From assembly GCA_963971535.1 (NCBI GenBank), contig OZ020592.1, forward strand, positions 56,238,836 through 56,302,835: 64,000 bases of DNA, in the 5' to 3' direction. Origin of the DNA: Notolepis coatsorum. Its lineage: Eukaryota > Chordata > Actinopteri > Aulopiformes > Paralepididae. Under the pieces are notes generated by a model. The model saw only the letters and a list, made by a program, of their open reading frames with translations. It made no database searches and had not been told where the DNA came from. Positions 1 through 64,000 of the stretch are shown one piece after another; positions within the stretch are counted from its first letter, which is position 1; each line of letters starts with the position of its first letter. The translations under genes and the position numbers were made by a program.

Positions 1-51
<51 letters not shown>

Positions 52-144
52 ACTCTGTCTCTCTAACTCTGTCTCTAACTCTCTAACTCTGTCTCTCTAA
101 CTATGTCTCTAACTCTGTCTCTAACTCTCTAACTCTGTCTCTCT
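1..144. repeat. CT microsatellite grading into CTCTAACTCTGT minisatellite
   Basis: The first 50 bases are pure CT dinucleotide. They grade into short units built from CTCTAA and CTCTGT. The same array resumes at 1363 and 2998, so it was one array that later received two insertions. Confidence 0.95.
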
Positions 145-1362
145 GAATGAATGAATGAATGAAAACTTTATTTAACAGATTGCAGAATGGGTACAATACA
201 GTACGGCTCAATACATACACTTGTTAAGGGGATGCAGACCTGAGAAAGACGTTTGTCTTGTTTCCATCAGGGTCCCCCATTTTCAATTCATATAGACATT
301 TATGACATACACAACATACATGACATTTATGGCATAGGGACATATAGGTATTTAGTACTGATACATTTGTGACATAAGCGGTATTCAAATATACAGTACT
401 GTTACCCCTAGATCCTGACAGAGTATATACATATGATGGGGAGGGGACTGTACATTAGGAGGGGGTGGGTGGGTGGGAGGGAAATATACATACGGCGGGG
501 AGGGAATATATACATGCGGTGGGGAGGAGACTGTCTATTAGGAGGTGGTGGGGGTTTTGGGCATTTACGGTGGCCAGTTTCGAATTGCAGCCTCCCGTAG
601 GTGCTCTTTAAGAGCGGTTTTGAATGTGGGCAGGGATTCACATTCCTTTACAGCTTTGGGTAGGGCGTTCCACATTGTTGTGGCATAATTGCGAAACGTG
701 TTTAGTCCCTTGTTTGAGCCGAATCTGGGTTTAACATGATTTGTTGAGCTTCCTCTGGTGTAGTGGTTGTGGTATTCACTGACCTTTGGGAAGTATTTTG
801 ACATGTACATGGGCACCCCGGTCGTATAGTGTATCTTGTAGACCAGGCCCATTGCAAGTTGCTGTACTCTGTCGTCTACTCTAAGCCATCCTAGGTTGTC
901 AAAGTGGGCAGGGGTGAGGTGGGTTCTGGGGTTCAGGTCAAGTAGTAGTCTGACCAGTTTGTTTTGTGATGTTTGTAATTTTGTTTTAAGCGCCTTTGAG
1001 GTGCTTTGGTACCATGAGGTGCACGCATAGTCATAGTACCTTTGAATGAGTGCTCCTGCCAGAGTCTTCAGGGTATTCTTGTTTACCAGAGAGGAGATCC
1101 GGTACAAGAATCTAGTTCGTTGGTTGACTTTTTTTATTACATTGGATGCCATTTTGTCACAGGAAAGATTTGCCTCTAGGATGGAACCCAGGTAGGTAAT
1201 TTCGTCTTTCCTTGTGACAATATTGTCACCCACTGTAACTGAGAAGCCGTCGGTCTTGCTGAGTTTGTTATTTGAACCGAAGAGAATGGACTCTGTTTTG
1301 CCCATGTGTAATGATAGTTTGTTATCAGCGAGCCATATGCAGATTTTGCCTAGTTCCGTGCT
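145..1362 (-). mobile_element. LINE-A copy 1, 5'-truncated, CATT-tail subfamily
   Basis: Reverse-strand non-LTR retrotransposon fragment. The 3' end is at 145 with a GAAT tandem tail next to the AATAAA-like region. A 246-residue open stretch (565-1305) encodes the C-terminal half of the reverse-transcriptase protein, starting at the MGKTES segment and ending in RNWPP. The copy breaks off in the segment following the FADD motif region, at about 1362, where the CT minisatellite resumes, so it is 5' truncated. The 3' UTR differs from most other copies here and matches the one ending at 28853. The family looks like the CR1/L2/Rex1 group of the Jockey superfamily; the exact clade is not certain. 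Confidence 0.9.
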
Positions 1363-1590
1363 CTAACTCTGTCTCTAACTCTCTCTCTCTAACTCTGTCT
1401 CTAACTCTGTCTCCAACTCTGTCTCTAACTCTGTCTCTCTAACTCTGTTTCTAACTCTCTAACTCTGTCTCCAACTCTGTCTCTAACTCTGTCTCTCTAA
1501 CTCTGTCTCTAACTCTCTAACTCTGTCTCTAACTCTGTTTCTCTAACTCTGTCTCTAACTCTGTCTCTCTAACTTTCTCTCTCTCTCTCT
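1363..1590. repeat. CTCTAACTCTGT minisatellite, second block
   Basis: Continuation of the array on the other side of the LINE-A insertion, made of alternating CTCTAA and CTCTGT units with occasional GTTTCT and CTCCAA variants. Confidence 0.95.
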
Positions 1591-1595
1591 CTAAC

Positions 1596-2997
1596 TGTTG
1601 TGAAGGATCAGATTAAACCGAATATATATATTTATTTATGGATATATATTTAATAGTATTTGTATATCGTTTGATATCCCTTGTATATTCCTTGTACATA
1701 TACACTGAATATCCCTTTAGTCTACTAACAGCCCATAATAGTTTCATTCTCTCATTGGACAAGAACTTGGCGCCAGCAGCCAAGCCCCTTGGTTCAAGTT
1801 CAATCGTGCCGACGAACATGTCGTTACTAGCCCGGTTCCGCGTAGGAATACGTCTGGCGAAATACGAATGGTACTATTTGTTCACAGCGCATATATATAT
1901 GGCGCAAGTAAAGTAGAACTTTCTTTTAGTCCCTTAGCCCTTAGTTATTTACCCTCCAACCTAGTGGCAAGACGTTAAGCCTCACCCACGATACACGTGT
2001 GGTGCAGTATGGTCAACTTGGCCTCAGAATGGCATTGAGACATCGTGTGGATTAATAGTTGAATTGTCATAGTTTGGCACTATACCGTCGAGTGGGACGT
2101 ATTTCTATTAAGTTAATAATAGTCTATTATGTATGGTGCATTGTTCGGTTAGAGTTATACAGTGAGTAGTACCCCCATCGTTTCCTCGCGTTATCTAGAG
2201 TCTTAACCAGGCTGGGCAGACCACGTGTGGTGCTTTCATCCGAGGAGTTCTGGGCTAGGACGAGTGGACCTGCACATTGGATTACCTTACCCGGATGACG
2301 GCGAGCCCTACACGACTTGGATTATCTACTTGCTTTGGGTGCTTTGATTTATGCCATGGATAACAGCCAACACTGGTGAGTGTTGGAACTACCCCCCGAG
2401 AGGAGTCCAGGTGAGACGGCGCTCTACCCCAAGTGAGGTCGCCTCACGTCTCTTCGTTGTGGACCGGCAGCTACCGTCTACAAGAGGGCCCAACTGTATT
2501 CATCTGTGGACCAAGGTTCTGTGGGCACCGTGTTCAGCACTCTGAATTCTCCCAAGAAATCGTTGGCCAGATGGGATATCGCCGGCGGCTCTCCTAACCC
2601 CCCCCCCTACTGACTTACAACCAGCAGGACCCCCCTTTAGTATATCCAGCTATAATCATTAAGTACCATCGCTATAGTTCCCTAAAGAACCAGGTTGTAT
2701 ACTTGCTTCCTGCGTAACCAGAGATTGGACATTCAATGTTGATTTGCCTACGAATACTCATTTGCCTTACAAGTGCATTCAAATCATAAATGTCATTAAG
2801 TGAACGTTGTATATACCCTTTGCTATATATTAAATATTCGACGGATACATTTGTGTGGACTTGGTTTCATGGTGGGAAAGTGTTCATCATATCTATATCA
2901 TGTACTGTGTGGCCAGTAGTTAAAGTACATAAAGCGGTAGTGGTTTAATGATACCATACTTATCAATACAGTCAGGGAATTGTACCCCTCAGTTACA
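1596..2997. mobile_element. Solo LTR, fossil, inserted in the minisatellite
   Basis: A 1402-bp single-copy-looking block interrupts the minisatellite. It begins with TG (TGTTGTGAAGG), ends with CA (CAGTTACA) and is flanked by the 5-bp direct repeat CTAAC at 1591-1595 and 2998-3002. These are the marks of an LTR-retroelement integration reduced to one LTR. No internal coding region is present, so it is a fossil. The perfect target duplication argues against great age, but CTAAC is also a word of the array itself. The family (Ty3/gypsy, BEL or ERV-like) cannot be decided from the LTR alone. Confidence 0.72.
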
Positions 2998-4480
<1,483 letters not shown>

Positions 4481-5980
4481 TCTTTCACAGAAGGTATCTC
4501 TCTGGCTTCAGAGCTCAGACCGTACTTGAGTGGATGGTGGTTTATTTTCATCTGCACCACGTCTCAGTGATTAGGAAGGTGTGTGTACCTACCAGTAACC
4601 TAATGGAGACACCTGACACCCTCTCTCTCTCTCTCTCTCTCTCTCGGCTGATAAATTAATGAGCATCTGAGGGGTATCCTCTGTCCCTCTCATGCGATCC
4701 GATATGATGGCAGAATAAAAGCCCTTTCAACTGATGAGAAAGGACGCTGTTGCCTCGAGGCGGCTTGGAAAAGGACTTGGTGTAATAATAATAGCGGAAC
4801 AAAGCGAGGGCCATTGTCCCTGCGCCACAAAACGACTGCATGCTCTCAGATGATCTGTTTGCGTGACTTGTCCAACCAATTCACACTGATACACATGAGG
4901 TATACAGGTAGCATTTTGGCAGAGTACACATATTTATCCCAGCTATTGTGATGCTTTGACCCTTACTGTCAGCACACGAGGCGTTGCCTCTCACTCACCT
5001 GGCCACCTTTCAGCGAGGAAGCTCCCTTTTGAAAATGACTGTTTTTGCACGTGGGTGCCTACAGTGGAAGGGGGAGTCCACCAAAGATTTATTTTTTTGA
5101 TTATAATTCTGCATTAGTAGACATTTTCCTAAAACTTGCAAGGAATATCTTGTGTTTTGAGTTAGAAAGTAAGAAACATGCCATATGATGACATCATACG
5201 AGAGATGGTTGAAAGAAAGTTGTATGGACAGTTATGTTTGTTTGTTTGTTTAATCATATTTTGATATGTTTAAAACGTATGGAAACATGAAACATTTTAG
5301 GTGAAATCCCCCTTTAAAATACATTAAAATAGATATATTAGTTTAGAAAAGCTGCGTATTGCCTTTTAATTGTGTCTGAACCACTTTGGATAAATAGTCC
5401 ATTGATAAAGCTGGACTTCCCTCTGTACACCACTAGATCAAACAGCTTCCATCTAATCTGGTCATACATTTAATCTAGACTGAGTGACACTGTTTTGTCA
5501 TCAGTTTGACCAACTCTGTGATCTTACAACAGCAGTTGGGAAGAAAAGAACAAGAGAATCTGCTTTTGGTCACGTCAAGCATGACCTTTGTAGCGTGACC
5601 TTTGTAGCGTCACCTTTGCGGAAACGTTTATCTTGCTCTTCATCGGAAACACTTTTATTTGGTGGGCATGTATTTGGTGTTAGTGCTGCAAAGCCAAGGT
5701 GTAGAATAAAACAATGACAAGATATTCTAACGACTTGCGTGATTTGATTGCAGGACTATGTGTAATTTGTCACCTTACCTTGAGGTAATTGCATAATTAC
5801 GTTAAAGTGAAGTGTGTTTGAGACCATTTTGTTACATAATGGCCAGTGTGCTGTTATTCTTCTCGTCAGTGTCAGTCTTTAATTAATCCTCTTTCTGACA
5901 GGCAACTGTTGCTCATGCTCAGGTTGGGTTTCTCTCCACCCCGTTCTCACCTGAGTCATTTAACTGAGAATAAGTCACTC
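4481..5980. other. Intergenic DNA, no gene seen
   Basis: After a short CT run at 4619-4645 this stretch is mostly non-repetitive and AT-rich. Its open frames are short and resemble no known protein. A small tandem repeat of TGACCTTTGTAGCG lies near 5582-5610. Confidence 0.6.
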
Positions 5981-5983
5981 TTA

Positions 5984-6382
5984 AAACCTGGTATTAACAT
6001 GTGATCTGTATCTGGATATTATTTGGATAATGAGACGACCAGATCTTGCCTTTGCATTTACACCTGTTATTTATATGCGTTCTCGTTGTCTGCACTGATC
6101 AGATCTCATTTCTCACATGCAATATGCAAACATCCAAAGCATGCAAGTAGGTGGGGTGGCAACAAGTCATTGGTAGGCCCTAATGTGAATACGCTGCATG
6201 GATTGCATTTACACCTGCTGACTCTGCCCAAGGTCCCATCACAATGTGAACCAGACTACCTCTGGAAGTGGCCTGGCTGATCTGATCACATTCTGGTTGC
6301 AATGTGTACTGTGTGCATTTACACCTTGCATAACATGCATTTTTCATTATCCAGATACAGATCGCATGTTAATACCAGGTGT
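5984..6382. mobile_element. MITE with about 30-bp inverted ends
   Basis: The ends are inverted copies of ACCTGGTATTAACATG followed by GATCTGTATCTGGATA. The left arm is near 5986-6020 and the right arm near 6349-6380. There is no coding capacity. The target duplication is not clear, so the superfamily is left open. Confidence 0.7.
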
Positions 6383-6582
6383 AAATGGGGTCTCTTTTGA
6401 CAGGGTAGCCATTTTGTCTTCTCTGTGTGTCAACTGAGACTGATCTGATCAAGAACGACCATGCTTTCTTCTGGAACTCTTCTGGAGGTTATAAGGAATT
6501 TACTTTTAATGTAATACTGGTCTGATGTCAAAGCAAATTAGCTATAGTCCCAAATACTTGATTTTGTTGGAGGAGTACTTCC

Positions 6583-6853
6583 ACTTTACTTTAGGGGGCG
6601 CAATAATAATGATGAATTACCTTGGAACTAAAGAGGAACTATATGTCAACAAACCGTTAATTAACCACCAGTTACTCAATTCTCAAACCTGATGTCTCAG
6701 TGCAGGGAAATACAGAATGGCTTCTACTTTTGCTTCCCAAAGACACATTCTAAAAGGTTAACTATCAGTTACATAATATTTCTTCATCATGTACATTGTA
6801 GTTCCTCATTCGATTCTAGGTTTATCATTATTTGCGCCCCCTTGAAGTAAAGT
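6583..6853. mobile_element. Short MITE with GGGGGCGC inverted ends
   Basis: The left end carries ACTTTACTTTAGGGGGCGC. The right end carries its near-perfect inverse (GCGCCCCC, then AAGTAAAGT), with TTATT-rich sequence inside both arms. It is 271 bp long and non-coding. The superfamily is not assigned. Confidence 0.65.
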
Positions 6854-7439
6854 CTGTGATGCTTTATATCATCATTAGGTAGTTTTTTTCCCTGTTGTTT
6901 TATATAGAATGTTCAGGTGTGACTTAGAGTTGACCTCTGGGACAGAGAGCCGTGTTGACTCAAAGGAGGCCCTGCACAGTCTCTCTTTTAATAAGTTACT
7001 ATGTGTTCTGTTATAGGTGGGTGAGGCGCTCTGTGAAGCTTCAAAGATCACAGCAGGGTTTGGGAACACCGTGGTCACATTAGGAAATCACTAACCAAGT
7101 GCAAAGCTTTTTACAATGATACAATGTTTGAGCTTGAGTAAGGTGGGTCCAAGGGCACCCAGGGCTTTTCTGATCATAGACCTGGAGTGTCGTAAGAAAG
7201 CTGGGTTTGGCCGCCCGCCCGCCCCCACCACCCCACACCCCCGCCACGCCACCCAACACCCCCACTCCTTCCTCATGTGCCAGGATCTACGCTGACCCGT
7301 GACACCAGCATTTAATGTCGTTCAAGGGCGTCCGTGTCCTTCCCGTGTACTATTTCACCCCGGTGTTCTTGTCTTATATCATATGGTATTTATTTAGTAT
7401 ATATATATTATAATATTTATAGGTATATTTATATAAATG
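6854..7439. other. Intergenic DNA with a C-rich tract
   Basis: No gene is recognised. A strongly C-biased tract lies at about 7208-7270 (GCCCGCCC then CCCCCACC-type words), followed by an AT-rich stretch. Confidence 0.5.
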
Positions 7440-7609
7440 TATTTGATTGTATACTATACAGATAGTGTTTATACATATAATTAACAATAGATTAAATTAT
7501 AATTTGTGATAGTTAAAAAGGGGTAGGAATTTCAAAAAGTGTATACTTCTTCCTACTCCTTTTTGTTTTTATACTTGTTCGAAAATAAAAATCTTTCATT
7601 CATTCATTC
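7440..7609 (+). mobile_element. LINE 3' end with CATT tail
   Basis: This looks like a LINE 3' UTR: a pair of AAAGGGGTAGGA-like and TCCTACTCCTTTT-like segments that can form a hairpin, then AATAAAAATC and a CATT tandem tail. No coding part remains. The family is probably CR1/L2-like and not the LINE-A family seen elsewhere here. Confidence 0.55.
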
Positions 7610-8916
7610 TTTTGTGCTTATTATGTACGTCAATCAAAAATAACAAATTAGATTTGCATTAATAGGGTTGTCTGGAAGTTTTAATATGATCCTATTGGCA
7701 GCCGATGACAGGGCGATTTTGCTGATCTCATCAACGTGTCACTCTGTGTGTGTTTTGGATGCACACTTTTGATATTAATTTATCCACACTGTTGCTCTGT
7801 GCTTCAAGTTTCCAAAGACAGAAGTTAAAAGACTGAACTGGTCTCAGGTGAAAAGCATTTTGTTTTTCTTTCTGACCTCATCACCATGAAAGTGTGGCTA
7901 GCTTGCGTCAACATTTGATACATCCAAAGAAAAGCTATTTGTAATGCAGACACCAACTAAAACAGTTCAACATACAGCCTTCAAGGGACACACAACCTTT
8001 GACATGAACTAAAACAAGCAAACTATATAGTGGACATAATAGTAATAGAATAGGAGTTAATAGATACATCCAGTAATAATACAGATATTTCAATTAAATA
8101 TTTTGGTTCTTCTATGGTAGCCTACAGTATATATTTTTAGGAGAAGTGTGTTTATAATTATGTTTAATGGTTAATGGCACATCACCAAACACATGATTGA
8201 ACATTTCCTAAAGGTATCCCTAATGAAATATACCATCGGAGGACCAACGCATTGCCTTACCTTGTTGATGAAGAGCTGGTCTGTGTTATACAGAGAGAGA
8301 TGCTTTCACATGTGAAAATGTCCTGCCATGTTCTGTGGATCTTTTTAATCCTTTCATGCACTTCTGTTTCTTTTGATGTCCTGGTTGTAAATAGATGTTC
8401 AGGTATTCAGACACAGGTGCAGCATCTCTCTCACTGTCTCTCTCTCTCTCTTTTGTTTCCCTCTCTCTCGCTCTCTCTATGCTCTCTCCTTCTCTATGAT
8501 ACACACCCTCCTCAAACACACACAGACACATACACACACCTACAGCCCGCCCTATAGCTAAAAGTGCATAAGTGAGTAAATGTAACAGCCATGTGATTCG
8601 GTGAGACTTCTTTTTTCTTTTTCTCAAAACTGCCCAATCCACTTCAAGATTACTGTCAACAGAGGGGAATGTGAACTTGAGCGTGCAGCTTTCCAAAAGG
8701 TAAATTAATACCCTCCTTATCAGTCGTACTTCAAAACTGACCTCTGTTTTAATGTGGAATTTGGAAGCTGTCACCGTTTAGACATTGGCAGAGCCCATTT
8801 TTCCCATGGCTGTTACATTACGTTTGGCAATTACTTTAGAATGGATATACCCCCCCCCCCCCCGCACTCTTTACAATTAAACAAGTATACGTGTCCCTAT
8901 AGGTTAAAACTGCAGC
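7610..8916. other. Intergenic DNA, no gene seen
   Basis: Mostly unique sequence. Simple repeats: a CT-rich run at about 8429-8500, a CA-rich run at 8514-8540 and a C run at about 8851-8864. The open frames across the CT/CA repeat are low-complexity artefacts. Confidence 0.5.
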
Positions 8917-8920
8917 TTAA

Positions 8921-9337
8921 AGGGGCACTTCACCAAAAAACAATGCTGATATATTTTGCACATAATCTCACACACATCCAAAACAGCTTTGCACACATTC
9001 ATTAAGTTTGACAGTTTGAATATGACCACCAGTGATGTCATCGTGGACATTGAATCCTTGTGTTGTGTTAATTACAGCACCATGAAATTATGTTGATGGG
9101 AAAAAATAACAATACCTTGTCTTATAGGGACTGCTACTTTATCATTTCATTGAGCTGTAATTAACACAATGCAAGGATTAAATGCCCCCAATGACATCAC
9201 TGGGGGCCATATTCAACCTCATTTACTCTCAATAACCATCAAACTAAATTAATGTGTGCAAAACTGTTTAGAGTTTTTGGATGTCTGTGAGATTATGTGC
9301 AAAATTAATCAGCATTGTTTTTTGGTGAAGTGCCCCT
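8921..9337. mobile_element. Foldback MITE in a TTAA target
   Basis: The ends are AGGGGCACTTCACC and its exact inverse, flanked by TTAA at 8917-8920 and 9338-9341. The inverted match continues imperfectly well inward: TTTTGCACATAATCTCACA pairs with TGTGAGATTATGTGCAAAA, and the GTTAATTACAGC segment pairs with GCTGTAATTAAC. The element is therefore largely palindromic. TTAA duplications point to the piggyBac or Kolobok type. It is non-coding. Confidence 0.85.
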
Positions 9338-9439
9338 TTAAGAGAGGAAGCAAAGTCAAGCTGTATGTGAGGGAGAGAGAGTTTTAAGAAACCATTTGTT
9401 GTGCAATTGTGACACACAGTAACACACATACAATTACAT

Positions 9440-9545
9440 TAGTTCAAGTTTCTTTATTAGTTGTCATTAGTTGTCATACAGAAGTACAGAATACTTTTAT
9501 ACAAAATGATTAAGTAGAGACTAATTAAATCTATCTACTGAATAC
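9440..9545 (-). mobile_element. LINE-B 3' fragment
   Basis: It carries the TTTCTTTATTAGTTGTCAT 3'-end sequence shared with the copies at 12031 and 29493. The TAGTTGTCAT segment is locally duplicated. Only the 3' UTR is left. Confidence 0.7.
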
Positions 9546-9962
9546 ATCCACAAAATAAAAGAAGAGAGAGGGTGAGAGGGAGAGAAAGGGCTGTATTTGA
9601 AAGGTCATCTGATTGAGGAAAGTGCTCCTGTGGTTTTGCATAGGGAGGGTGAATCGTGGACAGTGACTGGTAGCTTGATTTGCACATTTGGGTAACATTC
9701 AAATTACCTGTAAGTAAAGGCCATTTAAAGGGTTAGCTCAGAATTTTCAACCCCTAGCCATATTTCCTATGGCTAGGAAATATTATGCATCTTCTGCTGA
9801 GGAAGACCCACCCGTGAACATCTGTTCTGTGCCTCGTTTACATTCTGTCCGTAGGTCAGTGAGTGGAAGCGTTGGTCACACCTTTTCTCTTGTGCCACTG
9901 GGCACATGGTGCTGCTGCTCCATACAATTTGTATTGTATTTTTATTATTCGGAGCCCTCACG

Positions 9963-10375
9963 ATTCAAGAGTTTTATTTGTCATATACATACACAAGATA
10001 TGCAGTGAAATGTAGGTGGCCATGGCCATCTGAATTGTGTAAAAATACAAACAATAAAATAAAAAAATAGACATGATAAAAAAAGTTACAAGAATAAAAT
10101 ACAGTACTAAATGTAAGAAATTAAAACTAAAGTAATAAGTAATACTATACAAATATACAGTTATACAGTGGATTTAGAATCCTCATGGTCATCTCTGTAC
10201 GAGCAAAGTCACCAGACCTCCCAGAGTGTGTATGTATAACTTCCAAAAAGAAGAAAAAAATAAAAGAGGGTGTATGTATGAGATTAGTGATTATGATCAT
10301 ATGAGGCATCCAATTTGTGTGAAGTTTGATGCCAAGAATGGGATTTATGATAACAATGGACTGGAGGTTTCCCAT
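9963..10375 (-). mobile_element. LINE 3'-UTR fragment (L2/Rex1-like)
   Basis: The reverse-strand 3' end starts with TTCAAGAGTTTTATTTGTC and GCAGTGAAATG, a layout common to 3' ends of fish CR1/L2/Rex1-group LINEs. An A-rich UTR follows. No coding part is seen. Confidence 0.5.
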
Positions 10376-10540
10376 GAAGCTAGCTGACTGAAAGCTTGTC
10401 TGTAGCTATAAGCTTATTGTGAGCTTGAAGAAAGAAGAAATGTCCATAGTCCATAGACTTGGCTCAATAAAATGGGACAATAATAGAGGCCTTGCACAGA
10501 ATGTTTGTGTAGTTCTCTTTCTTCCAGTATGACTGCCTGT

Positions 10541-12011
10541 TTGATTGATTGATTGAAAACTTTATTAACAGATTGCAGAATGGGTACAGTACAGTACAGC
10601 TCAATACATACAATTGTTAAGGGGATGCAGACCAGAGAAAGACTTTCGTCTTGTTTACATCAGGGTCCCCCATTTTCAATTCATCGTAACATATATGACA
10701 TACATGACATACAGATAGACAGTACTGCTACATCTATACATTTATGACATACCAGATTTGCAAATACAGTACTGTTTGTGATACGAAAAGAGTCCAGAAA
10801 AAAGAGTATATACATTTGACGTAGAAACTGTACATTGGAGGAGGTTGGGTAGGAGTGGGGGGGGGGGGGGGGGGGGTTGGGTAGGAGGGGTGGGTGGGGG
10901 ACCCTGTACAACTGTACAAGCAAAACTGTACATTGGAATATTGACAAGACCATACTTGGTAATTTACTGTACATTGGAGGGGGTTGTGTTAGGACATTTA
11001 CAGGGGCCAGTTTCGAATTGCAGTCTCCCGTAGGTGTTTTTTGAGAGTGTTTTTGAAAGTGGGTAGTGATTCACATTCCTTTACAGCTTTGGGTAGGGCG
11101 TTCCACATTGATGTGGCATAATTGCTAAACGTGTTTAGTCCCTTGTTTGAGCCGAATCTGGGTTTAACATGATTTGTGGAGCTCCCTCTGGTGTTGTGAT
11201 CGTGGTATTCACTGACCTTTGGGAAGTATTTTGACATGTACATGGGTACCTTGGTCGTGTAGTGTATCTTGTAGACCAGGCCCATTGCAAGTTGCTGTAC
11301 TCTGTCGTCTACTCTAAGCCATCCTAGGTTGTCAAAGTGGGCAGGGGTGAGGTGGGTTCTAGGAGTAAGGTCAAGCAGTAGTCTGACCAGTTTGTTTTGA
11401 GATGTTTGTAATTTTGTTTTTAGCGCCTTTGAGGTGCTTTGGTACCATGAGGTGCAAGCATAGTCATAGTACCCTTGAATGAGTGCTCCTGCCAGAGTCT
11501 TCAGGGTATTCTTGTTTACCAGTGAGGAGATCCGGTACAAGAATCGAGTTCGTTGGTTGACTTTTTTTATTACATTGGATGCCATTTTGTCACAGGAAAG
11601 ATTTGCCTCTAGGATGGAACCCAGGTAGGTAATATCTTCTTTCCTTGTGACAATATTGTCACCCACTGTAACTGAGAAGCCGTCGGTCTTGCTGAGTTTG
11701 TTATTTGAACCGAAGAGAATGGACTCTGTTTTGCCCATGTGTAATGATAGTTTGTTATCAGCGAGCCATATGCAGATTTTGCCTAGTTCCGAGCTGAGGG
11801 TTTTTTCAACCTGTAACTTGTTCTTGTCAGAGACCAGCAGGGCTGAGTCGTCCGCAAACAGGAACAAGTTGCACTCACAAGCTGACGACATGTCATTTGC
11901 ATAAATTAGGAACAGTAGTGGACCTAGTATGCTTCCTTGTGGAACACCACAGCTTACTGTGAGGGGGGGGGGATAGGGTACCGTTTACTTCCACCATCTG
12001 CTCTCTCCCCT
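10541..12011 (-). mobile_element. LINE-A copy 2, 5'-truncated, CAAT-tail subfamily
   Basis: The 3' tail (TTGATTGATTGATTG on the + strand) is at 10541. A 297-residue frame (10998-11891) begins just upstream of the catalytic FADD box and runs to RNWPL. Upstream the conserved VPQGS segment is still recognisable. The C run encoding the Leu-Ser-Pro-Pro-Leu turn has 10 cytosines here, against 9 in the open copies, so that part is out of frame. The copy ends at about 12011 inside the RT domain. A G run in the 3' UTR (about 10857-10876) is expanded relative to the other copies. Confidence 0.92.
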
Positions 12012-12030
12012 GTAACCACTGGTAACCACT

Positions 12031-12210
12031 TTCAAGTTCAAGTTTCAAGTTTCAAGTTTCTTTAATAGTTGTCATACAGAAGTACAGAATACTTTTATAC
12101 AAAATGCGTCTTACTGTTACGCTCCAGAGACTGTGCAAGACAAGATAAGTATGAAATAAAATAACATAGTATAGCATGTAAATTAGAAGTCAAAAGAAAA
12201 TGCCAATTTT
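12031..12210 (-). mobile_element. LINE-B 3' fragment
   Basis: It has the same 3' UTR as the longer copy at 29493, including CATACAGAAGTACAGAATAC and CTCCAGAGACTGTGCAAG. The TTCAAG words at the tip are repeated. It is 5' truncated with no coding part. Confidence 0.75.
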
Positions 12211-12716
12211 TTGTGCAGTGGTAGAGAGCAGGTAAAACACTAGACAAACACAGTATTATTGTTCTACTGTGACTTGTTGACAAGATCCAGTAATAAGACA
12301 CCAAATTATTATGTTGTTGTTGATATATTTCTCATATCAACACATAGCAACCGTTGGTTTGGACATAGAAACTGATGTCGGTTCCATTGCCACGAATTAA
12401 TAGATATTTATGAGGATATATGTACTGTATGCGCTTAGGTATCATGTATTATATGTGTATATACATGTATGTGTAGATGACCATATAGAAGTAGGAGTTT
12501 GAATATGTGTGTGCGAATCTGTGTATGGGCGGATCAGTAGGCTATGTATGTATTCATAATCAGAAATTCAATAAATTGAAGCAGTGAAACGAAATTGTGT
12601 GTTATTCTCTCTATTCTTATCATGAGTCCACCTTAATAATTTTCTACAATAATGATATGCTATGGTGTACTAATAACACTGTCATATAATTCTGAGCGCT
12701 TTCAACTCCCATGTAG
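12211..12716. other. Intergenic or intronic DNA, no gene seen
   Basis: AT-rich sequence with TATG-type words. The Myb-domain start exon expected for the gene at 12717 is not visible here. Confidence 0.45.
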
Positions 12717-13994
12717 TTGCAACCCAGCCATCAAGAGAACAGGGGAGCAAGTAAAAACTAAGCACAAAAACATTATTCAGAATGGTGAGTCAATACAATT
12801 TGTGCCATGGTATTGTATTGAACAGCTTGTCAGTGTCATATCCTTCATATTTTAGCAAACAAAAAGAAGGCTGATATGGTCAAGACGGGGGGAGGACCTA
12901 AGACTCCGGATTTTACTCCTGCTGAGGAGCTGGCACTTCAACACAATAGGGGTAGTAGGCCCATAATGGAGGGCATAGCTGGGGGCAGCTCCTCTGGAGA
13001 GGTTGGCAGTACTGTGAGGAGCCCTTATCTCAAAGGTAGGTGCACTTCATTCTATGAGTTTCTTTCATAATTAGTCATTTGGTTAACCATCGTCACATTT
13101 TGCAGTGGCTGGACCTTCAGTCACATTGCTGCAGCCACCACCCATAGTGTTGGTCGGAGGAGAGGAGCCCACTGATGTAAGTTGATATTGCTGCATCATT
13201 GTGTAATGATTCTATACATGTTCATTGTGTGTCTTTTAAAACCAAAAACAATTTTCCAAAGTTCCTAATAATTCCTAATTCACTAACAGGAGGTCAGTCC
13301 AGACGATGAGGAGACTGTGTCTGCGTTTTCCGGTGATGTGGTAAAAGCAAGTTGTGGAAACTAATACTCCTATCCAACTCACTCCGTGTGAGTGGTATTT
13401 GTACTAAATCAATGCATTCCTTTAGGCAAGTACTGCTGGACCACGGCCTGATCCGCCGGAGCCTGGCCCCTCTCACTCTGCTGGAACTGGGGATGGGGAG
13501 GTGGAGCCTGGCCCCTCCCACTCTGCTGGAACTGGGGATGGGGAGGTGGAGCCTGGCCCCTCCCACTCTGCTGGAACTGGGGATGGGGAGGTGGAGCCTG
13601 GCCCCTCTTACTCTGCTGGAACTGGGGATGGGGAGGTGAGTTCTAATTTAATACCACTTTCAAAATAAAATGCCTCCCCCCCCCCCCCCCCCCGAGTTTA
13701 GTTGGCATCTGACCAGCACACTGAACAACGTTATGAATGCTTTTCTTTTCTTTTTTTTCAGAACGACCATGAAGATGTGCGGACTCTGTACAAGCGGTAC
13801 TTGAGGACAGAAATCGCTTACCGCCAGCTCAAAATGAGGAAGATTCACAAGGAGATTGCATTGCTTGATTGGCAGCTGGATGTAAGTGTAACCATGTAAA
13901 GCTGTGCCTAAAGTATTTGTGAGCTTTGGCATGAATTGTAACTGAACTGAAATTCTTATTTCTTGTGCACCTTCATTTACAGGCTGACCAATAA
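12717..13994 (+). CDS. Myb/SANT-like protein of Harbinger type, 5' incomplete
   Basis: Seven exons join in one open frame with GT-AG borders: 12717-12784, 12856-13035, 13106-13176, 13290-13340, 13426-13635, 13762-13881 and 13983-13994 (stop TAA). The second exon carries KTGGGPKTPDFTPAEELA, preceded by QVKTKHKNIIQN and NKKKAD. This is the typical end of the Myb/SANT-like domain and linker of the DNA-binding accessory proteins of fish PIF/Harbinger transposons and of their domesticated relatives. The fifth exon is a run of 15-residue EPGPSHSAGTGDGEV repeats. The sixth is a charged helix (YKRYLRTEIAYRQLKMRK) resembling the C-terminal coiled coil of these proteins. The first exon with the start codon and most of the Myb helices was not found; LINE fragments occupy the upstream DNA. 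No transposase gene is adjacent. It may be a truncated transposon gene or a domesticated one whose first exon lies further away. Confidence 0.7.
13446..13635 (+). repeat. 45-bp tandem repeat inside a coding exon
   Basis: About four copies of a 45-bp unit encode EPGPSHSAGTGDGEV. Because 45 is a multiple of three, copy-number change keeps the frame. The block lies within exon five of the Myb/SANT-like gene. Confidence 0.9.
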
Positions 13995-14020
13995 AGGCTT
14001 TATTCTACAACATGGATCTC

Positions 14021-14788
14021 TTAAAGGTCCACAATTGGTAACGGATGAATGAACGAGGTCCTACTGTGTTTTTTTCCTATTCAATTCATTATGTAATATA
14101 ATTAAACCCCTATCTACATCAATTAGTTAGCTAGCTGGCTAATAAGCTAATTACGACGTATGTACTTACTGATTCGATACTTTCTTTCGGGGTCCCGGAG
14201 ACTTGGTACAGCTCCCTTCTTTAGCAACAGCCTGGAAATCACCCCAGCATTATAAAGTCCTTGATTCTCAATGTCGTCTTTGCTCAAATTTGCGGTACAC
14301 ACCCGACTATGAAAAGTTGGGACAGCAGTTGGGGGGTCTCCCAAAACGAACTTTGCCCATTGCTTGCGGCGCACGATATCATTAGGAAACGAGTGCAAGG
14401 ACGTATTCGCTGCCTGGCAGCCAGAAACAGCACATGTCTTGCCCGTTTTGCTCATCATTTTAACGCTATGCTAACTTACTCGAATCACCGTTGAACTTCA
14501 GTTGCACTTGCTTACACCTGCACTTGATTGTGGGCGGTGACTACAACCACAGTAGGGGCTGGGGTATGCAGATATTAGCTTAACTTAACAGTGATTGGTC
14601 AGCCCCTCTTACACGTCACAGATCCAGTCAATTCTGAATTGCTTATTTCAGTAGGGAGAGTTTTTGTCACAGCTGAACAGCAGAAACTGCACAGATTTCA
14701 CATTTTCTCAGTGTTGGTACAACCCCACATTGCTTGAAAACAATTCAAAACACTGGAAAAGGCCATTTTTACAATAGGGGACCTTTAA
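14021..14788. mobile_element. DNA element with TTAAAGGTCC inverted ends, holding a THAP exon
   Basis: TTAAAGGTCC at 14021-14030 is exactly inverted at 14779-14788. The ends can be read as TTAA duplications around AGGTCC...GGACCT, or as a 10-bp inverted repeat with another target size. The element holds the THAP exon at 14170-14458 and otherwise non-coding DNA, so it is non-autonomous as it stands. A link to THAP-carrying ISL2EU-like or P-like transposons is inference. Confidence 0.5.
14170..14458 (-). pseudogene. Single THAP-domain exon
   Basis: The reverse-strand frame starts with MMSKTGKTC at 14458. It has the layout of a THAP zinc-finger DNA-binding domain: C-x4-C near residue 9 (CAVSGC), LHSFP, a conserved W in RKQWAKFV, and VPTFHSRVC. 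The usual C-x2-H closing pair is C-T-A-N here, so the last zinc ligand is replaced by Asn. The exon ends at a good splice donor (GTAAGTA, positions 14169-14163), and the open frame runs past it into intron. No following exon was found on that strand. It is likely the first exon of a transposon-derived THAP protein left inside a non-autonomous element. Confidence 0.7.
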
Positions 14789-15202
14789 ATTATTCCTTGT
14801 CGGCGGAATCGATAGCACTCGTATATAGGAAGTCATCATGATGTAATAACGGATCTTGGCGATCTCGAAGAACTCTCTCCCTGTAAAGCACTAATCTGAC
14901 TAATATTGCTCCTTCATCAATGGGATCTCTGAGGAAGGGAGCTGCCATTTTTCCAGAGGGAGTGTCAAGCTTATCCAGCTAACTTCAGTTAGCCTGCGCT
15001 GGAGCAGGTTCAAGTTTATGGATGTGTTGCTATAGTGATTTTGCCAAACTTGCTTCGTGGAACCGTTAAGTTATCCTGAAAATTATCCGGCTGACTCAGT
15101 TAGCCACGTACAAGGAACGGGGCTCAGGTGGAATCAAAATTCTAGGCAAAAACGAATCGAAAACAAGTACAGTAAAATAGTTATAGCATGCTTTTCCAGT
15201 GT
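14789..15202. other. Unique intergenic DNA
   Basis: No gene, repeat or RNA is recognised in this stretch between the THAP element and LINE-A copy 3. Confidence 0.45.
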
Positions 15203-17073
15203 TTTCTTACCTCCATTTCGAAAGTCATGGGAAAAATTGTCTACGAACAGGTCAAAAAGTACCTTGCGGAAAAAAATCTAATCTACGAATTCCAATCTGG
15301 CTTCAGAACATCCCACTCCACTTACATGCCTTCTCTATTTGAACAACCACATCAAACAAGAGGTGGACGTGGGCAAATACTGCGGCATGGTCATGCTGGA
15401 CCTCCAAAAGGCTTTCGACACTGTCAATCACTCCATTCTGATTGACAAGCTAAAAGCAATTGGTTTTGATAGTTCATCAGTGAGATGGATGCAATCCTAT
15501 CTGGAGGGGAGAGAACAGATGGTGGAGTTAAACGGTACCCTATCCCCCCCCCCCCTCACAGTGAGCTGTGGTGTTCCACAAGGAAGCATACTAGGACCGC
15601 TACTGTTCCTAATTTATGCAAATGACATGTCGTCAGCTTGTGACTGCAACTTGTTCCTGTTTGCGGACGACTCAGCCCTGCTGGTCTCTGACAAGAACAA
15701 GTTACAGGTTGAAAAAACCCTCAGCTCGGAACTAGGCAAAATCTGCATATGGCTCGCTGATAACAAACTATCATTACACATAGGCAAAACAGAGTCCATT
15801 CTCTTCGGTTCAAATAACAAACTCAGCAAGACCGACGGCTTCTCAGTTACAGTGGGTGACAATATTGTCACAAGGAAAGAAGAAATTACCTACCTGGGTT
15901 CCATCCTAGAGGCAAATCTTTCCTGTGACAAAATGGCATCCAATGTAATAAAAAAAGTCAACCAACGAACTTGATTCTTGTACCGGATCTCCTCACTGGT
16001 AAACAAGAATACCCTGAAGACTCTGGCAGGAGCACTCATTCAAGGGTACTACGACTATGCTTGCACCTCATGGTACCAAAGCACCTCAAAGGCGCTAAAA
16101 ACAAAATTACAAACATCTCAAAACAAACTGGTCAGACTACTGCTTGACCTTACTCCTAGAACCCACCTCACCCCTGCCCACTTTGACAACCTAGGATGGC
16201 TTAGAGTAGACGACAGAGTACAGCAACTTGCAATGGGCCTGGTCTACAAGATACACTACACGACCAAGGTACCCATGTACATGTCAAAATACTTCCCAAA
16301 GGTCAGTGAATACCACGATCACAACACCAGAGGGAGCTCCACAAATCATGTTAAACCCAGATTCGGCTCAAACAAGGGACTAAACACGTTTCGCAATTAT
16401 GCCACATCAATGTGGAACGCCCTACCCAAAGCTGTAAAGGAATGTGGATCACTACCCACTTTCAAAACCTCTCTCAAGGGACACCTACGGGAGACTGCAA
16501 TTCAACACTGGCCACTGTAAATATCCTAACCCAACCCCCTCCAATGTACAGTCATTTACCTAGTATGGTTTTGTCAATAGTCCAATGTACAATTTTGTTT
16601 GTTTGTACAGTGTCTCCTCCCCCCCCCCCCCCTCAATGTACAGTTTTACTTGTTTATACAGTGTGCCCCCCCCCCCCCCCCAACCACCTCCAATGTAAAT
16701 TACCCAGTATGGTTGTCAATATCCCAATGTACCCAACCCCCCGGGCCCCCACCCAACCTCCTCCAATGTACAGTTTCTACGTCAAATGTATATACTCCCT
16801 TTTCTTGACTCCTTCTGTATCACAAACAGTACTGTATTTGCAAATCTGGTATGTCATAAATGTATAGATGTAGCAGTACTGACTATCTGTATGTCATGTA
16901 TGTCATATATGTCCTGATGAATTGAAAATGGGGGACCCTGATGTAAACAAGACGAAAGTCTTTCTCTGGTCTGCATCCCCTTAACAATTGTGTGTATTGA
17001 GCTGTACTGTATTGTATTGTACCCATTCTGCAATCTGTTAATAAAGTTTTCAATCAATCAATCAATCAATCAA
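15203..17073 (+). mobile_element. LINE-A copy 3, 5'-truncated, CAAT tail
   Basis: The copy begins inside the RT domain near the NYRPVS-ISKVME segment and runs to the CAAT tandem tail at 17073. Reading pieces: 15188-15445, 15339-15974 and 15978-16520. A 1-base loss near the SHSTD segment moves the frame, and a stop replaces Arg in the [10 protein letters not shown] segment. The catalytic FADD box (FADDSALLV) and VPQGS are present. The C run in the Leu-Ser-Pro turn has 12 cytosines, adding one in-frame Pro. Three C homopolymers mark the 3' UTR. It ends 288 bp before the CDK5RAP3 start codon, in the same orientation. Confidence 0.93.
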
Positions 17074-17079
17074 GGCCTC

Positions 17080-17360
17080 TGTTGTGAGGGTACACACTGC
17101 CCTCTATTGGTTAACTTCAGACTTTTCACTCAAACGGAACGCCACCAATGAGACACCAGCCTTTAGTATTGTAGGATCTTATTGGCTGTATATTGCAAGG
17201 ACTGAACATCTCGTCTTTATATTGGCTCTCGTTCTTATAACGTGTCAAAATGTGTAAACAGTGAATGCTATAGTAACTGTAGCTCATTATACCTGGACTA
17301 AAATTATAATGCGGCGTTAAAAAGTTGGAGAAACGTTAACTTTTAACAATTGAAGACACG
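17080..17360 (+). promoter_or_regulatory. Probable CDK5RAP3 promoter with three CCAAT boxes
   Basis: Between the LINE tail and the ATG lie CCAAT at about 17144-17148 and two inverted copies (ATTGG) at about 17190 and 17220, spaced by about 30 bp. No strong TATA box is placed well. Clustered CCAAT boxes suggest NF-Y-driven, broadly expressed transcription, which suits a housekeeping gene. The transcription start is not determined. Confidence 0.5.
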
Positions 17361-20300
17361 ATGGAGGTAAGATGAAAATGATTCGTGCTCATTCATTTGT
17401 AACGTCACGTAGGCTTCAGCATAATGGTTCTTCTGTTTGTCAATTAGCAGTCAGCTCGCTATACTACTAGCAACTTACTGTTGTCAAACACTGTGAAAGT
17501 GTCAACCTATAATGATGCACTTTCTTGTATTTTTTTCCAAATTTATTTTGCTTACTTCCTATCACACGAGTACGACAGACTGCCTACTGTACTAGTTGCT
17601 TATAACGGTAGCGTAAGATGTCCAACGCCACACAGATGTTGCACTCAACTTTTCCCATCACTGTTCTGTGTTGATCATAGCTAGCTAAGCACACACTCAA
17701 CTACAGCATAATGTGTGGCCTGTCCTGCAAACCATAATATATGACTCAGTGTAAAATGCAATGATTTTTTTTACCTTATCTCAACAGAATCTTAAAAGTC
17801 TACCCATCGACATACAAACCAGCAAGCTCTTGGGTAAGGTTTTGTAAATAAAGTGAAGTAAGGCTTTCATTTTATGTGAGGAAAAACAAGAGTAACGCAT
17901 GACTTACTTTTTACAATATGACTTTACCACAACTTTCACAAATTTCCCATGCTCATGGCTTCTCATACATATTGTCTCCCGTGATTAAAGTATTCATGCT
18001 TTGGCTTCATACCTGGGTACACTATAATGAATCCTTTCTCTGTTGACAGACTGGCTGGTGGACCGGCGGCACTGCAATCTAAAATGGCAGAGTGCGGTCA
18101 TGACGATTCGGGAGAAGATCAACGCTGCCATCCAGGACATGCCAGAGAACGACGAGATCAAACAGCTTTTGTCTGGCTCCTGTAGGTCCCTTAAAAACAC
18201 ACACTGGATAATAACTGTAAATATAATCTGTTTAGATCCCAAAGATTCTATAGGCGAAAGTAATTCACAAATGATTGAAAGTAAACCGAATATGTTACAG
18301 AGTTAGTGTCATCCAATGGCTTATGTTACTGATTACAATTTAAACCAGTATCTTGCAGTTGCTGATGAACTAGAACGCTGTTTGTGTCCTTCTGTTGCTA
18401 GACATTCACTACTTCCACTGCCTGAGGATAGTAGAGATACTGAGGGGAACGGAGGCTTCCTCTAAAAACATCTTCGGCAGATACTCTTCTCAGAGGATGA
18501 TGGTGAGGTGGTACTGACAGGCTCACAGAGATGTTTTCTGAAATACAAACGAGTTCAGTGTGAGTGACTATCATGCTACCGGATAACTACAGTTTACTGG
18601 ATGATGAACAAAGAATTCATGGGAGATGGGAACAATTCAGTGGAGTGGAGTGCTACCAGATATTTGTTAAACAACAAAATCTCTTACCGGAGAGCATCAT
18701 CAACCTTTATTTATTCTCGACGACAATTGAGTTCACCCTCATTTTCAATGTCGTCGAGACATTGCAAAAACGATATGTCCTAGAAATCCTAAAAATATAA
18801 AATATTCTCCATCTTCTGTTTTATTATTACAGGACTGGCAGGAAATAGTGTCCCTCTATGAGGCAGATAATGCGTACCTAGGTAAGTATAGCTTTTAACC
18901 ATGCGCCTCAATGAAGCATATCTATAATAATTATTGTTATTAGTGTAATTATTATCATTCTTGTCCAGAACACTAAATCCAACTTGGCTTTGATAATTAG
19001 TTGGCCAAGAAAACAACAATTTGGTGTCTAGGACTAATTACAGCGAGATTGTAGGCACATATTGAATTCTGAGACACACTATATGCAGGGTGACCTCCAA
19101 AGCGGTTGTAGAGGCACAACCACCTAATTGCATAAATACCACTAACTTCCCTCTGAGCTATATGGAACTTCAGTATAACTTCTTGAATATGAATCTGAGA
19201 AACCCTGAAGCTCTCACTGCAAATTGACCTATCTCAAACTCTGCCCTCTTTTCTTGATACTATAATCATAACTGTTGCTTTCCTCTGACAAACAAAGCAA
19301 CAGTTGTAAATGGCTGCATTTATATAGCGCTTTTATCCAAAGCGCTTTACAATTTGGTCCTCACACATTCACACACCGACGGCAGAGGCAAGCATGCAAT
19401 TAGGGGTTAAGTGTCTTGCTCAAGGACACTTCGACACGCTGCCCGGGAATCGAACCGGGAACCTCCCGATTACCAGACGACTGCTCTACCTCCCGAGCCA
19501 CTGTCTCCTCTAAGTTGTGATTTGGAGGGTCAAGGGTGGACTCTCAACTGCTCTCTCTCGGAGCGAGATCAAATTTATTCATAATTTATATGTTATTTGA
19601 TGCATACTTACTGGTTTTAAATAAACAATTTGATAGTATTTCCCACCTTTGCAGAGCAAGAGTTTTATACAAAAGGAATTCTAGGCCGGTCCCTTATAGA
19701 CTTGTGCCAAATATAGGCCGGTTGTATTCAATGACTGAAGCAAATGAAAGCCTGGGCTATTAATTGAAGTTTTTTACGGTAGGTCAATTAAGCCTCTGAG
19801 TACCATTATTCCTTGAGTATTGACTGTGGTTCAACCCTCCTGTCTACTGTCCTATCTGTATGTCATGTATGTAGGGATGGGTACCGAATTCGGTACTTTT
19901 GAGGTACCGAACCGAAACACGTCGGTACTACCGACTACAACTCTGGCCACTGACCACATGAGCGAACGGGTACATACGCACACAATACACGGCCACTGAT
20001 GGATCCATGGGACTTGGTAAAGCACTATGGACCCAACTATGACCACTGATAAAAACGTAACTACACTAGCATTATAAGACCTAAACATTGCTACCTACCA
20101 TACAAGTGCACTGGTTTAGTGCACTTCCGGTTGCCACTGAGCGGAAATGTTTGTGCGGACCTGTTCTCCCAAACTGGTAAGCAAATGACTGTTTTTACGT
20201 TATTTTCATTTTTACGTTACTATTATTATTATTATTATTTTTTTTTTAAACATTGATCTTAACTGATCACTATGACTTTATTGCTTTTATCGTTATATAT

Positions 20301-23300
20301 GCCTATAATTGTGTACAGCACTTTGAGCTACATGACATGTATGAAAGGTGCTTTATAAATACTTACTTACTTACTTACTTACTTACCGAGTATCGATTCA
20401 AGTGAGATACAAAAAAAAAGAAAAAAAAGAAGTTTTTTAATTTTTTTTGCCTTTTTTATTTTCATGTCAACGTTCACACGCACAATATATGCTTACCTAG
20501 GATTTGACTTGATTCAACAACAAAGCAGTCGGAGCAATGGCAAGCCGAAAACTGTCGAAATTGTAGTTATTTGAAGTTTGGATTTTTTTTTTCACGACTG
20601 AGGTAGTAGGTACATTTAATTTCTTGAGACTAAAGTACAGAAAAAAGGTACCGTTGGGTACCGGTATCGATTCACAGGTACCGGTATCGGTTCAAATGTG
20701 AAAGGTACCCATCCCTACATGTATGTCATATATGTCCTGATGAATTGAAAATGGGGGACCCTGATGTAAACAAGACGAAAGTCTTTCTCTGGTCTGCATC
20801 CCCTTAACACTTTGAGTGCCACGCCCGAGAATATTCGGGTTTACGCCCCGACCGTTTAGTGCCACGTCACGGCTATTCTCGGGTATTTTTTTTATTTATT
20901 TTTTTAGCGATCTGAAATCATATTGCATCACGCGAGCCTACCGTTGGAGATCCAGGGACCGCCGGCGCTCAGATCTGAAAAAAGCGCCCCCTATCGTCTC
21001 CCAGATGGTAAATCACCCTTTTGGAATGGACTCAATGAAAGTGAATGGGAGAACGGATTTCTGACTCCACATTTTACTTCTCACTGATGCAGCCGGGGTC
21101 TACCAGAGTTCATTCTGGAGCCTCTGAGCCGCGCGGATCATGTGTTCTAATCTACTGTATACACGGTTGATCAATACATTTATCGATTTTTTCTAATGGC
21201 GATCGGAAATTGGAATAAACCATTTGGATACCATCTGACCTCAGGTAAGGAAGCTATGTTATCAGTGTTAGGATAATCAGACTCGTTTTCACGGAGATAT
21301 AAGCGTTTCCACTATATGTGATATAGCTGTTTTGACTGTAAAAGCCATGAGGAAATAACAGAAGCGATTATCAGCGCACGGCACGAGCGTGCGTGCGCAC
21401 ACATATACTATCGTTTATTTGAAAACTATTCATAAATAGGCCGACAAATGACAATGTTCTGGAATATTCCAGTAAAAGGCGATTATCATAGAATGTGTTG
21501 TTTTTCCTCTGAAAACGGGTGATTTTCAAAATGCTATCAAACGGAAATGAAGCGATAAAAATACAATCTGCCTTGCCAATGTTGACTGGAAAATGAGTCT
21601 TTGATAAGCGACGGGCAGATTAGACACATAGCCATAATTTTAAACATAGATTAGGCGATATTAACGTTAACATTGGGAGTGGATGGTGGCATCAAGGGGG
21701 TAAAAAGGAAAACCCGGCGTGGCACTCAAAGTGTTAACAATTGTGTGTATTGAGCTGTACTGTATTGTACCCATTCTGCAATCTGTTAATAAAGTTTTCA
21801 ATCAATCAATCCTGTTGTGTGGCTCAGCGGAGGTGGCCAGCCTGCTGTTTCGCAGTGTGAGCTATGAAGCTCCGGCTCTGAGGAAGCAGGTGGCCAAGGC
21901 CCAGCAGCTGCAGCAGGATCTGAGCCGACGGGAGGTGGAGTGTCAGAGCTCAGCCGCAGACCTGAGGGAACGCTACTATACTGCCTGCAAGCAGTACGGT
22001 ATCACGGTAGGTGTGCAATCACACACACACACACACACACAGGGAGAAAAGGTGCTCAGTGCTCAAAATTATAACTTTATATGGAAGGTTTTTCTTAAAT
22101 GTTACTTGTCCTTTCGGACAAATTATGTTTTTGTAGGTTTTTATTGATTTTTGCTACCGGGCAGTCCGGTAGAGAGAGAGAGAGAGAGAGAGAGGAGGAA
22201 TGGTAGATAGACCGGGGAAGACATTCGGCAAAGATCACCGGGTCCGGGAGTCGAACCCGGGTCGGCCGTGTTGCACCGTAGTGCTGTATGCGGTGCGCCA
22301 CTCGGGCGCCCCATGGAAGGTTTTTCTGTAGGAGAATGTTAAAGGGTAAAGTTTTAAAAATATTATTTCCTACTTGCCAATAAGGTCTCAATCAGCAGGG
22401 GCCTTTCTCAGCATAACCCTTGCTGTTCTTCATACTAGCCCGGGCTAGTTAGCCACAAACTACGCCACACTCCAATCTGTACAAGCCCTGAAATGCTAAA
22501 AACCTAATTCACACACTGCACCAACAGTAGGTTTCAGTGGATATTTGTCATTCGTTTTGTGGCTAACAGCCAGGGCTGAGGGTCATACGGTATGAAGAGC
22601 AGCATGGATTGTACTGAGAAAGGACTCTCGATCAACAACATAATTGGTAAGTAGTGTGGAAAGTAGGAAATGTGACTAGTGGTCCAAAATTCTGAGCTTA
22701 TAATAATAATAATAAATTCAATTTGTACCGCACTTTATATTTGTGAAAATCTCAAAGTGCTACAGGAGATAAAGATAAAAAGTTAAATGAATAAAACAAT
22801 TAAAATTAATAAAACAACCAATGAAATGGAAGAACATAAAAAGGTGAAGATGGTGTAATCCGGATATACAGCTGGGTGTCGTCAGCATAACAGTGGATGC
22901 CGGCTGATGATGCGGCCGAGGGGGAGCATGTACAGGGTGAAAAGCAGGGGGCCGAGGACGGATCCCTGGGGGACACCGCAGGTGACGGGGTGGTTGGAGG
23001 ATGTTGCACCAGCCAAGAGGGACTGGAACAAGCCAAGGGCTAGGCTGCCGATAGGTCGAGAAGGACCAGAATGGATGGGGTTCCAGCATCCGCCGCCATC
23101 AGAAGATCGTTGGTGACCCTGACCAGGGCTGTCTGTGCTGTGCGCAGAGCGGAACCCAGACTGGAACTTCTCGAAGATGTTGTTGTCTCTGAGGTGTGCT
23201 TGGAGCTGCTCCGCAACTACCTTCTCCAGCACCTTGTAGAGGAATGGGAGGTTGGAGATGGGCCGGTAGTTGACGAGGGCCTCTGGGTCCAAGGTGAGTT

Positions 23301-26300
23301 TCTTCAGGAGGGGGGTAATGATGGCAGTTTTGAGAGAAGGCGGAACGTGGCCAGCCTGCAAGCAGAGGTTGATGGTGCTGGTCATTAGGGGACCAATAGT
23401 GCAGATGTTGGCTTTCACCAGGGCTGTGGGGAGGGGATCCAGGGCACACGTGGATGACTTCATCCTCCCGATGATGAGCTCGACCTCACGCTGCGTGGTG
23501 TCACTGAAACAGCGGAGGAGCTGGGAGACTTCAGGCTGTAGGACAGCAGGTGGAGCAGGTGAAGAAGAGGAGGGAGCGGATGCCCTCAACTTTGGCTGTG
23601 AAAAATTACATGAAGTCATTACACCGCTTCTCAGTGGTCTCTCTGTGTGCCTGGGTTTGGGGTTTGAGGAGGTGGTGTATGGTGGAAAAAAGCTGTTTAG
23701 AATTGCCGGGGCTATTGTTGATGATGTTGGAGTAGAACTGTGACCGAGCGTCCTTAAGGGCTTTGGAGTAGGCCTTTTGGTGCTCTCTGTAGGCCTCTCT
23801 GTGCACGGTGAGGCGCCGCTCGAGGACACGGCCAGCCACCTTCATCTCTCTCAGCTCGCTGGTGAACCAGGGGGCAGAGCGTGAGAACGTGACCATCTTA
23901 GATTTCACGGGGGCGTGAACATCCAGGAGGCCACTCAGGGCTTTGTTGTAGTAGCCTACTGGGTCACTGGCTGAGGAGAGGGCAGAAGGGGGAAGATGTT
24001 GAAGATCCAAGGCCAGAGCGTCCAGGTTGATGTTTTTTATATTTCTGAAGCAGATCTGGCACTTGGGCTTTGAATGGGGGGGGACAGCATCTCCATGGAA
24101 ACGGCCATGTGATCCGACATGCCCGGGTCGTATACACACAGGTTGTTAACACTTTGAGTGCCAGCAGGGGGCGCACGATTTAGCGCTTGAGTGCCAACGC
24201 TCTATTCAATGAGAGGGCGAGCACATTTGCGAACACATAAACTATATCTTAAATGATGGCTGTGTCTAATACGCCCGTCGCTTATCAATGACTTGCTTGC
24301 AGTCAACATTGTCGAAACGGATTTTTTTTATTTTTTTTTATTATCTTTTTCCCCCTCCTTTTTTCCGATTTTTCTCCCATCCCACTGTTAGTCGTTATGC
24401 CAATTCCCAACCCCCTTCCCGGTTGTTGCGCACTTTCCCCTACTGTTGGTCCAAGAGGCCGGAGACTGCCACATGCTTTCCTCCGACGCATGTGCAGCCA
24501 GCCGGCAGCCAGCCTGGCCGCGCAGATTCTCACTGGGAGAGTGTAACGTGTGGGAGGCCGCACTACCTCTCACCAGATCCTACCTTCGCTGAGCAGGCGC
24601 CCCGACCGAACTGTAGGGGTCACTGTCCACAACGCCCAGGACCCACCCACGGCTCCCCTCCCCCTAACTCAGCCAAACGAGTTAGTATAGCGATCAGCCC
24701 GAGCCAAGGCAATGCTGACTCTCCGGGGTTTTTTAATCGGTACATTTCCGTTTTATACCATTTTGAAAAACGCTCGTTTTGGGAAATTTCCAGACAAAAT
24801 AAGTGATTCTGCAGGAATCGCCCTTTACTGGAATACACAAAAAAATCATTTTTCGGCCTATTTATTTATTAATCGTTTTCAAATAAACGCTAGATTATCG
24901 ATAGTATATTGTGTACTTATGCACGCTAGAGAAGCGGGCTGAAAAATCGATTATCTTATTTCCTGATCAGCACACACACACACATACACACATATGGGAC
25001 ACGTTGATATATCTGTGAAAAAAAACTCTGATTACCCCAAGACTGGTAAAATAGATTCCTTACCTCAGATCAGATGTTCTCCAAAAAGATTATTCCAATT
25101 CCTGATCGCCATTCCAAATATCGATCGCGTTTATTGATCCAACGCTGGGTGCTTTAAACACATATTCCACGCTGTTCTGAGGGACCACAAAGACTGTAAT
25201 CGGCTCGGATTACATGCCTGACAAGTAAAATGTGGATTCCGGATTTTCTTTTCCCCATGCACGGTCTGCACGGTTTCAGCCAGCTAATCACCCAACCCAC
25301 AAGGGTATGTGATTTGACACAAACCACCATTGACCTCATTTTGACCTCTGACAAATCCATGATCTCCAATAAAGGGGTGATAGCATGCGGGTTAAGTGAT
25401 AATTATATGATTTTCTGTACCCGCAAAAAGCTAAAACAGAAGGCCGGCTGTCACAAAACAGTCGCATCTAGAGACCTCAAAACTTACTCTAGAGAGGCCT
25501 TTAACCTAGAACTGGGGAGCTTGGACTGGTCAGATGAACTCAGTGGTACACAGGTTGAAGAAACATGGCTTGGATTCAAAACCAAATTCACAGCAATACT
25601 CAACAACATGGCACCCCTAAGAACCACCAGGGTTAAAAATCGCGCTGAGCCATGGATGCACACTGAAATACTGGCCGCTATGAAAACCAGAGACAAAAAA
25701 TGCTCTGAACTTCATAAAAGTCAGACAAAGCTTTCCAAAAGCTCAAACAGTGAACTCCAAGCCCACGTGGTTGAACTACAAATTCAAAGAAACAGACTAA
25801 GAAATGACGTAAACACCATGATCAGAACAGCAAAAAGAAATTTCATAAACGACAAAACTGAGAAACAAAAACAAACCCCACGAACTTTGGAAATTACTCA
25901 ATAATCAACTAGGCTGCAGTAAAAAACTTAAAACCAGATTCTCAAACATAAACATAAAGACGGACAACACGCTCATCACAGACAAGCTGGATGTAGCCAA
26001 TTACTTAAACATCATCTTCACAAACATAGCCACAACACTGGTAAACAAACTACCCTCCCACTCAGGGCATTATGGGGTAGAACACATAGTAGCATACTAC
26101 AAAAACCTAGGGGTCCACAAAGATGACTTCAAACTTGAAATGGTAACAACCGATGAGCTACTCAAAAAATTTAGCGCCCTCCAACCTAACAAGGCCACTG
26201 GCCATGACAACATCCCCTCCAAATTCCTCAGAGACGCAGCAGCCGCCATCACCCCAGTCATCACACACATAATAAACCTCTCTATAAAACAGGGACACGT

Positions 26301-27515
26301 CCCCAAGGACTTCAAAATTGCGAGAGTGACCCCTCTGCACAAAAAGGGCAGCAAATTAGACCCAGGCAACTACCGCCCTGTTTCTATTCTTACCTCCATC
26401 TCGAAAGTCATGGAGAAAATAGTCTACGAACAGGTCGAAAAGTACCTGGCGGAAAAAAATCTAATCTACGAATTCCAATCTGGCTTCAGAACGTCCCACT
26501 CCACTGACGCATGCCTCCTCTATTTGAACCACCACATCAAACAAGAGGTGGACGCGGGCAAATACTGCGGCATGGTCATGCTGGACCTACAAAAGGCCTT
26601 CAACACTGTCAATCACTCCATTCTGATGGACAAGCTAAAAGCAATTGGTTTTGATAGCTTATCAGTGAGCTGGATGCAATCCTACCTGGAGGGGAGAGAA
26701 CAGATGGTAGAGGTAAACGGTACTCTATCCCCCCCCCTCACAGTGAGCTGTGGTGTTCCACAAGGAAGCATACTAGGACCGCTACTCTTCCTAATTTATG
26801 CAAATGACATGTCGTCAGCCTGTGACTGCAACTTGTTCCTGTTTGCGGACGACTCAGCCCTGCTGGTCTCTGACAAGAACAAGTTGCAGGTTGAAAAAAC
26901 CCTCAGCTCGGAACTAGGCAAAATCTGCATATGGCTCGCTGATAACAAACTATCATTACACATGGGCAAAACAGAGTCCATTCTCTTCGGTTCAAATAAC
27001 AAACTCAGCAAGACCGACGGCTTCTCAGTTACAGTGGGTGACAATATTGTCACAAGGAAAGACGAAATTACCTACCTGGGTTCCATCCTAGAGGCAAATC
27101 TTTCCTGTGACAAAATGGCATCCAATGTAATAAAAAAAGTCAACCAACGAACTAGATTCTTGTACCGGATCTCCTCTCTGGTAAACAAGAATACCCTGAA
27201 GACTCTGGCAGGAGCACTCATTCAAGGGTACTACGACTATGCGTGCACCTCATGGTACCAAAGCACCTCAAAGGCGCTTAAAACAAAATTACAAACATCA
27301 CAAAACAAACTGGTCAGACTACTACTTGACCTGAACCCCAGAACCCACCTCACCCCTGCCCACTTTGACAACCTAGGATGGCTTAGAGTAGACGACAGAG
27401 TAGGGCTGGGCGATATGGAAAAAAATCATATCGCGATAACGATATGATAATTTTATTTTATTTCTCGATATCGATAATTATCGAATTGTTATAAGTATAA
27501 AAAAAAAAATTAAAG

Positions 27516-27547
<32 letters not shown>

Positions 27548-27999
27548 GATGTATGTTTATTTTGCAGCCATTCTTTGTCATTGCCGCCATCTTTAGTGTT
27601 ACTGTACATCCCCTCACACTCCAGTTCTCAGGCTGCAGCTGGTTTAAAAGCTAAAGTAAACCGGCTTCTCTGCTGGCTGTGGCTCCAGAGGAGTTGAACA
27701 GTTCTGACTCTGCTAGTTTATTTTCGATCTTTTGGCGCTTTTTTGGTGGACAAACCACCGCACATGTGCACTGTGACTCGTGACTGGAGTCAAGTTCTGC
27801 TAGCACACATAGCCTACTGTGTACAGACGGTTTCAAAATGTATTTTAAATTAGAAAGCAAACAAAATAAATGGACAAGAGAAAAATAAATCTGAATTTGG
27901 TCAGTATTGTCATTTGGACAAGCAAAGCCATTACTTTAAGTTGCAGGCAAGAAAGACAAGTCTGTCCACTGTCTCTGGTTTTAAAACTGCCCTGTTGCA

Positions 28000-28030
<31 letters not shown>

Positions 28031-31000
28031 CGATTTTTCGATTTTTTAAATTTCGATATTCGATATCGATTATTAAAATATATCGCGATATTTATCGTTA
28101 TCGTTATATCGCCCAGCCCTACGACAGAGTACAGCAACTTGCAATGGGCCTGGTCTACAAGATACACTATACGACCGGGGTACCCATGTACATGTCAAAA
28201 TACTTCCCAAAGGTCGGTGAATACCACAACCACTACACCAGAGGAAGCTCAACAAATCATGTTAAACCCAGATTCGGCTCAAACAAGGGACTAAACACGT
28301 TTCGCAATTATGCCACAACAATGTGGAACGCCCTACCCAAAGCTGTAAAGGAATGTGAATCCCTACCCACATTCAAAACCGCTCTTAAAGAGCACCTACG
28401 GGAGGCTGCAATTCCAAACTGGCCACCGTAAATGCCCAAAACCCCCAGCACCTCCTAATAGACAGTCTCCTCCCCACCGCATGTATATATTCCCTCCCCG
28501 CCGTATGTATATTTCTCTCCAACCCACCCACCCCCTCCTAATGTACAGTCCCCTCCCCATCATATGTATATACTCTGTCAGGATCTAGGGGTAACAGTAC
28601 TGTATATTTGAATACCGTTTATGTCACAAATGTATCTGTACTAAATACCTATATGTCCCTATGCCATAAATGTCATGTATGTTGTGTATGTCATAAATGT
28701 CTATATGAATTGAAAATGGGGGACCCTGATGGAAACAAGACAAACGTCTTTCTCAGGTCTGCATCCCCTTAACAATTGTATGTATTGAGCCGTACTGTAT
28801 TGTACCCATTCTGCAATCTGTTAAATAAAGTTTTCATTCATTCATTCATTCATGCGTTTTCATTCAGTCCAATCCAAAGGGTGCATTACCATCCGGGAGA
28901 CGATAGGGGGCGGTATTTTCCCTGTTCGAGCTCAGAGTGCTAGTGGTAATGTGAGGCTAGATTGATGAAAAATGAATGGAAATCGCTAATAAGAAAATAT
29001 TACGATTAATAACGAGATTTCTCGTCGTTGGCACTGAACGGTTGGCATGAAATACCGAGAATTATCGTTGTTATCGCTGTTAATAGGGGCAGCAAGGTCG
29101 GAAATAACCAGGTCAAGTGTGTGCCCCCTGTCGTGTGTGGGGACGTGCACATGCTGTGTCAGGTTGACACTGTCCAGCATTTGTAAAAACTCTGATGCAG
29201 AGTGACATGAGGGGGTGTCGACATGAATGTTAATGTCACCGAGATTTACCATGTTTGCAGATGTAGTGCAGAGAGTGGTTAGGAGGTCATGTATTTCGGG
29301 AATAAATGCTGGGTTTGGTTTGGGTGGCCGGTAGATGACCAATATGGTCAGAAGAGTGGTCAAAGTAGGAGGGATTCAATCTGAGGCAAGAAGGGGTACA
29401 TGTGGTTCTAGACGACATCACACAGACTAGTTAAATAACACCATACCAGGATATCATCATATTGGTGGGAGTGCAGGAAGGATGAGACGGCAAGTTTCAA
29501 GTTTCTTTAATAGTTGTCATACAGAAGTACAGAATACTTTTGTACAAAATGCTTCTTACTGTTGCGCTCCAGAGACTGTGCAAGACAAGATAAGTATGAA
29601 ATAAAAACATAGTAAAATTAGAAGTAAAAGAAAGAGGTCACAGTGTTCAGTTTAGACATATGTACAATGTTCGATGCAGAATAGACGTAGTTACCATACA
29701 ATATACAATACTGTGCAGTGTACTAATATACAATACTATATAGTGCAAGGCAGAAATGGAGAAATGGGACGAGGTGCAATTTAGGTACAATTCACAGTAG
29801 GTGTACGAGTTGTAGTGCAAATCCTTTATCAATAAATATAAAGTGTAAGTGTGTTTGTGTGATCTAAAGTGTGGAGAGTGGGTGCTGCAGTGTGTTGTTT
29901 GTTTGAGTGAGTGTGTGGGTGTGTGTGCTGTGTGCATTTGATGGTTGTTGCATAGTGATTATTGTTCGTTTAGCGATTATTGTTCGTTTAGCAGCCTGAT
30001 GGCCTGGGGATAGAAGCTTCTTCTGAGTCTTTCTGTGCTCGCCTTAAGACTCCGGTATCGCTTGCCTGACCGCAGCAGTTCAAAGAGGCAGTTGTTCGGG
30101 TGGCTCGAGTCCTTAATAATTCTCTTAGCCTTCCCCTTGCACCGCTTGTTGTAAATGTTCTGGAGGGTGGGAAGCCCCCCTCCAATTGTGCGTTCGGCTG
30201 AACGTGTCACTCTTTGTAGTCTGCTACGGTCTTGTGCAGTGCTATTCCCAAACCAGGAGGTGATGTTGCCGGTCAGGATGCTCTCTATTGTACATGAGTA
30301 GAAGTTCCTAAGGATCTTCTGACTGACTTGGAACTTCCTTAGGCGCCTGAGGAAGTAGAGGCGTTGTCGTGCCTTCTTCACAACACTGTCAATGTGTGTG
30401 GTCCATGTCAAGTCCTCGGATATGTGGGCTCCGAGGTACTTGAAACTGTTCACTCTCTCAACCGGTGCCCCGTCGATGCTGAGGGGGCTGTAGTCCTTGA
30501 CCCCCGACCTCCTGAAGTCCACAATCATCTCTTTTGTTTTGCTGACGTTCAGGGAGAGGCAGTTCTCCTGACACCACTGTGACAGGTTCTCTACCTCTTC
30601 CAGGTAGGCCCTTGGTGGTCGAGTTATTCCCTTTACTTCCCAACATAAATGTTCATGCATAAAGTGCAGAGACGATCGACGTAAACGGTAGCTGATGTAT
30701 GTAAATAATAACGACACCCCCGGTTTCCCAGAATGCACCCCTTATACCCTCTGAACCTATACTTTTTTTATTTCTTTATTTTGTATTAACTTTCTCTCTG
30801 CCAGGGGGAGAATGTTGCCCGGGAGCTGCAGGCCCTGGTGAAGGATCTACCGACGGTTCTTGGGGAAGTAGGGAGGGACGTAGCCAGACTGGAGGAGCAG
30901 ATCCAACTTTACACAGCGTTCACAAACTTTGTCTGTGAGTGGTGAGTATATAGACCCATGTCTGAACTATGGAGATGCATAACATCCATGTCTTGCACAA

Positions 31001-34000
31001 CGCTTGTATTCCCAAAACATCAGCTGTGGGTTTCCCCTCCCACTGACGTACATGTATTTTTTACATTATACAGTGTATTAGTATCCATGGGTTGGCTTGA
31101 TAATAATCAGTGGTGTACACCGATACCAATACTGGTATTAGATGTCTGGCTGACGATACCAGGCTAAAGCAGGGTATTAGTATCAAGAGAATTCTCTCAA
31201 TACTGAAATCCAATACCAGTGGAACATGTCGGAAATTAAAGCAAAGCCACTTGTTCTGCTGCGTTTCTGGTACATGGAAGCATGTTCGTTCTCTCTAAGG
31301 GCAAAACATTTATTTTGTCCCTGTTATTTTCGTCCAGTGACCCTAAACGAATGTTCTAAGTGTGTAATACTGTTGTTCAGTAAAAGCAGTCGGCACTCTG
31401 TATTGACTGATATTTAACATTTACATTTAGTCATTTAGCTGTCGCTTTTATCCAAAGCGATTTAAAGTGGTAATCCGTAAGATCCTCATTTTCTATTTTA
31501 TTTTGGCAACATCTATTGGTGATTAGTGGTCATTGCTGTTGCTATTGGCTTTCTTTCCATCATGAAATTGAATTCCAAACAAAACTGGTGTTTACTGTCA
31601 ACATGTTTGTAATGTTTGTTTTGTCAGCATGTGTCATTGGTTGTACATATGGGCACAATTAGATTGATAGAAGATTCATAATATCTGTACATTTTCAGGT
31701 GTATCATCCAGCCTTAATACAGGGTTTCCACACAGGACAGGGATAATGTGTATCTCCAGGTCCCTTTTTATACTGCTACCCTGGAGAACTGAACTCCACT
31801 GTGTGAAGTCCTCACCATGTCACCATCCACTTCTTTATCACCATGTCACTTGCTGCATAAATCTATCATCCAGGTGTAACCAGGCCATCTCAGCACAGCT
31901 CGGCATACTGTAAAGATTATTACTCCTTATACCATGGCCTGGGTGAATACTCTGTTCTGATTGGTTGGTAGGTGTCCAATTTTAAAAGTCGATAATGGAA
32001 ACCTACGTAATTCCAACCAAAATGTTTGATCACCATTCTAAATTAATGCATTGACTGCATAGTGTGGACCCGCTAGCAAGCTACCTGCAAGCTAATGTTA
32101 TGCCAGCAGGCATTACGGTTGCTAGCGCTGCCTAAGTTTAGCAAACAGTGAATATGATCTAACAGTATGTTTTAACACAAAGCTTAGGTAGCTATCCAGT
32201 TGTCTAAAAGAAAGAATTCACAATGAAATATGTTGTATGTACTGTCACTGACTGTTAGGCAACAGCAGATTCCAGTAGCAAGTTGTTTCTCAATGAATAT
32301 CTGGGCTGGGTGGGTAGTCCATTTGGTTTATTGGCATATTAATGACTGGATGGAAGTGCAGTGACTTGAGTGACGGTGGTCTACTACTGTATATCAAGCC
32401 TTCATCTGCCTTGTCCTCAGAACACCACAGGGTGGCGATAAAGTACCACACAACTTGCTACTTGAATCTGCTGCTGACAGACTGGGGGGGAATCATTGGC
32501 TAGATAGCTACCTAAGCTTTGTGTTTAAAAAATACTGTTCAATCATATTCACTGTTTGCTAATCTCGTGCAATGCTAATGACCGTAATGCCTGCTAGCAT
32601 AACATTATCTTTCTAGCTGATGACAACAAACAACAAACTAGTTCCAGGTATTATTCAGATACCCAAGTGTCACAATACTTTGAATGCAAAACGCATGAAA
32701 ACATGAATAAATGCTCCTTATTTTAATTGTATTTGTTGTGTTTGGCTGTCTGCCTCGATATAAGCTGCATTAACATGTTTTAATGGCGGAGGCAACCGTC
32801 TGATGTTTCTGCCTCCACCTTGTCCAACATTATGTGAAATGCGCTTACTGTCTTCTCCAGAGAAGAAGATGGATACCAAATTTCCATCCAGTAGAAAGAC
32901 ATCTGATTGCAAGCTAGCCTAGCTTAGCACAAATTAATGTAAGTGGATACGGACCAGCTAGCATAGCTGTTGGCCAAATACGCCTCTCCCAGAGTTTTAA
33001 GCTCGGCTAGTGGTCCATATCCGCTTACATTAATTTGTGCTGTCTACTGAATGCACAGAGGAAATTGGTATCTATCTTCTTGTCTGGCTCTGTAGAGCAG
33101 GGGTTCCCAAACTTTTCAGGCCAGGGCCCAGAAAATAAGGCGTCAGAGAGCCGCGGCCCAATGCACATCGTCAGGCTTTTTTTCTTTTATTTTTTTTAGG
33201 TGACCGATTTTTTAAGCCAAATATCACTTCAATCCTATTAAGTTAGTTCAAGTTAGTTATTCATTTATATGTGCTATTTATGAAAGGGCTAACTTGTTGC
33301 AAAATAATAATGATAATAATAGCCTCATTAAAATACTATTGTTGCTTTGGTTGTTTTCAGCGTTTTATGTGCATAATCTGTTATTTAGTTTGAAATGTTC
33401 GTTGAAATAAGTAGATTTTTCGTTTTTGTTTATTTATTAAGTTAATATAAAACCATATAGTCACATTTTAGAATACAATATAATAGAATTTTAGAATACA
33501 ACTAGAAACACTGTCCTGGCCTGCTTCTAAGTTCAGTGGCCTGACAAAAAAAAATTTAAATAAAAAAATAAAAAAATAAAAAAAACATTTTTTTTTTATT
33601 TTTATTTTTTATTTTTTTTAATCGTCTCGCGGCCCACCAGTGGCTGCTCGCGGCCCACCTTTGGGTCGCGACCCCGACTTTGGGAACCACTGCGTAGAGG
33701 ATGGTAAGCGCATTTCCCATCATGTTGACATGCCCCCCCCCTTCTTATAACTTCTGACCTATATGCTTAGAACCAGTAAGCTACTCTGCATGGACTCTTT
33801 TCTTTCTTTAGTTAAGTGAGTCACCATCATGTCTTCATTCCCAGGTCTGAGCCGGTCCTGCCTATTGTGACCTTTGCCCAGAAGAGGGGCAACACGACGT
33901 CCTACGAGTGGAGGACAGGGGAGGAGCCCAGTGTCGTTGAGAGGCCCGTTCTGGAGGAGGCGCCTCCTGATATGGTCACTGAGGAAACGGTCGGTTTGCA

Positions 34001-37000
34001 TCTCAATATATCAGAGCCTGTATTTATCAGGCTTCCCAGAATAGACGTGTAGAGTTTATTTACGATTATACCATTTCCAATGTGTGCAGTAGGGCTGGGT
34101 GGCACAACCTGGGTACAATAGTCAGAAGGGCTTTTTTTCTATATTGACATACTGTATGTTACAATTAGGGATGCTCGATATTGGCTTTTTTACCGATACC
34201 GATATTCCGATATTGTCCAACTCCAATTTCCGATACCGATACCGATACCGATATCAACCGATACCGATATATGCAGGGTTTCCCCCCCAAAAAACGGAAT
34301 AATTTCAGGTAACTAATAATTTCACTGGATGCATTCAAAAGGCTTTCTAAATGTAAGCATTATCTGTGCAAAATATGATCATTAAAAAAGTAAAAATGAA
34401 CATTTTAAACCAACATGCATACTTTTGACAATAAATAAAATAAGAATTGGTTCTTACTTGCTTGCCTGGGTAAATAAAGGTTAAATAAATGTTAAAAAAA
34501 AAAAAAAAAAAAAAAATTGTTATTTTTTTTTTTTTTTTTTTTACCGATACCGATATTTTCCGATATCACATTTTACTGCCGATATCGGCCGATAATATCG
34601 GTCGGCCGATAATATCGGACATCCCTAGTTACAATATCTGCTTAGAAGTGGAGATTCACGTTAGTTAATCCAACTGAAGTTCATCATATAATATAATCAT
34701 AATGGGGAATTATGGTACAGTATCAAACTGAAATTGTCACTTTCAATTTACATTCTTCTCAAATATTTTGTACATCAATATGTGAGACATTTTAAATCTT
34801 GCATTTAGACAACAACATTGTTATCATTCATGTAAAAATAAAAATAAATATTATAAAAATTTAAAAAAACACAAATAACAGATGAAAAAAGATTAATGTC
34901 TGTATATTGCCCAGCCATACTGTATATTGTCTCTATTATTTTTAAATCGAATCATCCAAAATGTTTTTCCATTGTGCCTGGAGTGAGGCCAAAGAAGATT
35001 TTCCAGCTGTGTTTGGATAATAACGTTCTATTCTATTCACTTAAAATGCTAAACTTATTTAACTTTGATAATCTGAGACATGGATAAATTCTCATCATGT
35101 CCAAAGTTGAGTCCTGCACGATGCATATTAGCTGTCAAATACACAACTGATTTGTGTTGTCTTTTTAATTTTATATTATATATATAATTTTAATTTTTTT
35201 CTCAGATTGACTGGGGTGACTTGAGTGGTGGAACAGGGGTAGAGGAAATTAATTTTGGGATCCAGGTTGAGGACGGAGTGGACTGGGGCATAACTCAGGA
35301 GCCCGGCTCAGAGGTACATAACATGTTGTATTTGCCATCTTCATTTTACCAGGCTGGCCCATTAGGAATAAATTCAAATTTTCAATAACGACGAAGAACG
35401 GAGAATCCTCCTTATGGTCGGCTTTTAGCGTTTCAATAAAGGTTTATATTAGAGTATATGGTATGCAGATTCTCCCTTCTTCAGTTAACAACATACCTCA
35501 GTTCAGTACCCATGACAAGGATGTGTCTACCTTTACAATAATGACCAGTTAAAGGGGCATTTTGTGTTTTGTTTTTATTTAATAATAATAAAAGAAAAAT
35601 TCCAGAATCCTATTGTTCTGTTGTGAGGACATGTGATTTCCGGAGCAGACAACTAGTGAACCTTTGCTAATAGCGCACCGAAGCTATGGAACACCTTCCC
35701 TATGGACATTAGGGAGGTTAGCTAACAAAATATTTTCAAAAGTAAGCTAAAAACATATCTCTTCACCATAGCTTTTTAATACATTCTGCCACTTAGACTC
35801 ATCCACACTGTGATTATTGCATTGTAAATGAGAGCTATTTTATTGCACTGCTTTTATTCTGTCTATTTTCACTGCATTTTCCGGCATGTCAAATTTTACA
35901 TGCAAGTATTGTATAAAAGGTGCTATACAGAGTTGAACCTATTACAGTTGAAAATAAGTTGAGGAAATATTTGAGTTTCTTGAGGTGCTGATGTGGTCAA
36001 GTGTAAATGCGGCATTATGACACGTCTCACCAGGACACGGGCGATATCGACTGGGGAGATGAAGCGACTGCGGTGGAAATCGAAGTCGTAGATGTGGGCA
36101 CAGACTGTAAGAGGCTTTAACATCCACCATCACCATTCTGATGGTCCACTGCATCTCTTACAGCTGAGTGGAAGAAACATTTGTATTATATAAGGGACGT
36201 ATGTGTTAACCCCCTAGGTCCTGATGGCGTGGCGAGGGGTGAGGATGCCTTGACTGTTCTGGAGAACCCGCAGTCTCGCAGCCAGTTCATTGATGAACTA
36301 ATGGAGGTAATGAATCGGGTTGATAACCGAAGGATGCACTGATGTGGTTTAAATATACATAGTTTATATGTGATGACTTATTTGACCTCCAACTGTGTTA
36401 GTGTTTCTCACCCCGGGGGTCCTTGGGGGGGTTCCAGGGGGACTATTTCTTTCACACATATATTAACGTGACTATTCTGATCTTAGGTTTCACTTTCTCC
36501 ACTGTTATCTGCTCAGCTACAGTACAGACGGCTATAGAATTCTGGACTTCAATCGTATCTAACATTACAAATCTTCCCAGAGGTCAAGGTTTATTGAACG
36601 GGGGTCCGTGGCTTAATGTGTATTGATTTGGAGCGCCATTGACACGTAGAAGGTTAAGAAGGACCTTTTTTAAATTACCATACTTAAATTAGTATCACTT
36701 TTGTCAGCAGACCCAGTAGAAATTACTTCTTTTAGGGGTGGGTCTACCCCTCAAGGTGTCTCCAAGGCATAAAGAAAGAAAGAGAGTTTATGAGACAAGT
36801 CAAGTTAATTTGTATAGATAAACCTGAATCACAGTTGCATGTCTGAAAGGCCCACACTACAATGAAACGACACCACTCTGACCTTAACCCTCAGCGAAGA
36901 CGAGGAAGAACTCCCACAAAACCCTAATAGGAGAATAAATGGAAGACAGCTTGGAGAGGGTAATTCAAGGGAAAAGATCCCCTTGACAGGATGGTTAGAT

Positions 37001-39455
37001 GTGCAATGGACCTATCTCAAACCCCGCCCTCTTCTAACTGTTGCAAACAAAGTTGGTCCGAGAGAAGCAACATTAAAATAGTCTATAAGTATAGACGGGG
37101 TACAGCAAGTGGGTTGAGGTAACGGGGAAGAAGTAACTGGGCAGAGGTAACGGAGCAGAGGTTTACGGGGCAGAAGTAACTGGGCATCCAGTAACATCCA
37201 TCCAGATCGCCACCCAGGGCACACTGATCCATGTCTTATGTGTTGTGTAGCTGGAGGTCTTCCTGGCCCAGCGGCTGAGCGAGATGGGAGAGGAGGGAGA
37301 TGTGGTAGCTATGAGCCAGTTCCAGCTCGCCCCGTCCATCATCCAGAGCCAAACCCGTGAGCGCGTCGAGGAGATGTTGTCAGAAGTGCGCCACCTTCTG
37401 GAGCGGCTGACCAACCTGAGGATGCAGCACCTCTTCATGATCCAGGCCTCTCCACGGTATTATTATATGACACGCCAGCTTATTGTCCCTGGGTAATAAA
37501 TAAATACAAATAGGCTCATAGAGCTTGGTGGTGCCTGCTCCCTCAGACTCACCATAGTCTCCGGCGAAGGTTTGTATTAACTACACTCATTCTACCATGA
37601 AATATAGCAACCCAGGATTCTCCAAGATGGTAAGGGTGTCACATAGATTTCTTTAGTGCTTGATGGATCATAGAAAAGGTGATTTTTTAAAACAAGGTTG
37701 AAACTCATAATAACCCAAGGGCACTATGTAAAACGTTGTGTGTTTGTCTAGGTATGTTGAGCGTGTGTCAGAGATGCTGAGACAGAAGTTGAAGCAGGCA
37801 GACATCCTGGTGCTGAAGCGTGCCACGCTGGCTGAGAAGAGACAAGAAGCCCTAGAGGAGCAGGCCAAGCTGGAGCCACGCGTTGACCTGGTGGCCGGAC
37901 GCACCCGCGAGCTCCAGAAACAGGTAGGGCCAGGCATCGCCACCGGTTACCTGATTTGATTCGGATCTATTTCAACTTGCATATTTTGATTGTGATTCGA
38001 TATTGATTAATTTAGGCTTGATGGCGCTGGTCATATATACCTGTTAGTCGACGTCTTTACTTTACACAGAACAGATACCAGGTCAGCTCTGGCTTGAGGT
38101 TGTGAGGTGGTGGTCAGACCTGGCTTGAGGTTGTGAGGTGGTGGTCAGACCTGTTGTAACCATCCTCCTTTTCTACGCCTTGACATCTTTGAATCGAACC
38201 TCTGCCAATAACCCAGTATAAATGCACTGTAAACATACAACATAAAACCTCTGATTACAACAGAGGTTGGAGTCAAGTGAAGTGACACTCAAAGCAATCA
38301 ATTCAAAAAGTGGAAGATCTTGAAAATAAATAAGAAGTTATATAAAACGTTTGCCAGAAAATGGTATTATTGTATCCATTCTATAAAGAGTTATTAAGAA
38401 GAAATGCTTTATCATCAGTAAATTAAGTCGGTCAAAGTCAGCTTTATTGTCGCTCCTCATAATGTGCAAGACATGCAGAGAAATGAAATTGCGTTTCCCC
38501 CTTCCCACGGTGTATATAAAAAAATATCTAATAGTAACATATAGGACACTATAAAAATAAGTAACATATGGGACACGATGTACTAATTGCTGGTCTTCGG
38601 ATTTTCAATTGAAATGAAAGCCAATGGACTCTAACTCTTAACTAATAATAGAGGATAAGGATAGGTGTGGAGTAGAGGGTACGCTCATGCACTTGCTGTG
38701 GCACTGCCCGCTTGTTAGGACATTTTGGTTGGACATTGCTGAGGACCTGTCAGTTACTCTCCAAATTGACATTAATCCTTGCCCTATAATGTGTATATTG
38801 GGTGTAAAAATGGACACTGCTCAAGCAAAGATTGTAAATAATACTGTAGCACTGGCTTTTCTAGCATGCAAACGGATTATTTTAATGAACTGGAAAGAAC
38901 GCAAACCGAACTGCTTCAGTATGGAGAACTGGCGCAAGGACTTCATGGACTTGCTATCGATGGAACAGGCTGCTCTGTCTCTTCAAGAGAGTGATCGGCC
39001 CGATGGCCTTCAAGGTCCCCTGAACTTTATTAGATCACTATCTGGAATAAGTTTGTCTACTGAACCTTTGTAACGCTCTGCAACCCCCCCCCCCCCCCCC
39101 CCTCGCCCCTTGTTGTTATTGTTATTATTATAATTTCTTGTCTTGTTTTGTCATGTATGTATTGTCTTGTTTGAGAAAAATACAAAACTTTAAATATCAA
39201 AAAAAAAAATAGAGGATAAAAAGCAACATACTGTAAAATAAATAGTCATATAAAGCATCACTCTTCCCAGAAACAAACATCTTGTTAATTTCATTTAGCC
39301 TAAAATGCAATATATTCGCTTTTTAAGTACTGTACGTTCAGTGCTGCATGGTCAGTATTTTAATCAATTCATTGTCTTGTTTTTTCCAGATTGAGGCGGA
39401 CATTTCCAAGCGATACAACAGTAGACCTGTCAACCTAATGGGAGTCAACGTGTAG
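17361..39455 (+). CDS. cdk5rap3: CDK5RAP3 (C53/LZAP), UFM1 ligase substrate adaptor, complete
   Basis: Fourteen coding exons join in one frame of 1509 nt (502 aa; the human protein is about 506): 17361-17366, 17788-17833, 18050-18181, 18402-18502, 18833-18881, 21828-22006, 30805-30941, 33845-33989, 35206-35313, 36034-36106, 36218-36306, 37251-37456, 37752-37923, 39390-39455. The start follows GACACG and gives [20 protein letters not shown], as in other vertebrates. The end is [16 protein letters not shown]. The protein joins UFL1 and DDRGK1 in the ER-bound UFM1 E3 ligase used in ribosome UFMylation and ER-phagy. Three W-G motifs in the disordered middle match the IDWG-type UFM1/ATG8-binding motifs. 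All introns have GT-AG borders; exon 8 uses a weak donor (GTCGGT). Introns 5, 6 and 7 carry most of the transposons. No frame damage was seen. Confidence 0.96.
19310..19512 (-). mobile_element. tRNA-type SINE, family S1
   Basis: The reverse-strand copy has a B-box-like GGTTCGATTCCCGG, a GAGCAAGACACTTAACCCC middle and a GCGCTTTGGATAAAAGCGC hairpin end. It is flanked by AGTTGTAA (19302-19309) and AGTTGTGA (19513-19520). The same family is at 56793 and, split, at 51415-52440. It lies in CDK5RAP3 intron 5. Confidence 0.7.
19872..20717. mobile_element. hAT MITE with GGTACCG subterminal motifs
   Basis: Ends TAGGGATGGGTACC and GGTACCCATCCCTA are exact inverses. The 8-bp target duplication is CATGTATG (19864-19871 and 20718-20725). 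Many GGTACCG and CGGTACC words crowd both ends. It is 846 bp long, non-coding, and carries an L2-like 3' end and TTAC repeats inside. Confidence 0.93.
20311..20395 (+). mobile_element. L2-like LINE 3' end nested in the hAT MITE
   Basis: The CAGCACTTTGAGCTACATG and GGTGCTTTATAAAT segments match the 3' end layout of fish L2 LINEs, followed by a TTAC tandem tail. It lies within the hAT MITE. Confidence 0.6.
20808..21733. mobile_element. piggyBac-like MITE in TTAA, copy 1
   Basis: Ends CACTTTGAGTGCCACGCC and GGCGTGGCACTCAAAGTG are perfect inverses, flanked by TTAA at 20804-20807 and 21734-21737. A second, subterminal AGTGCCA word follows about 45 bp inside the left end. It is 926 bp long and lacks a transposase. 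Internal sequence is shared, inverted, with the element at 24150-29079. Confidence 0.93.
22021..22042. repeat. CA microsatellite
   Basis: A run of about ten CA units 15 bp after the exon 6 donor of CDK5RAP3. Confidence 0.9.
22096..22312 (-). mobile_element. tRNA-type SINE, family S2, with 15-bp target duplication
   Basis: The reverse-strand head reads GGGGCGCCCGAGTGGCGCA (A box), then GGGTTCGACTCCCGG (B box), then GAATGTCTTCCCC, a CT run and an AATAAAAACC-type end. Flanking direct repeats ATGGAAGGTTTTTCT lie at 22081-22095 and 22313-22327, so the boundaries are firm. A relative is at 60714-60932. Confidence 0.92.
22399..22627. mobile_element. Foldback MITE
   Basis: The two arms are imperfect inverses: left CCTTTCTCAG, CTTCATAC and GGCTAGTTAGCCACAAA; right TTTTGTGGCTAACAGCC, GTATGAAG and CTGAGAAAGG. 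It is non-coding and lies in CDK5RAP3 intron 6. The target site is not clear. Confidence 0.6.
24321..24730 (-). mobile_element. SINE, family S3 (related to 45835-46285)
   Basis: Reverse-strand copy with an A-rich tail at 24321. The middle segment GTTGTGGACAGTGACCCC and GCGCCTG matches the clean copy at 45835-46285, and an AATTGGCATAACGACTAAC segment matches the tail fragment at 54941. The tRNA-like head is degraded. Confidence 0.72.
25240..28853 (+). mobile_element. LINE-A copy 4, longest coding copy, split by a hAT MITE
   Basis: It starts within the endonuclease C-terminus ([11 protein letters not shown], then [10 protein letters not shown], then SDNYMIF). 25230-25904 encodes this and the linker. 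A 1-2 base change in an A/C-rich stretch near 25870 shifts the frame. The RT then runs open to 27400: [53 protein letters not shown] and the FADD box (FADDSALLV). After the hAT MITE (27401-28121) the same frame resumes at 28122 ([10 protein letters not shown]) and ends with NWPP at 28431. The CATT tail at about 28834-28853 marks the same subfamily as copy 1. It is 5' truncated. Confidence 0.92.
27401..28121. mobile_element. hAT MITE with CGATATCG subterminal motifs
   Basis: Ends TAGGGCTGGGCGATAT and ATATCGCCCAGCCCTA are inverses, with the 8-bp target duplication CGACAGAG at 27393-27400 and 28122-28129. The uninterrupted sequence exists in the LINE-A copies at 16210 and 880, so the empty site is known. 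Long A and T runs lie near each end. Confidence 0.95.
29493..30637 (-). mobile_element. LINE-B copy with RT C-terminus
   Basis: The reverse-strand frame (about 30635-29977) covers the RT thumb and C-terminal part: [40 protein letters not shown] and [23 protein letters not shown]. This is a very common fish LINE of the CR1/L2/Rex1 group. A 480-bp 3' UTR follows, ending in TTGAAACTTG at 29493. It is 5' truncated upstream of the RNPRAYLEE-like segment, so the catalytic YADD box is missing. It abuts the 5' end of the L2 copy in CDK5RAP3 intron 6. Confidence 0.88.
31419..31475. repeat. Fragment of a common fish interspersed repeat
   Basis: The segment with ACATTTACATTTAGTCATT and GCTTTTATCCAAAGCGA is a widespread fish repeat end, found also as GCTTTTATCCAAAGCGC in SINE S1. 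It is too short to classify. Confidence 0.5.
32085..32625. mobile_element. Large foldback element in CDK5RAP3 intron 7
   Basis: Left arm about 32090-32290, right arm about 32445-32610, imperfect inverses over roughly 150-200 bp. Matching pairs include GTTATGCCAGCAGGCATTA with TAATGCCTGCTAGCATAAC, CACAAAGCTTAGGTAGCTA with TAGCTACCTAAGCTTTGTG, and CAGTAGCAAGTTG with CAACTTGCTACTTG. The loop holds no coding sequence. Confidence 0.75.
32868..33085. repeat. Second inverted repeat in intron 7
   Basis: GCACAAATTAATGTAAG at 32927-32943 is inverted at about 33025-33041, with TGGATACGGACCAGCTAG facing CTAGTGGTCCATATCC. Outer matches such as TGGATACCAAATTTCC and GAAATTGGTATC extend the arms. The hAT MITE at 33098 sits at its right border. 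Confidence 0.7.
33098..33692. mobile_element. hAT MITE with CAGGGGTTCCCAAA ends
   Basis: Ends CAGGGGTTCCCAAACTTT and AAAGTNNNNTTTGGGAACCACTG-like sequence are inverse. GTAGAG is shared at both flanks, so the 8-bp duplication is partly decayed. CGCGGCCCA words recur near both ends. This end type is typical of hAT Charlie-like MITEs. Confidence 0.8.
34166..34627. mobile_element. hAT MITE with CCGATATCGG subterminal motifs
   Basis: The ends are TAGGGATGCTCGATATTGG and the near-inverse CCGATAATATCGGACATCCCTA-type end. The 8-bp target duplication is GTTACAAT (34158-34165, 34628-34635). CCGATA and TATCGG words are packed at both sides. It is 462 bp long and non-coding, in CDK5RAP3 intron 8. Confidence 0.93.
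35206..36106 (+). other. cdk5rap3: CDK5RAP3 exons 9-10, UFM1/ATG8-binding motif region
   Basis: Exon 9 (35206-35313) encodes IDWGD (residues 266-270) and VDWGI (290-294). Exon 10 (36034-36106) encodes IDWGD (306-310). These match the repeated IDWG motifs of the C53 disordered region that bind UFM1 and ATG8-family proteins in other species. Both exons keep codon phase, so the three motifs are modular. The second motif has Val in place of Ile. Confidence 0.85.
35650..35940 (+). mobile_element. L2 LINE 3' end
   Basis: Remnant of the L2 protein C-terminus (Ala-Pro-Lys-Leu-Trp-Asn-Thr, then [11 protein letters not shown]) followed by the 3' UTR with GTATTGTATAAAAGGTGCTATA. An in-frame stop is seen in the coding part, so it is dead. 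It lies in CDK5RAP3 intron 9. Confidence 0.75.
38091..38152. repeat. 31-bp tandem duplication
   Basis: Two near-identical copies of a unit containing GGTTGTGAGGTGGTGGTC and AGACCTG lie in CDK5RAP3 intron 13. Confidence 0.85.
38431..38590 (-). mobile_element. LINE 3' end (CAAAGTCAGCTTTATTGTC type)
   Basis: The reverse-strand 3' UTR end, GTCAAAGTCAGCTTTATTG then TAATGTGCAAGACAT, is shared in the opposite orientation with 52355-52409. No coding part is left. Confidence 0.7.
38659..39207 (+). mobile_element. L1-type LINE, 5'-truncated, with 12-bp target duplication
   Basis: It encodes a 128-residue C-terminal piece of an L1-like ORF2: [14 protein letters not shown] (the conserved H-x3-C zinc-knuckle region), then NWKERKP and a stop at about 39071. 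A C run, a short 3' UTR and an A tail follow. AATAGAGGATAA flanks it at 38647-38658 and 39208-39219. The target duplication and A tail identify target-primed insertion. It lies in CDK5RAP3 intron 13 in sense orientation. Confidence 0.9.
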
Positions 39456-39513
39456 CGGTGAAGAGGATCTTCACCTAAGTTGTTTTTGTCATGATCAATA
39501 TCATTAACTTGCT

Positions 39514-40209
39514 TGATTGATTGATAACTTTATTAACAGATTGCAGAATGGGTACAATACAGTACAGCTCAATACACACAATTGTTAAGGGGATGCAGAC
39601 CAGAGAAAGACTTTCGTCTTGTTTACATCAGGGTCCCCCATTTTCAATTCATCAGGACATATATGACATACATGACATACAGATAGACAGTACTGCTAAA
39701 TCTATACATTTATGACATACCAGATTTGCAAATACAGTACTGTTTGTGATACAAAAAGAGTCCAGAAAAGGGAGTATATACATTTGACGTAAAAACTGTA
39801 CATTGGAGGAGGTTGGGTGGGGTTGTGTGGGGGGGGTTGGGTAGGGAGGGGTTGGGGACACTGTACAACTGTACAAGCAAAACTGTACATTGGGATATTG
39901 ACAACCATACTAGGTAAATTACTGTACATTGGAGGGGGTTGGGTTAGGACATTTACAGGGGCCAGTTTCGAATTGCAGTCTCCCGTAGGTGTTCCTTGAG
40001 AGTGGTTTTGAAAGTGGGTAGTGATTCACATTCCTTTACAGCTTTGGGTAGGGCGTTCCACATTGATGTGGAATAATTGCGAAACGTGTTTAGTCCCTTG
40101 TTTGAGCCGAATCTGGGTTTAACATGATTTGTGGAGCTCCCTCTGGTGTTGTGATCGTGGTATTCACTGACCTTTGGGAAGTATTTTGACATGTACATGG
40201 GTACCTTGG
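39514..40209 (-). mobile_element. LINE-A copy 5, antisense, in the probable CDK5RAP3 3' UTR
   Basis: The reverse-strand copy covers the last 81 codons (39953-40198, [13 protein letters not shown] to RNWPL) and the 3' UTR, with the TGATTGATTGATAAC tail at 39514. It starts 59 bp after the CDK5RAP3 stop and ends 12 bp before an AATAAA at 40221. No AATAAA precedes it, so the mature mRNA probably contains it in antisense. Confidence 0.9.
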
Positions 40210-40220
40210 GCTCCTGGAGA

Positions 40221-40226
40221 AATAAA
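40221..40226 (+). terminator. cdk5rap3: Candidate CDK5RAP3 polyadenylation signal
   Basis: The first AATAAA on the + strand after the stop codon, followed by a T-rich stretch. The cleavage site is not determined. Confidence 0.5.
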
Positions 40227-40732
40227 TGTTTTATCTAATTTTAAGTCTTTGTCTGCTCTGTTATATCAAGTTTAAGAGTTAAAATTAGGTCACATCCGTA
40301 GTAAACTGCAAAGTTCCAGGTTAATGTATTGTCCTGTTGACTTGTAAGATAGCAATGTAGATCAATTACTTTTTAGAACACACATTACAGGTTTCCAAGT
40401 TGGTCAATAATGCCCTGGAAAATTATTCCTGAGTGAGTGGAACCCTGCTGCTCTGGTAAGATATATAAATATTTGCTTCTCACCATATTATAGGTTATAT
40501 ACCTCCTGTATAAATACCTCTGTGTGTGTGTATATATATATTGAATAGACTTGTGCTAAATGTTTTTGTAAATATGTTGAATAGTAACAATGGAAAACTG
40601 AGTGACAAAGTTGACATTTAAATGGCCATTATACTAACTAATGAATAAATACTGATATACCTTGGGATAATTATAGATAATTATTTAAAATTATTGTTAT
40701 ATTTTTAAATAAATAGTTAAAAAGTAGGCATG

Positions 40733-41005
40733 TCTTATAGAAAACCAGTAAAACTGACTGAACCATCTGATGTTTTTGATGTTCCTTCTAATGTAGCTGA
40801 CTCACCAATTGGAAAAGTGTGCTTTGACCCATCTGGTTGTAAGATCCATGCTCTTTTTCAACGTAATGTTGTTTCTGTTTCACATGGAATAGCTTTTTGG
40901 AATAGTTGTGTAAGCAATCTATGCTGGAAAAAAGTTGACTGACAATTTATTTTTGGGTAAATTAATTTATTAATCTGTTACTTGGTTAGGTCTTTCTTTG
41001 TTAAA

Positions 41006-41049
<44 letters not shown>

Positions 41050-41345
41050 ATTTTTTTTAAGCTGTGCCTTCTGTGATTCCCATACTGAGACTGTTGTCCA
41101 TCTGTTCTGGAAATGTTGACATACTCAAACTGTGGCAAGATATTTGTAGATTTATCTTGGGTAAAATTTTTAGTAATTAAGCTTTTACTGGAAATGTGTT
41201 TTTTCTTCTTCTTACGGATCACACAATGTATGAAAAAGTATTTTCTAATTTCTTTGCAAAGAAATTCATTACATTTATAAATCACATTTTCAAGAAAGAA
41301 ATGGGAGCTATACATCGGCAAAGATTTATTTATGTCTAATTGTTT
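40733..41345 (+). mobile_element. Degraded L1-type LINE ORF2 remnant
   Basis: The first 60-odd codons (40730-40942) read as an L1-like ORF2 segment. After a TA microsatellite, about 41060-41130 in another frame gives a Cys-x2-Cys-x3-His/Thr-Glu-Thr-Val-Val-His-Leu-Phe-Trp-Lys-Cys pattern typical of the L1 C-terminus. Several frame breaks are present. It is an old copy, recognised with moderate confidence only. Confidence 0.45.
41009..41048. repeat. TA microsatellite
   Basis: An A run followed by about 15 TA units. Confidence 0.95.
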
Positions 41346-41379
41346 AACTTGAATTGTTATAAATTATTTGTATTATTGC

Positions 41380-42229
41380 ATTGTTAAAGGCCCATGAAAT
41401 CAAATGTTTCAAGTTTATTTTAGCACATTATTGATCGTCGTATGCCAGTGTCTGTTCAACTTCCAACCAATGACAAACAGTTGTTTCATATGTTGTCTTT
41501 CTGTCTAGGATGTATATATAATTCGAAAAAATAAAATAAAAATAAAAGACAGAAATTAGGACTACTCAACAAAAAGTAGTTTCTATACCCACTGTTAACT
41601 CTTGATAATAATACCTATTCTCATCCCAACGTGTAGAGCACTGACTGTAAGCTTGCCACTAGAATGTTCTACGCATGCGCTGTAGGAAAGCGTGTTTTGA
41701 TGTCAGGCAGTGCTGCTAGGAGGCTAGGCTAGCCAGCTAGCTAGCAATTTTGCAAGTCATGGTGGGCCATTCAATGAGAGGTTGGAGAATGACTTATTGG
41801 GCTATTCTGTGAAGCTTGTAATGAAAGAGGATTGTATTAATTGTCCCAAAGGGTAGTGGACTTGTTAGCGTGAAGACACAGTAGCAAAATCTTCATGCGT
41901 AAGTATGAAATTAAGGTTTTTCCAACTAACATTAGCTTTGCTAGCTAGCTACTTACTGGCTCTGATAGCAGTTAGCTAATGTCAGCTAACCTGCTTTAGT
42001 TGATACATGCAGTATCACATGATATATAGTTTTGTTTATAACATTAGATACATTGCACATGGCAAAGCAAATCATTGGTCATCGTGTCAAACAAGTTAAA
42101 GCATAGCTATAGCACTTGGTGTTAAAAGTTAACCTTATATAGCTAGTTAGCATTTTCCTCAATTCCAACAGCCTACCTATGCCTATTTCCTATTGGCCAA
42201 GGTTTGCCTGAATCATGTGTTGTTATCGT
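41380..42229. other. Intergenic DNA between CDK5RAP3 and NFE2L1
   Basis: No gene is recognised. CTAGCTAGC-type words recur near 41730 and 41940. A COPZ2-like gene, present between the two neighbours in human, is not seen in 40227-43222. Confidence 0.5.
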
Positions 42230-42710
42230 GTTTTAGGTCTGTGAGTGGACCGCCGACCTGTCAGTCACGTTTTCACCACTTGTTGCTAGGGAGATTGTTT
42301 GATGCTAGCTTACAGCGGAAGTAGGTGGTCGAAAAATACCGGCACCTGTCACTTTTTATATAAACAGTTTTGCAAGCAGCTGGTGTGACAAGACTGCTTC
42401 GCTTTGCTAGTTTATCTTTCGTAATATAAGTGTTTGCATATCATAACAGAGTTTGTGGTCTCGGTGAATGCTTGCTAACTAACGTTAGTAGGACAAAGAT
42501 AGGCCGTGTGCGTGCGTGTGAGAGGAGGGAGGCACCCTGCTGCTAACGTACTACGTTGTCGTTGGTTCTCAGAAAACGTTTGCTAGCTTTTGGGACTCTC
42601 CCTCATTCACCTTCAGCTGTATCCAGTAAAGATAGATGTCCTGTCTTGAGTTTGGATAATGCATTAATTCTAGCAGCTGTTAGCTCTCACTACATTTGGT
42701 AAGCAAATGC
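42230..42710 (+). promoter_or_regulatory. nfe2l1: Probable NFE2L1 promoter and non-coding first exon
   Basis: TTTTTATATAAAC at about 42353-42365 is a good TATA-like box, preceded by GC-richer sequence. A strong donor-like GGTAAGC at about 42699 could end a non-coding exon of roughly 300 bp. The coding exon is preceded by a long pyrimidine tract (about 43171-43215) and AAAG, a plausible acceptor at 43220. Transcription start and 5' splicing are inference. Confidence 0.4.
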
Positions 42711-43222
42711 AATAAGGTTCTTACATTTGCGATGCTATTATCAGTTTCTGTTCTATAATCTTGGGAGGATGCAGTGGTCTTCAGATGGCTAGCAAGTCGT
42801 TTATCTTTCATTACAACGTGCTTACCGCTTTGTATAGATTGCTATGACTTTGTGTGTGTGAGTGAAAGTATTGATTATGAATGTATGTCTTTGTTGCCCC
42901 AAGATCAATTTGTTGCAATTGACTTCACCCAATAAAATGGCTCACTTTCCTCAGGTATGGGAGGATGAGGACCTTATGAAGAAAAAAGCCTTGGAACACT
43001 AAGCAAACTGTCCCCAAGACGTGGAAATACCCTTTTGGATTGTATTCCAACTTTGATCTGACAGAATCCTGCTAAAGCCCCTCCCCGCAATCTCTCGAAA
43101 CCATTTATTTCCTCTATTCATCTCAACCTTGCAGTGTAAATAAAGAAGTGTTGCTGCACTGTAGTTTGCCCCGTTTTTTGTTTTTTATTTTTTACTTTCA
43201 CTTTTTGTTCCTTTGTAAAGAA

Positions 43223-46200
43223 ATGCTTTACCTGAAAAAGTACTTCACAGAGGGCCTGATTCAGTTCACCATCCTTCTGAGCCTCATTGGGGTGCGGGTG
43301 GACGTCGACACCTACCTGAGCAATCAGCTGCCCCCGTTGCGTGAGATCATCCTGGGCCAGAGCTCCGCCTACACCCAGACCCAGTTCCACAACCTGCGCA
43401 ACACGCTGGACGGCTATGGCATCCATCCCAAAAGTGTGGACCTGGACCATTTCTTTACCACCCGCCGGCTGCTGAACCAGGTGCGCCAACTGGATCGACT
43501 CTCCGTGCCCAGCACCGAGCTCAGTACCTGGCTGGTGCACCGTGACACGGAGACGGTGGTGTCCGCCACCAGCCAGTCCAGCCCCGGCATCACCCTGGAC
43601 AATGGGGCCGGCCTAGAGGACGCTAACGACCCTGACGCTACCCCGGCCATGAGGGGAGGTGGCGGCGCGCCTGAATCCACTTACAACCTGAACGCAGCGG
43701 ACAGCAGCCTGGGAGCGGTGGCCTCTGAGGGAGGTCAGGAACAGGGCAGCAGGGAGGCCAACGAGGACCTCTCCAAAGAGGTACTGGAAAACCAAGAGCG
43801 ATGTTAACAAGGAGGGGTCTGGCCCATGTCATCATCAACATGAATGTTAACTAATCAATGGATCAGTGGTGGTGGTGTTATAAGATATGGGTATTAACAT
43901 GGGGAGGGTATGCTAGCAGCTGAGAAATGGGTGTGGACCATAACAGTTGACTGAATAGTGGTGAAATGGTTACACTACTTGTCAGTTAGCTGGCTGATAT
44001 CCATTGCTGATTTTACACTTGGATGTCAGACTTTCCTTTTTTCTTTTTCTTTTTAAATGTAATTTAACGTAGTTACATCCATTCCATTCTGACCACAACC
44101 CTGGTCAACATGGAATGCATAGCAACCTTTGATCCCTCCTTTGGATTCTGCCACCAGGCAACAAGTTGCGTTGTTGTGCAAGCTGCATTGTCGTGTAAGA
44201 CACAAATTTCTCGGTTGTAATTCAAATAGCCCACACTTGACCCGACACCTTTGTTGGCCGGACTCGGGTGGTCGGCCCAATACGAGCCAATGTCTGTTAC
44301 TGACTGACTCCCCTTTGTTGAAACATGTGTGTGAGTCCACGCTCCATTGTTAAAACATGCATGCGTTGCCTGCAGTAAGGCATCAGACCACAGTGAAGCC
44401 ACACAAGCTCCTGAAAACAGTGTGATCTGTGTAACAGTGGACCACATGAACAACATGCCAATTTTGGTTGAGCCAAATAATACACCGGTATAGTAGGGCT
44501 GGGCGATTAACGAGTTTCAATTTCAATTACCATTTTGGCTTCCCACGATCATTAAAACAAGATACAACTATTATTGTGCAGCATGCTGTGGCGCTCTCAT
44601 TTTGTCTTGTAAATGCAGCGCACCCTTCCTTCACTGTGGTGTGCACCACCCCGACAGTAGTTTCAGCCCGTGTTGAGAGGGAGGAGGTAGCCACGCCGCT
44701 TTTCTCCAGTTAAACGTCTTTGGTAACTAGTATAAGATGGCAGAAAGGCAGCCATTGGTCAGGAACAATGGTAATAAATCATCATATGATCTTCTCAAAT
44801 CAGTGAGTAATCGTGTTTAATAATCATTATTTCAATCTCGATAATTGTGATTATGATTTTTGCCATAATCGCCCATAAAAGCCCTACAATGAGGGCGAGT
44901 CTACATTTAGATCACATGACGGCATCCATTGGCAAGGGGTTATCCCACGGTTGCATCATCCAACCAGACGTTACGTGACCTGCCAGACCTTGCTGCTAAA
45001 ATTACACACTGTCATGGATTAACATGTAGTCATCATATGACAAAAAACATTAACATAATGGGGAAATCCCCACTGTTACACCTAGCCTGAATTCTCTAGA
45101 GTACGGTATGTACCCTGGTACGCCTGTAGGATTAATTTAACCAGAAGATTTGCTGGGCTTTTGAATTACCACCCCACCTAAATGTTAAACTGGCTTTGAT
45201 TTGGAATAATTTAGTATGTGATCTTTTCTCTGTGTTTGCTTAAATGTCTCTGTTGTGCGGGATGTGTACTTCCAGGACATTGATTTGATCGACATCCTGT
45301 GGCGACAGGACATTGACCTTGGCGCGGGACGAGAGGTGTTCAACTACAGCAACCGTCAGAAGGAGAGCGAGGAAGAAAAGCCCAGCAGCCCACAGGAGAG
45401 CGAGGAGGCCACTGAGGCGCAGGAGACCTGGAGGAACGATGTGAAGCCTCAGCCGGTGGATGGAGAGACGGGAGAGAGCATACCAGAACAGGTCAGTGGT
45501 AGAGGGCGACCAATACTGATACCTTGGGAGTAAAAACTAAAAAAGAACTCTCAATATCAATATATCGGACGATATTCGCACAAAGTAATGTTTTCCCAGA
45601 TTGAGTACTCGCATGAATTACTTGAGTTGTACTTGAATAATTGTTTAGGGAAATCTATTTTTAGAACGCATCTTAAAGCGCAAGGGAGCAGCAATAATGA
45701 GATGTTGCGCGCCGCGGAGTCACACACAGACTCTACTGGTTTTATTATGTCTGGTTCCGCAGACATAACGATGCACAGCAATATACAGTACCCGATGCTT
45801 AATGCGTATTGCTAGTCAAAACAGTCTGTTACCAGGGCGGCTAGGTGGCACAGTGGGCAAGGCGCTCGCCACCAACGCAGGAGATGCTGGGTTCGAGCCC
45901 AGCTCTCGGCGTTGCTACCAGCTTGGCTGGTCGTTCATACTAATACAATTGGCAGTATTAGGGGGTGGGGATCAGACGTTGTGGACAGCGACTCCTACAG
46001 GTCGGTTGGTGCGCCTGCGCAGTAGAATCAGGAAGCGACGGGGGCGGCGTGTCCCTCCCACGCAGACCCTCGCCGCTGAGAGATCGCGCTGTGCAGGTGA
46101 AAAGATGCGACGGCTGCCTCCTCATGTACCGGAGGGGACATGTGATGCAAGGCTTCATCCACATTGCAGCCGGCCTCTGGGAGGCATGGCCTAACAACGT

Positions 46201-49200
46201 TCGAGACAGGGGAGGGTAGAATTGGACAATACGAAATTGGGGAAGGGAGAAAAATAGAAAAATGGGGAGAAAAAGTAGATAAAAAAAAACAGTCTGTTAC
46301 CATTTGTACCTACCTCCATTCTCTCCAGCAGGTATCTCAGCTCATGGAATGGCATGTCCGTATCAATTAATATATGAACGCTACGCAAAGTGGGCGACAT
46401 GATGTTGTTGGCACAATTTGGAAATGCACAAACACAAACCGCTGTTTTTTTCTTTTAGATAACGCTAAGCTAGCTGTATCCGAATGTAACTTAAAAAAGA
46501 ATCACACCACTATCTCCATGTTAGCTTGAAAAATTAGCCTGTAAAATATGGCTAATCGACCTGCCGGATATCCCTAACATACATGCTGAAACGATATATC
46601 GGTGATAAGCCAATATTGGCCGACCAAGCGTTATATCGGTCAGGCTCCAGTTAGTAGCCTGCAAGGGCTATGGTGAACCAGCATCTTCTCCAGGGGGTGT
46701 ACATTCGTACATTAAGCCGCTGCGTGAGACAAAAAGAGGAGATGGGCGTCTCCGCTTTAAATCACTCGATCTTGAATAAGACTCAGCCTATTTTTAGATG
46801 CAAACGTTCGTCGTTCATTCACACTTGGCTGCTCTGCCCCCTAGTGGCGTCCCACAAGCATCTGCTTGCTATCTCGACAACATCATCATGTGCACTTACA
46901 CACCGCGCAGACACAGGGTAGCCACAGGGCAGACACGGGGCAGCCACAGGGCAGCCAGCCACAGGGTAGACACGGGGCAAACACAGGGCAGACACGGGGC
47001 AGACACGGGGCAGCCACAGGGCAGACACAGGGTAGCCACAGGGTAGATACAGGGCAAACACGGGACAGACACAGGGCAGACACCCAGAGCTAACCGTCTC
47101 AACACCATGGTATGAAAGCTCCTGGTAGAAAACCATTACACTCAGTAGAACACCATTACATTTTACTGACCTTGTTCCGTTTATAGGTTAGCTAAGTATT
47201 TTAATTCGCCATTGCGAATGACAGAGGGCGGTGGGAGGGGGGTCAGCCTCTATTTCACTGCCCTGAGATGTGTTTCTCCATTTGTCCAATATCAGGGTCG
47301 ATGTGCGATGTTACTGTTTCATATGTGTAATGTGTGTGTGTACTGTGTGCGTTGTGCCCTAAGGGCACCCGAGCCTGTGCACAGTAGGGTTGCACGATAC
47401 ACAGATACTAGAAAACGGTCCAATACTCCATTTCATTAGTATCAATACTTTTAGAATAATAACATTTTCTATGAGTTGAGTGGATGCATGACCGGAGCAC
47501 TGTGTGTGTGTGTGAGCATGAGCATGCACGCTTTGCGTAGTGGGTGTGTCAACAGTGTCAGCTGAACACACACCAAGGCATTTTCCACATTGTCTGTTTG
47601 TGATTCTGCCTAAAGACAGGACTCGACAGTGCGAGCATTTAATTTGCATTTGTGACTAAAATAGATGTGTGCGAATCTGAAAAATTATTTAGGAGCACAT
47701 GTGTGAGTAAATATTATATCTTACAATTAGGGATGTCCCGATCCGATCACGTGATCGGGATCGGCGCCGATCACATGCTTTTCAGAGGATCGGGATCGGG
47801 AAAAAAAATTTAATAAAAATCGGCAGTCAATAAAAGATTTGTATTTTCTTTTTATTCAACAAACATGACCATGTTCACATCTTAAACTCATACGGAGGCC
47901 TTAGTTTTGGTTTTAAATTACATATAATATATCATTAATGTATTTATTGTCACACAGAGCAGAATAATTGTCCACAACAAACACATTCCCTTTAATTTAC
48001 ACCGTTGCAACAAACACATTCCCTTTAATTTAGACCGGCTACACGCTCACATCACAACAACAGTACAACACGTCGCTCCCGAAACACTGTTATCCACTCA
48101 CTTGAGCAGCTAGAGGTTTGGAAGTTGGAACTAAGCATTTTAAAACAGCAATTGCAATGTTTGCAAGGACGACATTCCGTGTGGAGGAAAAACTCATGAA
48201 GCTGGAGCCTGGAGGCGGACTTTTCAGACTAACTTTTCACCTGGATAACGTCAATTATTTGCTGTGACTAAGGATTATCGTCGGCGTTTCAGACCGTAAG
48301 TCGAACACTGAATGTATACTAATGTGCAAACATATATTGAAACTTTTAATATTTCTTATGAAGCACATTTCTCAGGGTGAATGTAATAACAAGAGCCGCC
48401 GCGCTCGCGCCCCTCCAGGGACTATAGCCAACAGAGGGGCTTGTCTTGCTCCGCCAGTTTCTGACAAAAATGCGTCAAAATTGATTACTAATGTGAAAGA
48501 TCGGATCGGGAACGATCGGAATCGGTAGATATTTAAAATCACATGATCGGAATCGGATCGGGAGAAAAAAAAGGCGATCGGGACATCCCTACTTACAATC
48601 TCACAGTTCGATGACCTAAACTAACGTTGGCTGCTAATGTCAACCAAGCTGGTCCCAAAACGGTTAAACTAATCCTGGAGCCGCTCGGCAGAGTCCGTTA
48701 AGTTAGTTTTGTTTTCCAGCTCCAACAGGAATGGGAGGGACCGAGTCTGAGACCCTCTCTCTCCCTCTCTATCTCTGTGCGTGTCTCTCTGTGTGTGTCT
48801 CTCTGTGCGTTCAATGGTTTTAAGTAGCCAAACCTTACACTATAAAAACTAACTGGATAGGGATAGTTGATGATAATAAATATTTCACTTCATTAGCTGA
48901 AATATTCAAAAATCATTAAGTCAGGTATAAGCCATTCTCCTTCTCTTTTGTGTGTGTGTGTGTGTGTGTGTACATTTGCTATAGACTACTACTTTGACAT
49001 GGATTAGGCTAATTAGCTTTAACAATCCTGATTCCTGAGCCTATTTTATTCAAAAGGAAGATATTTATTTACACGTATCATATTCTTTTATAAGCGTGGA
49101 GTGGAGAGATAACGCACAATAACACATGGACATTAGCTATATAACTCAGTAGGTGTAACAGAATAATTGTATTTTTTATTATTTAAGCTCAACGGTGTCA

Positions 49201-51954
49201 AAAATATTTTTATTTCCTTTTCCTGAGGTTTTAGGTTTTTGCTGTAATATTGTTTCAGAAACGGTATCATGACTTTTTTGGTATCGGTATGGAAGCCAAA
49301 ATGTTGGTATTGTGACAACACTAATGCATACTCTGGTCGAGCCTCAGGCCTGTGAGATGCTTTGCATCTATGGCCCTGTTTAGACGGAAACGCTAGCAGG
49401 TGAATCCGCAAAAATATTTTTTCTGATGTGCCTTTTGTTTACAGCGTTTTTACGGGGAGAAACCGCAAAAAAGTGAGACCACCTTCCTGGGTGGAATTCC
49501 TAGAAACGATAAACCTTTGCACTATCATCTAAACTGTCAAACTGCATAAAACTATGAAGAAAGGGTTCTCAAGGCTCTCGTCGCGCGTACTGCTTACATC
49601 ACAGGCATGCGCCAGTAGCCTAGAAGCGTAAACAAAGCATGTCTGATTCTATCCATGGCGATCACCTGAAGGCTACATTGGCAGTACTTTTAAATACACA
49701 AGAATCTGTCCCGCGGCTATCGCAACTATTAGTGACTGGAGCCACTGTCTGTGAGTGACTCTGCTTTGGTCCAATCACATTCCCCCACCCACAGTCTGCG
49801 AATCAGAGGCAGAGTAGGGCGGGTCTTTACAGCACGTCATGTGACATATGCGCCATCGTGTGACAGCGGGGCTCCGTCGTCTCGAGTCTTTACAGCCTCG
49901 TCTGCACGCAGAATTCCATCCCAAAACACTAGTCTAAACGCAACATTAAAAGTGAGACCGCAAGTCGACTTTTGCGGTTTCTGTTCAGACTCTCTCCGTC
50001 TAAACATGGCCTATGACACTATGTGTCCTTGTTACTTTTTACAGCCTGACCTCTTGTATGGCAACTCCTCGTGGCACTGCAGGGCACTATGCTTTGTAGG
50101 GAAGATTTTGTCCCATACCAATAATACATTTTCTGTTATGTCCGATAACCATGAAGAAAAAAAAAAAACTGTCCATAGGCCATAATTTGTAGTTAATCAT
50201 GTACTTAACTTTTCATCCCAAACTCCAAACAAAGCCTACAAAGAGTCTGCCCCTGATGGAACCTCTTTGTTTTCCTACCTCAGCTCCCAGGCGGTGGCTC
50301 CCAGACTTCCCCGTCTCTACAAGAATGCATGAGGCTTCTGGAGGCCACCTTCCCTTTTGGAGAGGAGCCTGAGGTAAATGCATAAACTGTGGGGCCAGCT
50401 GTGGCCTAAAGATTAGAGAATCTGGCTTGTGACTTGATCCCCAGGACTGGCAGGAAGAATCTTGTTGGGGGGAAGTACTCTCTTGCCCTCAATATCATTG
50501 AATTACCCTTGAGCAAGGCACTTAAACCCCCAACTGCCCCATTGGAACTGCTCAGTGGCCAACAGTAGAGGACTGTGGTTGTACTGGGCAACTGTAACCC
50601 TGTAGCCCCTTCAGTGTTGCCAGATGGGACATGTTCAATTATCACCCCAGGCTTAAAATTATTGTTTGCAAGTCACAACCAATAAAACATACAGGCATAC
50701 ATTGGGCAAAATGATCATACAAATACGATGGTTATCGTACAACTGGTAACATTGAGCCCCTTTTTTACACAGCCTGTTCAGTGGAGGTGGTCATGTTGCC
50801 GAATCGGCATCTGTGTAGAGCGGACAGGGGTGTGACGTTTTGGCGATGTGTTGTGTGTGAGACTCGCCACTGGGGGATTTAAAAGATCTCTGAAGAAATG
50901 GTTGCTTGCACGAATCCGCCATTATACGCATCAGCGTGTTGTATACGATCAACGTCCCAGTCAACAGCATCACATCGTGGCCGAAAGGTGGAACAATTTT
51001 TTACTTTTATTGAGTAGGTCAAACTGAGTGGTCGATCGATTTGGATTTGAAACAGCTCATTCTGAGCTGATTCATTTGAATGGCTAAGTTATATTGTAAT
51101 AAGCATAGTCTGTATAGCTGGTTAAGGACTGTGGGTGCTTGGCTGAGTGTCTGTCCCTGATGCACTTGCAATTTAAAAGTAAGTAGCAACATGATTGGAA
51201 ATTGATCCCTGGATCATGACGTCTGCAATCTTTATGGCTTCCGGCTATTGGAGTGAAATGCTTGGCCTTACAACTGCAAGATAACGTTTAAACACTGATA
51301 TGCTATATATAGCCTATGCTACAGAATTCATTCAAGAATATAAGTTTAAGTAGGCTTAATGGCCAACATCAGAATGGCTAAACTATGGAACTCTATATAG
51401 CATAATAAACAGTTTCTCAGATTCCGGGGGTTGATTCCTGCTCTTCCCGGCAGCGTGTCGAAGTTCCCTTGAGCAAGACACGGGTCGCTTTCACATATAG
51501 TTTTGGTGGACTCTGTGTGGTTCTGGTGGTGAAGTTGCAACATTGTTGCATTCTTCATTTGGTTCGCCTGCGTTCACATAGCAATTTGTCAAGCGCACCG
51601 AACTTTCTGAACAATATCACACGGTCGAAAAGGGCGCTCGTCTATTGGACACAATGGAGAGTGGAAATCCCTCCCATTCAGGAAGTGAAATGCGGAAATA
51701 CACAAACTGCGTAGCAGTGATAGTAGCAGAGGCGTGGCATTGATAGAGAGTGGAAATGTGTGTGTGGCTGCGAGCCCGTGTGTGTGTCTGTGTGTGTGGA
51801 CTGCGAGCCATGTCTGACTCCAGATCAGCGGATCACCCAAGTCTGTCCACGAGACATGTTTACACAGTGTGCTTGTAATGCCGTGCGCCATGGTAATAAT
51901 AAGCCGTGTTTTTCTTCTTCTTCCTTGTTCTACCCAAGATGCACAGTTAGATAT

Positions 51955-51992
<38 letters not shown>

Positions 51993-54515
51993 GCAGTGTG
52001 CTGCGCGCGGTATTAATAATAATAACAATAAGCTGCGGTGTTCCTTCTACCCAAGATGCCTAACTGACTACGTTTGGTCCGATGAAGGCGAACCGAGACC
52101 TATGTTTTTTGGAGGACCGAGTTCGCGTGTTTGGTCCGCGGACCGAGTTCGACTGCGCATTCACACAAACCCGAAAAACCGGACTATCGACTTCTGGTCC
52201 GATAGTCCGGACCAAACAGCCCCTGTGTGAAAGCGACCTTAACCCATAACTGCTCCCGATGAGCAGGTTGGCACCTTGCATGGTTGCCTCTGCCATCGGT
52301 GTGTGAATGTGTAAGTGAATGGGTGAATGTGAGGCATAAATTGTAAAGTGCTTTCTCTGTATGTCTTGCACATTATGAGAAGCGACAATAAAGCTGACTT
52401 TGACTTTGATAAAGGCGCTATATAAAATGCAGTCCATTTACCATTCCATTTGAATAGACTAATGTTGCTGCATCACACACAGTAGTGTGTCTATGTTCCA
52501 CTTGTACTGTTAACAAACGGCTTAAAGTCCCTTGATGTTGTAGCTCAATGGAAGTCCCCCATCTAGGGCTGTCGCCTGTCACTAACAATTATTTTGTTAT
52601 CGATTCATCTGTTGATTATTTTATCGATTAATCTAAACTATTAATTTACCAGAAAAATCTCTACAACAATTTATTATATTTGCAATTGAATATTTCAAAA
52701 TGTTTAATGAGTATCCTCATCCTTTTTAGCTTTAGATTAAAAAAAATAAAAACTACCAGCCAGAGAGATAGCTTTTTAGTATATTTCCATGAATTATTAC
52801 ATGTATTGTGTGTTATCTCTCCACTCCACACTATGGTAGTGCTTGTGCCAGCACAGGAGATACGATTCAAATGTATTTTTTATATATAGGCTATATACAT
52901 ATTTAAATCAATATCTTCCTTTTGAATAAAATAGGCTCAGGAATCAGGATTGTTAAAGCTAATTAGCCTAATCCATGTCAAAAAGAGTAGCCTATAGTAA
53001 ATGTATGCACACACACACGAGAGGGAGAATAGCTTATAGCAGACTTAATGATTATTATATTTTAGCTAAGTGAAATATTTATTATCAACTATCAAGTTAG
53101 TTTTTATAGTGTAACTTTTGGCTACTTCATTGATCATCATCATTGAACGTAAAGAGAGGGAGAGCCCCCCCCTTTCCTCACTATTAGAACTCCATGAAAC
53201 TGATTTCTCCTGTGCCTGTGAGCTAGCTTAGCTTAGTTAGCAGCTAACGTTAGTTACGGTTTTTAACCGCGACGGGCATACAGGAATGGCAAGGATATAA
53301 AGCATGTTAGATGCATTTATTGGACCCGTTGCTCGCGGAGTTTACATAGAAACAGCGCGACTCACAAGAGGAGTTCACAGGCTGTAGAACGCAGGCTGAA
53401 GAGCTGCCATAGCTTCTAAAATGTAAGGTGGGGGTATCAGGCCCAGCCCCTCCCTTCCAGCTGGAGTGAAACATGGAAGTTATCAAATGTGAGAAACGTG
53501 CACTGTGACTGCCTGGCTCTAGGCAGAATCACGAATAGTGGTTTAAGAGAAGTTATTTATATTTTTTGCGTGATTCACTGTGCATTAGTTGGATTACACG
53601 TTGCGCATGTTATGACTTTGAACATCTGCCATTTCCACCGCAAATGGCACATACAATTAACAATACGATGCGTCGATCGTGAATATGCAAATCAATGAAA
53701 TTTCCACATCGACTAGGGCGACGAATCGTGACAACCCTACCCCCATCACTGTCTCTACCCCCCACCCATGGCACCATCCATAAACCTCTATCTCTGCTGT
53801 TTCGCTGCAATTTTGAAAGCATTCTATGCGGACACCAAGTGGGAAGAGCAACATTTTTATGAGTCTTCCGCGTTTTATATACAGTATCTCTGAATATACG
53901 ATGCACAGAAACTTTGCTTGTTTGGAGAGTGGTATAAATTTGTGTTATAAATGTGCACAGCTAGCAGAAGCACCTCAACAATCGGTTCACCCGCCATTAT
54001 TGTTTAGAAAGCTGCCCGTATGTTATACTTCACACTATCACCCTGATGAATTGAAAATGGGGGACCCTGATGTAAACAAGACAAAAGTCTTTCTCTGGTC
54101 TGCATCCCCTTAACAATTGTGTGTATTGAGCTGTACTGTATTGTACCCATTCTGCAATCTGTTAATAAAGTTTTCAATCAATCAATCAGACGCAGGCGAT
54201 GTTATGTCACGCCTCTAAAATAGGCGTTATGCCGGCTTTGTTTGGTTCAATGTAAAAAAAGAGAGCATAATGCCAAGACGATATAGCTAGGCTTTCATAA
54301 TGTGTTCCGCACAATACGTGAGCCAAACGTCTGTGTTCTCTGTATTCTGTCATTAGTTTCCAGCCCCAGTTGTGACCCCAGAGATAGGGGTTTCTAATGA
54401 AGAAGCTCCATCGACATCTGTGGGCCTCCCTTTGGCCCCCACCACACCCCAGGCAGAACCACAGTTGGATCTAGAGCAGCAGTGGCAAGACATCATGGCC
54501 ATTATGGAGCTACAG
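43223..54515 (+). CDS. nfe2l1: NFE2L1 (Nrf1), first four coding exons, partial
   Basis: Coding exons 43223-43780, 45276-45491, 50284-50373 and 54357-54515 (341 codons) join in phase 0 with GT-AG borders. The ATG gives MLYLKKYFTEGLIQFTILLS: the N-terminal signal anchor (about residues 7-24) that keeps Nrf1 in the ER membrane. QLPPLREIILG and TQTQFHNLRNTLDGYGIHPK follow and are nearly identical to mammals. WLVHRD places W103-L104 exactly where the DDI2 protease cuts human NRF1. Exon 2 has DIDLIDILWRQDIDLGAGRE (DLG-like) and GETGES (ETGE Keap1-binding motif). Exon 4 ends with DLEQQWQDIMAIMELQ. The factor senses proteasome shortage, is retrotranslocated, cleaved, and activates proteasome genes through AREs. 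The Neh6/CNC-bZIP exon is not in the window, so the last intron exceeds 9.4 kb. Confidence 0.95.
44494..44886. mobile_element. Old hAT MITE with TAGGGCTGGGCGATTA ends
   Basis: Left end TAGGGCTGGGCGATTA; right end TAATCGCCC then AGCCCTA, with a small insertion. The 8-bp flanks (CGGTATAG, CAATGAGG) hardly match, so it is old or the ends are eroded. AATCG and CGATT words recur inside. It lies in NFE2L1 intron 1. Confidence 0.75.
45502..46648. mobile_element. Probable hAT-type MITE starting about 10 bp after the exon 2 donor
   Basis: Left CGACCAATACTGATA and right TATCGGTCAGGCTCC with GGCCGACC are loose inverses. Several CGATATATCGG-like words occur near both ends. The flanks AGTGGTA and AGTTAGTA resemble each other. 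The inserted SINE (45835-46285) accounts for 468 bp including its duplication. Confidence 0.5.
45835..46285 (+). mobile_element. tRNA-derived SINE, family S3, clean copy
   Basis: The head has TGGCACAGTGGGCAAGGCG (A box) and GGTTCGAGCCC (B box). A ~300-bp body contains GTTGTGGACAGCGACTCC and GCGCCTGCGCAG, followed by an A-rich end. Direct repeats AAAACAGTCTGTTACCA at 45818-45834 and 46286-46302 (17 bp) fix the borders. The body is shared with 24321-24730, and the A-rich end with 54941-55050. Confidence 0.93.
46907..47084. repeat. 12-bp minisatellite (CAGGGCAGACAC / CAGGGCAGCCAC)
   Basis: About 15 units of a 12-mer alternate between GCAGACAC, GCAGCCAC and GTAGACAC forms. The units read through in every frame, so the open frames there are not genes. 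It lies in NFE2L1 intron 2. Confidence 0.95.
47385..49323. mobile_element. hAT-type element, copy 1 of an inverted pair
   Basis: The left end is TAGGGTTGCACGATAC. The right end, read inverted, is TAGTGTTGTCACAATACC. Flanks GTGCACAG and ATGCATAC agree at five of eight bases. GATACC-type words recur at both ends. It contains a complete younger hAT MITE (47728-48591). Its interior (about 48840-49130) matches 52790-53110 in reverse orientation, for example GGATTAGGCTAATTAGC and GGAGTGGAGAGATAACGCAC. Confidence 0.72.
47728..48591. mobile_element. hAT MITE with GATCGGGATCGG subterminal motifs
   Basis: Ends TAGGGATGTCCCGATC and GATCGGGACATCCCTA are exact inverses. The 8-bp duplication is CTTACAAT (47720-47727, 48592-48599). 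GATCGG and CCGATC words crowd both ends, including the palindrome ATCACGTGAT. It is 864 bp long and non-coding. Confidence 0.95.
49372..50011. mobile_element. MITE with GTTTAGACGG inverted ends
   Basis: The left end is GGCCCTGTTTAGACGGAAACG; the right end is the inverse CCGTCTAAACATGGCC. TAT lies at both flanks (49369-49371, 50012-50014), a 3-bp duplication of PIF/Harbinger type. AAACCGCAAAA-like and TTTTGCGGTTT words near each end also face each other. It is non-coding. Confidence 0.7.
50390..50640 (+). mobile_element. SINE-like repeat, 50 bp after NFE2L1 exon 3
   Basis: A degraded tRNA-like start (TGGCCTAAAGATTAGAGAA, then GTGACTTGATCCC) is followed by GAGCAAGGCACTTAAACCCCC and GCCCCATTGGAACTGCTC. 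It resembles SINE S1 in plan but has a different body, shared in part with 59525-59690. Confidence 0.6.
51483..52238. mobile_element. DNA transposon with GGTCGCTTTCACA ends
   Basis: GGTCGCTTTCACA at 51483 is inverted as TGTGAAAGCGACC ending at 52238. Inside, GGACCGAGTTCG and GGTCCGATAGTCCGGACC words recur. No target duplication is evident against the uninterrupted SINE. A TAGA microsatellite and two related CTACCCAAGATGC segments lie within. Confidence 0.8.
51950..51992. repeat. TAGA microsatellite
   Basis: About ten TAGA units inside the DNA transposon. Confidence 0.97.
52355..52409 (+). mobile_element. Very short LINE 3' end inside SINE S1
   Basis: TAATGTGCAAGACAT-like sequence (GTCTTGCACATTATGAGAA) followed by GACAATAAAGCTGACTTTG matches the 3' tip of the LINE at 38431-38590. 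Only ~55 bp was inserted. Confidence 0.8.
52564..53739. mobile_element. hAT-type element, copy 2 of an inverted pair
   Basis: Ends TAGGGCTGTCGC and GTGACAACCCTA are loosely inverse. The perfect 8-bp duplication CCCCCATC is at 52556-52563 and 53740-53747. The interior matches 47385-49323 in opposite orientation. ATCGATTAATC-like words recur near the left end. No transposase frame is seen in 1176 bp. Confidence 0.9.
54041..54188 (+). mobile_element. LINE-A 3' tip
   Basis: 148 bp from CCTGATGAATTGAAAATGG to the CAAT tail, nearly identical to other copies, so recent. It lies 168 bp before NFE2L1 exon 4. Confidence 0.93.
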
Positions 54516-54536
54516 GTATGTGCCGTAACCTCTTAA

Positions 54537-55984
54537 CACATTCCGTGCCATTCACGAGAATTCTCGTTTCTGGGCCTAAGTTGTTCAGTGCCATAAACAA
54601 AGATTCTCGTTTCTGGGTTGTTTTTCCTTTTTTTTTCGATTGTAATACCCTATTCAATGTCAGGGAGCTGTATGTTGCCTGTAAAATGCATAGCCTACTG
54701 GGACTCCGAAGGTGCAGTACCGGCCACATCCTACCAGGCGTTCGAACAGCAACAAATTTGAACTATCATTTATATGTTTGGCGCAAAATGCAGCCCGAGC
54801 TGCTAGATGCTCGCAAAGTGCCATGACTTTGTGCGTTCCGCCCACAGGCACGTCATCCCGAATACGGTAGCCCACCTGGTTAAGGATTAGTATCAATCCA
54901 GATTTAGTTTAAAGGAACAGTTCACTTTGTTAAAAAAGTGGAAGGGGATTGGGAATTGGCATAACGACTAACATTGGGATGGGAGAAAAACGGAGGAAAA
55001 AGGAGGGGGGAAAAGATAAAAAAATAATAATAATAATAATAATAAAAATATATGGTTATATCCATCAATATACCCAGTCTGCCACCGTTGAAAGCCTATG
55101 GAGATGTTTACCTTCTTTGCAGGGCTATAACTTTTTAAATTGTATTGTTATATTGACATTACTATGGCCCATTCAACATCGATTATCTATCGTTCAGGAT
55201 GTGGGAACGTTATATTTTTTCATTCATACATTGTTGTGTTAATACCGTCTAGAATATAAGTATGTTTTTAAACTTTTCTGCTGTAATTCCAAAAACGAGA
55301 GTTATAGGCCCTGACGTATAATAGATTATCGATTGGCGTTTCTTTCCTATACACGCTATATTAAAAAATTCAAATGTATATGATCGGTATACATTATGCT
55401 TCATCATGCGTGAAGGAAAGGGGGGGGTCATTTATAATTCCTTGATAGTCGGTAACGGCTTTATTTAGTATGGGTTGATATATTGATCAGATGGTTTGCA
55501 GTGAAATGAATAAACAATCGGGGCTGAAAATAACGTTACTGTCCTCTTACCGTTCGCCGATGAGACTGGAGGAAAAAGATCCCAATTATTTGACGTCGAT
55601 CTCCTACATCCATTTCTTGTTTGTATGGCGCAATAAACGCCGAAATCATATCGATTATTAAGTTTAGAAAGCGATCCAAATGCACTATAGTGTTTGTCTG
55701 GATCCACGTAACAAGATGTGACTGCCGGAGGGATTTCCTCGACGCACCGATCACCACTTCCGGTTTTGCCGAGAGTGTAACTTGCCCAACCATCCACCAG
55801 GCGGCGGTATTGAGGCGTTGCAATCTCATACAGGGTCCCACTGCAGTCCGGAGGTTGGCTGGATGAATTATGAATGCCATGGCGAAAACATTTAATATTG
55901 ATCCCAAAAAACGGCGTAAGTCGTTCTTGGCGTTCAACGCCTGGCGGGCAAAAATGGCGTAACTCGTTCTTGGCGTCCAAAGTG
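54537..55984. mobile_element. piggyBac-like element in TTAA, copy 3
   Basis: The left end is CACATTCCGTGCC and the right end, read inverted, is CACTTTGGACGCC. TTAA lies at 54533-54536 and 55985-55988. The palindrome ACGAGAATTCTCGT lies just inside the left end, and GTTCAGTGCCA follows as in the copy at 20808. It is 1448 bp long and has no transposase. Its left TTAA begins 17 bp after NFE2L1 exon 4. Confidence 0.85.
54941..55050 (+). mobile_element. SINE S3 3' fragment in the piggyBac-like element
   Basis: GGGATTGGGAATTGGCATAA and GATGGGAGAAAAACGGA match the A-rich end of the SINE at 24321-24730 (reverse strand there). An AAT tandem tail follows. The head is missing. Confidence 0.75.
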
Positions 55985-56147
55985 TTAAGGCCGGGCCGTT
56001 ACCGGGCGATAAAAAGATTACCGCCATTAATCTATTCTCATAGTTGGGTCTGGGAGCCAATTACATTAGCTGATGTATACCTGGAGAGCTTTCCTCTCAT
56101 TTCATTATAGACACAGACCAGCGCGGACCTTCAATGACATGCAATAG

Positions 56148-56312
56148 ACCTGTCGCTAAACCACGGCCCCTTTGAAACCTCGGACAAACAAAGCCGACCG
56201 TGAATGACTCTCGTTGACGATGGCCGCAGGCAGCCCCTTTCCTGATTGTGATGCAAGCCTTGCTTCACAGTCACGAAAGGGGCTAGGCCGCGGGAGATTT
56301 ACCACAGCAGGT
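56148..56312. mobile_element. Possible small MITE
   Basis: ACCTGTCGC...ACCACGGCC at the left faces GGCCGCGG...AGCAGGT at the right, with AATAG on both sides. It is short and uncertain. Confidence 0.35.
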
Positions 56313-56792
56313 AATAGACCTTTTTTTTAAAGATAACACAAATATTTCATCTAGAAGCAGACAGAGAGGGTTACAATATGCAGTGGAAAAGTACGTTCAT
56401 GAGATACACATTTACCTTAGACCTCCATGGTGATGCAAGCATTAGCTATAGATAACGTCTCAAGCATTACTTACAGTTGACTTGATTGAAGATTACAAGA
56501 ACTATGACGATAATCCATGATTACTACTATTGCTGATACATTTAGTTTAAGGCTAGTGGTCCAACGCAGTATACGAGCTAGACCCGACAGTTGTGTCACT
56601 AGTCACTAGAATGAGGAAAAAGGTGAGAGCTGTCACTTGCCAACAATCCTCCTCCATAAAGGGGTGAGACGTCAGAGAATGGTATTCTGCACATTCTAGT
56701 GTACATCAGGTCAAATGATTGATTACACTAACTATAAATGTATAGTGATAGAGACCAAAGTAAAAATACCTAATAATAAAATAGACCTAATA

Positions 56793-57033
56793 GGGGGCGA
56801 CAGTGGCTTGGGAGTAGAGCAGTCGTCTGGTAATCCGGAGGTTCCCGGTTTGATTCTCGCTCCTCCCGGGCAGCGTGTCGAAGTGTCCTTGAGCAAGACA
56901 CTGATGAGCAGGTTGGCACCTTGCATGGTTGCCTCCACCGTCGGTGTGTGAGTGAATGGGTAAGATGTGAGAAACAAATTGTAAAGTGCTTTGGATAAAA
57001 GCGCTATATAAATACAGCCATTTACCATTTACC
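56793..57033 (+). mobile_element. SINE S1, complete-looking copy
   Basis: The head is GGGGGCGACAGTGGCTTGG with TAGAGCAGTCGTCTGG (A-box region) and GGTTCCCGGTTTGATTCTC (B box). A GAGCAAGACACTGATGAGC middle and a GTAAAGTGCTTTGGATAAA hairpin end follow, then a CCATTTA tandem tail. AAAATA-CCT-like words flank it. Confidence 0.85.
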
Positions 57034-57618
57034 AAAATACCTGTAAATCACAGTATATGGGTACAGGACATAGCTTTTCTTATAACACTAAGTATAAGTT
57101 ATATTTAATATAAATATAAATAAATGCATATACAACATATTCTCAAGATGGATCACTCTGATTAGAAAAGAAAACCCACAACTAAAGTGTACATAAATAG
57201 CCACTATTTTTAATATATACAATAAATATACATGGATTTACAGTTACACAAATGGATGTACGATATAAACTGGAATAGCGAACAATATCATGTGTTGTTG
57301 TGATACATCTAGGGCTGCCGCTGTATTGATGTTTTCCTTACCGCACAAATTTGCGAAATATTTCCTACCGCTGCGGTTACCGCAAAAAAAAAAGGTTTGA
57401 ATGCTTTTTTTTCTTTTTTTTTAGTAGTCTACTCTTTATAGCATATAGCCTGCCTCTAGTCTAAATGTCTATATTTAGAGGATGACTTTGCAGCATGAAT
57501 ATTGTTTGGGATTCGGCAAGCATGCATTCGTTATTGAAAGTGAAACACTGATTCGAAGTCCCCTCTGGTCGTGCGCCGTTCACTCGGTGTCGCAGGCAGG
57601 GGTGGTAGCGCCCGGCGG

Positions 57619-57944
57619 TTCTGGAACGTTGGTGATGATGTCATAGTAGAACCTTCTAGAACCTCTAACATTCCTATTTAAGCATTCTGTTTAGCTTTCT
57701 AGTAATGTCCACCTTCCATTGGGGGAGCCTGCTCCACACTCCTCATCTGGAGTAAGAGGGGAGGAGAGAGGGGTGATGGATAAGGAGAGAGGGGTGATGG
57801 ATAAGGGGAGAGGGATGAGGGGGAGAGGTGAATGAGGAGAGAGGGATGAGGGGGAGAGGTGAATGAGGAGAGAGGGATATTATTCAGTTCATATATTCAG
57901 TTCATCAATGACATGATTGTAAAGCTGCACACATTCCATGATAG
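57619..57944. repeat. Segment shared with 59331-60338
   Basis: It begins with TTCTGGAACGTTGGTGATGA and ends near GCTGCACACATTCCAT. It contains a purine-rich tandem repeat (GAGAGAGGGATGAGGGGGAG type) duplicated once more here than at 60240. This copy has no hAT insert, so it is the empty site for 59415-60123. Confidence 0.9.
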
Positions 57945-58297
57945 ACTCTTTATAGCATATAGCCTGCCTCTAGTCTAAATGTCTATCTTTAGAGGATGAC
58001 TTTGCAGCATGAATATTGTTTGGGATTCGGCAAGCATGCATTCGTTATTGAAAGTGAAACACGGATTCGAAGTCTCCCCTCTGGTCATGCGCCGTTCTCT
58101 CAGTGTCGCAGGCAGGGGTGGTAGCGCCCGGCAGTTAGCCCCCCGACCCTTTCTTCTTATTATAAAGTTACTACTTATGATTAACAAAGGCATTCGTTTT
58201 GTGGCATTAACGTTATATAGTTACACTTACACGTTCAATAACATCAGCGTATTTACCGGACCATAGCAAGGCAAGCATTTGCTCAGAGCGTGCTGAG

Positions 58298-58337
58298 TTG
58301 TGCCCATTCTGCGGTCTGTTAATAAAGTTTTCAATCA
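58298..58337 (+). mobile_element. LINE-A tip of about 40 bp
   Basis: GCCCATTCTGC then TGTTAATAAAGTTTTCAATC matches the extreme 3' end of LINE-A, with almost no tandem tail. Confidence 0.75.
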
Positions 58338-59330
58338 GACAAGTGTATAGAACGAAGGGCTTTTATTATAACATTTGTTGCAGTAAAATCATTATGCCTC
58401 GTTTAGTACTCCTGAGGAGCGATGGTAGTCCACTCCGGCGGGGAGCTAACGTTATTAGCTTTGTTGTGAGCTCTGATCAATGGCTGACATTCAGGAAGTT
58501 AAAAAACGAATAAGCGCTTGCCGATTGGTGGTAACAGCAGAGGCGGTGCAAGCGGTGTGACGTAATTGGCAGAATCGACTGTCAATCAAAATTGTTGTTG
58601 CATTGCTTTGGTTGAGAGTATTATTATAAAAAACAGCGGTGATGCGGTATTCAGCTAAACTCTGCGGTGGGCGTGATGTAACAGCGGTAATGCGGTAACC
58701 GCGGCAGCTCTAGCATACATCTATGGTAATTTAACATTATATTCTTGTAGCCAAATGAATCCTGTGACGAGGCTTAAAATTGATTTTGTCCCAACCCCAG
58801 ACCCATAGTTCACAAATCGAATTAAAATGTTATCGCTGGATGTGCATTGTCAATCTCCTGACCCGTTAGTCATAGTCACAACATTTGCTGTGATTATTGA
58901 TGACCCTTGGAAGGAGAAACATGTTGATTTTGGTTACCCTGTAACCTTTCTTCTAGTACCTCCATTATGGATTAATAGCCTGGTCTGTTGACATTTGCAA
59001 TATCAGCAACTGTTGATGAAGATTAAGTACTTTAACATTTTAAACCAGCAATCTGAGGGACACAGAGCAGCATAACTGGACCACTTTAACAACCTTCAGG
59101 TCAATATATCGAGGGTTGAATGCACTGGAATACAAGAACACCCTATAGAATATGTACTGTACTTTTACCTTTGAAACTTAATACAGTACTGTAGTGATTG
59201 TAATGGTACATAATTCACCCACGGACCTATTGTTAGGAACATTCTAGAAAATGTGTGCCGCCCGAACATTCTGGAACGTGTGTGATGATGTCACGGCAGT
59301 ACATTCTAGAACCTTATTTTTGCCCGATCA

Positions 59331-60338
59331 TTCTGGAACGTTGGTGATGATGTCATAGTAGGACCTTCTAGAACCTCTAACGTTCCTATTTAAGCATTCT
59401 GTTTAGCTTTTTAGTAGAGCTGGGCCGTTAACGTGCTGCGTTAACGCTATACTAGTATCGCGCGATAATATAATTAACGCATTAATCTAAAAAAATTTAA
59501 AAAAAAATAAATAAAATTTACCTTTATTTACCCAGGGTAGGTTCGCTGAGCACAGATGCTCTTTTTCAGGAACGCCCTGCTTCACATTCACACAGTTCCA
59601 TTCACACCTGGGAGCTGCCCAGTACAACCACAGTTGACACCATTGGCCACTGAGCAACTCCACTGGAGCAGTTGACTGTTTGTTGTCACATAGTTCAAGT
59701 TTGAAATGATTCTTTCTGTTTTGCTCCTGAGAGTGTGCTAGATACTGTACTGTACTGGTAATATTATTTATTTGTGTTAACTTCTGAATAAAACAACTTA
59801 TTAAACACAAGTACATCTTATTGAACATTATTTTGATATTTCATTACCAATTATCATAGCAAAACAGCTTTTTCAAACAGTCTGTAATGCATTTTGGAAA
59901 CGGGAGATGGGCTCATGGTGTAATGGGCCACCTGGCCTGAGAAACATAAGGAGGAAAGAAAAAGTTCTGGTCATTATTACGGTAAAACACACATATTTTG
60001 AATGCCTTCTGCAGTTTTTTTTTTTTTTTTTTTTGAGCCATTTTAATCTAGATTAATCTAGATTAAATCCAGGATTGCAGATAGATTAATCTAGATTAAA
60101 ACATTAATCTATGCCCACCTCTACTTTTTAGTAATGTCCACCTTCCATTGGGGGAGCCTGCTCCACACTCCTCATCTGGAGTAAGAGGGGAGGAGAGAGG
60201 GGTGATGGATAAGGAGAGAGGGGTGATGGATAAGGGGAGAGGGATGAGGGGGAGAGGTGAATGAGGAGAGAGGGATATTATTCAGTTCATATATTCAGTT
60301 CATCAATGACATGATTGTAAAGCTGCACACATTCCATA
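59331..60338. repeat. Second copy of the 325-bp segment, with hAT insert
   Basis: It is the same sequence as 57619-57944, interrupted by the MITE at 59415-60123. Upstream, 59230-59380 contains three diverged repeats of the ATTCTGGAACG and TGATGATGTCA words, so the segment may derive from a local tandem array. Confidence 0.88.
59415..60123. mobile_element. hAT MITE with GTTAACG and TCTAGATTAATC motifs
   Basis: The ends TAGAGCTGGGC and GCCCACCTCTA are near-inverse. The 8-bp duplication CTTTTTAG is at 59407-59414 and 60124-60131, and the empty site is at 57619-57944. The right end has repeated AATCTAGATTAA palindromes. The interior holds a fragment of the SINE-like body seen at 50390. Confidence 0.95.
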
Positions 60339-60702
60339 ATGCTCACTTTAGTCCAAAAACATAAATCAGACCTCTTTCATTGTCACTCATGTCCTGTCTT
60401 GGGTTGACCTGTGTCGTCTGTGAGGGCAGTAACATCTCCAGCACACCTCATTCTGTGAAAAGAAAACACAAAAAGCTGAGTATTAGCTAAGCATAGACGG
60501 ATAATAATAATAGTTCATTTATGGAGCATCTTTCATACATAAAATGCAGCTCAAAGTGGATTTTATTGACAACAAACATAACAACTTTGACAGATCAACA
60601 TTTGTATTTGCCTTGTCAGGGATAAAACAAAAAGTCCAGGACTTATTTACATCGTTGTCCCTGTTGTTACTGGTTTCAAGTGGCACTATGGCATCTGAAG
60701 TG
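60339..60702. other. Intronic DNA, nothing recognised
   Basis: Mostly unique. A TAATAATAATAG word and GCAGCTCAAAGTG near 60500-60556 may be a worn L2 tip. Confidence 0.4.
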
Positions 60703-60713
60703 CATCGAGCATT

Positions 60714-60932
60714 TTTTCTTTTTTTTTTTAAACTTTATTTTTTAGTGTTTATCGCTTTTTCTGGTCAAGCATAAACAGGTTGAAATGGGATGTAGAGCAG
60801 GGGAAGACATTCTGAGAAATGACGGCGGGTCCGGGAATCGAACTCGTGTCCCCCAGATCCGTGACGAGCACGGTTTTCCCCGACGCAGAGATAGCGCCGA
60901 GATATGCGGTGAGCTACGGGAGCTCCCCCCAT
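60714..60932 (-). mobile_element. tRNA-type SINE, family S2
   Basis: The reverse strand has GTAGCTCACCGCATAT (A-box-like) and GAGTTCGATTCCCGGACCC (B box), then AGAATGTCTTCCCC as in the copy at 22096, and an A-rich tail. Target duplication CATCGAGCATT lies at 60703-60713 and 60933-60943. Confidence 0.92.
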
Positions 60933-61164
60933 CATCGAGCATTCTTAGTGCATGTAGTAGTATTCTGTTGTCAGTTAGCCAGTTCTTTATACTATCAATG
61001 GTGGTCACTGCATTACATCTATAACTATAACTGTCCTTGTTGGTCATCATTTCCACTGTTATGCACCTGGCTTGCGGTAACGTTGCGGTAACGTTGCTGA
61101 TGAGATGAGGAACTAGCTGGCTCTACTAGTACTAGCCCTGCTATCAATCCAGTCCAGAGTATAA

Positions 61165-61275
61165 GCTAACGTTATGATACAGAAAGCTAACGTTATGATG
61201 CAGAAAGCTAACGTTATGATGCAGAAAGCTTATGTTATGATACATAAGGCTAACGTTATGATGCAGAAAGCTAAC
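61165..61275. repeat. 21-bp tandem repeat (GCTAACGTTATGATGCAGAAA)
   Basis: About five units with small variations. AACGTT palindromes recur every 21 bp. Confidence 0.93.
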
Positions 61276-61442
61276 AAGGTTGTCATTCGAGAGGTAGGGT
61301 CTGTGTCTTTTCGGAGCAGACACGAGAGCCCGGATATACGCTAGCTAGTTGGCAGTCAAAGTCAAATGTTAGCAAACTAATAGTTTGGTCTACGTTTCTA
61401 ATACATGCCGTCAAATATTATGTCTTTATGAATTGACCTTAC

Positions 61443-61641
61443 CTTTGAGCAAACATAAGTGTCCATGGTAATGGTCTTCACATTCAGTTGTGTATGTGGT
61501 CGACGACACAGCAGAATCCATCGCTTGCATTTGTCGAGTTGTCTTTTGGGCTTCGGAAAAGGTATGAAATACTCCTCCATCCAGTCTTTCAGGGTACCTG
61601 GTGTCTGAATTACAGGTACCCCACGCACAGCGTTTCACCAT
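61443..61641 (-). pseudogene. THAP-domain first exon, frameshifted
   Basis: The reverse-strand ATG at 61641 gives MVKRCAWGTCNSDTRYPERL. Then, in the next frame, FIPFPKPKRQLDKCKRWILL, CRRPH, QLNVKTI and TYVCSK follow. Together this is the first half of a THAP zinc finger of the type common in fish (C-x4-C, FIPFPKP, CxRW, RPHSQLNV, YVCSKHF). A single-base change near the Gly-Gly-Val segment separates the frames. The exon ends at a good donor (AAAG then GTAAGG, border at 61443). Downstream exons are not seen. It lies antisense in the last NFE2L1 intron. Confidence 0.75.
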
Positions 61642-62302
61642 CAGATATTAGGTAGATAATAACATATAAACTGAACTCTTCACAGTGGTTTCGATCACAC
61701 AACAAGGACATGCCATAGTGGACCTATTGCTATACCTATGCATTAAAAACATGTATTAATACATTTCCATAATTGGCCATTGAAATAAGCCCTATCTCCT
61801 TTCATATCTCATGAGCCGTTTATCAAAGAGGTGTCAATGAACTCAGTACAGACTACTACTTTCATTGGTATGCGTAGTAGCTGTCGCCTGGTGGAGATGT
61901 GTGCTTTACTGAGCGCACCTTTCTAGTTAACGATGCATGGTTTCAACTTGATAACAAAATGTTTACAGGGACCACCACGTTTCATTTCCTGTCAGTTGTT
62001 GATATTAGCAAACTCATTCAACAGCAGCTATTCCCTAGCAATGCAATTCCACTGAAACTGTCTACATAGAAGGACTAAATGTTTGTTTTTTCTTTTCACA
62101 GACATGCAAACAGACCCTATTGACTTCCACTAGCATTTTCTAACTTTCTTCTTCCAATATCTAAAAACACTGGTGTCTATGCTTTAGATGGATTGTAATG
62201 ATGACTTCCAATTTGTCGGACTGATGCTGCATTCGATTATAACTCTGAGGTCGTAAATTCCAACTTCCTGATAGGACAAATGTAGCAACAACATCGGGAA
62301 TT
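61642..62302. other. Intronic DNA, nothing recognised
   Basis: Unique-looking sequence with short open frames only. Confidence 0.4.
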
Positions 62303-64000
62303 ACCCGCAAAAAACTAAAACAAAAGGCTGGCTGCCACAAAACACAAGTCACATCTAGAGACCTCAAAACCTACTCTAGCGAGGCCTTCAACCTTGAACT
62401 GGAGAGTCTGGACTGGTCAGATGAACTCAATGGTACACTGGCTGAAGAAACATGGCTTGGTTTCAAAACCAAATTCTCAACAATACTAAACGACATGGCC
62501 CCCCTAAGAACCACCAGGGTAAAAAATCGCGCGGAGCCGTGGATGCACTCCGAAATACTGGCCGCTATGAAAACCAGAGACAAAAAATGCTCTGAGTTTC
62601 GTAAAAGTCAGTCAAAGCTTACTAAAAGCACGAGCAGTGAACTCCAAGCCCACGTGACTGAACTCAAACTAGAAAGAAACAGACTAAGAAACGACGTAAA
62701 CTCCATGATCAAAACTGCAAAAAAGAATTTCATCAATGACAAAACTGAGGAAAACAAAAACAAACCACGTGAACTTTGGAAATTACTCAATAATCAACTA
62801 GGATGCAGTAAAAAACTTAAAACCAGATTCTCAAACATAAACATAAAAACGGACAACACGCTCATCACAGACAAGCTGGATGTAGCCAATTACTTAAACA
62901 TTTTCTTCACAAACATAGCCACAACACTGGTAAACAAACTACCCTCCCACTCAGGGCTTTATGGGGTAGAACACATAGTAGCTTACTACAAAAACCTAGG
63001 GGTCCGCAAGGACGACTTCAAGCTGGAAATGGTAACAACAGATGAGGTACTCAATAAACTGAGCGCCCTCCAACCTAACAAGGCCACTGGCCATGACAAC
63101 ATCCCCTCCAAATTCCTCAGAGACTCAGCAGCCGCCATCACCCCAATCATCACACACATAATAAACCTCTCCATAAAACAGGGACACGTCCCCAAGGACT
63201 TCAAAATTGCGAGGGTGACCCCTCTGCACAAAAAGGGCAGCAAATTAGACCCAGGCAACTACCGCCCTGTTTCTATTCTTACTTCCATCTCGAAAGTCAT
63301 GGAAAAAATTGTCTACGAACAGGTCGAAAAGTACCTAGTGGAAAAAAATCTAATCTACGAATTCCAATCTGGCTTCAGAACATCCCACTCCACTGACACA
63401 TGCCTTCTCTATTTGAATGACCACATCAAACAAGAGGTGGACGCAGGCAAATACTGCGGCATGGTCATGCTGGACCTACAAAAGGCCTTTGACACGGTCA
63501 ATCACTCCATTCTGATTGACAAGCTAAAAGCAATTGGTTTTGATAGTCTATCAGTGAGCTGGATGCAATCCTACCTTGAGGGGAGGGAACAGATGGTGGA
63601 GGTAAACGGTACCCTATCCCCCCCCCTCACAGTGAGCTGTGGTGTTCCACAAGGAAGCATACTAGGACCGCTACTGTTCCTAATTTATGCAAATGACATG
63701 TCGTCAGCTTGTGACTGCAACTTGTTCCTGTTTGCGGACGACTCAGCCCTGCTGGTCTCTGACAAGAACAAGTTACAGGTTGAAAAAACCCTCAGCTCGG
63801 AACTAGGCAGAATCTGCATATGGCTCGCTGATAACAAACTATCATTACACATGGGCAAAACAGAGTCCATTCTCTTCGGTTCAAATAACAAACTCAGCAA
63901 GACCGACGGCTTCTCAGTTACAGTGGGTGACAATATTGTAACAAGGAAAGATGAAATTACCTACCTGGGTTCCATCCTAGAGGCTAATCTCTCCTGTGAC
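62303..64000 (+). mobile_element. LINE-A copy 6, open frame running off the window
   Basis: From ACCCGCAAAAAACTAAAAC at 62303 the frame stays open for about 566 codons to the window edge. It has the linker ([26 protein letters not shown]), [39 protein letters not shown] with the first catalytic Asp, [14 protein letters not shown] and FADDSALLV with the catalytic pair, then [11 protein letters not shown] and [14 protein letters not shown]. The C run has the in-frame length of 9. It starts after the endonuclease domain, so it is 5' truncated, yet it is the best preserved RT in the window. Confidence 0.93.

Follow-up and report, generated by a model that had tools for sequence, protein, structure and literature searches.

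Intron 6 of CDK5RAP3 in Notolepis coatsorum holds a stack of five mobile elements, one inside another, which with a probability of about 95% is the product of sequential insertions, an ordinary stack in an intron of a large (3.42 Gb), transposon-rich genome. An L2-type LINE contains a piggyBac-like element, which contains a SINE and another LINE (LINE-A), and LINE-A in turn contains a hAT-like element. In the window (the whole 64,000-nucleotide stretch of contig OZ020592.1 that was analysed), the exons on either side of the nest match CDK5RAP3 (59-aa exon, E 1.4e-19; the exon chain agrees). Exon 6 lies at 21828..22006 on the plus strand; its number, like that of the intron, presumes one exon upstream of an acceptor-like CAG at ~17789. 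The insertion order L2, then piggyBac-like, then SINE and LINE-A, then hAT had been proposed in an earlier note, with empty sites for two layers. This order is upheld by the anatomy of the junctions and by empty sites now found for each layer in the same genome. The joins, read from the genome assembly alone, support an order for the other layers but none between SINE and LINE-A. The same note called every junction of the nest resolved; the joins between layers are present, but the wording is too strong: the outer ends of the L2 have no target duplication, the right end of the piggyBac-like element is altered, and the left copy of the SINE duplication is degenerate.

The outermost host, on the minus strand, is a LINE that we take to be L2 from its motifs. 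Its 3' part (22701..24145) ends in an (ATT)n tail and includes an RVT_1 match (E 1.1e-14 on 22882-23841). Its 5' part resumes beyond the insert at 29084 and reaches at least 29350, with the 5' limit somewhere after that base. The reading frame runs on across the piggyBac-like insert, and the DLVIS-SDH spacing is 21 codons, as in LINE-A; the frame of LINE-A likewise continues across its own insert, in agreement with the earlier note. Both L2 copies that were read (L077 and L078) have the site empty, with a single TTAA, and align through to 29350. Among 70 fetched loci (262,962 bases) there are just three short L2 matches, none of them across the piggyBac site. At the outer ends only a 9-bp word, AAAGTAGGA (22660 and 29362), is repeated, and it was not accepted as a target duplication. 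In their reverse transcriptase domain, 5' truncation and short-repeat 3' tails the LINEs of the nest resemble fish LINEs, L2-type and other. The L2-type LINE would have arrived first, presumably by target-primed reverse transcription.

Into this LINE a non-autonomous piggyBac-like element was then cut and pasted, presumably by a piggyBac transposase, at a TTAA that the two empty L2 copies show to be the site. With its inserts it spans 24146..29083 on the plus strand, and TTAA stands at both borders (24146-24149 and 29080-29083), as the earlier note had it. The left end is CACTTTGAGTGCCA; the final ~20 bases of the right end are altered, so the right border is placed by the TTAA, by the frame of the L2 and by the two L2 copies that are empty there. 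Inverted ends are intact in a second copy in intron 5 (pB2, 20804..21737, minus strand, 934 bp, with 22-nt perfect ends including the TTAA) and in the fetched copies L002, L003 and L006, have one mismatch in L007, and are not intact in the nest copy; no right end was found in L004, L005 or L008. Four fetched copies measure 868-968 bp. The TTAA duplication is present in the nest copy and also in pB2, which lies in a TTAA of LINE-A. This duplication and inverted ends that are not of the RR...YY type are shared with non-autonomous members of the piggyBac superfamily, from which the nest element differs in its altered right end; no transposase was seen inside it. A Kolobok element would duplicate TTAA too, according to the excerpt consulted of PMC9587614, but the same excerpt gives Kolobok termini as 5'-RR and YY-3', and the ends of pB2, CACTTTGAGTGCCA...TGGCACTCAAAGTG, read 5'-CA...TG-3'. 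On that criterion we rejected Kolobok membership, which is quite unlikely, and kept the piggyBac-like assignment.

The piggyBac-like element received a 5'-truncated, SINE-like retroposon (24330..24727, minus strand) at its sequence GTTTTTT/AATC. The duplication is the short T-run GTTTTTT itself (24728-24734). Relatives of the SINE, 29 of them fetched, align as far as 24727 at 96.8-98.9% identity (flanks were taken only from the 14 plus-strand rows of the 29). Five of eight piggyBac-like loci are empty at this site, and the other three have a SINE at that point. The T-run has received a SINE in four piggyBac-like copies (the nest, L069, L070 and L071), with the AATC side intact in all but L070, where the right side has diverged. 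The four SINEs belong to different subfamilies and have duplications of unequal length. Compared with the nest, the host is 93.5-95% identical and the SINE 79% in L069; the corresponding values are 86% and 95% in L070, and 94% and 76.5% in L071. Such unequal host and SINE divergence, together with the differing duplication lengths, fits separate SINE insertions, and makes it less likely that SINE and host form one composite subfamily. In L070 and L071 the SINE has a longer head with what we take, by eye, to be A/B-box-like words; the nest copy is truncated. On the window ARAGORN had no hit and Rfam, at gathering score, no match; in the SINE of L071 (1640-2200) Rfam found no tRNA up to E 5. Entry of the SINE may have been primed at the T-run.

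LINE-A (25261..28850, plus strand), also 5'-truncated, ends in an (ATTC)n tail, has an RVT_1 match of E 3.9e-35 on 25849-27399, and is flanked by the target duplication CATGC (25256-25260 and 28851-28855). The site is empty in six of eight piggyBac-like loci, and the remaining two fail to align across it. When the 5' join was used as a query, 39 of 40 scored matches (from 2821 candidates) ended at base 25260 or 25261; the one that spanned the join was the window itself. LINE-A entered the piggyBac-like copy with this 5-bp duplication.

The hAT-like, non-autonomous element (27401..28121) has 16-nt perfect inverted ends, TAGGGCTGGGCGATAT, and stands between copies of an 8-bp target duplication, CGACAGAG (27393..27400 and 28122-28129). 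Its site is empty in all 29 fetched LINE-A loci, and three LINE-A copies in the window keep the frame open across it. A relative of the element (L075) has a duplication of its own, CATCAGGT. The excerpt consulted of PMC2874221 defines the hAT superfamily by an 8-bp duplication and inverted ends of 5-27 bp. Both the duplication and short inverted ends are found here, as in other non-autonomous members; no transposase was seen in the element, which is A/T-rich and contains long runs of A and of T. It came last, into LINE-A, and the 8-bp duplication marks the event. The earlier placement of LINE-A and SINE inside the piggyBac-like element, and of hAT inside LINE-A, is matched by joins, duplications and empty sites for each. 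Inverted ends of 8 nt combined with a duplication of 8 bp occur twice in 17000-31000 and never in 50 dinucleotide shuffles; TTAA combined with inverted ends of 10 nt is found at four places in the window, some of which are not elements, and 30 shuffles together give one such case. A literature search by terminal sequences gave no transposon paper, by title, among the matches listed.

Divergence was expected by the earlier note to rise from hAT to L2, and it does run in the predicted direction, but not every step is resolved. Nest-specific substitutions number 2/703 for hAT (against one copy; 24 gap positions excluded, most of them within A/T runs), 21/2446 for LINE-A, 4/341 for the SINE, 17/856 for the piggyBac-like element and 15/900 for the L2 (two copies, sites where both agree; 25 and 31 gap positions left out); the compared copies were taken as best matches and do not form a random sample. 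The hAT element is thus lowest, LINE-A and SINE are intermediate, and the piggyBac-like element and L2 are highest. At face value the rates of the last two run against the expected order (1.67% for L2 vs 1.99%), and the two are indistinguishable (p 0.72). The piggyBac-like element differs from LINE-A at p 0.014 on the full count and at p 0.084 (15/678 vs 17/1455) without the pieces used as search queries. The comparison of hAT with LINE-A gives p 0.14 with all pieces counted and p 0.048 with the smaller count; that of the SINE with the piggyBac-like element gives p 0.33. In the search tables the nearest other copy is most distant for L2 (92%), followed by the piggyBac-like element (96-97%), the SINE (99%), and LINE-A (100%, rounded) and the hAT interior (100%).

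These counts also bear on whether the piggyBac-like element acquired the SINE and/or LINE-A at another locus before entering the L2 as a loaded composite, which would make the order wrong here. Nest-specific substitutions are fewer in LINE-A than in the element around it, at the p values just given, and among the 40 scored matches the 5' join of LINE-A was found in the window only; an excised donor, however, would leave no copy, and cut-and-paste elements can carry cargo (a table in the part consulted of PMC2874221 has a piggyBac entry of >9 kb). The presence of a SINE at the same site in three other piggyBac-like copies might suggest inherited cargo, but in those copies the host and SINE divergences are unequal and the duplication lengths differ. 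A loaded arrival is therefore very unlikely, and we retain stepwise insertion. Assembly of the nest from repeats of different places is scarcely credible, for although its parts are high-copy repeats (5052, 1423, 1162, 422 and 287 first-look candidates), the joins between layers coincide with target duplications and continuous frames, and a misjoin exactly at TTAA, CATGC and CGACAGAG is not expected.

The order holds for these copies and not for their families, because reverse nestings occur. In intron 5, pB2 is without SINE or LINE-A and itself sits in the tail of a LINE-A fragment, c7 (20718..21811, plus strand), which stops just ahead of the exon 6 acceptor. At its left, c7 is also host to a second hAT-like element (19872..20717; 14-nt ends TAGGGATGGGTACC; duplication CATGTATG at 19864-19871 and 20718-20725). 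In L071 LINE-A lies inside a hAT-like element, the opposite of the nest. Reading the order of jumps as an order of family activity is ruled out by these cases (pB2 in LINE-A, LINE-A in hAT). Interruption analysis (PMC2517846) derives relative dates from nested transposon insertions, and TinT (PMC3014933) uses element-in-element insertions to order retroposon activity; as described in the excerpts consulted, both share the use of such insertions with the present case, and both draw on many insertions genome-wide, in contrast to the single locus here. With reciprocal nestings present, a single locus cannot order families.

The nest is a well-preserved, ordinary case of a common pattern, and nothing seen here points to a consequence for CDK5RAP3. 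It provides a clean worked example, with empty counterparts for each layer in the same genome and a divergence test that has been run, and the opposite nesting of the same families ~2.4 kb away makes plain that what one nest dates is its copies and not the families they belong to. In both pB2 and L006 the piggyBac-like element has landed at one and the same TTAA in the tail of a LINE-A. Chances are about even that the piggyBac-like element contains, in its T-run, a built-in landing site for SINEs, and that mutual target sites may drive nesting here; the recurrent SINE site deserves a genome-wide count.

The outer host of the nest in CDK5RAP3 intron 6 is an antisense L2-type LINE with its (ATT)n tail at 22701 and a reverse transcriptase domain (RVT_1, E 1.1e-14). 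Its reading frame breaks after 24145 and resumes at 29084 with zero codons lost, the insert being bordered by TTAA at 24146-24149 and 29080-29083; in the joined L2 the endonuclease words DLVIS and SDH stand 21 codons apart, equal to the LINE-A spacing. The two other L2 copies read (L077 and L078, from the same genome) are uninterrupted through the insertion site, with a single TTAA.

The TTAA-bordered insert is a piggyBac-like element. Four relatives (L002, L003, L006, L007) are 868-968 bp long with termini of TTAA and inverted ends; in L004, L005 and L008 the right end was not found within the locus. Over its left 183 bases, the nest copy shares 96.8-97.3% identity with L002, L003, L006, L007 and L008, 93.5% with L004 and 86% with L005. 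Its right end is altered over the last about 20 bases: at 29040-29083 the terminal bases are unlike the relatives', although neither TTAA nor the L2 frame is disrupted. Kolobok elements also use TTAA, with ends given as 5'-RR and YY-3' in PMC9587614; the nest element's ends are not of this form, and that identity was rejected. Elsewhere in the window, at 8917-9341, a TTAA-bounded pair of inverted ends of 14 nt (AGGGGCACTTCACC) is separated by about 420 bp; these ends are purine-first and would fit a Kolobok-type element.

LINE-A (25261-28850; duplication CATGC; RVT_1, E 3.9e-35) lies within the piggyBac-like element. Its site is empty in six of eight piggyBac-like loci, the remaining two having no alignment across it, and among the best 40 of 2821 candidates only the window itself spans the 5' join, the other 39 ending at 25260 or 25261, where the duplication ends. 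LINE-A is in turn interrupted by a hAT-like element (27401-28121; 16-nt perfect ends; duplication CGACAGAG), a site that is empty in all 29 fetched LINE-A loci and crossed by an unbroken frame in three LINE-A copies in the window. The hAT relative L075, with its own duplication CATCAGGT, has a 456-base interior identical to the nest copy; overall the two differ by substitution at 2 of 703 aligned bases, and most of the 24 gap positions between them fall in A/T runs. The stretch 17000-31000 has two instances of an 8-bp duplication with 8-nt inverted ends, against 0 of 50 shuffles.

The nest described in the earlier note thus holds, and is ordinary sequential transposition. The order proposed there (L2, piggyBac-like element, SINE and LINE-A, hAT) is right for these copies but does not extend beyond them. 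Intron 5, some 2.4 kb upstream, contains another piggyBac-like copy (20804-21737; 934 bp; perfect ends of 22 nt that include TTAA), which across 863 columns, inserts excluded, is 77.9% identical to the one in the nest. It interrupts the tail of a LINE-A fragment at a TTAA, so LINE-A is host in intron 5 and guest in the nest; L006 repeats this case at the same LINE-A TTAA. In L071, LINE-A interrupts a hAT-like element whose left end is missing, reversing the nest order, and itself contains another LINE-A (duplication AGAGTCTT). These reverse nestings were encountered unsought among few loci, and single-locus order therefore applies to copies only. Positions 1493-5602 of L071 form another deep nest, a piggyBac-like element with SINE and hAT-like element holding LINE-A within LINE-A. 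The intron 5 LINE-A fragment also carries a second hAT-like element (19872-20717; ends TAGGGATGGGTACC; duplication CATGTATG), which seemingly contains a further insert with an ACTT-repeat end near 20360-20386. Relative dating from nested insertions is already established, as TinT (PMC3014933) and as interruption analysis (PMC2517846).

The divergence test proposed with that order, when run, agrees with the nesting in direction and leaves several steps unseparated. Counted against the majority of fetched relatives, which were selected by similarity to the nest, the nest SINE differs at 4/341 positions (29 copies), LINE-A at 21/2446 (4/991 with 29 copies, 7/571 with 28 of 29, 10/884 with 23 of 29) and the piggyBac-like element at 17/856 (2/178 and 10/488 with 7 copies, 5/190 with 5 of 7). 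L2 differs at 15/900 (8/429, 5/248, 2/223) over sites where L077 and L078 agree, gaps left out, and hAT at 2/703 against one relative. Fisher's test gives p 0.014 for piggyBac-like against LINE-A, 0.057 for L2 against LINE-A, 0.72 for L2 against piggyBac-like, 0.14 for hAT against LINE-A and 0.54 for SINE against LINE-A. With the searched pieces of LINE-A and the piggyBac-like element excluded, p is 0.084 for piggyBac-like against LINE-A, 0.048 for hAT against LINE-A, 0.0011 for hAT against piggyBac-like and 0.33 for SINE against piggyBac-like. The best other-copy identity among the matches listed is 100% for hAT, 100% (rounded) for LINE-A, 99% for SINE, 96-97% for piggyBac-like and 92% for L2. 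By eye, L2 has several frame changes within about 1.5 kb, and LINE-A one over its coding stretch.

The genome measures 3.42 Gb, and the types of element in the window suggest a fish. The surrounding gene is identified as CDK5RAP3 by the exon at 21828-22006, which matches PDB chains of this protein (E 1.4e-19), and by a plus-strand exon chain that matches the human protein. The next exon match is at 30805, and an acceptor-like CAG marks an exon at about 17789; if one exon precedes the latter, the interval 22007-30804 is intron 6, and the earlier placement stands on that condition. The intron 5 LINE-A tail ends at 21811, 16 nt before exon 6 (region 21734-21827; acceptor AG at 21826-21827), so the exon 6 branch point is probably within transposon-derived sequence. 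Intron 6 also contains, a short way upstream of the nest, a SINE-like insert (22096-22312), flanked by a perfect 15-bp duplication (ATGGAAGGTTTTTCT) at 22081-22095 and 22313-22327.

The nest SINE (24330-24727, antisense) is truncated at its 5' end, since the alignments of 29 fetched relatives terminate at 24727, AGT continuing the sequence in the 14 with usable flanks; a longer head is visible in L070 and L071. Its site is empty in five of eight piggyBac-like loci and holds a SINE at the identical place in the other three (L004, also fetched as L069; L005, also fetched as L070; and L071). Among the best 39 of 5052 candidates for query 24000-24400, all non-self, 36 end at query positions 330-351 and 3 extend into a SINE, SINE-bearing copies being over-represented because the query contained SINE bases. 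The right-hand joins read GTTTTTT/AATC in the nest, CGAAACGGATTGTTTTTT/AATC in L069 and AAACGGATTGTTTTTT/AATC in L071, so these three copies share the first nick and differ in the second cut. L070 has a diverged right side (GATTGTTTTT, then GAAAC) with no clear duplication. Identity to the nest for host and SINE respectively is 86% and 95% in L070, 94% and 76.5% in L071, and 93.5-95% and 79% in L069. L1-type endonucleases prefer TTTT/AA. Because the joins differ and the SINE and host divergences disagree, we read the SINEs in the nest and its relatives as independent insertions at one T-rich nick site, and this recurrent site is the sole point here that may be of specialist interest.
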